Origin: Actinomycetota bacterium
Lineage (GTDB): Bacteria; Actinomycetota; Actinomycetes; Nanopelagicales; Nanopelagicaceae
Assembly: GCA_947451045.1 (NCBI GenBank)
Contig: CANFXM010000008.1
Location: forward strand, 1 to 38,676
Length of the DNA stretch: 38,676 bases
Direction: 5' to 3'
The position numbers and the translations under genes were made by a program. Under the pieces are notes generated by a model, which worked only from the letters and a program-made list of their open reading frames with translations, ran no database searches and was not told where the DNA came from. Below, one piece after another: positions 1 through 38,676 of this stretch (position 1 is the first letter of the stretch; each line of letters opens with the position of its first letter).

Positions 1-1546
1 CCTTCAATCCACTTTGAATTTCGGTAAGAGAATCTCCTTGTAATCCGACTTGAACTGGAACTCGGGTACCAACTCCACCAACAACTTTTGGCTTCAGAGT
101 CACTGTAAATCGGCCACCGCGCTGCGTTACCGCACTCGATGGAACACTCAATACTCCCGTTGCTTGCGCAGTTGTGACCGAAACTTGAGCTGTCATACCT
201 GGTTTTACACCCGCTGGAATTGCATCGAGTGAGAAGAGAACCGTGTAAGACATCACTGTTCCCGAACCAGTTGACGCGTTATTGATCGGAGCGACAGAAA
301 TTACCGAACCAGTTGCTTGTGCAGATGCGAGTGCATCAAAGGAATATGTTGCAACTTGGCCTACTGCCAAATTAACAATATCTGCTTCGGCCACAGAGGC
401 ACTGATCTGAAGAGAAGAAAGATCAGTAATAATGATGTAACCAGCTACACCGCCTCCACCGGCAGTTGTTGATCCTGCATTTACTCCAACCGGGCTAGCA
501 ATTGCGGCAACCGTTCCAGCAGAAGGTGCAATTATTTTGGTACCGTCGAGATTTTGTTGAGCATTCAATAGCGCAGCTTTTGAAGTTGCCACAGCTGCAT
601 CTGTTTGAGCAACCTGAATCACGGCAATATCTTTATCCCGCTTTGCTTTAGCCAATGTCGCTTTTGCAGTTGCGATTGCAAGATCTGTTGGATTTTGATT
701 GGCATCTGCCTGCGTTTGCTTGAGTGTTTCTAATGACAATTGAGCACTTGCGAGGGCTCTCTTAGCAGAGACAACAGCATTAGCAGCGGCTTGTGTGGCT
801 GTTGCATCTTTGAGAATTCCAGCTTGCTTTGCCAATAAAGCATCGGTGAGTGCAAGTGCTGCTGGTCTTGTAGTTGTGTATTGCGTCCAATCCACACCAT
901 TCCAATGTGCATCATCGACAGTGCAACCGCATTTTGCATTAAGATCAAAGCGGGCTCGCTCAATAGTTCGATCATAGCCAGCAAGATTTGTAACAGTAGT
1001 TGTGTCCTGCAATGCTTGCGCTGAAATTGCATTGTCTAAGGCTTGTTGCGCAGCATCTATTGCAGAATTTTGTTGAACAATTGCAGTAGCTTGAGATTTC
1101 TTCACTGAATCTGTTGGCCCAGCTAGCAAAGTATCGAGTGAGTTTTGGGCGGTCAAAATCCCTTGATCCGCAGTTGCAATAGTTTGTTGAGATTGCAAAA
1201 TAGATACTTGGGATGTTTTATAGGTAGCTTCGGCTTGTAGCAAAGCTAGAGATGCAGCTGCATCATCTATAGTTGCAAGTACTTGCCCTTTACTGACTTT
1301 ATCTCCAACTTTTACATTGAGTGTGCGCACAATTCCTGAAGTTTTGAATATGAGACCAATATCTGTCGATGCTTGGACACTTCCTGAGGCACTCACTGTA
1401 GTGACAACATTTCCTACTGACGCTGTTGCAGTACGAATGGCAGCAACTACGGTCTTAGGAAATACAGCTTGGTATCCGAAGAAACCGATAACCAGTAAAG
1501 CGATAATTAATATTGAATTTAGAACGACATTGCGACGACGAAACAT
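1..1546 (-). CDS. HlyD/MacA-type membrane fusion (periplasmic adaptor) protein, C-terminus off the window
   Basis: An open minus-strand frame starts at ATG 1546 and is still open at the left edge, giving 515 visible residues. It begins MFRRRN, then one hydrophobic span (about 8-28). A lipoyl-like half motif follows (SASGSVQ, then VKVGDKVSKGQVLATID, about 50-95). Next is a long Ala/Gln-rich helical-hairpin region (about 95-325), a second lipoyl half (KIIAPSAGTVAAI) and beta-barrel-like sequence containing VKPGMTAQVSV. That layout is typical of the adaptor subunits that link an inner-membrane ABC or RND pump to the cell envelope. The hairpin carries an unusual insert with Cys206-Gly-Cys208 followed by a Trp-rich stretch. 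It lies 34 nt downstream of the secreted cysteine protein (1581-2300) and probably shares its mRNA. A MacB-like ATPase/permease would be expected beyond the left edge, but is not seen. The family call is firm; the exported substrate is unknown. Confidence 0.85.
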   Translation of the reverse strand, partial: MFRRRNVVLNSILIIALLVIGFFGYQAVFPKTVVAAIRTATASVGNVVTTVSASGSVQASTDIGLIFKTSGIVRTLNVKVGDKVSKGQVLATIDDAAASLALLQAEATYKTSQVSILQSQQTIATADQGILTAQNSLDTLLAGPTDSVKKSQATAIVQQNSAIDAAQQALDNAISAQALQDTTTVTNLAGYDRTIERARFDLNAKCGCTVDDAHWNGVDWTQYTTTRPAALALTDALLAKQAGILKDATATQAAANAVVSAKRALASAQLSLETLKQTQADANQNPTDLAIATAKATLAKAKRDKDIAVIQVAQTDAAVATSKAALLNAQQNLDGTKIIAPSAGTVAAIASPVGVNAGSTTAGGGGVAGYIIITDLSSLQISASVAEADIVNLAVGQVATYSFDALASAQATGSVISVAPINNASTGSGTVMSYTVLFSLDAIPAGVKPGMTAQVSVTTAQATGVLSVPSSAVTQRGGRFTVTLKPKVVGGVGTRVPVQVGLQGDSLTEIQSGLK

Positions 1547-1580
1547 TAATAATTACCGCTTTCTTACTAGTAGGAGCTGC

Positions 1581-2300
1581 TTAGCCTTTTTTCGGAATAA
1601 CAAAGCCAGTTGATTTTTTGCACTTCACGAGTGCCAGCGCAGTATCTGGATCTGATTGATCGTATGCAAGTGCTGCGCCTGAATTCTTGATTCCAGCCAT
1701 CGTCATGCATTTCACAAAAGCGGCCTGCTTAGGACTTACTGCTACAGCTTTCGGTGGTGCAACTTTTGACGTTGTTGCACCAGGTAGTGCTGGCGCACCG
1801 TTTGCACCAGGTGCACCGCCATTGCGGCCACCAAAACTTGGTACTGCAATTCCACATTTTGAAAATGCGGCTTGCATAACTGCGGGATCGAAATTGCGAC
1901 CAAATCCGCGGCCTTGTCCGCCACCTTGACCACCTTGACCACCTTGACCATTTGCATCAGGAGCATCCGTTGGGCGAGCAGTTGGAAAATCAGTTGGACG
2001 CGCAGTTGGTGCGCCACTAGGTCGAACTGGAATCACAAATCCATTAGTTGCAAGACAACTCTTTTGAACATCAGTGAGGTTTGCAAAAAGTCCACGGCCA
2101 CCAAATCCACGACCTTCGGCGCCTCCATTGGGCATTGCATTTCCTGTTGGTTTCGTAATCGCTTTAGGCGCCGCTTTTGTAGAAGCTTTTGGCAACGGCT
2201 TTGGAGTTGCAGCCTGCGAACTTTGACTTAGGAGTGCAAGTGATACGAATGCAACTAGGCCAATGAGGCCCACGGAAGTAATGCGCTTTGTAAAATTCAT
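1581..2300 (-). CDS. Secreted Gly/Pro-rich protein with four cysteines, partner of the adjacent fusion protein
   Basis: 239 residues. The N-terminus is a clear signal peptide (MNFTKR, hydrophobic core, cleavage probably after SSQA at 30). The mature part is Ala/Pro/Lys-rich, then Gly-rich (RGFGGRG, a run of GGQ repeats), with a PTARPTD repeat near 100-112. The four cysteines are 82, 149, 198 and 227. Three lie in variants of one motif, Cys then Gly-[Phe/Ile]-x-[Ile/Val]-Pro: CLATNGFVIP, CGIAVP and CKKSTGFVIP at the end. The Cys198 segment (FVKCMTMAGI) followed by a D-P-D-T-A-L-x-x-V-K-C element resembles a small domain seen in many actinobacterial secreted proteins encoded beside HlyD-type adaptors; this is recalled, not searched. 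No enzyme signature is visible. A periplasmic binding or sensing role for the neighbouring exporter is an inference. There is no good Shine-Dalgarno; a palindrome abuts the start codon. Confidence 0.75.
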   Translation of the reverse strand: MNFTKRITSVGLIGLVAFVSLALLSQSSQAATPKPLPKASTKAAPKAITKPTGNAMPNGGAEGRGFGGRGLFANLTDVQKSCLATNGFVIPVRPSGAPTARPTDFPTARPTDAPDANGQGGQGGQGGGQGRGFGRNFDPAVMQAAFSKCGIAVPSFGGRNGGAPGANGAPALPGATTSKVAPPKAVAVSPKQAAFVKCMTMAGIKNSGAALAYDQSDPDTALALVKCKKSTGFVIPKKG

Positions 2301-2316
2301 GAGTGAAGATTCACTC
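2301..2316. promoter_or_regulatory. Perfect 7-bp inverted repeat directly upstream of a start codon
   Basis: The sequence GAGTGAA-GA-TTCACTC ends exactly at the ATG of the secreted four-cysteine protein (ATG 2300-2298). As RNA it would form a 7-bp stem directly before the start codon; as DNA it could be an operator covering the 10 region, because the minus strand reads GAATCT six bases before the ATG. Its role is not established. Confidence 0.4.
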
Positions 2317-2320
2317 AGAA

Positions 2321-2338
2321 CACTGGGAAAGCCCTGTG
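2321..2338. repeat. Second small inverted repeat in the LysM / secreted-protein spacer
   Basis: CAC-T-GGG, loop AAAG, CCC-T-GTG: six pairs around one T-T mismatch. It lies four bases from the previous palindrome, downstream of the LysM gene on the minus strand. There is no T-run after it, so it is a poor intrinsic terminator, but with the first repeat it could weaken read-through from the SOS-controlled LysM gene. Confidence 0.25.
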
Positions 2339-2358
2339 ATTAGCTTCGAAAAATCCGG

Positions 2359-2712
2359 TTATTTCACTGGAATTCGAAGTCTGACCCCTGCTTGCACATC
2401 AACGCTATTCAAAGAATTTACGCTCACAATCTCATTGACCAAAGCGCGAACATCGCCGCCATCGGCGAGCGCGCTTGCAAGTGACCAGAGAGTTTCACCC
2501 GGAGCAACAACCACCGTTACGTAATGTGAAGGCCCCGCGGGATTACTTGTTGTTCCTGCTCCTGCCTTCATTGCAAAGCCAGCGACCATGACAACAGACA
2601 GGGATAAAACCACGAGGGTGCGAGCCAAACGAGCACGACGACTCAGATGAGCCGACGACGGATTGATCGAAACGGCTGAAAAACCTTGATTTGTAAGGGT
2701 TATTGCACTCAT
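2359..2712 (-). CDS. LysM-domain membrane protein divergent from lexA, likely SOS-induced division inhibitor
   Basis: 117 residues. A basic N-terminus (SRRARLAR) precedes one hydrophobic segment (about 32-50) and then a single LysM domain (about 64-115: HYVTVVVAPGETLWSLAS ... GVRLRIPVK) that would bind peptidoglycan outside the membrane. Start ATG 2712 has a good AGGAG at 2722-2726. The size, topology and position divergent from lexA match YneA of Bacillus, DivS of Corynebacterium and ChiZ of Mycobacterium, which are SOS-induced proteins that delay division after DNA damage. An SOS box lies about 40 bases upstream of its start codon, so LexA control is likely. No hydrolase motif is visible in the N-terminal part. 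The function is assigned by analogy in position and architecture, not by strong sequence identity. Confidence 0.75.
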   Translation of the reverse strand: MSAITLTNQGFSAVSINPSSAHLSRRARLARTLVVLSLSVVMVAGFAMKAGAGTTSNPAGPSHYVTVVVAPGETLWSLASALADGGDVRALVNEIVSVNSLNSVDVQAGVRLRIPVK

Positions 2713-2752
2713 GGTCTTTATCTCCTGCTGGTACTACCTTGGGGAAGGTATT

Positions 2753-2766
2753 CGAACACTTGTTCG
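2753..2766. promoter_or_regulatory. SOS (LexA) box 1, perfect palindrome
   Basis: CGAACACTTGTTCG fits the Gram-positive LexA consensus CGAAC-N4-GTTCG exactly. It sits 40 bases upstream of the LysM start, just upstream of a TACCTT hexamer (minus strand, 2750-2745) that could be its 10 element, so binding would block LysM transcription. Confidence 0.9.
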
Positions 2767-2813
2767 ATATGGATAAGTAAACACCACCCCACTGACAAAA
2801 AGCAAGCCAAATT

Positions 2814-2827
2814 CGAACATATGTTTG
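2814..2827. promoter_or_regulatory. SOS (LexA) box 2 overlapping the lexA promoter
   Basis: CGAACATATGTTTG matches the LexA consensus with one changed base in the right arm (GTTTG for GTTCG). Its last three bases are the first three of the predicted lexA 35 element (TTGAAT, 2825-2830), a geometry expected for autorepression. The weaker half-site would let lexA itself respond earlier or less tightly than the LysM gene. Confidence 0.88.
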
Positions 2828-2853
2828 AATTTTTTCCAACTTTCCCCTACCCT
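2825..2853 (+). promoter_or_regulatory. lexA promoter, probably giving a leaderless mRNA
   Basis: TTGAAT (2825-2830), a 17-base spacer and TACCCT (2848-2853), followed by six bases and the ATG at 2860. Transcription would start at or next to the A of the start codon, and no Shine-Dalgarno is present, so lexA is probably translated from a leaderless message, which is common in actinobacteria. Confidence 0.55.
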
Positions 2854-2859
2854 TGAGCC

Positions 2860-3552
2860 ATGGCTAAAAAAGACTCCGCCGCAATAGGCGCCCAGATCAC
2901 CCAACTCCCCGACGGTCCCGAAGGTGCCCATGGCCTGACCCCGCGTCAGCTCGCCATCCTCACCGCCATCAAAGAGGCAGTCGATACCCATGGCTATCCG
3001 CCTAGCATGCGCGAAATCGGTGCATCGGCAGGACTTACTAGCCCCGCATCTGTGAAATACCAATTAGAAATTTTGGAGAAGAAAGGTTTCATTCGTCGCG
3101 ATCCAACTCGTGGTCGAGCCCTTGAAGTTTTATTGCCAGGAGATAAGACTGCAGAGAATTCAACTCCGGTAGATGCAACTAAATACATTCCACTCGTTGG
3201 TCGCATTGCAGCAGGTGGGCCAATAACTGCAGAGCAAGAAATTGAAGAGACATATCCTTTGCCAGAATCCCTTGTTGGTAGTGGTGAATTATTTATGCTC
3301 AAAGTTGTTGGCGATTCAATGATCAACGCTGCTATTTGCGATGGTGACTTTGTTGTTATCCGCGCACAGAAAGATTGCAACAAGGGCGAAATCGTTGCTG
3401 CAATGATTGATGGCGAAGCAACTGTAAAAACATTCTCACGCAAAGATGGTCACATCTGGTTGTTGCCAGCAAACGATGACTTCGCGCCAATCAATGGCGA
3501 TAACTGCGAGATCCTTGGAAAAGTTACAGCGGTACTTCGTAGCGTTCGGTAG
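2860..3552 (+). CDS. lexA: LexA repressor
   Basis: 230 residues, about the usual actinobacterial size. The N-terminal winged helix (about 26-90) contains [22 protein letters not shown] and [10 protein letters not shown], which bind SOS boxes. The C-terminal S24 peptidase domain has the self-cleavage site Ala118-Gly119 (GRIAAGG), nucleophile Ser153 (GDSMINAA) and general base Lys190 (GEATVKTF). On DNA damage RecA filaments trigger cleavage and SOS genes are released. It is divergent from the LysM gene around two SOS boxes. Its stop codon (3550-3552) directly abuts the stop of the convergent FN3 gene (3555-3553), with no terminator between them. The start at 2860 is supported by the promoter position and by the start of the conserved domain; a 25-residue N-terminal extension precedes the helix-turn-helix. 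Confidence 0.97.
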
Positions 3553-4887
3553 TTATTTCTTTGTGTAGCCCTTAGGGCAACTTGGCTTTACCGCAGTAAC
3601 GTTCAGGGTTGTTTTACCTTTGACGCACGTAATAGTTACTCTCTTAGCAACCGAATTAGTTGATGCTTTTGTTGTAGCTTTCTTACTTGGCGCAGTGCTT
3701 GGTTTCTTACTTGGCGCAGTGCTTGGTTTCTTACTTGGCGCAGTGCTTGGTTTCTTACTTGGCGCAATTGTTGAACACGTGACCACTGATTTCGCACCCT
3801 TTTTTGCTGATGGCTCAGTTACACATTTGACACTTGGTTTAGTCCCAGTGGATCCCTTTGGATACGTTGTAATACATGTGACTACGCCTTTTCTACCTTT
3901 TGTTACTGGTTTAGCTGTCGTACAAACAACGCTTGGCTTAACAGATGGTGAGGCACTATCACTTGCAATCACAGCACTAGGTGAAGGTGATGGAGATTTG
4001 CTGGCAGTAGGCGATGGTGCAGGTGACCCACTTTTACTTGGACTAGCCGAAGGAGATGCCGATGCTGTTGCAGTATCTTCGGCGCCACCAAATCCGCCTC
4101 CCCCTCCTCCAAATCCCCCGCCACCACTTCCAGATGTTGAGGAAGAAGATGGTGACGCCGTTGGAGTTGCAGTTGGTGACGCCGTTGGAGTTGCAGTTGG
4201 TGAAGCGCCACCGTCGTCAGCACTTGTAATAGTTACTTCATCAGATGCTGTTGAAACGCTACCTGTCGTACTTATTGCAGTGAGGGCCGTGACAGTAAAG
4301 ATAGCGCCTACCCCTTGATCTAAACCAGTGAATTCAATTGTCGATGCACTACTTGTTGCAGAGATGCTCTTTCCACTATTAGTTTCCGTGATGACATAGG
4401 AAGTAATTGAGGAGCCACCATTTTCATTTCCTACTAACGCTGTCCAATTTACTGTTGCAGATCCAACACTTGGAATCGCAGTTGGCTTATCCACTTGTTT
4501 CGGAAGTGTTGTTGGCGTTGCAGTTAGGGATGCTGAAGACCAATCACTAAAATTTACATTTTCAATCGTGCGCACTTGAACAACATAAGTAACCCCACCA
4601 AGGAGACCAGAAATGACTGCTTGGGTATTTTTCTTTCCACTCACGGCTGCTGTTGAGATTGTTGAAGTACCGGCGCGAGTTGCGATTACGGCATACGCAG
4701 TTGCGCTCTCTACTTCATCCCATGTAATGGTCAGGCTGGCATTGAGGTAAGGGGCATTGGTACTAGTTCTAACGACAACATTTGTGGGCACACCAAGGGC
4801 TGCCGAGTAACTCAATTGCGGTATCGCTAATTGCAATCCAAAAAGGGCAAGTGATAGCGCTAATAAAAGCTGAAGAAATTTTTTCAT
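3553..4887 (-). CDS. Secreted FN3-domain protein with low-complexity linker and three C-x15-C modules
   Basis: 444 residues with a signal peptide (1-29, LSYSA end). Two fibronectin-III-like domains follow (about 32-126 and 131-222). A Thr/Ser/Pro/Gly-rich linker (about 223-318) includes TPTASPTA repeats and a poly-Gly patch. The basic C-terminus has six cysteines (322, 338, 355, 371, 421, 437) arranged as three pairs, each with exactly 15 residues between. Four KKPSTAPS-like repeats lie between pairs 2 and 3. The last pair is in a tail of the form ITCVKGK ... KPSCPKGYTKK. I recall similar Cys/Lys tails on other secreted proteins of freshwater actinobacteria, so it may be a surface-retention element; that is inference. 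Start ATG 4887 overlaps the stop of the giant upstream gene (ATGA), implying coupled translation and joint function at the cell surface. No sortase or lipobox motif is visible. Confidence 0.8.
   Translation of the reverse strand: MKKFLQLLLALSLALFGLQLAIPQLSYSAALGVPTNVVVRTSTNAPYLNASLTITWDEVESATAYAVIATRAGTSTISTAAVSGKKNTQAVISGLLGGVTYVVQVRTIENVNFSDWSSASLTATPTTLPKQVDKPTAIPSVGSATVNWTALVGNENGGSSITSYVITETNSGKSISATSSASTIEFTGLDQGVGAIFTVTALTAISTTGSVSTASDEVTITSADDGGASPTATPTASPTATPTASPSSSSTSGSGGGGFGGGGGGFGGAEDTATASASPSASPSKSGSPAPSPTASKSPSPSPSAVIASDSASPSVKPSVVCTTAKPVTKGRKGVVTCITTYPKGSTGTKPSVKCVTEPSAKKGAKSVVTCSTIAPSKKPSTAPSKKPSTAPSKKPSTAPSKKATTKASTNSVAKRVTITCVKGKTTLNVTAVKPSCPKGYTKK
3679..3766. repeat. 24-bp tandem repeat, about 3.6 copies
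   Basis: Near-perfect units begin at 3681, 3705, 3729 and 3753, all starting TCTTACTTGGCGCA on the plus strand; the last is partial. The unit is in frame, so each copy adds eight residues (KKPSTAPS) to the FN3 protein. Copy number can change by slippage without breaking the frame. Confidence 0.9.
4151..4198. repeat. 24-bp tandem repeat, two identical copies
   Basis: Two identical 24-base units (each GGTGACGCC ... GCAGTT on the plus strand) encode TPTASPTA in the Ser/Thr/Pro linker of the FN3 protein. It is a second, unrelated in-frame repeat of the same unit length in the same gene, and would change linker length by eight residues per copy. Confidence 0.85.
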
Positions 4888-7800
4888 TTTCCTACGGGGG
4901 CGGTAAGTGTAATTGTCTTACCTGTATAGGATCCAGAGGCAGCAACTATTGTTGTGGATCCTGTCGTCGGGGTGGCAATAAATGGGTTAACTGCATTGAG
5001 CGTCCAAGAAACGGAAGTATCTAAATATAATTCATACGTGCCGTCAGTTCCAGATACGGTACTGACTTTTGTTTTTCCATCCGATGAAGTAGCTGTTATT
5101 GGAATATTTGCTAATAACTCACTGGTTGAGGAGATCACTGTTCCTGTGACATTCCCGGCACCCATGGTTATTCGGCCAACATCAGAAGTAAATGTTGCAC
5201 CTGTAGATACGGTTACGTGTCCACCGGAGACAGTGAAATAGATAGTCTTTTCAACGCCCTTTGATTTTCCTGGATACAGAATCATCTTGTAAGTGTTATC
5301 GCTTAGGTAAACCGCCCCACGGCCTTGATCATTGAGGTAACCATCGGCGGCATATGTGTATGAATCACCTGAGCCTTGCTGAATTTCAAACCAGCCCCAC
5401 GCATTGCCAGTTCCCTCACGGTCATAAACAACAAAAGTCACATTCGGTGATTGGAAAGTAATCGTTATTTCCGCATCGGTTGTTGCATTGAATGATGCAA
5501 TTTCGTAAGCCTTCGGTGAATATCGACCGTAATACTGACCAGATGGATATGCCGTGATTCGATACTTATGACCTGTTTCAAGTCCCAACCCTGCTTGGCC
5601 GAGTTCGTTAGTGCCATATCCGCTTTCACTAATCACATTTCCGCTGCCATCGAGTTCTTGAACAGAGAGCCATGACCATTTATCTGGCAATCCAACGCCA
5701 CCATTTGTTGGAATTCGCACTGTTACTTTTGAATTTACAACGCCTAATGCTACAGAGCCGATATCCCCAACCACCGTGAAAGAGTCTGAGACCGGCGTAA
5801 ACGCGGAACCGTAACCAGGGTAAAGGTTCAAGCGACAAGTTGTTCCACATGTCACCACGGTTGAAGTATCAATATAAGCGCTTAGATAACCGTTGCTATC
5901 CGTACTTCCACCAAAATATTGATCTCCATAATTTCCATTTACCCAGACATCAGATAGCCCGGTACTTGAATTCAAGGGCGAAACAACACGAACTCTAAAA
6001 TTTGGTTCTTTCATTCGAATTGTTAGAGTTCCCGCTGCTACTCCACCTATGACTGTGACTCTATATTTTCCTGAACTTGTGGAGCCTCCACCCGTTTTAC
6101 CCCATGAGCGAGCGACAATGTCATACGTTCCATCAGGAATAGACATTGCAAACTGTCCAAGCTGGTTTGAGTTCGTAGAATATTCCCAAAGTTCTTCACC
6201 AGCCCTATCGCCACCGACGGCAATTGGTATTACTTGGGCCCATTGAACTGCGGTTGCACTTGTTCCCGACTGCAAAACCGAACCGGAAATAGCTGGACTT
6301 GTGAAAGCAAATGAATACTGGCCTGCTACTGCCGTAACTGTCTCATTTCTGTTCAAATTTCGCACCGAAGTAATGACGCCCGATGACACCGTTATGGAGA
6401 ATCGAGTCTGGGTGTAACTTGCTTGTGAAAGTCCACCTGGATAAACGACTAGTTCAAAATTTCCATCTTCAAGATATGTTGAAAAAGAGCCGTCATAACT
6501 ATTGAGACCTTGGCCCCATTTGTAATTTTTGCCAGAAATTGCATCATCAGATACTTGATACACACTTGCATAACTATCGGTAACTGGCAGACCTGTTGGA
6601 GTGGTTATGCGGCCAACTAAATTACCTTTTCGTAGACTTACATCGCAGACAACTGATGTTGCAGTCTCAGATAGTGTGCAGTCATATCGTTTAGTTTGAA
6701 CAAAGCCACCACTTGAATAACCCTTATTTGTATACGGATAGACATCCACCGTATACGTACCTGGCGCTACATTGAAAGCAAATTTTCCACCATTGATCCA
6801 ACGATTCGCAATCCAGTTGTATCCATAACCATTTTCTTGAAGAATACTTACACTTGCTCCATAATCAATACGAACGCCATCTTCAAAAATCGTACCCGAG
6901 AGATTTGAAACAGGTAACTGGACAACGTAATAACCATCCCCATCAACCGTTAGTGCTTGACCCTTTGAATTGGTCATAGAAGTTACCGTGCCAGTCTCGT
7001 CAACTATAATTCTGACTTGCGTACTGGCCTCATTGCCTGATCCCCATATTTGAACATCGGCATTCCACGTTCCTGTGCCGAGAGAAGCTTTCGCTTGACC
7101 AATTGAATTTACATTTGACCAGTCCCAAGTCTTTGTTGGAACTGTGTTGGTAAATTTATCCCATTGATAATTGAAATTGATATTGGCAAATGTATAAGCA
7201 GTTCCACCCTCGCCAAGTAACTTAATCTTGGTGTTATAAGAGGCTAAAGTAATATTACAAACAATGACAGTTGCGGTATCAGTGACTACGCAAGGTCCGC
7301 CTGCAGGGGTCAATCCACCAACTGTTCTTCCGCCGCCAGCATTAGCTTCATCTGCTTCTGCTTGGAACTTATAAGTCCCTGGGTCCAAGTAAAAGGCAAA
7401 CTTTCCTTCACTATTTGTTGTACGAGGCGAAGCTAATTGATCCGAACCACCGTATTTTCCATATCCGTAATCTTGGAGCACTTGGACAAAATTACCTGGG
7501 GATACTCCGGAAGGTCCGCTAACGATCCCGATAACCGTTGGTGTGCGAAGTTTCAAAATAAGACCCGATGCGCCAGTTCCGTTTGTAACAGTTACAGAAG
7601 TTTTAGTCGAATCTGCCTTCGTCATATCGTTTTGTGGTGCTTGTGCCCAAACATCATAAGTACCGTCGTGATTCAAAATTCCTGCAAATGCCCCTGAATC
7701 ATCAGTGTTGTAATAGTTCCATTCTGGGCCAGAAGTTCTCACTCCTGTGTTTGGAATTGGAGTTGTTCCATCTTGTGCAACAACGGTTCCTGCAACGTTG

Positions 7801-10800
7801 GGTGCTTGTAATTTGAATGCATAAACACCATTTGCATCTGCAGTGACCGCAATTCCTGTTATGTAATCCTTCACGGATTGAATAGCTCCGTCCAATATTT
7901 CAACTTTATAGCTGCGAGAAACACCGTGACGATTTGAACCATCTGTTGGTTGCACTGTGACTAAATAATAAGCATCCAAACCATCGAATACACGCAATGG
8001 CGTTTTATAAAGTCCACCTGGTTGCTGATTAATTCCATAACCTTGACTCCAATTTCGTGTTCGAAGTTCAATTTGTGCACCAACATTTTCATAGAGGTCC
8101 GCTCCAGAAGTACTTTGAATTTTGAAGATGAAATTATCAGCTGGGTGATCAATGTTGCACGTTGAGTTTCCTGATCCAACGGTGCAGCTAGTCATTACTC
8201 CCGCTTTACCATCTTCGCGAGTAGTCATCACATAACTACCAGCAGCAACTTTTACTGCATAACTTCCTCGCGAAGTAGAAGCAGTTCGATAATTTGTCCA
8301 TTGCTGGGTAGCAGAATTGAAAAATCCATTGATATAAATGTATCTATCTGTAGCCGCTACACCTGCGACACTGAATGTTCCTGAAAGGTTTGGAGTACCA
8401 AGATTGACCGTATAAACCCCGCCTGAAGCGCTAAGTGATCCAGCATCTTCATCAATAACAGAAGTAACGGTTCCCGATTCAACTTTGACAAGTATGGCTG
8501 CCGCAATTGCCGGTGGAGTTAGATTTCCACTTGGGTTTACATAGAATCTATATTCACCATCTCGTAACAAAGTTGAAGCGATACCTAAACCATTAGCGTT
8601 GAAGTTGTACCAATTCCACTTACCGGCTGTTGGATATCCATAGACATATGAATTTGAATTAATAGCTCCGTTAGCTTTCACCAAGAGATTGAGATTTGGG
8701 GCAGCTAATCGAATTCCTGAAAGAGCTGTAACAGTATCTATTACTTGTAAGGTGTCATTGTCCGTAAAGGAAGATACCGTTCCTGAATCAACACTGAATG
8801 AAAATTCGCGACTTACTCCATCACGATCAGGAGAATATGAGCGAATTGAAAGCGTGTAATCTCCATCCACGAGTGACGGAGTGAATTGACCAGACTCATT
8901 TGCATTGAGACTGAAACCAAAATTCCAGCCAGGAAATGACTGACCTTTATTGAAGCTCCTATTTATGGAAGCAGCGACACCGCTTGTAAGTTTTGTGCCG
9001 GTTTTATCTAAAACTGCAAAAGAAAGATTGGTGTTCGGGAATGCAATATCGCAAGTCGTCGAGACTCCTGCCGTAGCCGTGCAATTTTTCACCCCGCCTA
9101 CTCCGCCACTAGGCACAAACATCACGTCATAATTTCCAGCTGGCATCATTAGCGCGTACTTACCTAAGGAATCAATACCACTTGAAGCAAAATCAACCTG
9201 TTTATTCAAGACCGTATTCCAAATACTATGGATATAGCCCGTTGTTGCGACTCCATCGACGCTCATCGTGCCAATAATGTTTGGAACTTCGAACTCCAAA
9301 ACATATTTGCCAGCAGCATTTACAGTGAGTGTTTCTCCACTTGCCTTGCTAACTGATACAACAGTCGAGCTTTCAACCAAAACAGAATAAGTAGCCGATA
9401 CAACTGTAGGAGACTCATTTCCGGTTGGATTAATAGTCAAGTAATTGAGCCCATTGGGTAAATCCATACCGATTAGACCTTCAGAAGTTGAGTAAGTACT
9501 TGCTCGGCTAATCTCCCCACCCTTTGGATCTAGTTGACGGGCATACGTATAAACATTCGGATCTGGGTTTGAATTTGCCTGTGCCACTGCCGCAAAGTTT
9601 GGCCTTCCGAGAGCAAGTGGAACTATTCCGCCTACAGCGGCAATTACATTTCCTTTGACTTTATCAATGACGCGACTAGCGGTACCTCCGGTAACGGAGA
9701 ATGAATATGTGCGTCTTTGACCGTCTACCGAGGCGTTGTTAGAGCTTACGCTCACTTCGTAATCGCCATCTTGAAGGGCAACTGAAAAATCTCCACCATT
9801 CCAATTACTGAAGTAGTTGGTTTGAGGATAAGTACCTAACCGACGAAATTCCACATTTTCATAATCTGTGATCTTTGCACCATTTATGTCATTGACCGTA
9901 AAGGAAAAATTGTTCGCAGGAGCAGTTGCGTTGCATGTTGTTGTGCCAGCTGCCGTCACTAGGCAATCTGTCGTAATGCTTGGACCATAAAAATTCGAAT
10001 AATATGGAACGAATGAAAGCAAGTACGAGCCTTCGGAAAGTGCAATACCATACTTACCATCCCAATTGGGTCCATTTGAATATATATTGACTCCATTTCC
10101 CGAAGTCTTATCCAATATTTGGTTGATGTAACCATATTTTGAAACCCCACCAAGACTCAATAATCCTTGCACATTTGCCACTTTCAATGGCAAGACATAG
10201 GTGCCGCTTTGAACCGTAATTGTTTCACCAAGCGTATTAGCAACTGAAGTCACAACGCCTGTGGCAACGGTTACCGTGTAGCGGGCAGTCACAAAATCTG
10301 TTGCGTTCGAATAGACATCTATATCTGTAGTTCCATTGAATAATCTTGTAGAAAGTTCACCATTTGCATCTCTATTCATACATGAGCTGTTGCCACTGGT
10401 TCTGTTGTAAACGCAAACACCTCCTGAACTCGATGTCGAAGATCCGCCCATAACACGAATTTTGAAGTTATCTCCAGGGATTGGCAGCAAATATCTTGGA
10501 CCAGAAAGCGAAACCGATTCACCCGTAGTAATGGAGGTAAGTGCAGTTACTACTCCCCCGGCGATTGTCATTGAATAAGAAGCATCGCTTTGCCCGGTCC
10601 AATACCTATTCATATCCTTATGAATATTTACTCGATACTTACCATTTTGTAATGAAACTGTTTCGGAATCTGTTCTACTCAGCACAGATTGATAATCAAG
10701 ATACTTACCATCAATTGTTCTGTTTATCGAAATACCCAAGCCAGTTAAATTGACTAACGCGCTTAGCGTTTCCCCGCTCGAGCCAACCACCTGGAAAGGA

Positions 10801-11888
10801 AAATTATTCGCAGGGACTGAAATATCGCAACTCGCAACCGATCCAGTTGAAACAACACAATCACCAGAAAGAGCATAAAATTTCTGATATATACCCTCTA
10901 CTTGAATTCTATAAGTGCCTGCATCAAGAGCCAATGAGGAACTTTTATCACTCAAACTTGTTAGTTCAATTTTCTTTTCAACACCATTTGGTGCACTGAT
11001 TCGCAATATATTGAAATCTTTTTTTACTCCATCTATTGTCGACGTCACGTTCAACCCTGTAGTTCCAAGTGTTATTTGATATGCGCCACCCACCGGAGCT
11101 GAGGCGATTGGAAAAACCGCCACGACACCAGAACTAATTCGGAAGGTAAATACTGATGATGGAACTCGAGCAGTAGATTCCTCCACCTTTGGATAAACTC
11201 TCACATCGTAAGTTCCATCTTCCATTGCTAAACGTAGGTCATCGTTTGCATCAGTTATAAATTGATGCACTGCCCAAGAATTATTTGGGAAATCTTTTGG
11301 ATTGGTTAGAACGAACTGAACGCTATGAGCGCCTAATGATGAACCATTTGCAATATGGAGTTTGAAATTAGGTTCGCGAACTGTAATGGTCCAAGTCAGC
11401 GATGACGATGCTAGAGATCCTGAACCATTCTTTAGGGTTGGAACTATTCGAAAAACGTAAGTTCCTGCATAATCTAAATTTGGAACACTAAGTTGTAAAA
11501 CGGCATATATTTTCACTTGCGCTGATTCAGATATTGATATATCTATAGAATTATTCTCGCCTGGTTGCGCAGTTTGTACATTATATGATTTTGATTTCAG
11601 CAGAGATATTTTTGCTGCTTTTGAGTGTCCTGTTGGATACGAAACAGGTACAACGCTCACACTTATAGTGTCATTTTCTGACGTACTTGCAAAGGCTGAC
11701 GTAACAATTGCAGTTGCAGTCTCATCAATATCAACTAGATCTGAAGCTGAATCTATAGATAAAGAATCAGCAAAGATTGTGGCACTCGCTGGAGAGATCG
11801 AGAAAAGGCACAAAGGGACAATCAACACCGCAAGGATAATTTGAACTATCCGGTGGCGTATCTCTGCATAGCGCTCCTGAAAGGCCAT
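4884..11888 (-). CDS. Giant modular secreted surface protein (2334 residues)
   Basis: The N-terminus is a long signal peptide (basic MAFQERYAEIRHR, hydrophobic to about 34, ending SPASA). The rest is repeated beta-rich modules resembling carboxypeptidase-regulatory/Ig-like sandwiches. Each has an element like DGDY-x-hydrophobic-x-V-x-P and one like V-x-x-GxVTSV followed by a Gly-rich turn and Y-x-L. Modules are grouped in a larger period: cysteines at 354, 652, 946, 1244 and 1544, each closing a C-x8-10-C pair and followed by an NNFxF-like strand start, lie 294-300 residues apart. A sixth pair closes at 1748. No enzyme motif, LPxTG, lipobox or C-terminal membrane anchor is visible; the protein ends at PVGK. 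It is first in an operon with the FN3 protein (ATGA overlap). An adhesive, stalk-like or S-layer-like role is an inference. The start is supported by a 10-like TAGGGT six bases upstream; a Shine-Dalgarno is lacking. Confidence 0.85.
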   Translation of the reverse strand: MAFQERYAEIRHRIVQIILAVLIVPLCLFSISPASATIFADSLSIDSASDLVDIDETATAIVTSAFASTSENDTISVSVVPVSYPTGHSKAAKISLLKSKSYNVQTAQPGENNSIDISISESAQVKIYAVLQLSVPNLDYAGTYVFRIVPTLKNGSGSLASSSLTWTITVREPNFKLHIANGSSLGAHSVQFVLTNPKDFPNNSWAVHQFITDANDDLRLAMEDGTYDVRVYPKVEESTARVPSSVFTFRISSGVVAVFPIASAPVGGAYQITLGTTGLNVTSTIDGVKKDFNILRISAPNGVEKKIELTSLSDKSSSLALDAGTYRIQVEGIYQKFYALSGDCVVSTGSVASCDISVPANNFPFQVVGSSGETLSALVNLTGLGISINRTIDGKYLDYQSVLSRTDSETVSLQNGKYRVNIHKDMNRYWTGQSDASYSMTIAGGVVTALTSITTGESVSLSGPRYLLPIPGDNFKIRVMGGSSTSSSGGVCVYNRTSGNSSCMNRDANGELSTRLFNGTTDIDVYSNATDFVTARYTVTVATGVVTSVANTLGETITVQSGTYVLPLKVANVQGLLSLGGVSKYGYINQILDKTSGNGVNIYSNGPNWDGKYGIALSEGSYLLSFVPYYSNFYGPSITTDCLVTAAGTTTCNATAPANNFSFTVNDINGAKITDYENVEFRRLGTYPQTNYFSNWNGGDFSVALQDGDYEVSVSSNNASVDGQRRTYSFSVTGGTASRVIDKVKGNVIAAVGGIVPLALGRPNFAAVAQANSNPDPNVYTYARQLDPKGGEISRASTYSTSEGLIGMDLPNGLNYLTINPTGNESPTVVSATYSVLVESSTVVSVSKASGETLTVNAAGKYVLEFEVPNIIGTMSVDGVATTGYIHSIWNTVLNKQVDFASSGIDSLGKYALMMPAGNYDVMFVPSGGVGGVKNCTATAGVSTTCDIAFPNTNLSFAVLDKTGTKLTSGVAASINRSFNKGQSFPGWNFGFSLNANESGQFTPSLVDGDYTLSIRSYSPDRDGVSREFSFSVDSGTVSSFTDNDTLQVIDTVTALSGIRLAAPNLNLLVKANGAINSNSYVYGYPTAGKWNWYNFNANGLGIASTLLRDGEYRFYVNPSGNLTPPAIAAAILVKVESGTVTSVIDEDAGSLSASGGVYTVNLGTPNLSGTFSVAGVAATDRYIYINGFFNSATQQWTNYRTASTSRGSYAVKVAAGSYVMTTREDGKAGVMTSCTVGSGNSTCNIDHPADNFIFKIQSTSGADLYENVGAQIELRTRNWSQGYGINQQPGGLYKTPLRVFDGLDAYYLVTVQPTDGSNRHGVSRSYKVEILDGAIQSVKDYITGIAVTADANGVYAFKLQAPNVAGTVVAQDGTTPIPNTGVRTSGPEWNYYNTDDSGAFAGILNHDGTYDVWAQAPQNDMTKADSTKTSVTVTNGTGASGLILKLRTPTVIGIVSGPSGVSPGNFVQVLQDYGYGKYGGSDQLASPRTTNSEGKFAFYLDPGTYKFQAEADEANAGGGRTVGGLTPAGGPCVVTDTATVIVCNITLASYNTKIKLLGEGGTAYTFANINFNYQWDKFTNTVPTKTWDWSNVNSIGQAKASLGTGTWNADVQIWGSGNEASTQVRIIVDETGTVTSMTNSKGQALTVDGDGYYVVQLPVSNLSGTIFEDGVRIDYGASVSILQENGYGYNWIANRWINGGKFAFNVAPGTYTVDVYPYTNKGYSSGGFVQTKRYDCTLSETATSVVCDVSLRKGNLVGRITTPTGLPVTDSYASVYQVSDDAISGKNYKWGQGLNSYDGSFSTYLEDGNFELVVYPGGLSQASYTQTRFSITVSSGVITSVRNLNRNETVTAVAGQYSFAFTSPAISGSVLQSGTSATAVQWAQVIPIAVGGDRAGEELWEYSTNSNQLGQFAMSIPDGTYDIVARSWGKTGGGSTSSGKYRVTVIGGVAAGTLTIRMKEPNFRVRVVSPLNSSTGLSDVWVNGNYGDQYFGGSTDSNGYLSAYIDTSTVVTCGTTCRLNLYPGYGSAFTPVSDSFTVVGDIGSVALGVVNSKVTVRIPTNGGVGLPDKWSWLSVQELDGSGNVISESGYGTNELGQAGLGLETGHKYRITAYPSGQYYGRYSPKAYEIASFNATTDAEITITFQSPNVTFVVYDREGTGNAWGWFEIQQGSGDSYTYAADGYLNDQGRGAVYLSDNTYKMILYPGKSKGVEKTIYFTVSGGHVTVSTGATFTSDVGRITMGAGNVTGTVISSTSELLANIPITATSSDGKTKVSTVSGTDGTYELYLDTSVSWTLNAVNPFIATPTTGSTTIVAASGSYTGKTITLTAPVGK

Positions 11889-11894
11889 GGGGAA

Positions 11895-11900
11895 ACCCTA
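11895..11900 (-). promoter_or_regulatory. Putative 10 element of the giant surface-protein operon (leaderless)
   Basis: Minus-strand TAGGGT ends six bases before the ATG at 11888, the same spacing as at the lexA, FAH and small-membrane-protein genes. No good 35 element is visible at 17 bases, so the call is weak. The 11889-11989 spacer otherwise shows no clear terminator for prpD upstream of it. Confidence 0.35.
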
Positions 11901-11989
11901 CACAAATACCAACTTTCTAGGGCGGTGACTATCCATTTCTCACTGCATAAATAAGCGTGAAAATTACGGGAAAGGAGTGATTTTACTAT

Positions 11990-13441
11990 TTACTGCACTA
12001 ATAGTGACATGAAATCTTCTACTGGAGTCGCCTCAAGTTTTGGGCGATCCAGGCAGAGATCCAAAATCTTCTTTTGTTGATCTGCTGGGAAAATTCTCGC
12101 TAAGTTGATTTTGAATTTCTCAATCAGCAATGGGATTCCCTCAACGCGACGGCGTGCATGGCCGATTGGATATTCAACAACTTCTTCACCAAATACAGTG
12201 CCATCTGTGCAGGTGATTGTTATGGCATTAGCAATAGAGCGCTTTGATGGGTCGTGATAGTCAACTGTAAATGCAGGATCTTCAACACAGACAATCTTTT
12301 CGCGGAGTGCATCGATGCGTGGGTCTGCAGCGATTTCGTCTTCGTAATCACGAGCTGTTAGGCGACCAAAAATAAGTGGGACAGCAACCATGTATTGAAT
12401 GCAGTGATCGCGATCTGCTGGATTTCCCAGTGGGCCCTTCTTGTCGATGATTCGAATACAGGCCTCGTGCGTGCGAATCGTTACCTTGGCAATGTCAGAT
12501 TCTGACTTGCCTGCAGCTTTGAGTTGAGCAAAAAGAGTCATTGCGGCCTCTACTGCGGTTTGTGAGTGGAACTCTGCCGGGAAAGAGATCTTGAAGAGAA
12601 TGTTTTCCATAACGTATGAACCGTATGCACGTTGGAATTCAAAATGTTTTCCGCGGAAAAGCGAATCGTAGAAGCCCCAAATCTTTGCGGTGAGCGCACT
12701 TGGATAACCCATTTCGCCAAGGCGTGCCATAAGTGCAAGTCGCACTGCGCGAGATGTTGCATCCCCTGCTGCCCACGATTTACGCGAACCAGCATTTGGG
12801 AAATGGCGATATGTGCGAAGTGCTTGACCATCGACCCATGCAAGTGAGACTGCGTTGAGAGTTTGTTCGCGAGTAAGGCCCATCATCTGTGAAACAACTG
12901 CAGTGGATGCAACTTTGACCAAGATAACGTGATCAAGACCTACTTTGTTAAATGAATTCTCAAGTGCAATACAGCCTTGAATTTCATGCGCTTTGATCAT
13001 GGCGGTGAGAACATCGCGCATAACAAGTTTTTTACCGCTACCAAATTCAGGGTTTTGCGCTATCCAATCTGCCGTTGCAAGAATTGCGCCGAGATTATCG
13101 GATGGGTGTCCCCATTCAGCGGCCAGCCATGTGTCATTGAAATCTAACCAGCGAATCATTGCGCCGATATTGAAGGCGCCCTGCACTGGATCTAATCGAT
13201 ATTTCGTTCCTGGAACGCGAACGCCTTTATCTACAACAATGCTTGGAACAAGTGGTCCCATTAGTTTTGTACAAGCATCATATTCAAGGGCTTCAAGGCC
13301 ACAGCCGATAGTGTCCATCAAGCAATTCCATGCAGTCACATATGCAACATCTGAATTGATTTGATAATTCAGTGCGTAATCGACGATATCGATAATTTCT
13401 TTATCGAATTCTTGTGCTGGTCTTGAGATATGTGATGACAC
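11990..13441 (-). CDS. prpD: 2-methylcitrate dehydratase PrpD
   Basis: 483 residues, the full length of the PrpD branch of the MmgE/PrpD family. It dehydrates 2-methylcitrate to 2-methyl-cis-aconitate in the cytoplasmic methylcitrate cycle for propionyl-CoA. Signature segments are clear: LDPVQGAFNIGAMIRWLDF, GHPSDNLGAILA, KAHEIQGCIALENSFNKVG, YRHFPNAGSRKSWAAGDA, and FPAEFHSQTAVEAAMTLF. These agree closely with my memory of enterobacterial PrpD along the whole length, so this is the true PrpD, not a distant MmgE. The start is GTG at 13441 (VSSHIS read as MSSHIS); the N-terminus aligns with known PrpD from there. It is last in the operon, 22 nt after prpC. No iron-sulfur ligands are expected in this family. 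Confidence 0.95.
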   Translation of the reverse strand: MSSHISRPAQEFDKEIIDIVDYALNYQINSDVAYVTAWNCLMDTIGCGLEALEYDACTKLMGPLVPSIVVDKGVRVPGTKYRLDPVQGAFNIGAMIRWLDFNDTWLAAEWGHPSDNLGAILATADWIAQNPEFGSGKKLVMRDVLTAMIKAHEIQGCIALENSFNKVGLDHVILVKVASTAVVSQMMGLTREQTLNAVSLAWVDGQALRTYRHFPNAGSRKSWAAGDATSRAVRLALMARLGEMGYPSALTAKIWGFYDSLFRGKHFEFQRAYGSYVMENILFKISFPAEFHSQTAVEAAMTLFAQLKAAGKSESDIAKVTIRTHEACIRIIDKKGPLGNPADRDHCIQYMVAVPLIFGRLTARDYEDEIAADPRIDALREKIVCVEDPAFTVDYHDPSKRSIANAITITCTDGTVFGEEVVEYPIGHARRRVEGIPLLIEKFKINLARIFPADQQKKILDLCLDRPKLEATPVEDFMSLLVQ

Positions 13442-13463
13442 GAAGCTATACCTTTTCTTGTAG

Positions 13464-14600
13464 TTATCGGATTGAAATAGGAACGAACGCTAAATCTTCT
13501 GGACCGGTGTAATTGGCACTGGGGCGAATAATCTTGTTATCGATGCGTTGTTCAATAACGTGAGCTGACCATCCAGTGGTGCGGGCAATTACAAATATTG
13601 GGGTAAAGAATGCCGTTGGAATCCCCATTTGCTTATAGGCAACTGCTGAGAACCAATCCAGATTTGGGAACATATTTTTGACATCCCACATCACAGATTC
13701 AATTCGCTCGGCAATCTCGTACAAAGCGGTTGATCCTTGATCAACTGATAAATCGTATGCAATCTTTTTGATAATTACATTACGAGGATCTGAGACTGTA
13801 TAGACAGGGTGACCAAAACCAATGACAACTTCTTTGTTAGCAACGCGTTCACGGATATCGGCATCTGCTTGATCTGGATTTGAATAACGCTGTTGAATTT
13901 CAAGGGCTACTTCATTGGCTCCGCCATGTTTTGGGCCGCGTAGTGCACCGATTGCACCGGTGATTGCAGAAAATAAATCTGATCCTGTTCCGGCAATAAC
14001 CCTGCCAGTAAAAGTGGAGGCGTTGAATTCGTGTTCTGCGTAGAGAATAAGTGAGGCGTGCATGGACTTGACCCAGAGATCACTTGCTGGTTTGCCATGC
14101 AATAAATGAAGGAAATGTCCGCCAATGGAATCGTCATCTGTTTCAACAGTGATTCGCTTGGCACCATTGGCAAAGTGATACCAATAAAGAAGCATTGAAG
14201 GCAGGCAGGCGATGAGTTTGTCTGCAATATCGCGCGCACCCTCTATTGAATGAAATTCGTTTTCTGGCGTTACGCAACCAAGTGCTGAGACACCAGAGCG
14301 CATGACATCCATTGGATGAGCAGTTGCTGGAATTTGTTCCAAAATTGCTTTTACTTGCGGCGGAAGGGAACGAAGTCCTTGTAATTTCTTTTTATAGGCC
14401 GCTAGTTGAGAAGTAGTTGGCAAAGTGTCATGAATTAGAAGGTGTGCAACTTCTTCGAATTCACACTGAGCTGCAAGGTCTGCAATATCAAAGCCTCGGT
14501 AATGCAAATCGTTTCCACTTTTGCCCACGCTACATAGAGCTGTATTGCCTGCTGTAACTCCTGAGAGTGCAACTGATTTTTTTGGCTTGAACTCTGCCAT
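13464..14600 (-). CDS. prpC: 2-methylcitrate synthase (citrate synthase family)
   Basis: 378 residues, the size of short bacterial citrate/2-methylcitrate synthases. It condenses propionyl-CoA with oxaloacetate to 2-methylcitrate. Catalytic residues are visible: His225 ([10 protein letters not shown]), His264 (GFGHPVY) and Asp315 (NLDWFSAV). The substrate-binding [12 protein letters not shown] segment lies near 341-352. The start ATG 14600 has AAGGAG overlapping the TAA stop of prpB (TAAGGAG), so translation of the two genes is linked. Citrate synthase and methylcitrate synthase cannot be separated reliably by eye; the assignment rests on its place between prpB and prpD and on the short length. 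Dual use of acetyl-CoA and propionyl-CoA is possible. Confidence 0.93.
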
Positions 14601-14614
14601 GGGAGAAATGCTCC

Positions 14615-15496
14615 TTATTTTTCTTCGCGATATTGATCGAGCGCTTTTTCAAATGCGTGATAATTGATGCGCTCGTATAACTCGTCACGACTTTGCATTG
14701 AGTCAATAAGGCCAGATTGTGTCCCATCGCGGCGAATAGTTTCGTAGACATTTTCTGCCGCTTTATTCATTGCTCTAAATGCTGAAAGGGGATACAAAAT
14801 CATTCCCACGCTATTGGCTGCTAACTGATCACGTGTATAGAGTGGGGTTAGGCCAAACTCAGTGATGTTGGCGAGGATTGGTTTCTTGACTGCTTGAGCA
14901 AATTTTTTATAATCACTGAGTTCGGTTATTGCCTCTGGGAAAACTAAATCAGCACCTGCAGATATATAGGCAAGGGCTCTATCGATTGCGCTATCAATAC
15001 CTTCATTTGCAATGGCATCGGTGCGCGCCATGATTTGAAAAGACTCATCAGTTCGAGCATCTACTGCTGCTTTGATTCGGTCAACCATTTCGCCCTTGCT
15101 AACAATCTCTTTATTGGGACGGTGTCCGCAGCGTTTAGCACCGACCTGATCTTCAATGTGCATGGCTGCTGCGCCAGCTTTGATCAAATCTTTTACCGTG
15201 CGGCCAATATTGAATGCAGATGGTCCAAAGCCAGTGTCAGCATCTACTAATAGAGGTGTATCGCACACATTCGTAATGCGTCGAACGTCAACTAAAACAT
15301 CTTCCAAAGTTGTAATACCTAAATCAGGAACTCCGAGAGAACCTGCTGCGACTCCCCCGCCAGATAAATAGATTGCTTTGTAACCTGCGCGCTTGGCAAG
15401 GAGTGCGTGATTAGCATTGATTGTGCCGACAATTTGCAATGGTTTTTCTTCGGCAAGGGCTTTTACAAAACGTGCACCAGCTGAAAGCGTGGTCAT
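14615..15496 (-). CDS. prpB: 2-methylisocitrate lyase
   Basis: 293 residues, standard for PrpB. It splits 2-methylisocitrate to pyruvate and succinate, closing the methylcitrate cycle. It belongs to the isocitrate lyase/PEP mutase barrel superfamily: the substrate loop [16 protein letters not shown] (45-60), the metal-binding aspartates in [10 protein letters not shown] (Asp85, Asp87), and the catalytic KRCGHR motif at 121-126 with Cys123. MARTDA at about 157 and FPEA are also typical. The start ATG 15496 lies 9 nt after the E1 gene stop. The aconitase that isomerises the intermediate is not in this window. Confidence 0.95.
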
Positions 15497-15505
15497 AGTC
15501 GCAGT

Positions 15506-17881
15506 CTACACATTCAAACTAAGGGCAGCTAATGCGCCGTTGACGATTGAGCCTGAATCAAGATCATGAATTTTATAGAGATCTTGAATTGTTCCTGATT
15601 GACCGAATGTATCTACACCCATTGCAACTTGTGGCATGCCCAGTGCTGAACCAAGCCATGCCATTGCATGTGATGCACCATCATGAATCGAAACAATTGG
15701 TGCGCGTTCTGTAAATATTGGACGCAAGGCGCCAGGGAAAGAAGGAGTACTTGCAGTGCGAATTCCTTGTTTCAAAGTGCGCTGCCAACTTCCATACAAG
15801 CGGCCAGGTGAAGTTATATCTACAACATGTGCAATAACTCCTTCACTTGCTAATTCCTTTGCTGCCTCTAGTACTTCAGGCATAACTGCACCTGTTCCAA
15901 CAAGGTGTACAACAGGCGCGTTTGTATCTTCAATTGTTACGCCCGCAGTATTGCGCCCATCTACTAAGCGATAAGCCCCAGCAAGTACTTGCGAACGAAG
16001 AAGTGCTTCACCTAAACGCTCGCGTGCATCATTGAATGGTGTTTGATCAATGGGACGCGTTGTAAGTCGGAAATAGAAGGCCAATTCACTTGGTCGCAGA
16101 TCGGGAGTTGTATCGCTCTTGCTACCCGCAACGTGTGCAACAGCGTCGCACAGCATCCAATCAAGTGCTTGGGCATATGCAGGTTCCATAAGAACAACAC
16201 CTGGTAATTCCATACCCACTGATGGCGTAATTGTTGACTGGTGGGCACCACCTTCTGGCGCAAGAGTTACGCCCGATGGTGTTCCCGTAATAATAAATTT
16301 TGCACCCGAATAAACGCTATAGATAAAAGCATCAAGGCCGCGCAAAACAAATGGGTCATACACAGTGCCGATAGGAATCAAAGGTTGATTGGAATGGTCG
16401 TATGAAAGTCCGAGCATTCCAAGGAGCATAAATAAATTCATTTCACTGATGCCAAGTTCGATGTGTTGTCCTGTTGGACCTTCAGCCCATTTGAGAATTG
16501 GATCTTCATTCCATCGACGCAATTCTTTTGGATGAAATACACCAGCACGGTTGATAAATCCGCCTAGGTTTGTCGAAGTTGCAACATCGGGTGCCGTTGT
16601 TACTAGATATGGACGAATCGCTTCATCACGACTAATTTCGCTAAGGACTCGACCAAATACTTCCTGAGTTGAAATTGTTCCTGTGCTCTTCACATTCGTA
16701 GTAATGGGAATGACGGCGCTTATCTGCGCAACGGGTTCAGGGCGCTTGAGTGCTGCGCTGCGAAGTGCAAGGAATTTGCCAGCATCGGTTGTGAGATCAA
16801 AGCCATCCCACTCATTTTCAGGCGTGCGTCCTAATTCTTTGCGTAAAACATTGATTTGCTCAGTAGACATTTGTGCAGAGTGATTACGTGGGTCTCCAGC
16901 CATTGGAAGCCCCCAACCCTTTACCGTGTATGCAAAAACAACACTTGGTCGATCGGTTACGCCATCACACTCTTGGAAAGTTTCAACAAGGGATTCAATA
17001 TTGTGTCCACCGAGGTCACTAATAATTTCAAAGAGTTCAGTATCGCTATAACGCTTAAGGTGTTCTTCTACTCCTTTTGGTGCGCCATCGAGAAAGCGAG
17101 CACGAAGCTCTTCTATCTTCTGACCATATAAGGATTGATATTGCTCATTAGGAATATCGTCAAACCATTGTTTGAAAGATTCGCTACCCGCAACTGCAAA
17201 AGCCTTCTTGAGCTTAGAACCGTATTTAACTTCTGCAACGTGCCAACCAGCTGCTTCAAATTGTGCGCGCCATTGCGCGATACGAATACCTGGAATAACG
17301 CGGTCCAATGATTGACGATTGAAGTCGACAACCCACATAACATTGCCAACACCATCTGTTGCAGGATCTGCGACCGCTTCCCAAATATTTCCTTCATCTA
17401 ATTCAGCATCTCCGATGAGAGCGATAAAGCGTGAATGTGGACGCGCACCAAAATGGGCATCAACATAGCGACGAGCAACTCCTGCAAAGAGTGGGGCCGC
17501 AGCACCTAATCCAACTGAACCTGTAGAAAAATCGACGGTATCTGGATCCTTGGTACGTGATGGATAACTTTGTAACCCACCCGCGCTGCGAAGTGATGTC
17601 AGGTATTTCTTATCCAAGTTTCCAAGTAGGTATTGAATTGAATGAAATACCGGTGATGAGTGTGGCTTCACACTCACACGATCATTGGCATCGAGATGGT
17701 GAAAATAAAGTGAGGTCAATATCGAGATCATCGATGCGCTTGAAGCCTGATGACCACCAACTTTAATTCCATCAGTATTAGGACGATCATGGTTTGCATA
17801 ATCAATCATGCGAACCGTGAGCCAAAGCGTGCGAGTTTGAATCTCTTCGAGTATCGCTAAATCTTTTTCAGAGATACTCAT
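15506..17881 (-). CDS. AceE-like thiamine-diphosphate-dependent 2-oxoacid dehydrogenase E1 component
   Basis: 791 residues. The layout is of homodimeric AceE/transketolase: an N-terminal diphosphate-binding domain with VGGHQASSASMISIL (41-55), the metal/ThDP motif GDAELDEGNIWEAV (157-170) ending in Asn188 (VDFNRQSLD). A central pyrimidine-binding domain has the conserved Glu in LGISEMN, and a C-terminal transketolase-like domain carries VVHLVGTGAVMPEVLEA. It is about 100 residues shorter than E. coli AceE. The family decarboxylates pyruvate and passes the acyl group to an E2 lipoyl protein, not found here. Its place directly before prpBCD suggests pyruvate (product of PrpB) or 2-oxobutyrate (giving propionyl-CoA) as substrate; sequence alone does not decide. 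It lies 2 nt after the PLP gene and 9 nt before prpB. A general transketolase is less likely given the AceE-like N-terminus. Confidence 0.82.
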   Translation of the reverse strand: MSISEKDLAILEEIQTRTLWLTVRMIDYANHDRPNTDGIKVGGHQASSASMISILTSLYFHHLDANDRVSVKPHSSPVFHSIQYLLGNLDKKYLTSLRSAGGLQSYPSRTKDPDTVDFSTGSVGLGAAAPLFAGVARRYVDAHFGARPHSRFIALIGDAELDEGNIWEAVADPATDGVGNVMWVVDFNRQSLDRVIPGIRIAQWRAQFEAAGWHVAEVKYGSKLKKAFAVAGSESFKQWFDDIPNEQYQSLYGQKIEELRARFLDGAPKGVEEHLKRYSDTELFEIISDLGGHNIESLVETFQECDGVTDRPSVVFAYTVKGWGLPMAGDPRNHSAQMSTEQINVLRKELGRTPENEWDGFDLTTDAGKFLALRSAALKRPEPVAQISAVIPITTNVKSTGTISTQEVFGRVLSEISRDEAIRPYLVTTAPDVATSTNLGGFINRAGVFHPKELRRWNEDPILKWAEGPTGQHIELGISEMNLFMLLGMLGLSYDHSNQPLIPIGTVYDPFVLRGLDAFIYSVYSGAKFIITGTPSGVTLAPEGGAHQSTITPSVGMELPGVVLMEPAYAQALDWMLCDAVAHVAGSKSDTTPDLRPSELAFYFRLTTRPIDQTPFNDARERLGEALLRSQVLAGAYRLVDGRNTAGVTIEDTNAPVVHLVGTGAVMPEVLEAAKELASEGVIAHVVDITSPGRLYGSWQRTLKQGIRTASTPSFPGALRPIFTERAPIVSIHDGASHAMAWLGSALGMPQVAMGVDTFGQSGTIQDLYKIHDLDSGSIVNGALAALSLNV

Positions 17882-17883
17882 TG

Positions 17884-19029
17884 CTATTTGAATTCTTTGC
17901 GCACCGCTGCAACTAATGCCTCATAGTCAGCAGGGGTGTTATAGAGCTGTCCAGAGATGCGCATGAAATATTGATCGCATGCAGTTGTAATAGGTACTTC
18001 GATTTTGTGAACTTCTGCAAAGCGACGTTGAAGTGCAATACAACCTTCACGACCACCATCCATTTTATGAAGGCGGACAACTCCCAGTGGTAATTCTTCT
18101 TCGCGCAATTCATCTTTTCCAACACCTAGTTCAGCCATTACTAAATCGCGGCCATAACGCATGCGCGCAGTATTAGCGGCGCGCACCCTCTGCCATCCAA
18201 TGGCAGAATAAAAATCAATAGCTGCAGGTGCTGCTAGCCATCCACTCAAATCAACTGTACCCAGCATGTCCCACGGCAGTGGATAATTTTCGTGATCTTG
18301 CCAAGAAACAATCAGCGGGCGCATCACATCATGCCAGCGCGCAGCTATTCGATAAACACCGCAACCCAGTGGAGCAGATGCCCACTTATGTAGATTGCCA
18401 AACCAAAAATCTGCATCCAATTTATCAAGATCTAATTCAAAGTTACCTGGGGTGTGCGATGCATCAACTGCGATTGCAACACCACGTTCACGACATAGAT
18501 CACTCAATGCTTGTACTGGGAACGTGCGCGCAGTTGCAGACGTAACATGATCGACAACAAACATACGAGTTCGAGGAGTCAACGCCTTTTCTACAAGTGT
18601 GACAACTTCTTCATCTGTTGCAAGACGAGGGATCACAACCTCGATCATTTTTCCGCCAGCTGCTTCAACAGCTCGCTTCACCGCGTACATGACTGCGCCA
18701 TATTCGTGGTCTAAAACAATTGCTTCATCGCCTGCTTTGAAAGGAAAGCCTCGCATTGTTGTGCTGGCAGCCTCAGTAGTATTTCGAACTAAAGTAATCT
18801 GATCTGGCTTCTGATTCAGGAAGGCAGCAACCTTTGCGCGTGCATCTTGAACCTCGGCCATTGCGTGCCGTGCAAAAAACTTAACTGTATTGAGTTGAAC
18901 ACGATCTTGAATTGCACGCTGTGCCTCTTGTACAACTGTTGGTACTGAACCAAATGATCCGTGATTACAGTGATGAACACCCTCTTCCAACTTCCAGGCT
19001 GATTTATATTCTTGAAGATCAAACTCCAT
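17884..19029 (-). CDS. Class V PLP-dependent enzyme (isopenicillin-N-epimerase-like)
   Basis: 381 residues from ATG 19029. A longer open frame reaches 19146, but the extra 39 residues lie inside the upstream permease gene, lack family similarity, and the ATG at 19029 sits 2 nt after that gene's stop, so the shorter form is taken. Fold-type I features: HCNHGSFGSVP (20-30), VRNTTEAAS phosphate-binding segment (81-89), Asp189 and His192 in VDASHTPG, and the PLP lysine Lys215 in GNLHKWASAP. The closest family I recognise is CefD-like epimerases and related cysteine/amino-acid lyases; the reaction is unknown. The position between the transporter and the E1 gene suggests it converts the imported compound, perhaps by removing nitrogen or sulfur to give a 2-oxoacid. 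That is inference. Confidence 0.8.
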   Translation of the reverse strand: MEFDLQEYKSAWKLEEGVHHCNHGSFGSVPTVVQEAQRAIQDRVQLNTVKFFARHAMAEVQDARAKVAAFLNQKPDQITLVRNTTEAASTTMRGFPFKAGDEAIVLDHEYGAVMYAVKRAVEAAGGKMIEVVIPRLATDEEVVTLVEKALTPRTRMFVVDHVTSATARTFPVQALSDLCRERGVAIAVDASHTPGNFELDLDKLDADFWFGNLHKWASAPLGCGVYRIAARWHDVMRPLIVSWQDHENYPLPWDMLGTVDLSGWLAAPAAIDFYSAIGWQRVRAANTARMRYGRDLVMAELGVGKDELREEELPLGVVRLHKMDGGREGCIALQRRFAEVHKIEVPITTACDQYFMRISGQLYNTPADYEALVAAVRKEFK

Positions 19030-19031
19030 GA

Positions 19032-19856
19032 CTATCCCTTCACTATTCCAGCAGAGAGTCCTGAAATCATGAATTTGGACATCAGACCAAACATCACAAC
19101 AGTAGGAATAATTCCGATCATGACTGAGGCAGCGAGTCCGCCCCATTCAATGTAATACGCACCAATGAAGGAACGCTCAGCAACTGGGAAGGTTTTATTT
19201 CCATCGGAGTCAATAAGAACCATCGCTAAGAAGAGTTCATTCCAACATTGCACAAACGCGAATATGAAGGTCGCTGCAATACCTGGGAGGGCAACTGGGA
19301 AAACAACACGGAAGAGTGCAGTAAAACGATTACATCCATCAATCAATGCTGCCTCATCGAGTTCAGGCGGGATGCGCTGTAAGAATCCTCGAAGCATGAT
19401 GGTTGCAAAGGGCACCATTGCTCCTACATAGCAAAGGATAAGTGCATAGAGAGTATTGAGAAGATGTACTTTGCTCAGCAATAAATATAGCGGAGCAAGT
19501 GCAATGAGACCTGGAATCATCTGCGTAATAAGAAAGACAAGCATAATCTGTGACTTGCCCTTGAATTTGTATCGAGCTAAGGCATATGCGCCAAGTAAGC
19601 CAATAAAAATTACAAAAGCAGAAGCCGCTAGCGAAACAATAAAGCTGTTTCGAATATATGTACCAAATGCATACTGCTTGAAGAGTGTGCGGTAGCTGTC
19701 CAGGGTTGAATTTGAATGAGGGTAATAGAACTTTTTGGTAACTTCACGGACTGGACGAATTGAAGTAAGTGCCATCCAGTACAGTGGGAAAACAGTAAAA
19801 ATAAACCAAATTGAAAGTACTGCAACCTTCGTTGCTTTTCCTAAAGTCTTAAACAT
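19032..19856 (-). CDS. ABC transporter inner-membrane permease, MalG/UgpE type
   Basis: 274 residues with about six membrane segments. The first follows a short basic N-terminus (IWFIFTVFPLYWMAL, about 17-31). The cytoplasmic EAA loop that contacts the ATPase is at about 167-192: DEAALIDGC ... FPVALPG. It is the second of two CUT1-family carbohydrate-importer permeases and forms a heterodimer with the product of 19860-20783. The gene starts 3 nt after that gene and ends 2 nt before the PLP enzyme start, so the importer and the catabolic genes are transcribed together. No ATPase gene is present; CUT1 systems often share one MsmK/MalK-type ATPase encoded elsewhere. Confidence 0.93.
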   Translation of the reverse strand: MFKTLGKATKVAVLSIWFIFTVFPLYWMALTSIRPVREVTKKFYYPHSNSTLDSYRTLFKQYAFGTYIRNSFIVSLAASAFVIFIGLLGAYALARYKFKGKSQIMLVFLITQMIPGLIALAPLYLLLSKVHLLNTLYALILCYVGAMVPFATIMLRGFLQRIPPELDEAALIDGCNRFTALFRVVFPVALPGIAATFIFAFVQCWNELFLAMVLIDSDGNKTFPVAERSFIGAYYIEWGGLAASVMIGIIPTVVMFGLMSKFMISGLSAGIVKG

Positions 19857-19859
19857 TGT

Positions 19860-20783
19860 CTATCCCTCTGACTCTTCTTCAAGGCGAGTAGCCAAGAGAT
19901 AAAAAATTGTGAATATGAAAAGTACGCCCAGCATGATGAGACCTAGCGCTGAGCCACTTCCCCAATCTTGATCGTAAGTAATTTTCTGCACTAGCCAGGA
20001 GGAAAGAATATGAGTTTGCTCGTTTGGTCCACCACTTGTCATACCAAAAATAATGTCAGGAAAATTTGTGATCCAAATGATTCGCAGAAGTACTATCAAA
20101 ATCAGTGTTGGACGAATGTAGGGGACAATTACTAAAAAAAGAGCTTTCGCTTTTGAACAACCATCGAGTTCAGCTGCTTCCAAAATTTCATGAGGTACGC
20201 CTTGTAGCGCTGCCAAAATCATGATTACAAAGAATGTAACCCCGTACCAAATATTTGCGATGATCACAGCTGCCATAGCCCAGTTGGGATTAGATAGCCA
20301 AGGGATAGGTTTTGAGATCAAATGAGTCTTGAGCATCATGTCGTTGAGGACGCCAAGGCTGTCATCGAAAATCCATTTCCACACAAGCCCCATAAGAAAA
20401 CCAGAAAGTGCCCACGGAATAAAAATGATGCCTTGGTAGAGACCCGAGAATCGAAATTTAGATTTCAGGTAGAGAGCTAAAATAAAACCGATGGTGAATT
20501 GGAAAAATAGTGAAACTGTTACCCATAAAACTGTATTTTGAATAATTCGATGAAAATGTAAATCTTTAAAAATCTCTCTAAAGTTTGTAAATCCATTATA
20601 AAAAATGTGGCCTTGATCAAATAACTTGTAATTCTTGAAAGACATATTTGCTGTTGCAAAAACAGGATAATAAATAAAAATCGCGACAAGAATGAGTGCT
20701 GGAATTAGAAACCAAAGAGGGGCGAGAATATTGTGACTCTTCTTTCCATCTTTGCGAACTAACTTGTGTATCGAGGCCGCCAT
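19860..20783 (-). CDS. ABC transporter inner-membrane permease, MalF/UgpA type
   Basis: 307 residues. The N-terminus is cytoplasmic and basic, followed by a first span (LWFLIPALILVAIFIYY, about 23-39) and five more. The EAA loop is at about 202-224 (LEAAELDGC ... IVPYIRP). Size and order match the first permease of CUT1 sugar importers. ATG 20783 is preceded by AGGAG (CAGGAGCAATTCCGC before the start). A strong stem-loop separates it from the solute-binding protein gene. The substrate cannot be read from the permease; sugars, glycosides or glycerol phosphates are family possibilities. Confidence 0.93.
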   Translation of the reverse strand: MAASIHKLVRKDGKKSHNILAPLWFLIPALILVAIFIYYPVFATANMSFKNYKLFDQGHIFYNGFTNFREIFKDLHFHRIIQNTVLWVTVSLFFQFTIGFILALYLKSKFRFSGLYQGIIFIPWALSGFLMGLVWKWIFDDSLGVLNDMMLKTHLISKPIPWLSNPNWAMAAVIIANIWYGVTFFVIMILAALQGVPHEILEAAELDGCSKAKALFLVIVPYIRPTLILIVLLRIIWITNFPDIIFGMTSGGPNEQTHILSSWLVQKITYDQDWGSGSALGLIMLGVLFIFTIFYLLATRLEEESEG

Positions 20784-20828
20784 TGCGGAATTGCTCCTGT
20801 CGCTTATGAAAATTGAAAGTAGTAGGAA

Positions 20829-20858
20829 CGGTGGCTAACCCTTAAGGATTAGCCACCG
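20829..20858 (-). terminator. Intercistronic stem-loop between binding protein and permease genes
   Basis: A perfect 10-bp stem (CGGTGGCTAA / TTAGCCACCG) with a 10-base loop lies in the 112-nt gap after the solute-binding protein. On the transcribed strand no T-run follows, so it is more likely a partial attenuator or a 3' stabiliser of the binding-protein mRNA, as in malE-malF, than a full terminator. The result would be more binding protein than permease. Confidence 0.65.
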
Positions 20859-20895
20859 CCCGTAAACGTCTGAATTAATTATTCAGCGCGATTTA

Positions 20896-22257
20896 CTACT
20901 TCTTGTAAGGATTGATGCACTTTGTATCCCAGAATGTTGCCCAAGATTTGAGCGCATCTGTTGTAGTAAGTGAACCTGCATACATTGCCTGCATGTCCTT
21001 ATCAGCTTGAGTGAAGAACTCGCCGTAGCAAGTTTGAGCTACATCGGAACCATCTAGCTTGAGCTCCTTTGGATCTTTACCGATCTTGTCGAAGATAGCC
21101 CATGCACCAGTCTTGAAGAATGGATCTGTTGAAGCTGTCTTTGTTACAGGTCCTACGCCATATGCACGAGCAAAGATTGATGCTTGTGGATCTGTTGTAA
21201 GGAAGTCAACGAAGTTAGCTGCGATGTTCTTGCACTTTGAAGACTGTGCAACTGACCATCCGCCACCGCTAACATCTTGTGCTGAGTAACCTGTTGGGCC
21301 CTTTGGCATTTGAGCCAAGAACCACTTACCACTTGTAAATGGTGCGTACTTATCTTCAACCATTTGGATAACTTCGTTATCTTGAATCAAGTAATTAGCT
21401 GTTCCATCAATGAAGCCCTGAACCATTTCTGGGTATCCCCATGCAACAGATGCTGCAGGTGATGCGTCATGCCAAATCTTCATCATCAGATCTAGTGCAT
21501 CTTTTGACTTTGGATTATTGAACATGCTGGTCTTTGTGCTCTTGTTCCAGTATCCACCAGAGTTTAGGTCTGGCGCGTTGTATGCACGGATAATGAATAC
21601 AGCTTGAGTAAATGATGCACGTGCTCCACGCATTGCATACATCGATGATGTTGCAGTGTTTGTTGACTTTGCATCATAAATGTCTTGCCATGTGGCAGTT
21701 CCAGCTTTGATCTTTGCGAGAATTGCTGGAACAGCAGTCAATGCACCTGGACGAACGAATGCAGACTTTGTGTAGTAACCGTTTGGCACCATATATGTAG
21801 TGTTCTTACCGAACAAAGTTGCTTGGAACTTGGAATAGTCAGTAAGACCTGCCCAGCCCTTTGTCTTTGAGAAATATGGATAAATATTTGCAATCTGCTT
21901 TGCAGACATAGCTTGGCCCAAGATTGCTCCAGCTGGCTCAACAATGTCTACGTTCTTAGCTTGTAGAAGTTGTGTGATCTTTGCTGGTGAATCTGCTTGT
22001 GATGGAGAAATGATTTCTACCTTCACACCAGGATTCTTGGATTCAAATTGACGTGCATATGCGTTTAGCAGTGGTGTACGAGCTGGTCCCGCGAAGTATT
22101 CGATGAGACGAACTGTTACTGGCTTTGCCTTTGTAGGCGCACAGTTCCATGTTGCATCTGTCGCCGCTGAGCTTGAGCCCATTGTTAGAACGCTAAGTGC
22201 GAGAGCTACTGTTGTTAGAACAGCGGCACTCTTTCGTGTAGCGAGTTGCTTGATCAA
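20896..22257 (-). CDS. ABC transporter extracellular solute-binding protein, CUT1 type
   Basis: 453 residues. The N-terminal signal peptide (MIKQLATRKSAAVL ... SSSAA, about 1-32) has no lipobox cysteine, unusual for a Gram-positive binding protein. The mature sequence follows the family-1 pattern: VRLIEYFAGPARTPLLNAYA, a KNPGVKVEIISPS strand, then GTANYLIQDNEVIQMVE and GGGWSVAQSSKCKNIAANFV. That fits a periplasmic-type Venus-flytrap protein for sugars or related compounds. The start is TTG at 22257 with AGGGGG six to seven bases upstream; no in-frame ATG fits the signal peptide better. It is the promoter-proximal gene of the eight-gene unit ending at prpD. The ligand is unknown. Confidence 0.92.
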   Translation of the reverse strand: MIKQLATRKSAAVLTTVALALSVLTMGSSSAATDATWNCAPTKAKPVTVRLIEYFAGPARTPLLNAYARQFESKNPGVKVEIISPSQADSPAKITQLLQAKNVDIVEPAGAILGQAMSAKQIANIYPYFSKTKGWAGLTDYSKFQATLFGKNTTYMVPNGYYTKSAFVRPGALTAVPAILAKIKAGTATWQDIYDAKSTNTATSSMYAMRGARASFTQAVFIIRAYNAPDLNSGGYWNKSTKTSMFNNPKSKDALDLMMKIWHDASPAASVAWGYPEMVQGFIDGTANYLIQDNEVIQMVEDKYAPFTSGKWFLAQMPKGPTGYSAQDVSGGGWSVAQSSKCKNIAANFVDFLTTDPQASIFARAYGVGPVTKTASTDPFFKTGAWAIFDKIGKDPKELKLDGSDVAQTCYGEFFTQADKDMQAMYAGSLTTTDALKSWATFWDTKCINPYKK

Positions 22258-22310
22258 GTTATTCCCCCTATATAGATGAATATCTCGCCACCTGCTCGAG
22301 ATTGAAAGTT

Positions 22311-22343
22311 AGGCTATTGAAAAGCGCATTTACTTGCAAGCAA
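22311..22343 (-). promoter_or_regulatory. Putative promoter and operator of the importer-prp operon
   Basis: On the minus strand: TTGCAA (22339-22334), 17 bases, TAGCCT (22316-22311), about 54 bases before the TTG start. The 35 hexamer is inside a small palindrome, TTGC-AA-GCAA (plus strand 22334-22343), which could be a repressor site. No regulator gene is adjacent. The rest of 22258-22499 shows nothing else I can support apart from a TAACG direct repeat near 22361-22376. Confidence 0.4.
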
Positions 22344-22499
22344 TTTGCGAATAAATTTTGTAACGTCTCGATAACGATTGCCACGTTGGGTGAATAGGCA
22401 GAGTGATTGATTCTCGATTATTTGCTCATTTGATGAGTGAAAAAGGGAAAATGGACATCTTCATCCATAGGAGTTTCCCCACGAACGGTATCTATGCGC

Positions 22500-23282
22500 T
22501 CACGTGTCGCAGGCAATCCCATTTTTGTCACGATCTAATCCTGCATTTATTTCATAGAGTCCTGGATTCGTTGCTCGTCGAATAGGTGCAACACCTGCTG
22601 CCTTTGCCGCGGCGCAATTCGCAAATTTGAAAACAGCTTTGCCAGTTGGAGTTGGACTCTTTTTAGCGGTGACTTTCGTATTAAAAACAACGGTTACTGC
22701 AGAGCTCTTACATTCTTTTACTTTTGCACTTAGTACCAAAGCTTCTGCGCTGTCAACGGTTAATTGATAACGAGACTTAATTGATATCCAATCGGAAATA
22801 TATGTACATACTCCTTTGGGAGGTAGCCATTCTGCTGGATCTTGATCACCCTTGCTTCTATTTTCTCCTAGTGATACCGCCACCAGTGTTCGTGGATTGC
22901 TGAGGTCGTTTGCATACGCTCCGCGTTTAGCCGGAGTCCATGCCCACGCACCTGATTTCCATGCTTCCGAAAGTGGAACAACATGATCAATATCTAATGC
23001 TGAAGCTTTTGTAACTTTTACTCCATCGTAGGGACTAATCCACGTTCCACCGGTAAGCACACAATTCTTACCAATTGTTGGTTTAACAATTGCTTCTTGA
23101 ATCAAAACTTCAGCGCGGGTGTTACAACCATTTGAGTCAGCATCTATCCAAAGTTTGAACAGTGCTCTTTCGTATCCACCAACGTGGTCTGTTGCAATAG
23201 CTAGTTGATAGGTATCTCCGTGAGATGTGGGCACCGATAGCGCAAGGAAGATCGAGATAAGTGAGACCAACTTTTTCGACAT
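22500..23282 (-). CDS. Secreted HNH endonuclease with C-terminal Excalibur calcium-binding domain
   Basis: 260 residues. Signal peptide about 1-22 (MSKKLVSLISIFLAL ... SHG). The central HNH domain is of the DUF1524/GmrSD-C type: ALDIDHVVPLSEAWKSGA with Asp97, Asp99 and His100, then NDLSNPRTLVAVSL (Asn129) and ENRSKGDQDPAEWLP (Asn141, Lys144). Cysteines at 53/74 and 159/191 could form disulfides outside the cell. A short Lys/Pro linker leads to an Excalibur domain (about 218-259: FANCAAAKAAG ... LDRDKNGIACD) with the calcium loop DRDKNG. The expected activity is nonspecific DNA or RNA cleavage outside the cell, for nutrient scavenging or defence. It is divergent from the GH3 gene; start ATG 23282. 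Confidence 0.9.
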   Translation of the reverse strand: MSKKLVSLISIFLALSVPTSHGDTYQLAIATDHVGGYERALFKLWIDADSNGCNTRAEVLIQEAIVKPTIGKNCVLTGGTWISPYDGVKVTKASALDIDHVVPLSEAWKSGAWAWTPAKRGAYANDLSNPRTLVAVSLGENRSKGDQDPAEWLPPKGVCTYISDWISIKSRYQLTVDSAEALVLSAKVKECKSSAVTVVFNTKVTAKKSPTPTGKAVFKFANCAAAKAAGVAPIRRATNPGLYEINAGLDRDKNGIACDT

Positions 23283-23304
23283 GCTAAAGAGTATCCCCTA
23301 GAAT
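23276..23304 (+). promoter_or_regulatory. Putative promoter of the GH3 gene
   Basis: TCGACA (23276-23281), a 17-base spacer and TAGAAT (23299-23304) place transcription start near 23311, leaving a leader of about 40 bases with AAGGA before ATG 23351. The 35 element overlaps the first codons of the divergent nuclease gene. Confidence 0.5.
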
Positions 23305-23350
23305 CTACTCCGCGAGCTTTCAAAATAACTCCCAAATACTAAGGAATGAC

Positions 23351-25708
23351 ATGACCACTTCAAGCCAGCGCCCATGGACTGACACAACTAAGAGCGCCAA
23401 GGATCGCATTGCACTATTGATGGCAGAGATGACACTTGAAGAGAAGATGGGTCAGCTCGGAAGTATTTGGTATGAGTTCGCATTATCTGCGCCAGGTGGC
23501 GAGGGCAAAGATGACACACCTGTCGATAACGTTCCGATTTTTGAAAAAGTTGCGCAACCACTTTCATGGGAAGCGGCGACTAAAGATGGCCTCGGTCAAT
23601 TCACGCGCGTATTTGGTACCAAGCCAATTGCAGCAGCTGATGGCGCTCGCAAAATTATTGAATGGCAAAAGCGTTTAGTAAAAGAAACTCGACTAGGAAT
23701 TCCTGCAATTGTTCACGAGGAATGTCTCACTGGATTTACAACACTAGGTGCTACTTCATTTCCTACTCCACTTGGTCTTGCTGCAACATTTGATGAAGAA
23801 GTAATTGAAAAAGTTTCTGCAGCCATGGGTAGAGATATGAAATCTGTTGGTGTGCATCAAGGCCTCTCCCCTGTTCTAGATACTGTTCGCGATTACCGAT
23901 GGGGACGCGTTGAAGAGACTATGGGTGAAGATCCATATCTTTCTGCCGTTGCAGGAACTGCATATGTAAAGGGATTGCAGTCTGCTGGAATCATTGCAAC
24001 TCTCAAGCATTTCTTCGGACATTCTTCATCACGCGCTGCACGTAATCATGGCCCAGTTTCTATGGGATGGCGCGAAATGTATGACTTCATGTTGCCACCA
24101 TTTGAAATGGCAATTCGTGAAGGTGGCGTCAAATCTGTAATGAACTCCTATACAGATGTTGATGGACTTCCATGTGCTGCAGATCCAAAGATATTTACAA
24201 CAATTTTGCGTGATGAATTAGATTTCACAGGAACTGTTGTCTCTGATTACTGGGCAATTAGCTTCCTTGAAGTAATGCACCGCGTGGCAGAAGATGAAGT
24301 AGCGGCAGGTGCGCTTGCCCTTATCGCTGGTATAGACGTGGAATTACCTGCTACTCGTTGCTATAGCGATGGACTAGTAGCACTTATTCGTGCAGGAAAA
24401 TTTGATGAAAAATTCCTAGACAGAGCACTCTTTCGCCATCTCAACCACAAATTAGAACTCGGACTTTTAGATGCTGACTGGACTCCAGAGCGAGATGTCA
24501 CTGCTGATCTATCAACTGTGAATTTTGATTCAGCTGCTAATCGCGCAGTTGCATTAGAGGCAGCGCGTGAGAGCGTGATTCTTCTTTCTAATAAAGACTC
24601 ATTCCTACCAATTACACATGCTCCAAAAAATATTGTCGTCGTTGGCCCATGTGGCGATGATGGTGGAGCATTCCTTGGTTGCTATTCATTTGCTAATCAC
24701 GTGATGGCAATGACTCCCGGCTCAGGTCTTGGAATTGAAGTTCCAACAATTAAGGGTGCGATTTCATCTGCATTCGCTGGCTCCACGGTCACATCAGTTG
24801 TTGGTGTCCCGGTAAAAGATTTCGATACATCAGGTATTCCTGCTGCGCGCAGCGCTGTCGATAGTGCTGATTTAGCAATCGTTGTTGTGGGCGATCGTGC
24901 AGGACTCTTTGGTCGCGGAACTTCTGGTGAAGGCAATGACGTTGCAGATCTGACACTTCCTGGTGCACAAGGTCAGCTCCTTGATGCATGTTTGAATTCA
25001 AAGACACCAGTAATAGTTGTTTCAGTATCTGGTCGCCCTTATGCAATGGGAGCTTATGCAGATCGTGCACGAGCCATGATTCAAGCATTTATGCCTGGCG
25101 AAGAAGGCGGAACTGCTATCGCTGAAGTTATCAACGGAACAATTTCACCAAGTGGTCGACTTCCTGTTGAAATTCCATCAAATGTTTCTGGTCAACCATC
25201 TACGTATTTGCACCCTAAGTATGGTCAACCAGGACTCAATATCAGTCCAGTGGATTCAATTCCATTATTCACATTCGGTCACGGACTCACATACACAACA
25301 TTCAAGTACTCTGAATTAACGCTAAGTACTAATGAAATTTCAACGGATGGAAAGCTCACCGCCTCTTGTTCAATAACTAATACTGGCGCTCGAGAAGGAA
25401 CTGAAGTTGTTCAGCTCTATTTCGAAGATCCAGTTGCTGAAGTTGCACGTCCCATCATTACTTTGTTGGGCTTTGCTCGAGTTACCTTGGCTCCAGGTGA
25501 GAGCAAGAAGATTACCTTTGAGATTCATTCAGATCGTTTTGCCTACATGGGTAGCGATGTCGTACGCATCATGGATGCGGGCGAGATAGTTCTCAAACTC
25601 GGTTCATCATCGAGTGATATCAAGTCAAGCAAGAGCTTGAAAGTCACTGGCTCAAAGAGAGTCGTTCCTCATAATCGCGTGCTTCGCACCCCTGTAACGA
25701 TTGGCTAA
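23351..25708 (+). CDS. Glycoside hydrolase family 3 (beta-glucosidase/beta-xylosidase type), cytoplasmic
   Basis: 785 residues with the full three-domain GH3 layout. An N-terminal barrel (about 20-370) contains GIPAIVHEECLTG, DTVRDYRWGRVEETMGEDP and KHFFGHSSS. The nucleophile is Asp299 in TVVSDYWAI. The alpha/beta sandwich domain (about 395-620) carries the likely acid/base Glu in RGTSGEGNDV. A C-terminal FN3-like domain (about 655-760) contains TNTGAREGTEVVQLYF. No signal peptide is seen, so it should act inside the cell on imported glycosides or oligosaccharides. GH3 members release terminal beta-linked glucose, xylose or N-acetylglucosamine; the exact sugar is not readable. It lies on the opposite strand from the importer operon, with the nuclease between. 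Start ATG 23351 has AAGGA five bases upstream. Confidence 0.93.
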   Translation: MTTSSQRPWTDTTKSAKDRIALLMAEMTLEEKMGQLGSIWYEFALSAPGGEGKDDTPVDNVPIFEKVAQPLSWEAATKDGLGQFTRVFGTKPIAAADGARKIIEWQKRLVKETRLGIPAIVHEECLTGFTTLGATSFPTPLGLAATFDEEVIEKVSAAMGRDMKSVGVHQGLSPVLDTVRDYRWGRVEETMGEDPYLSAVAGTAYVKGLQSAGIIATLKHFFGHSSSRAARNHGPVSMGWREMYDFMLPPFEMAIREGGVKSVMNSYTDVDGLPCAADPKIFTTILRDELDFTGTVVSDYWAISFLEVMHRVAEDEVAAGALALIAGIDVELPATRCYSDGLVALIRAGKFDEKFLDRALFRHLNHKLELGLLDADWTPERDVTADLSTVNFDSAANRAVALEAARESVILLSNKDSFLPITHAPKNIVVVGPCGDDGGAFLGCYSFANHVMAMTPGSGLGIEVPTIKGAISSAFAGSTVTSVVGVPVKDFDTSGIPAARSAVDSADLAIVVVGDRAGLFGRGTSGEGNDVADLTLPGAQGQLLDACLNSKTPVIVVSVSGRPYAMGAYADRARAMIQAFMPGEEGGTAIAEVINGTISPSGRLPVEIPSNVSGQPSTYLHPKYGQPGLNISPVDSIPLFTFGHGLTYTTFKYSELTLSTNEISTDGKLTASCSITNTGAREGTEVVQLYFEDPVAEVARPIITLLGFARVTLAPGESKKITFEIHSDRFAYMGSDVVRIMDAGEIVLKLGSSSSDIKSSKSLKVTGSKRVVPHNRVLRTPVTIG

Positions 25709-25728
25709 TACGCCAAACGCTTTAGACT
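25701..25728 (+). promoter_or_regulatory. Putative leaderless promoter of the small membrane protein
   Basis: TTGGCT (25701-25706), 16 bases, TAGACT (25723-25728), then exactly six bases to ATG 25735. It overlaps the last codons of the GH3 gene. No Shine-Dalgarno is present, consistent with a leaderless transcript. Confidence 0.45.
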
Positions 25729-25734
25729 CTTGGT

Positions 25735-26181
25735 ATGGCTAAGTTTTCGAAAGCGCGTTATTCACGAGGATGGATTGTTCTCCTCGCGACTCTGATTGGT
25801 CTGAGTTACGGTGGTTATACCTATGTGCATCGCGCTATCACTGCTCAGGTGTATATCGAAAATTGTGGTCACGTTGATTACAAGCCAAAAGTTATTTTGA
25901 AATTTTGCGCCGATGCTGGCGTTGGTATTGCTGATATTGATTGGACTCAATGGAGTGCTTCCCAGGCAGAAGGCACAGCTAAGTATTCGGCCAATGATTG
26001 CAATCCCACCTGTGTAGCAGGAAAATTTTCATCCGCTGAAGTTTATGTAAAATTGTCAAAGTTAAAGAAAATAAATGGAAAAGATGCCTTCACTTATATT
26101 CAAGTTGAAACTAAGGATGGAACGCCCCTTCCATTGTTGAAATCTAAAGATGACGAATGGTCATTAGAAATGGCGGGATAA
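25735..26181 (+). CDS. Small single-span membrane/secreted protein of an actinobacterial family, function unknown
   Basis: 148 residues. A short basic N-terminus and one hydrophobic segment (about 13-30) anchor or export it; the rest is outside. It has four cysteines (44, 58, 89, 93). The core reads FCADAGVGIADIDWTQWS, then ANDCNPTCVAGKFSS. I recall this Trp-x-x-Trp and N-D-C-x-P-x-C pattern in small secreted proteins of Streptomyces and relatives, where it has no known function. Cys44-Cys58 and Cys89-Cys93 are plausible disulfides. It follows the GH3 gene by 26 bases but has its own leaderless-type promoter, and it is closed by a strong terminator. A link to the glycosidase is not shown. Confidence 0.7.
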   Translation: MAKFSKARYSRGWIVLLATLIGLSYGGYTYVHRAITAQVYIENCGHVDYKPKVILKFCADAGVGIADIDWTQWSASQAEGTAKYSANDCNPTCVAGKFSSAEVYVKLSKLKKINGKDAFTYIQVETKDGTPLPLLKSKDDEWSLEMAG

Positions 26182-26182
26182 A

Positions 26183-26224
26183 AAAATCTCTCATCTCGCA
26201 AAAATATGTGAGATAAGAGATTTT
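26183..26224. terminator. Bidirectional intrinsic terminator
   Basis: An 18-bp stem with one mismatch and one G-T pair (AAAATCTCT-C-ATCTCGCA against TGTGAGAT-A-AGAGATTTT) and a six-base loop. It has T-rich flanks on both strands, TTTT on the plus strand and a run of seven T on the minus strand. It separates the convergent small membrane protein gene and the gltX-tRNA unit. Confidence 0.9.
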
Positions 26225-26226
26225 GA

Positions 26227-26302
26227 TGGTAGCCCCGAAGGGATTCGAACCCTCGTAGCTGACTTGAGAAGCCAGAGTCCTAGGCCGCTAGACGACGGGG
26301 CC
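26227..26302 (-). tRNA. tRNA-Glu (anticodon CUC)
   Basis: The minus strand gives a full cloverleaf. Acceptor GGCCCCG pairs with CGGGGCT (first pair G-U). The D arm has GTCTAGCGGCCTAGGAC. Anticodon stem CTGGC/GTCAG carries the loop TTCTCAA, so the anticodon is CTC; the T arm has GGTTCGAATCC. Discriminator A, and the 3' CCA is encoded. It is the last gene of the FAH-gltX-tRNA unit, directly before the bidirectional terminator. Confidence 0.95.
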
Positions 26303-26307
26303 ATATA

Positions 26308-26327
26308 TCTTCATCTGTAGATGAAGA
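26308..26327. repeat. Short hairpin between the two tRNA genes
   Basis: Eight-bp stem TCTTCATC / GATGAAGA with loop TGTA, between tRNA-Gln and tRNA-Glu. No T-run follows on the minus strand, so a processing signal for the tRNA precursor is more likely than termination. Confidence 0.45.
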
Positions 26328-26368
26328 AACAATTTCCTAGAACGATATGAAGTTGTAGATCTTTTTCG

Positions 26369-26440
26369 CTGGGGTACCAGGACTCGAACCTAGACTTACT
26401 GAACCAGAATCAGCAGGGCTGCCAATTACCCCATACCCCA
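26369..26440 (-). tRNA. tRNA-Gln (anticodon CUG)
   Basis: Acceptor TGGGGTA pairs with TACCCCA. D arm GGGTAATTGGCAGCCC, anticodon stem GCTGA/TCAGT with loop TTCTGGT (anticodon CTG), and T arm AGGTTCGAGTCCT. Discriminator G. The following bases are CGA, so CCA is not encoded, unlike the neighbouring tRNA-Glu. It lies 29 bases downstream of gltX and is probably co-transcribed with it. Confidence 0.95.
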
Positions 26441-26469
26441 ATAGTGCAGGCGTAAGAATACCGTAAAGA

Positions 26470-27927
26470 TTAGAGAGTCAGAGCCTGGGAAATACGTGCC
26501 AGAGATGCATCTTTGCCAAGTAATTCCATTGATTCAAATAGTGGCGGTGAAATGTGGCTGCCCGTTGTTGCAATTCGAACTGCACCAAATGCAATACGTG
26601 GCTTGAGTCCCATATCTTCGATCAATGAAGATCGCAGTGCTGCTTCAATTGAATCGTGATTCCAAACCGAAATTTGTTCTAATTCTTTGAGTGCTCTTGT
26701 GAGAACGCTCTTGGATGCATCATCGGTAATTTTTGAGACTGAATCAGCCTCTACAGCAAATTTTTCTACAAATAGAAACTTCAACATCTGAGGAATTTCG
26801 CTCAACATAATGATGCGCTCTTGAATTATTGGTAGTGCTTTCTTGACTAGAGCGATTTGCGAATCTGTTCCAGAAATGACTTTCTCTCTTATCAGGAAAG
26901 GCAATGACCAAGTCAAAAATTCATCCAGGGTCAGTGCGCGAATCTTGTCGCCATTGATGGCTTCGAGTTTCTTCATATCAAATCGGGCCGGGGATGAATG
27001 AACTTTTTCAACAGTGAAAAGATCGCAAATTTCTTGCATTGTGACATTTTCACGATCATCACCTGGTGACCAACCCAAGAGCGCTAAATAATTACAAATT
27101 GCTTCAGGTAAAAATCCCTTATCTCGATACCAGGCGATGGAAACTTCACCGTTGCGCTTTGAAAGCTTGGCATTATCTTGGCCCATAACAAAGGGAAGGT
27201 GTGCAAATAGCGGGTAATCCTCTTCTTTAACGCCCATCGCTTGGTACACGCGAATCTGGCGAGGGGTTGATGAAAGTAAATCTTCTCCGCGAAGAACGTG
27301 CGTTACTTTCATCAAAATATCATCGACTGCAACAGCTAGCGTGTAGAGCGGTGATCCATCACCGCGTACTAATACAAAATCTGGAACAAATTTATGATCA
27401 AAGGAAACTTCACCTCTGATTTGATCTACAAAAGTTGTTCCACCATCGGGCATACGCATGCGGATAACCGGGGTCCGTCCATTTGCCTTATGAGCGGCTA
27501 TTTGGTCTGCGCTCAAATCTCTACAGGTTCCGTCATAGCCTGGTGCAACATTTGCAGCCCGCTGTCTTTCTCGAGTTGCTTCTAATTCTTCTGCGCTGCA
27601 GTAACAGTAGTACGCATCTTTTTGATCTAAGAATTTTTGTGCCCATGTGGCATAAATATCTAAACGTTGTGACTGTAAATATGGACCGTTATCTCCACCA
27701 ACTTCAGGACCCTCATCCCAATTTAGGCCAAGCCATTTCAAAGTATCGATTGCTGCTGCAATATATTCATCGGTAACACGAGTTGTATCGGTATCTTCGA
27801 TACGGAATAGAAATGTGCCACCAGTGTGGCGTGCATATGCCCAATCAAAAAGTGCCGTACGAATATTTCCAACGTGTAAATCCCCCGTTGGTGAAGGAGC
27901 AAAGCGAACTTTTACTTTTCTAGTCAT
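26470..27927 (-). CDS. gltX: Glutamyl-tRNA synthetase
   Basis: 485 residues, normal for bacterial GluRS. It is a class I synthetase: the HIGH-like motif is HVGN at 18-21 (FAPSPTGDLHVGN), the KMSKS-like motif is KLSKR at 254-258, and RIEDTDTTR (42-50) is typical. The C-terminal anticodon-binding part is complete. It charges tRNA-Glu. Actinobacteria generally lack GlnRS and use a non-discriminating GluRS plus GatCAB, so this enzyme may also charge the tRNA-Gln encoded just downstream; that is inference. Start ATG 27927 overlaps the stop of the FAH gene (ATGA). Confidence 0.97.
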   Translation of the reverse strand: MTRKVKVRFAPSPTGDLHVGNIRTALFDWAYARHTGGTFLFRIEDTDTTRVTDEYIAAAIDTLKWLGLNWDEGPEVGGDNGPYLQSQRLDIYATWAQKFLDQKDAYYCYCSAEELEATRERQRAANVAPGYDGTCRDLSADQIAAHKANGRTPVIRMRMPDGGTTFVDQIRGEVSFDHKFVPDFVLVRGDGSPLYTLAVAVDDILMKVTHVLRGEDLLSSTPRQIRVYQAMGVKEEDYPLFAHLPFVMGQDNAKLSKRNGEVSIAWYRDKGFLPEAICNYLALLGWSPGDDRENVTMQEICDLFTVEKVHSSPARFDMKKLEAINGDKIRALTLDEFLTWSLPFLIREKVISGTDSQIALVKKALPIIQERIIMLSEIPQMLKFLFVEKFAVEADSVSKITDDASKSVLTRALKELEQISVWNHDSIEAALRSSLIEDMGLKPRIAFGAVRIATTGSHISPPLFESMELLGKDASLARISQALTL

Positions 27928-28706
27928 CGATTACTCACTTTATTCGTTAATTCGCCGAGTCCTTCAATTGCCATAGTGGCATGGCCGCCAGCAACCATGG
28001 GGCCAATTCCTGAAGGTGTGCCAGTCAAAATAATATCGCCCGGAAGAAGCGTCATAACGCGTGTAATGAATGCAATGATTTCTGGGACTTTGAAAAACAT
28101 TTCATCAAGAATTGAGGATTGCTTGAGTTCTCCATTAACTGTTGCCGTAATCTTTTGAGTACCTGGTACAAAATCTGTATCAATCCAAGGGCCAATGGGG
28201 CAGAAAGTATCAAAGCCTTTTGCTCTCGTCCACTGACCGTCGACTTTTTGTAGATCACGAGCGGTGACGTCATTAGCAACGGTGTAACCAAATATCACAT
28301 CATTGACACGTTCGACCGGCACATCTTTGCAAATGCGACCAATGACAATTGCTAGTTCAGCTTCGTGATCTACTCGCTCTGACATCTCAGGCCACACGAT
28401 TGTGTCATTTGGGCCAATCACAGAAGTATTTGGCTTGAGAAATATGACGGGCTCATCCGGAACTACTCCGCCCATTTCAGCGGCGTGGTCTGCATAGTTC
28501 TTACCTACACAAATAACTTTACTTCTAGGAATGACAGGAGCAAGGAGGCGAACCGCTGAAAGAGCAACGGTGGCCGCTGTTTTTTGAATCCCTTGGAAAA
28601 TTGGATCACCAGTAATAACCGTAATTTGATCATCTTCAAGCACGCCAAAGAGTGGATCTGTTCCTAAACCGCTATCTGGACCTGGAGAAAATCTGACGAT
28701 GCGCAT
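27924..28706 (-). CDS. Fumarylacetoacetate hydrolase (FAH) family protein
   Basis: 260 residues. An N-terminal capping region (1-60) precedes the FAH fold: VICVGKNYADHAAEMG (64-79), PVIFLKPNTSVIGP, and the metal ligands Glu115, Glu117 (DHEAELA) and Asp146 (VANDVTARDLQ). The end is typical, PGDIILTGTPSGIGP. Family members are metal-dependent hydrolases, decarboxylases or isomerases of acyl-pyruvates or homoprotocatechuate intermediates; many actinobacterial copies beside gltX have no known substrate. Start ATG 28706 carries a leaderless-type promoter, and the gene is translationally coupled to gltX by ATGA. Confidence 0.92.
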   Translation of the reverse strand: MRIVRFSPGPDSGLGTDPLFGVLEDDQITVITGDPIFQGIQKTAATVALSAVRLLAPVIPRSKVICVGKNYADHAAEMGGVVPDEPVIFLKPNTSVIGPNDTIVWPEMSERVDHEAELAIVIGRICKDVPVERVNDVIFGYTVANDVTARDLQKVDGQWTRAKGFDTFCPIGPWIDTDFVPGTQKITATVNGELKQSSILDEMFFKVPEIIAFITRVMTLLPGDIILTGTPSGIGPMVAGGHATMAIEGLGELTNKVSNR

Positions 28707-28712
28707 TGCGCA

Positions 28713-28741
28713 ATTCTATCTGCCCTATTGAAGTAAGTGAA
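28713..28741 (-). promoter_or_regulatory. Putative leaderless promoter of FAH-gltX-tRNA unit
   Basis: Minus strand TTCACT (28741-28736), 17 bases, TAGAAT (28718-28713), then exactly six bases to ATG 28706. No Shine-Dalgarno lies between. It separates this unit from the housekeeping operon ending at 28749. Confidence 0.55.
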
Positions 28742-28748
28742 ATGAGAG

Positions 28749-29069
28749 CTATAAGGCGACGATATCGGCGCTAGCTGAGAGATAAAAAATAGTTGCCCGT
28801 GGTGCGTATTCTCTAATGAGAGCAGTTGGTGCGCTTATCTCTCCTGTATATACAACGCTTTCAATTCCGGTAATTTGCGATGCAAGCGCAACTGTAAATA
28901 CTGCTTCTAGGGCATTGAGGCGCAAAGAATTAGTTTCAATATTAATTGCAACATAGGTGCGTCCCGTTGTATCACGCAGTGCAGCCGCTTGTTGGGCACC
29001 GCTGCGTTTCAGAGTTGCAGTTGCAAGAGTCGCAAGCTTTGTATCTTCTGGATTTTCAAAATTATTCAT
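28749..29069 (-). CDS. Cytidine-deaminase-like small protein lacking zinc ligands
   Basis: 106 residues from ATG 29069. A longer open frame starts at 29132, but its extra 21 residues lie inside the CBS-protein gene. The ATG at 29069 overlaps that gene's stop (ATGAATAA), the usual coupling. The sequence suggests the cytidine deaminase fold: GAQQAAALRDTTGRTYVAINIE, then a helix LRLNALEAVFTVALAS where the H/C-A-E active site would lie, and APTALIREYAP where P-C-x-x-C would lie. The protein has no cysteine or histidine, so no catalytic zinc site. A similar small gene sits after the CBS gene in other actinobacteria (for example the Rv2365c position in M. tuberculosis, from memory). The role is unknown, perhaps structural or ligand-binding. 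Confidence 0.65.
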   Translation of the reverse strand: MNNFENPEDTKLATLATATLKRSGAQQAAALRDTTGRTYVAINIETNSLRLNALEAVFTVALASQITGIESVVYTGEISAPTALIREYAPRATIFYLSASADIVAL

Positions 29070-30339
29070 GATCTTCAACCTCAGATTCCAGTCTTTCAAT
29101 AAGAACGCTACTAATTCTTCGACGTCGGCCAAGTGGACGTTCAGAAGTTATAGACCAGCCATGCATAGAAATTGTACTTCCAGCAATTGGTACACGACCT
29201 AACTTCTGTGCCATCAATCCACCGATAGTGTCAACATCTTGAAAATCTTCTCTCGATATTTCAATTTTCAATTCATCTGCTAAATCTTCAATGTGCAGAG
29301 ATGCCTTGGCACGGGCTTTGTCATCATTGAGCCACGTGAAGCCTTCTTCGCCATCATCGAATTCGTCGGCAATTTCACCAACAATTTCTTCCAAAATATC
29401 TTCAATCGTGATGATGCCTGCCGTACCACCATATTCATCGACCACAATTGCCAAGTGAATCTGATTACGTTGCATCTCGCGTAATAAATCATCGGCCATC
29501 TTATTTTCTGGAACAAAAGTAGCCGCTCGCATATGTTGTTCAATCTTTTCATTCTGTTCGGCATCATGGTGATCAAGTGCACGCCGCGCTAAATCCTTGA
29601 CGTAAGCAATTCCTATAATCTTGTCGATACTTTCGCCGACAACGGGAATGCGCGAATAACCAGAACGTAGAGCTAGCGATAAACCTTGACGTAGTGTTTT
29701 ATCTCTTTCAATCCAGACCATATCTGTGCGCGGAACCATAAGTTCACGCACCAACGTGTCGCCCAATTCAAATACCGAGTGAATCATTTCGTGTTCATCA
29801 GATTCAACAAGTCCGCGCTCATGTGCTTGATCCACTAAGTCACGCAGTTCGGCCTCTGAAGTAAATGGACCTGATCTAAATCCCTTACCTGGTGTAATTG
29901 CATTTCCCAATGCAATGAGCAAACTGGTAACTGGTCCTAATGTCGCAGCCAGGAAAGATGCCACAATAATTCCACTGCGAGCCCACTTATGGGGTTGTTG
30001 TTTTCCTAATGTTCGAGGACCCACACCCACAAATACATATGAGGCTATAACCATAATCAACACAGTCAGCGCCATGGCTTGAGCCGAAGAATAGTTACGA
30101 AGCAAAATTGAAGCTAATAGGACAGTTGCAGTGAGTTCGCAAAGTTTTCGGACAAGAAGAATTACATTGAGATAGCGAGCTGGTTGCAATGAATAATTTT
30201 TAAGTAACTTTCCACCACGCTTGCTCTCTAATTCATCAATGACTATTCGTGAAATAGAAGTGAGGGCAGATTCACTTCCCGCAAGAAAGCCAGCAAAGGC
30301 AAGAAGTAAAACAATGCTAATAATTGCAATTGGGCTCAC
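29062..30339 (-). CDS. CNNM/CBS-domain membrane protein (CorC/HlyC-type, former hemolysin family)
   Basis: 425 residues from GTG 30339, whose GTGA overlaps the ybeY stop; a TTG at 30351 would add four residues and is less likely. The N-terminal CNNM/DUF21 domain has about four hydrophobic segments (about 1-170, with [14 protein letters not shown]). A CBS pair follows (about 190-320: [33 protein letters not shown]). The linker motif [20 protein letters not shown] leads to a CorC/HlyC domain (about 335-415). The family exports or regulates magnesium and other divalent cations; the hemolysin name is historical. It lies between ybeY and the deaminase-like gene, in the standard actinobacterial order. 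Confidence 0.92.
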
Positions 30340-30770
30340 GACTTTTTCCAATTTGCAACTATGGATTCTTGTAGCTCAAACATTATTAGTTCATCCGCAA
30401 GTTCAACATGGTCATAACCCAATAGATGTAACAAACCATGAGTCGCCAAAATAAAAATTTCGTGCTCAACGCTATGTCCGGCACTCTTCGCCTGATCAGC
30501 CGCAACGCGTGGATCAATGACAATGTCACCTAAGGTCACAACATCATGGGCTGACTCTGGCATATCCATTGGAAAGGAAAGAACATCGGTTGTTCCGCCT
30601 TCATTCATCCACTTAATATGTAGCTCAGTCATCTCGGCATCATCGACAAAAAGCATGTTAAGTTCGCAATCCGGGTGTAGATCCAATTGCCCAAAAGCGA
30701 AAGCCATTAAAGATTGCATCTCTTGTGCGGGCACCAAAAGACCCGAAGTATTTGTTATTTCAAGTGTCAT
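30336..30770 (-). CDS. ybeY: Endoribonuclease YbeY (rRNA maturation factor)
   Basis: 144 residues. The zinc site HGLLHLLGYDH supplies His111, His115 and His121. The upstream GGTTDVLSFPMD segment (59-70) is also a YbeY signature. The enzyme is a single-strand RNase needed for 16S rRNA 3' processing and 70S quality control. The start ATG 30770 is 2 nt after the phoH stop, and the end overlaps the GTG start of the CBS gene. The pairing with phoH is conserved in most bacteria. Confidence 0.96.
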   Translation of the reverse strand: MTLEITNTSGLLVPAQEMQSLMAFAFGQLDLHPDCELNMLFVDDAEMTELHIKWMNEGGTTDVLSFPMDMPESAHDVVTLGDIVIDPRVAADQAKSAGHSVEHEIFILATHGLLHLLGYDHVELADELIMFELQESIVANWKKS

Positions 30771-30772
30771 GG

Positions 30773-31786
30773 CTAGTTGCGAATTGGGCGAACGGCTTGG
30801 CGAGCATCATCGAATTGCGCGTATGCCTTGACGATATCTCCAATAAGGCGGTGTCTCACGACATCCTCAGCGGTTAGCTCAAGAAAGGCTATGTCATCAA
30901 TATTTTGCAAGATGTCACGAATAACTCGAAGGCCAGAGTGAGAACCATTTGGTAGATCAACTTGCGTTACATCGCCAGTGACAACCATTTTTGATCCAAA
31001 TCCAAGACGCGTGAGAAACATCTTCATTTGCTCAGGAGTCGTATTTTGAGCTTCATCTAAAATAATAAATGCATCATTGAGCGTGCGTCCACGCATATAA
31101 GCAAGAGGCGCTACTTCAATAACTCCCGATTGCATTAATCGTGGAATCGATTCAACATCAATCATGTCATGGAGTGCGTCAAAAAGTGGACGCAAATATG
31201 GATCAATTTTTTCAGACAAGGTTCCTGGAAGAAATCCCAAATGCTCCCCTGCCTCAACAGCTGGCCTTGTTAAAATTATTCGATTCACTTTTTTCTGTTG
31301 AAGCGCAGAAACCGCCATGGCCATTGCCAAGTAAGTTTTACCGGTACCCGCTGGTCCAATTCCAAAAGTTATTGTGTTCTCTTCTATTGCATCGACATAC
31401 TTCTTTTGATTGGCAGTCTTAGGGCGAATAGTTCTTCCACGATTACTAACTATGTTGAGGGATAAAACTTCAGCCGGATGTTCTTGTGGAATCTGTGTCA
31501 GCATTGCAATTGAGCGAGTCACGGCATCGGCATTGAGAACATTTCCAGAGCGAATTACAACCATCATTTCATTGAAAAGATTTTCAAGAGTTTGGCAATC
31601 GATATGAGGACCGCGAAGAGTTACTTCATTTCCTCGTACAGTGATGTTGACTGATGGGAATGCGGCTTCAATAACTCTTAAATTTTCGTCGTGGGGACCA
31701 ATCAATGCAACCATCGGAATGGCATTTGGGACGGTGATCAGTGTGCGCTCCATTGGTGGTAAATCTATCTTTATCCGGGTGGCCAA
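30773..31786 (-). CDS. phoH: PhoH-like ATPase
   Basis: 337 residues if the TTG at 31786 is used; an in-frame ATG at 31753 gives 326 residues. TTG overlaps the HIT gene end by 16 bases and has AGGGGG 12 bases upstream; ATG has no clear Shine-Dalgarno, so the start is uncertain. A small N-terminal KH-like region (about 20-75: VRGNEVTLRG) precedes the RecA-like ATPase: Walker A GPAGTGKT (144-151), Walker B FIILDEAQN, and TGDVTQVDLP. The protein probably acts as an RNA helicase or ATPase with YbeY in RNA metabolism; phosphate-starvation control is known only in some species. No Pho box was found. Confidence 0.93.
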   Translation of the reverse strand: MATRIKIDLPPMERTLITVPNAIPMVALIGPHDENLRVIEAAFPSVNITVRGNEVTLRGPHIDCQTLENLFNEMMVVIRSGNVLNADAVTRSIAMLTQIPQEHPAEVLSLNIVSNRGRTIRPKTANQKKYVDAIEENTITFGIGPAGTGKTYLAMAMAVSALQQKKVNRIILTRPAVEAGEHLGFLPGTLSEKIDPYLRPLFDALHDMIDVESIPRLMQSGVIEVAPLAYMRGRTLNDAFIILDEAQNTTPEQMKMFLTRLGFGSKMVVTGDVTQVDLPNGSHSGLRVIRDILQNIDDIAFLELTAEDVVRHRLIGDIVKAYAQFDDARQAVRPIRN

Positions 31787-32118
31787 GCCAGTGCACGGCC
31801 CCCTAATAGATGCATGTGAGCATGAAAAACGCTCTGTCCAGCCTCAACGCCTGTATTGAAAACAGTGCGGTATCCAAGCAGGCCCCGCTCCTTCGCAATT
31901 ACCTCTGCTGCCTTGAATAGCTCGGCAGTAATTGTTGGCGAAACTTTTGCTAATTCAAAGCCATTCTCAACATGGACGGTAGGGATGATCAACACATGCG
32001 TTGGGGCTTGAGGTGCGATGTCATTGAAGGCAACGACATTCTCATTTCGAAAAATAATCTCGGCCGGGATCTCACCTTCAATGATTTTGCAAAAAAGACA
32101 TGTTGGATCTAGCGCCAC
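31771..32118 (-). CDS. HIT-family nucleotide-binding protein (HinT-like)
   Basis: 115 residues. The histidine-triad signature is HAHMHLLGG (His99, His101, His103). The N-terminal CLFCKIIEGEIPAEI and the central PTHVLIIPTVHVENG are typical of Hint phosphoramidases that cleave AMP-lysine or aminoacyl-adenylates. Cys7 and Cys10 may bind zinc. The start is GTG at 32118, four bases after the rsmE stop. Its end overlaps the longer phoH reading frame. Placement between rsmE and phoH is normal for actinobacteria. Confidence 0.95.
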   Translation of the reverse strand: MALDPTCLFCKIIEGEIPAEIIFRNENVVAFNDIAPQAPTHVLIIPTVHVENGFELAKVSPTITAELFKAAEVIAKERGLLGYRTVFNTGVEAGQSVFHAHMHLLGGRALAWPPG

Positions 32119-32122
32119 GACT

Positions 32123-32833
32123 TCACCATACTCGAAGTTTTAACGATAGCGCCGAAACTGCGGCTAGGCCAGCATGCGCTGAACGCAGAACGGGCCTTCC
32201 CATTCGCGATAAGACTGCACCTGCTTCTTGGAAGCGAGCAAGTTCCTCCGGAGTGATTCCACCCTCAGGGCCAATAATGACCACAATATCTTTGGCGCTC
32301 TGAGGAAGTTCGATGTCGCTCAAAGTTTTTTCCGCACTTTCATGAAATACAACCACGCAATCCGACTGTGAAATGAAGGAGCAAATATTTTCAGTCGTAG
32401 CAGTTTCTAAAATTTTTGGAATTCTTAATCTACGCGACTGCTTGCTTGCTTCACGGGCTGTAACTTCAAATTTTTCGCTCCCTTTTCCGATACTTCGTGA
32501 AGCAGCCCACGGAATAATCGTGTCTGCCCCCGCCTCTGTAAGTAACTCAATTGCCTCTTTTGAGCGATCGCCTTTAGGAATTGCTTGAACAACAGTTATT
32601 GTTTTCAAAAGCGGCTCTTGAAATCCTGTTGCTAGAACTTCTACTTCCAGTGATTTCTTTTTTACCGCAAAGACTTTGACTTCCGACCATTTTCCAGCAC
32701 CATCGCTGAGCATAAACTTTTCACCAGCAGTAATGCGTAGAACTTTGATTGCGTGATGAGCATCTTCGCTATCAAATTCGTAAATAGATCCTATGTTCAT
32801 TGGAAGGTCAGAGACAAAAAATAGTGTGAGCAT
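32123..32833 (-). CDS. rsmE: 16S rRNA (uracil1498-N3)-methyltransferase RsmE
   Basis: 236 residues. It has an N-terminal PUA-like domain (about 1-70) and a C-terminal SPOUT knot with IIGPEGGITPEELARF (187-201) and the SAM loop MGRPVLRSAHAG (211-222). It methylates U1498 in the decoding centre of 16S rRNA. The SPOUT signature usually reads L-x-R-x-I-L-R-x-E-T-A; here the Glu-Thr is Ala-His, as in other actinobacterial copies I recall. The gene follows dnaJ by 2 nt. Confidence 0.95.
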   Translation of the reverse strand: MLTLFFVSDLPMNIGSIYEFDSEDAHHAIKVLRITAGEKFMLSDGAGKWSEVKVFAVKKKSLEVEVLATGFQEPLLKTITVVQAIPKGDRSKEAIELLTEAGADTIIPWAASRSIGKGSEKFEVTAREASKQSRRLRIPKILETATTENICSFISQSDCVVVFHESAEKTLSDIELPQSAKDIVVIIGPEGGITPEELARFQEAGAVLSRMGRPVLRSAHAGLAAVSALSLKLRVW

Positions 32834-32835
32834 AA

Positions 32836-33936
32836 CTATCGATTGAAAGCATCTTTGAATTTACTAAAGAGGCTGCCGTCGTGGTCTTTGACGTGACCTT
32901 CGCCTACTTTTTCTCCCCGAATTTCTGCAAATTTCTTGAGCAACTCCTCTTCTTCACGGTTTAACTTTGTTGGAGTCTGGACTTCAATATGCACAATGAG
33001 ATCGCCGCGATGATTGCTGCGCAATCGAGTCATACCCTTGCCTTTGATAGAAACCGTTGCTGCACTTTGTGTTCCAGCTTTTACGTTTACATCTACTGGG
33101 CCATCAAGTGAATCAACACTAACTGTCGTGCCAAGTGCCGCAGCGCTCATAGAGATTGAGAGCGCAACATGCAAAGTTTCACCTTCGCGAACTAAATAAT
33201 CATGATTTTTTTCAACTATCTCAACATGGAGATCACCCGCTGGTCCACCACCTGCTCCAACTTCGCCACGACCAGATAGTTGAATGCGATTTCCTGTTTC
33301 AACACCAGGTGGAATTTTGATTGCAATTGTTTGACGCGCACGTACACGTCCATCGCCAGCACATTCACGGCAAGGATGTGTAATAACGCTTCCATATCCT
33401 TGGCAGGCATTACATGGGCGCGATGTCATTACTTGTCCAAGTACAGAGCGCATTACATGTTGTGTTTCACCGCGTCCCTTACAAACTTGGCACATGCTTG
33501 GCGATTCACCATCTGCGCAGCCAGTTGCCAGACACTTCTCACACGCAATAGCGCTCTCGACAGAAATCTCTTTTTCGGTTCCAAAACAGGCTTCGTACAA
33601 ATCGACTTCAATACGAATAAGAGCATCTTGGCCTTGGCGAGTACGCGGACGTGGTCCTCGAGATCCTCCGCCACCAAAGAATGCATCCATGATGTCGCCG
33701 AATCCACCACCAAAACCGCCACCACCGAAACCAGAACCACCCATGTCGTAACTTTGACGCTTCTGAGAATCGCTGAGTATTTCGTATGCAGCAGTTACTT
33801 CTTTAAATTTATCTTGTACGGAAGGATCAGGATTTACATCCGGATGTAACTCTCGGGCAATTTTGCGATAAGCCTTTTTGATTTCATCAGGGGTTGCATC
33901 GCGCGATACGCCAAGAGTTTGATAATGATCTGCCAC
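32836..33936 (-). CDS. dnaJ: Type I co-chaperone DnaJ
   Basis: 366 residues. J domain 1-67 with His31-Pro-Asp33 (HPD), then a Gly/Phe-rich linker (67-95). The zinc-binding region has four C-x-x-C elements (Cys132/135, 149/152, 175/178, 189/192), and two C-terminal substrate-binding sandwiches follow. It stimulates DnaK ATPase and delivers unfolded clients. The start is GTG at 33936, immediately after the TAA of hrcA with no spacer. This is the hrcA-linked dnaJ2 type of actinobacteria, separate from the dnaK-grpE-dnaJ1 operon. The first zinc element is CEKCLATG, lacking the usual Gly after CxxC, a small deviation. Confidence 0.96.
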   Translation of the reverse strand: MADHYQTLGVSRDATPDEIKKAYRKIARELHPDVNPDPSVQDKFKEVTAAYEILSDSQKRQSYDMGGSGFGGGGFGGGFGDIMDAFFGGGGSRGPRPRTRQGQDALIRIEVDLYEACFGTEKEISVESAIACEKCLATGCADGESPSMCQVCKGRGETQHVMRSVLGQVMTSRPCNACQGYGSVITHPCRECAGDGRVRARQTIAIKIPPGVETGNRIQLSGRGEVGAGGGPAGDLHVEIVEKNHDYLVREGETLHVALSISMSAAALGTTVSVDSLDGPVDVNVKAGTQSAATVSIKGKGMTRLRSNHRGDLIVHIEVQTPTKLNREEEELLKKFAEIRGEKVGEGHVKDHDGSLFSKFKDAFNR

Positions 33937-34950
33937 TTATACGCCCTCATTTATAAATCGTCCGACATAACGTGCGACGGCAGATACAGCTGCCATCGAT
34001 CCTGCATAATCCATTCGCGTTGGCCCAAGCACGCCGAGTGCACCTAGCGGAGATGAATCCGTGCCATAACCCACTGTGACAAGCGAAGTTGAACGCAGAT
34101 TGGCCTCACTTTGTTCTGAACCAATTCGCACCTTTACTGTTTCGTTAGCATCACCGAGTAAACGCAGTAATACAACTTGCTCTTCAAGTGCTTCAAGCAC
34201 GGGATGCATCTTGGCTGAAAAATCTTCTTGAAATCTTGCCAGGTTTGCAGTTCCGGCGAGCACCACTTTTTGTTCAGGTCGCTCCATCGCCATTTCAATT
34301 ACTGTTGACAATACGATTGCAACATCGCGTCGCTCTTTCGTTGAATAGCTTTCCATTATTCCTGACAAACGCTCTGCCACATCAGGAAGATTCTGTCCCA
34401 TCATTGCATTATTTAATTGATTACGAAGCGTAGAAATGAACATATCCGAAACGTCTTGCGTGAGTTCGATAGCACGCTGTTCGACGCGTCCTGCATCAGT
34501 AATCAAAATCATCATGAGGCGCGAGCTGGTAAGCGCCAAAATTTCTACATGGCGTACTCGAGATTTCACCATAGTTGGATATTGAACAACAGCTACTTGT
34601 TTAGTTACATCGGCCAACAAACGTACTGTTCGGATAACAACATCATCGAGATCTAGCGCACCTTCAAGAAAAGTTTCAATTGCCCGTCTTTCGGCGCCAG
34701 ATAACGGTTTGACCGTTGCCAACTTATCTACAAATACTCTGTAACCAAGGTCGGTTGGAATTCGACCAGCACTTGTATGAGGCTGAGTAATCAAGCCTTC
34801 TTCTTCTAGTACCGCCATTTCATTTCGAATTGTCGCTGGAGAAATTCCTAGGCCATGGCGATCAGCAATAGATTTTGACCCCACTGGCTCTTGCGTTGCG
34901 ACATATTCGTCGACAATCGCGCGCAGAATTTCTAGACGACGAGAAGACAT
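33937..34950 (-). CDS. hrcA: Heat-inducible transcription repressor HrcA
   Basis: 337 residues. The N-terminal winged helix (about 1-75) contains LEILRAIVDEYVATQEPVGS, ISPATIRNEMAVLEEEGLI and HTSAGRIPTDLGYR. The GAF-like and dimerisation part follows to the end (GVLGPTRMDYAGSMAAV). It represses heat-shock genes such as groE through CIRCE elements. No CIRCE (TTAGCACTC-N9-GAGTGCTAA) was found in this window, so the targets are elsewhere and the gene is not visibly autoregulated. It starts five bases after the DoxX-like gene and abuts dnaJ. Confidence 0.96.
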   Translation of the reverse strand: MSSRRLEILRAIVDEYVATQEPVGSKSIADRHGLGISPATIRNEMAVLEEEGLITQPHTSAGRIPTDLGYRVFVDKLATVKPLSGAERRAIETFLEGALDLDDVVIRTVRLLADVTKQVAVVQYPTMVKSRVRHVEILALTSSRLMMILITDAGRVEQRAIELTQDVSDMFISTLRNQLNNAMMGQNLPDVAERLSGIMESYSTKERRDVAIVLSTVIEMAMERPEQKVVLAGTANLARFQEDFSAKMHPVLEALEEQVVLLRLLGDANETVKVRIGSEQSEANLRSTSLVTVGYGTDSSPLGALGVLGPTRMDYAGSMAAVSAVARYVGRFINEGV

Positions 34951-34955
34951 ATTTT

Positions 34956-35294
34956 TTAGATAGTCACAATCGCAACAGATAACAAGGTAAGTAAAAAGAA
35001 TGCGGGAAAAGCAGTCTTTGGTTTATTTGCGCGGAAGTGAAAGAAAATTGCGCCGGCCATAGTCACCCAAAGAACTAATAGTGGAACCCATTGCATCCAT
35101 GCGAATCGAAGACCTGTTACTAAACCAAGTGCGGCTAAGGCTTCAACAATTCCGATGAGACGAGCAAGGCCGTCTTTGACATTGACTTCACGCGTACCTG
35201 AAAGACCTTTTTCATTTCCACTGGCTTTAGAAAGGCCAGAGATGACAAAGATAAGAGCTAAAAAAGCCACGATAATTTGGTGTGTTGTCTTCAT
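34956..35294 (-). CDS. Small four-span DoxX-like membrane protein
   Basis: 112 residues with four hydrophobic segments (about 6-23, 45-63, 67-87, 95-112) and the DoxX-type FVISGLSKASG after the first span. DoxX-like proteins occur near oxidative-stress and respiration genes, but the activity of this type is unknown. It lies between hemW and hrcA with gaps of 14 and 5 bases, so it is probably co-transcribed. The family call is by pattern and is moderate. Confidence 0.75.
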   Translation of the reverse strand: MKTTHQIIVAFLALIFVISGLSKASGNEKGLSGTREVNVKDGLARLIGIVEALAALGLVTGLRFAWMQWVPLLVLWVTMAGAIFFHFRANKPKTAFPAFFLLTLLSVAIVTI

Positions 35295-35308
35295 AGTGCT
35301 CGAGGATA

Positions 35309-36433
35309 CTAGATAACTAATTCGCGCACGATTCCATCAGCAATGAGGCGTCCTTGTGGGCTCAATTGAAGATGCTTATCAACCATACTGATGTGGCCAC
35401 TCTCCCTATAACTCTCGATTCGCTCTAACTGAGTTGGACTCAGAGTTGAAATATCAATTCCTTCACGCATTCGAATTGCAAGCATGATTGATTCATCGTG
35501 CATCTGTTGCGGTGTCAAAATTTCGCTATCGAGAATGGGAGATTCGCCAGAGAAGAGTTTTTTCTTATACGTCGTTGGGTGCTTGAGATTCCAAAATCTT
35601 TTTCCGTCCAGATGTGAGTGCGCTCCGGGTCCAAGCCCCCACCAATTCTTATTCTTCCAATACGCAATATTGTGGCGACATTCATGTCCGGCCTTTGACC
35701 AATTGCTTAATTCATACCATTCCAGCCCTGCTTGATTACAAAGTTGGTTTACCAGCAAATACATATCAGCCATCACATCATCATCTGGCATGGAAATATC
35801 ACCGCGCTTAATTTGTGCCGCAAGTTTGGTTCCACTTTCAACAATGAGGGCGTACGCACTGATGTGGTCAACACCTAAAGCAAGTGCAGATTCAATACTC
35901 AAGCGCCAATCTTGGAGTGACTCACCTGGTGTTCCATAAATGAGATCAACACTCACACTTGAGAATCCTGCAGCACGCGCCATCTGCACTGCCTTGGCAA
36001 CGTTTGCAGGATTGTGTGTTCTATCCAGTGTGGCAAGAACATGTGGCACTGCAGATTGCATTCCAAAAGAAATGCGATTGAAACCAGCATCGCGATATTC
36101 GCGCATCTTCTCAGGAGTAACAGAATCTGGATTGGCTTCTAAAGTAATTTCGCAATTATCGGCTAGCCCATTGCGATCACGGATCGCACTTATGACTCGC
36201 CCTAAATCAGCAGCTGGTAAAAGGCTTGGCGTTCCGCCACCAAAGAAGATCGTTGGTACTAGGTCAGTTGGAGCGCTTTCGAGTTCTTTAAGAACCGCAT
36301 CAATGTAATCATTGCTCACAATTTCTAGTGTTGCGCCATCTTGTAATTCATTAGGTGTGTAGGTATTGAAATCACAATAGCCACAACGTTTGATGCAATA
36401 TGGGATGTGAACGTAGAACGATAAGTCAGACAT
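35309..36433 (-). CDS. hemW: HemW, radical SAM heme chaperone (HemN-like)
   Basis: 374 residues. The 4Fe-4S cluster motif is Cys13-x3-Cys17-x2-Cys20 (CIKRCGYCDF), with Phe at the second position after the last cysteine as in HemW, where HemN has Cys. FFGGGTPSLLP and EANPDSVTPEK follow, and GLGPGAHSHLDG is the HemW-type C-terminal segment. It was long annotated as coproporphyrinogen oxidase, but HemW inserts heme into target proteins. The gene starts 2 nt after lepA, the conserved order in actinobacteria and many firmicutes. Confidence 0.95.
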   Translation of the reverse strand: MSDLSFYVHIPYCIKRCGYCDFNTYTPNELQDGATLEIVSNDYIDAVLKELESAPTDLVPTIFFGGGTPSLLPAADLGRVISAIRDRNGLADNCEITLEANPDSVTPEKMREYRDAGFNRISFGMQSAVPHVLATLDRTHNPANVAKAVQMARAAGFSSVSVDLIYGTPGESLQDWRLSIESALALGVDHISAYALIVESGTKLAAQIKRGDISMPDDDVMADMYLLVNQLCNQAGLEWYELSNWSKAGHECRHNIAYWKNKNWWGLGPGAHSHLDGKRFWNLKHPTTYKKKLFSGESPILDSEILTPQQMHDESIMLAIRMREGIDISTLSPTQLERIESYRESGHISMVDKHLQLSPQGRLIADGIVRELVI

Positions 36434-36435
36434 AA

Positions 36436-38310
36436 CTATTGCTTTCGTGCGGCTTTCACCTTTTCGATATCCGCATCAGTAGCAAGTGCTGCAACGAAGG
36501 CTTCTTGTGGAACTTCTACTCGTCCCACCATCTTCATGCGCTTCTTTCCCTCTTTCTGCTTTTCGAGGAGTTTGCGCTTACGTGAGATATCTCCACCATA
36601 ACATTTTGCCAAAACATCTTTACGGATAGCACGAATACTTTCGCGAGCAATAATGCGAGAGCCAATGGCAGCTTGAATAGGAACTTCGAATTGTTGGCGA
36701 GGAATAAGTTCGCGCAATTTGCCCGTCATCATGACGCCATAGGCATATGCCTTATCGCGGTGAACTATTGCACTAAAGGCATCGACTGCTTCACCTTGCA
36801 ACAAAATATCTACCTTGACGAGATTGCCTTCTTCGTCACCTTTTTCTTCATAATCAAGGGATGCATAACCCTTAGTGCGAGACTTGAGCTGATCAAAGAA
36901 ATCAAAAACTATTTCTGCAAGTGGCAAGTTGTAGCGAATTTCAACGCGATCTTCAGAGATGTAATCCATCCCTAGTAATACACCTCGTCGTTCCTGACAC
37001 AGTTCCATTATTGTTCCAATGAATTCAGATGGAGCCAAAATTGTTGACTTAACGATTGGTTCAAAGACGCTTTCAACTTTTCCATCAGGAAATTCCGAAG
37101 GATTAGTAACGCGGATCTGGCGGCCATCATCCATGGTTACGTTATAAACAACGTTTGGTGCTGTTGAAATGAGATTGAGATTGGATTCGCGCTCTAGTCG
37201 CTCACGCACAATTTCCATATGCAATAGACCTAAGAAGCCGCAACGGAAACCAAATCCAAGGGCAGCCGAAGATTCTGGTTCATACACTAAGGCCGCGTCG
37301 TTGAGTTGTAACTTATCGAGAGCTTCGCGCAATACTGGAAAATCTGCACCATCGAGTGGAAAGAGTCCCGAGAAAACCATCGGCTTTGGATCTTTGTAAC
37401 CAGAAAGTGGGTGCTTTGTTGGATTGTTATAAGTGGTAACAGTGTCACCTACACGTGACTGGCGAACATCTTTTACACCAGTAATCAAATAACCTACTTC
37501 TCCCACACCAAGGCCTTTGCTTGCAACAGGCTCTGGAGAAATAACTCCGACTTCAAGTGCTTCATGGCGAACACCAGTTGAAAACATTTGAATTTGTTCA
37601 CGTGGTGAAAGGTGTCCATCGATAACGCGAACATAGGTAACAACGCCGCGATATGAATCGTATACAGAGTCAAAAATAAGTGCACGGGCTGGTGCATTTG
37701 CATCACCTTTAGGTGCTGGAATTTGAGCAACAATTTGATCCAGAAGTTCTGCAACTCCATCACCAGTTTTGCCAGAGACGCGCAAACAATCTTCTGGTTT
37801 GCATCCAATAAGTTTTGCAAGCTCTGCTGCAAATTTATCGGGCTGAGCATTAGGTAAATCAATTTTGTTGAGAACCGGAATAATAGTGAGATTGTTTTCC
37901 ATTGCTAGATAAAGATTTGCAAGAGTCTGCGCTTCAATTCCTTGCGCACAGTCGACGAGCAATACTGCGCCTTCACACGCCGCCAGCGAGCGCGAAACTT
38001 CATACGTAAAATCCACATGGCCAGGTGTATCAATCATGTTCAAGATGTATTCCTTGCCATCAATACCGCTTCGCCATGGCAGACGTACAGCTTGTGACTT
38101 AATAGTTATCCCGCGTTCGCGTTCAATATCCATGCGATCTAAATATTGTGCGCGCATATTGCGTGCCTCTACTACCTCGGTGATTCCAAGCATGCGGTCA
38201 GCAAGAGTTGATTTGCCGTGGTCAATATGAGCAATGATGCAGAAATTACGAATCTGCTCCGGATTAGTTGCTGCGGGTTGGGGCGCCTTAGCAAGTGAAA
38301 TTGCAGGCAT
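36436..38310 (-). CDS. lepA: Elongation factor 4 (LepA) GTPase
   Basis: 624 residues. G1 is AHIDHGKS (27-34), G3 is DTPGHVDF and G4 is NKIDLP. The domains characteristic of EF4 follow, including [14 protein letters not shown] and the LepA C-terminal domain ([30 protein letters not shown]). It binds ribosomes and helps translation or assembly under ionic stress. An N-terminal extension of about 20 residues ([11 protein letters not shown]) is common in actinobacteria. It lies 32 bases downstream of rpsT, with which it is probably co-transcribed. Confidence 0.97.
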
Positions 38311-38342
38311 GAACCTAGCCTCGCTTTAGAGTGTAAAAGGAA

Positions 38343-38612
38343 TTAACGTGCGCCGGCTTTGGCAGCAGCCTTAGCCATTGAAGACTTCTTATTTGCTGCA
38401 GCATTCTTGTGAAGAACACCTTTTGCAACTGCAACATCAAGTGCCTTTGAAGCGGTGCGAAGCTCTGTTGTGATTGCGCTGGCATCGCCTGCAGTAACTG
38501 TGTCGCGAAATTTACGGACGGCAGATTTGATTGATGAACGAACGCTCTTATTACGTGAACGAGCTTTTTCGTTTGTCTTAATTCTCTTGATCTGCGACTT
38601 GATATTTGCCAC
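38343..38612 (-). CDS. rpsT: Ribosomal protein S20
   Basis: 89 residues, typical. [20 protein letters not shown] at the N-terminus, [10 protein letters not shown] and the Lys/Ala-rich tail [20 protein letters not shown] identify S20, an early 16S rRNA binder. The start is GTG at 38612 with GGAG about ten bases upstream; no ATG is available in the right place. It is the first gene of the long housekeeping run to 28749. Confidence 0.97.
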
Positions 38613-38637
38613 GTCTGTATATCTCCGAACTTTCTAG

Positions 38638-38666
38638 AACCTATGTGGTTTACGCCCGTATGGGCA
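38638..38666 (-). promoter_or_regulatory. Possible promoter of rpsT and the housekeeping operon
   Basis: Minus-strand TAGGTT (38643-38638) is a fair 10 element, with a poor 35 (TGCCCA, 38666-38661) 17 bases away. A small palindrome GCCC-GTAT-GGGC at 38654-38665 overlaps the spacer. Transcription would start near 38631 with a leader of about 19 bases that includes GGAG. Confidence 0.3.
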
Positions 38667-38676
38667 GAGGCGAAAG

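Follow-up and report, generated by a model that had tools for sequence, protein, structure and literature searches.

A single open reading frame on the reverse strand (4884-11888) of the window analysed here, a stretch of 38,676 nucleotides from an actinobacterium of the family Nanopelagicaceae, encodes a giant protein of 2334 residues, and raises the question of how such a protein is built and what it may do for the cell. By prediction of its fold class, the protein consists of about 22 small beta-sandwich (transthyretin-like) domains and a variable N-terminal domain. Its stop is overlapped by the start of a second gene, which we call its partner. The features of both genes are listed below with the evidence for each in brackets; a, b and c are the domains of a repeat unit.

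11778-11888 (-): Sec-type signal peptide, residues 1-37 (sequence: RHR, hydrophobic core, SPASA)
11373-11777 (-): N-terminal domain, residues 38-172, hypervariable and missing from G049 (identity and pS comparison)
11064-11372 (-): domain b0, residues 173-275, variable (profile scan, model built partly from the same sequence)
10821-11063 (-): domain c0, residues 276-356, with Cys pair 344/354 at 10827-10859 (cysteine map, profile scan)
9927-10820 (-): unit u1 (a1 b1 c1), residues 357-654 (self-comparison, profile scan, unit alignment)
10380-10415 (-): extra Cys pair 492/503 in b1 of unit u1
9933-9965 (-): Cys pair 642/652 in c1 of unit u1
9045-9926 (-): unit u2 (a2 b2 c2), residues 655-948, with Cys pair 936/946 at 9051-9083 (self-comparison, profile scan, AlphaFold2 model)
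8151-9044 (-): unit u3 (a3 b3 c3), residues 949-1246, with Cys pair 1235/1244 at 8157-8186 (self-comparison, profile scan)
7251-8150 (-): unit u4 (a4 b4 c4), residues 1247-1546, a remote copy, with Cys pair 1533/1544 at 7257-7292 (a4 strong, b4 and c4 weak)
6633-7250 (-): two-domain unit d5-c5, residues 1547-1752, with Cys pair 1737/1748 at 6645-6680 (cysteine map, profile scan)
4887-6632 (-): C-terminal block of about six transthyretin-like domains, residues 1753-2334, with Cys 2014/2018 at 5835-5849 (Pfam, beta-only model)
3553-4887 (-): partner gene, 444 residues, with signal peptide, fn3 domains, Ser/Pro/Gly-rich region, Lys-rich repeats and C-terminal tail (Pfam fn3)

The domains are predicted to have a transthyretin-like beta-sandwich fold. 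The AlphaFold2 model of unit u2 (residues 652-962) had a mean pLDDT of 89.3, and the model of the C-terminal block was beta-only (pLDDT 75.9). Domain c, as modelled, resembles the transthyretin-like domains of carboxypeptidase D/N (Z 9.7, rmsd 2.2-2.4, 79-81 residues aligned), with carboxypeptidase D domain II as its top match (Z 9.7, 81 residues), and domain b is similar to transthyretin (Z 7.5-8.0) and RrgA (Z 9.1); the top Foldseek ranks were taken by the stacked-domain pilins and adhesins TIE, BcpA and SpaC. In Pfam, the whole protein matched CarboxypepD_reg (PF13620) in five stretches, with 35.3 bits against a gathering cut-off of 32.3; its relatives scored 72-148 bits, and unit u2 alone gave no hit to this family. 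The last domain of the C-terminal block matched CarboxypepD_reg as well (residues 2247-2317), and NOMO_5th was also matched. Neither the giant protein nor its fn3 partner had an NCBIfam family, and a promoter and terminator scan returned nothing above chance. We also considered an origin from a phage tail fibre, which found no support, as no match was present in the phage collection.

The two ends of the protein differ in conservation. The signal peptide shows 81-86% amino acid identity in the relatives G003 and G005 and is followed by ~320 hypervariable residues; the N-terminal domain (residues 38-172) is 30-45% identical between species that share 77-97% identity in the shaft. Across the hypervariable residues ~40-440, synonymous divergence is near saturation, pointing to mosaic exchange in the shaping of this region. 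Between G005 and G003, pS was 0.69-0.86 in the tip, 0.07-0.36 in residues 760-1440 and 0.38-0.52 in the neighbouring prp genes. Recombination touches the shaft too, at residues 1440-1560 and 1840-1920. The C-terminus is conserved, its last three domains being common to all relatives, and the trend of conservation from N- to C-terminus was clear against G049 (Spearman 0.71, p=2e-4) and weaker against G005 (Spearman 0.40, p=0.07).

Across the genus, an fn3-type partner adjoins the giant gene at all nine loci examined, mostly with an overlap. These nine giant genes occupy more than one genomic site, and in G006 the gene order is reversed and the pair is still adjacent. Both facts speak against a partner that merely shares an operon with the giant protein and is otherwise unrelated to it, a reading that the differences between lineages in the partners' C-terminal tails would favour, and which we regard as unlikely. 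In the window, this tail is a stretch of 33 residues with two Cys; it recurs genome-wide and its occurrence is genus-wide.

No match to the sortase profile PF04203 was found in the genome (73 contigs, 95.8% complete), with the control positive in three genomes, and the giant protein has no LPxTG-type signal at its end (its C-terminus is TITLTAPVGK); the marks of the sortase-dependent anchoring or polymerisation of CnaB pilins were thus not found. The best explanation, and one that we hold to be somewhat more probable than not, is that of a Sec-secreted beta-rod that has a variable tip at its N-terminus and is held by its conserved C-terminus and perhaps also by the partner. The extended surface stalk proposed in the first-pass annotation is plausible. 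We infer a surface location, the polarity of the rod, the binding of the partner and a role in adhesion or recognition. At the cell surface, the rod would most probably be held by its conserved C-terminal domains, perhaps via the co-encoded fn3 protein, and the hypervariable N-terminus (residues ~40-440) would be the distal, exposed tip, probably held away from the cell, that contacts a particle, another cell, a phage or a grazer.

Two other functions were weighed. The protein could serve, secreted or bound to the wall, as a scaffold that catches polysaccharides or other nutrients, with the fn3 and transthyretin-like domains as carbohydrate-binding spacers: CarboxypepD_reg and fn3 domains often occur with carbohydrate-active enzymes, and the window has a GH3-family glycosidase gene at a distance of ~11 kb. 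However, both the giant protein and its partner lack any detected catalytic or carbohydrate-binding module, and a hypervariable tip is more typical of recognition or escape, making such a scaffold improbable. We consider it quite improbable, too, that the protein is the subunit of a sheath or S-layer-like coat, or a structural filament, rather than a tip-presenting stalk. The S-layer stalk protein SlaB was among the structural matches (Z 8.2, Foldseek rank 12) and the tip has no recognised ligand-binding domain, but the giant gene is accessory (its C-terminal profile is present in just 11 of the 135 genomes of the genus), the length of the protein ranges from 1573 to 3351 residues between species, and divergence is much greater in its N-terminal region than in the shaft.

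The shaft of the proposed tip-presenting rod is a higher-order repeat. Self-comparison by diagonal scoring and Smith-Waterman gave a smoothed maximum at offsets of 295-301 residues (score 244; best of 20 shuffles, 21), with lesser offsets at ~595, 493, 100 and 207; BLASTP of the protein against itself gave no off-diagonal hits. The ~300-residue supermodule that had been proposed, with about three beta-rich blocks in each unit, is thereby borne out, and its blocks are three transthyretin-like (CarboxypepD_reg/prealbumin-like) domains, a-b-c, of ~99 residues each. That the 298-residue period is merely three times that of a plain array of ~99-residue domains is very improbable: a weaker sub-period of 96-101 residues lies beneath it and the period in the relatives G009 and G172 is a simple one of 92 residues, but the signal at offset 298 is about five times that at offset 100 (367 vs 70), P0003, a protein left out of profile building, shows the a, b and c profiles in the same order, and the Cys pair comes back only once every three domains. 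The window's own units yield circular profile scores, the models having been built from them, and only other proteins serve as tests.

At least four duplications of the unit had been claimed. Units u1, u2 and u3 are indeed faithful copies; u4 is a remote one, with a good a domain and b and c domains that score just 8 and 10 bits in the profile scan, and it groups with units of the G021 protein in the tree. Unit DNA is 40-47% identical between copies (31-35% at third positions), and across four species units u1-u4 cluster according to their position; the expansion is therefore old, as had been supposed. The shaft would thus have been lengthened long ago by duplicating the three-domain block (~298 residues). 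Within the genus, the repeat period varies by lineage (298; 383/678; 92).

Cysteines are found at residues 27, 344, 354, 492, 503, 642, 652, 936, 946, 1235, 1244, 1533, 1544, 1737, 1748, 2014 and 2018. The six C-x8-10-C pairs and their intervals (298, 294, 298, 300 and 204 residues) are exactly as first described, and the last interval is shorter because d5-c5 is a two-domain unit. Two pairs had been overlooked: C492/C503 (C-x10-C), in a b domain and 149 residues from each neighbouring pair, and C2014/C2018. Seven gaps of 9-11 residues were observed, when 17 random cysteines give a mean of 0.33 and a maximum of 4 in 20,000 trials; four near-equal intervals among seven random positions arise in ~5e-5 of trials. 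Every pair except 492/503 is kept down to 46% identity. When 20 copies of the unit, drawn from five proteins, are aligned, the columns without variation are C, N, G, G, G, G, C, C and N, among them the two cysteines of the c pair and the Asn that follows; domains a and b have no conserved Cys pair. An NNFxF-like strand start had been noted after most pairs. It is clear after four of the six (PANNFPF, PANNFSF, PNTNLSF, PADNFIF) and weak after the last two (SYNTKI, KGNLVG), and it is not specific to the pairs, since x-N-[FVLI], of which NNFxF is one form, opens a strand at nearly every domain start.

A single disulfide had also been thought to lock each unit. The two cysteines of a pair are separated by 9-11 residues and sit at the end of domain c, the third domain of the unit, so one bond cannot lock a 298-residue block and could staple only the terminal hairpin of its domain. 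In the AlphaFold2 model, C285 falls in strand 281-287, and C295 immediately precedes strand 297-299, consistent with a hairpin. Most likely, then, the pair in each block would form a local disulfide that staples the last hairpin of domain c, although here too it is the formation of the bond that we infer. The genome has a Thioredoxin_4 (DsbA-like) gene. VKOR is a disulfide oxidase partner in many actinobacteria; it was found in only one of six genomes and not in that of the window, so the oxidation of the pairs is uncertain. Metal binding was set aside, given two cysteines per site, no conserved His and a secreted protein.

Several known systems share parts of this architecture, and its long repetitive beta-domain shaft is that of giant repeat adhesins of the SiiE/Mobiluncus type. 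The giant Ig-like adhesin of Mobiluncus mulieris is likewise an actinobacterial giant surface protein with a long beta-sandwich run, and its short-spaced disulfide Cys6887-Cys6895, which joins adjacent strands of one sheet, resembles the staple proposed here (PMC10619420). It is far longer (7651 vs 2334 residues), and its Ig-like domains have isopeptide and ester cross-links (PMC10619420). A Lys-Asn/Asp isopeptide bond with a catalytic acid in each domain marks the CnaB pilin family; in the 20 unit copies here, no Lys or acidic residue is invariant. The Gram-positive CnaB/prealbumin-like stalks (TIE, BcpA, SpaC, RrgA, SdrD B domains), which are the best structural matches, are also stacked transthyretin/prealbumin-like rods; unlike the giant protein, with neither sortase match in its genome nor LPxTG-type signal, they are usually sortase-anchored or polymerised, and isopeptide-stabilised. 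The CarboxypepD_reg (PF13620)/NOMO transthyretin-like domains are the sequence family of the individual domains, but those are enzyme-associated or, in NOMO, lumenal, and here ~22 are arrayed in a three-domain repeat with a Cys pair every third domain. A similar logic, a long repetitive beta-sandwich extender with a ligand-binding end, is followed by the RTX/BIg giant adhesins (SiiE; RTX extenders), but they are Gram-negative, calcium-stiffened and exported without a Sec signal (PMC7493085), in contrast to the Sec-type signal peptide found here. Searches of the open-licence literature turned up no account of a protein of this kind in freshwater actinobacteria.

This style of bacterial surface stalk is thus already known, and here it is a three-domain a-b-c block that is repeated in tandem. 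New are the conserved pairing with an fn3 gene, the lineage-specific repeat periods, the conserved C-terminus set against a hypervariable N-terminus, and the lack of a detected sortase. Tentatively, and with more doubt than confidence, we suggest that sortase-less freshwater actinobacteria may have an undescribed two-gene cassette for a surface fibre: a mosaic rod of transthyretin-like domains, with a shaft rebuilt through higher-order duplication of domains (three-, four- or one-domain periods by lineage) and a tip swapped between lineages. An fn3 partner would hold this rod to the wall, and the genus-wide 33-residue two-Cys tail that the partner carries in the species of the window and those nearest to it would be a sortase-independent sorting signal. 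This tail may be a more novel lead than the giant protein itself. If true, streamlined freshwater actinobacteria would maintain a long, costly surface fibre with a fast-changing tip, a concrete candidate for interactions with phages, grazers or particles. The lineage-specific periods show block duplication rebuilding the length and make-up of the stalk, and the shared C-terminal tail raises a testable question, that of how proteins are fixed to the wall in sortase-less bacteria.

The giant ORF (4884-11888, minus strand), which encodes a protein of 2334 residues, carries a genuine period of about 298 residues. The cysteine listing of the translated ORF contained all six C-x8-10-C pairs described in the first-pass annotation, with the second cysteines separated by 298, 294, 298, 300 and 204 residues. 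In self-comparison the diagonal was maximal at offsets 295-301 (score 244 versus a shuffle maximum of 21), and seven gaps of 9-11 residues were observed among the 17 cysteines, versus a mean of 0.33 under random placement; thus, both the period and the pairs are real. The earlier description was correct, and its interpretation half correct. The seventh pair, absent from that description, is found at 492/503 in a domain type other than c, and is not retained in the relative from genome G049.

Unit alignment and profiles resolved each block into three domains (a, b and c) of roughly 80-115 residues apiece, consistent with the three or so beta-rich segments per period previously noticed; the c domains hold six of the cysteine pairs.

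Domain organization of the giant protein (residue numbers; gene on the minus strand)
1-37: signal peptide
38-172: N-terminal domain
between the N-terminal domain and the first a-b-c block: b0, then c0
357-1546: four a-b-c blocks (u1-u4)
after 1546, to 1752: two-domain unit, accounting for the 204-residue interval
after 1752, to 2334: C-terminal run of about six more domains

The proposed supermodule of about 300 residues duplicated at least four times holds for the block itself and for u1, u2 and u3, which reproduce it faithfully (26-32% identity between copies; Smith-Waterman scores 180-333 versus shuffle maxima of 69-84), but u4 is a remote version, in which a4 still fits its profile well and b4 and c4 reach only 8 and 10 bits.

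An AlphaFold2 model of residues 652-962, built on a 20-row alignment, was almost entirely beta (mean pLDDT 89.3). In structural comparison, domain c matched transthyretin-like domains from the carboxypeptidases D and N (Z 9.7; 79-81 residues superposed at rmsd 2.2-2.4). The matches of domain b were RrgA, a pilus adhesin (Z 9.1), and transthyretin itself (Z 7.5-8.0), and those of domain a were FbaB and Cpa domains (Z about 8). The tool itself regards Z values near 8 as weak evidence taken alone. In a whole-chain Foldseek search the top ranks went to pilins and adhesins (TIE, BcpA and SpaC); like that to RrgA, this resemblance is one of predicted structure. Since these hits are concordant and Pfam CarboxypepD_reg matches above its cut-off, the fold class is supported. 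The C-terminal 790 residues also gave a beta-rich model, at lower confidence (pLDDT 75.9).

Across 20 copies of the unit, drawn from five proteins, both cysteines of the c-domain pair and the following Asn are invariant. The model places the first cysteine within strand 281-287 and the second just ahead of strand 297-299, as expected for a hairpin. The idea that one disulfide locks each unit did not stand: the cysteines are merely 9-11 residues apart at the end of domain c, so a bond could staple that end, not the 298-residue block. Such a staple would resemble the short-spaced disulfide between neighbouring strands in the Mobiluncus mulieris giant adhesin (PMC10619420). A DsbA-like Thioredoxin_4 gene was found in the window genome, but a search there for VKOR gave no match, so the pairs are likely, though not certain, to be oxidized.

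The expansion is old, as had been suggested. Blocks u1, u2, u3 and u4 each group by position across the window species, G005, G003 and G049 (bootstrap 93-100), so duplication predates the split of these species; unit DNA is 40-47% identical (third positions 31-35%). G005 and G003 share the domain arrangement, and G049 keeps it at 46-47% identity, minus the N-terminal domain. Other lineages have other periods: 92 in G009 and G172, and 383 and 678 in the 3351-residue protein of G021 (P0004, locus L023), where a period of 1063 was also seen, apparently with four-domain and seven-domain blocks and two cysteine-pair domains per block. The gene is accessory: among 135 genomes of the genus, the C-terminal profile detected relatives in 11. 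It lies between prpD and lexA in the window species, G005 and G003; in G049, it and lexA are on separate contigs. Directly upstream in the window are methylcitrate-type genes (11990-15496, minus strand; MmgE/PrpD, citrate synthase, PEP mutase/ICL family), and 22500-23282 (minus strand) encodes a protein resembling secreted nucleases, in which GmrSD_C and Excalibur calcium-binding domains were recognized. Two source records (L027/L028) are likely mislabelled: the G003 contig, recorded as Bifidobacterium breve, matches this freshwater genus, and the G049 contig is recorded as Streptomycetaceae.

Conservation rises towards the C-terminus. Per-domain identity to G049 climbs along the chain in that direction (Spearman 0.71, p=2e-4), with a weaker trend against G005 (0.40, p=0.07), and in distant relatives it is chiefly the last three domains that are shared. 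Between G005 and G003, pS is 0.69-0.86 and pN 0.10-0.46 over residues 40-400, versus 0.07-0.36 and at most 0.04 over residues 760-1440; prpB, prpC and prpD from the same two genomes give pS 0.38-0.52. The tip (residues ~40-440, window about 10569-11771) is thus hypervariable, its synonymous divergence being close to saturation, in a pair of species with shafts that are 84-97% identical. High synonymous and protein divergence in one stretch beside a conserved signal peptide points to likely exchange of divergent tip alleles. Smaller peaks at residues 1440-1560 and 1840-1920 show that the shaft is mosaic too.

An fn3-type gene adjoins the giant gene in all nine loci examined, overlapping it by 1-4 bases in seven. 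It lies downstream in the window, G003, G005, G049, G021, G043, G009 and G172, and upstream in G006, where the reversed pair (L105, contig C40) retains a four-base overlap. In the G005 copy (L020, 11787-13000) a frameshift follows the first 70 or so codons, which could reflect either a genuine break or faulty assembly. The last ~33 residues of the partner (window 3556-3684, minus strand) form a tail with two cysteines, ITCxKGKxxxxVTAVxPxCPxGYxKK, for which Pfam has no model. It recurs 11-12 times in the window genome (elsewhere on contigs C2, C12, C14, C27, C42, C44, C50, C62 and C66), is present in 42 of 61 genomes of the genus, and is C-terminal at each of the nine loci where this could be checked; the more distant partners in G049, G009 and G172 lack it. 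The tail may serve in sorting or retention and is a candidate sortase-independent sorting tag.

The best-supported reading is that the giant protein would be a Sec-secreted rod of about 22 domains that is fixed at its conserved C-terminus and displays its variable N-terminus. At roughly 4 nm per domain, it would measure an estimated 80-100 nm if fully extended. No sortase matched in the window genome, so the rod must be anchored by other means; the fn3 partner, which may bind the giant protein, is the obvious candidate. The protein belongs with the known giant repeat surface proteins, to which it adds a domain repeat of higher order, periods that differ between lineages, gene pairing, an apparent lack of sortase and a mosaic tip; its candidate roles are adhesion, recognition of phages or grazers, and the capture of nutrients.
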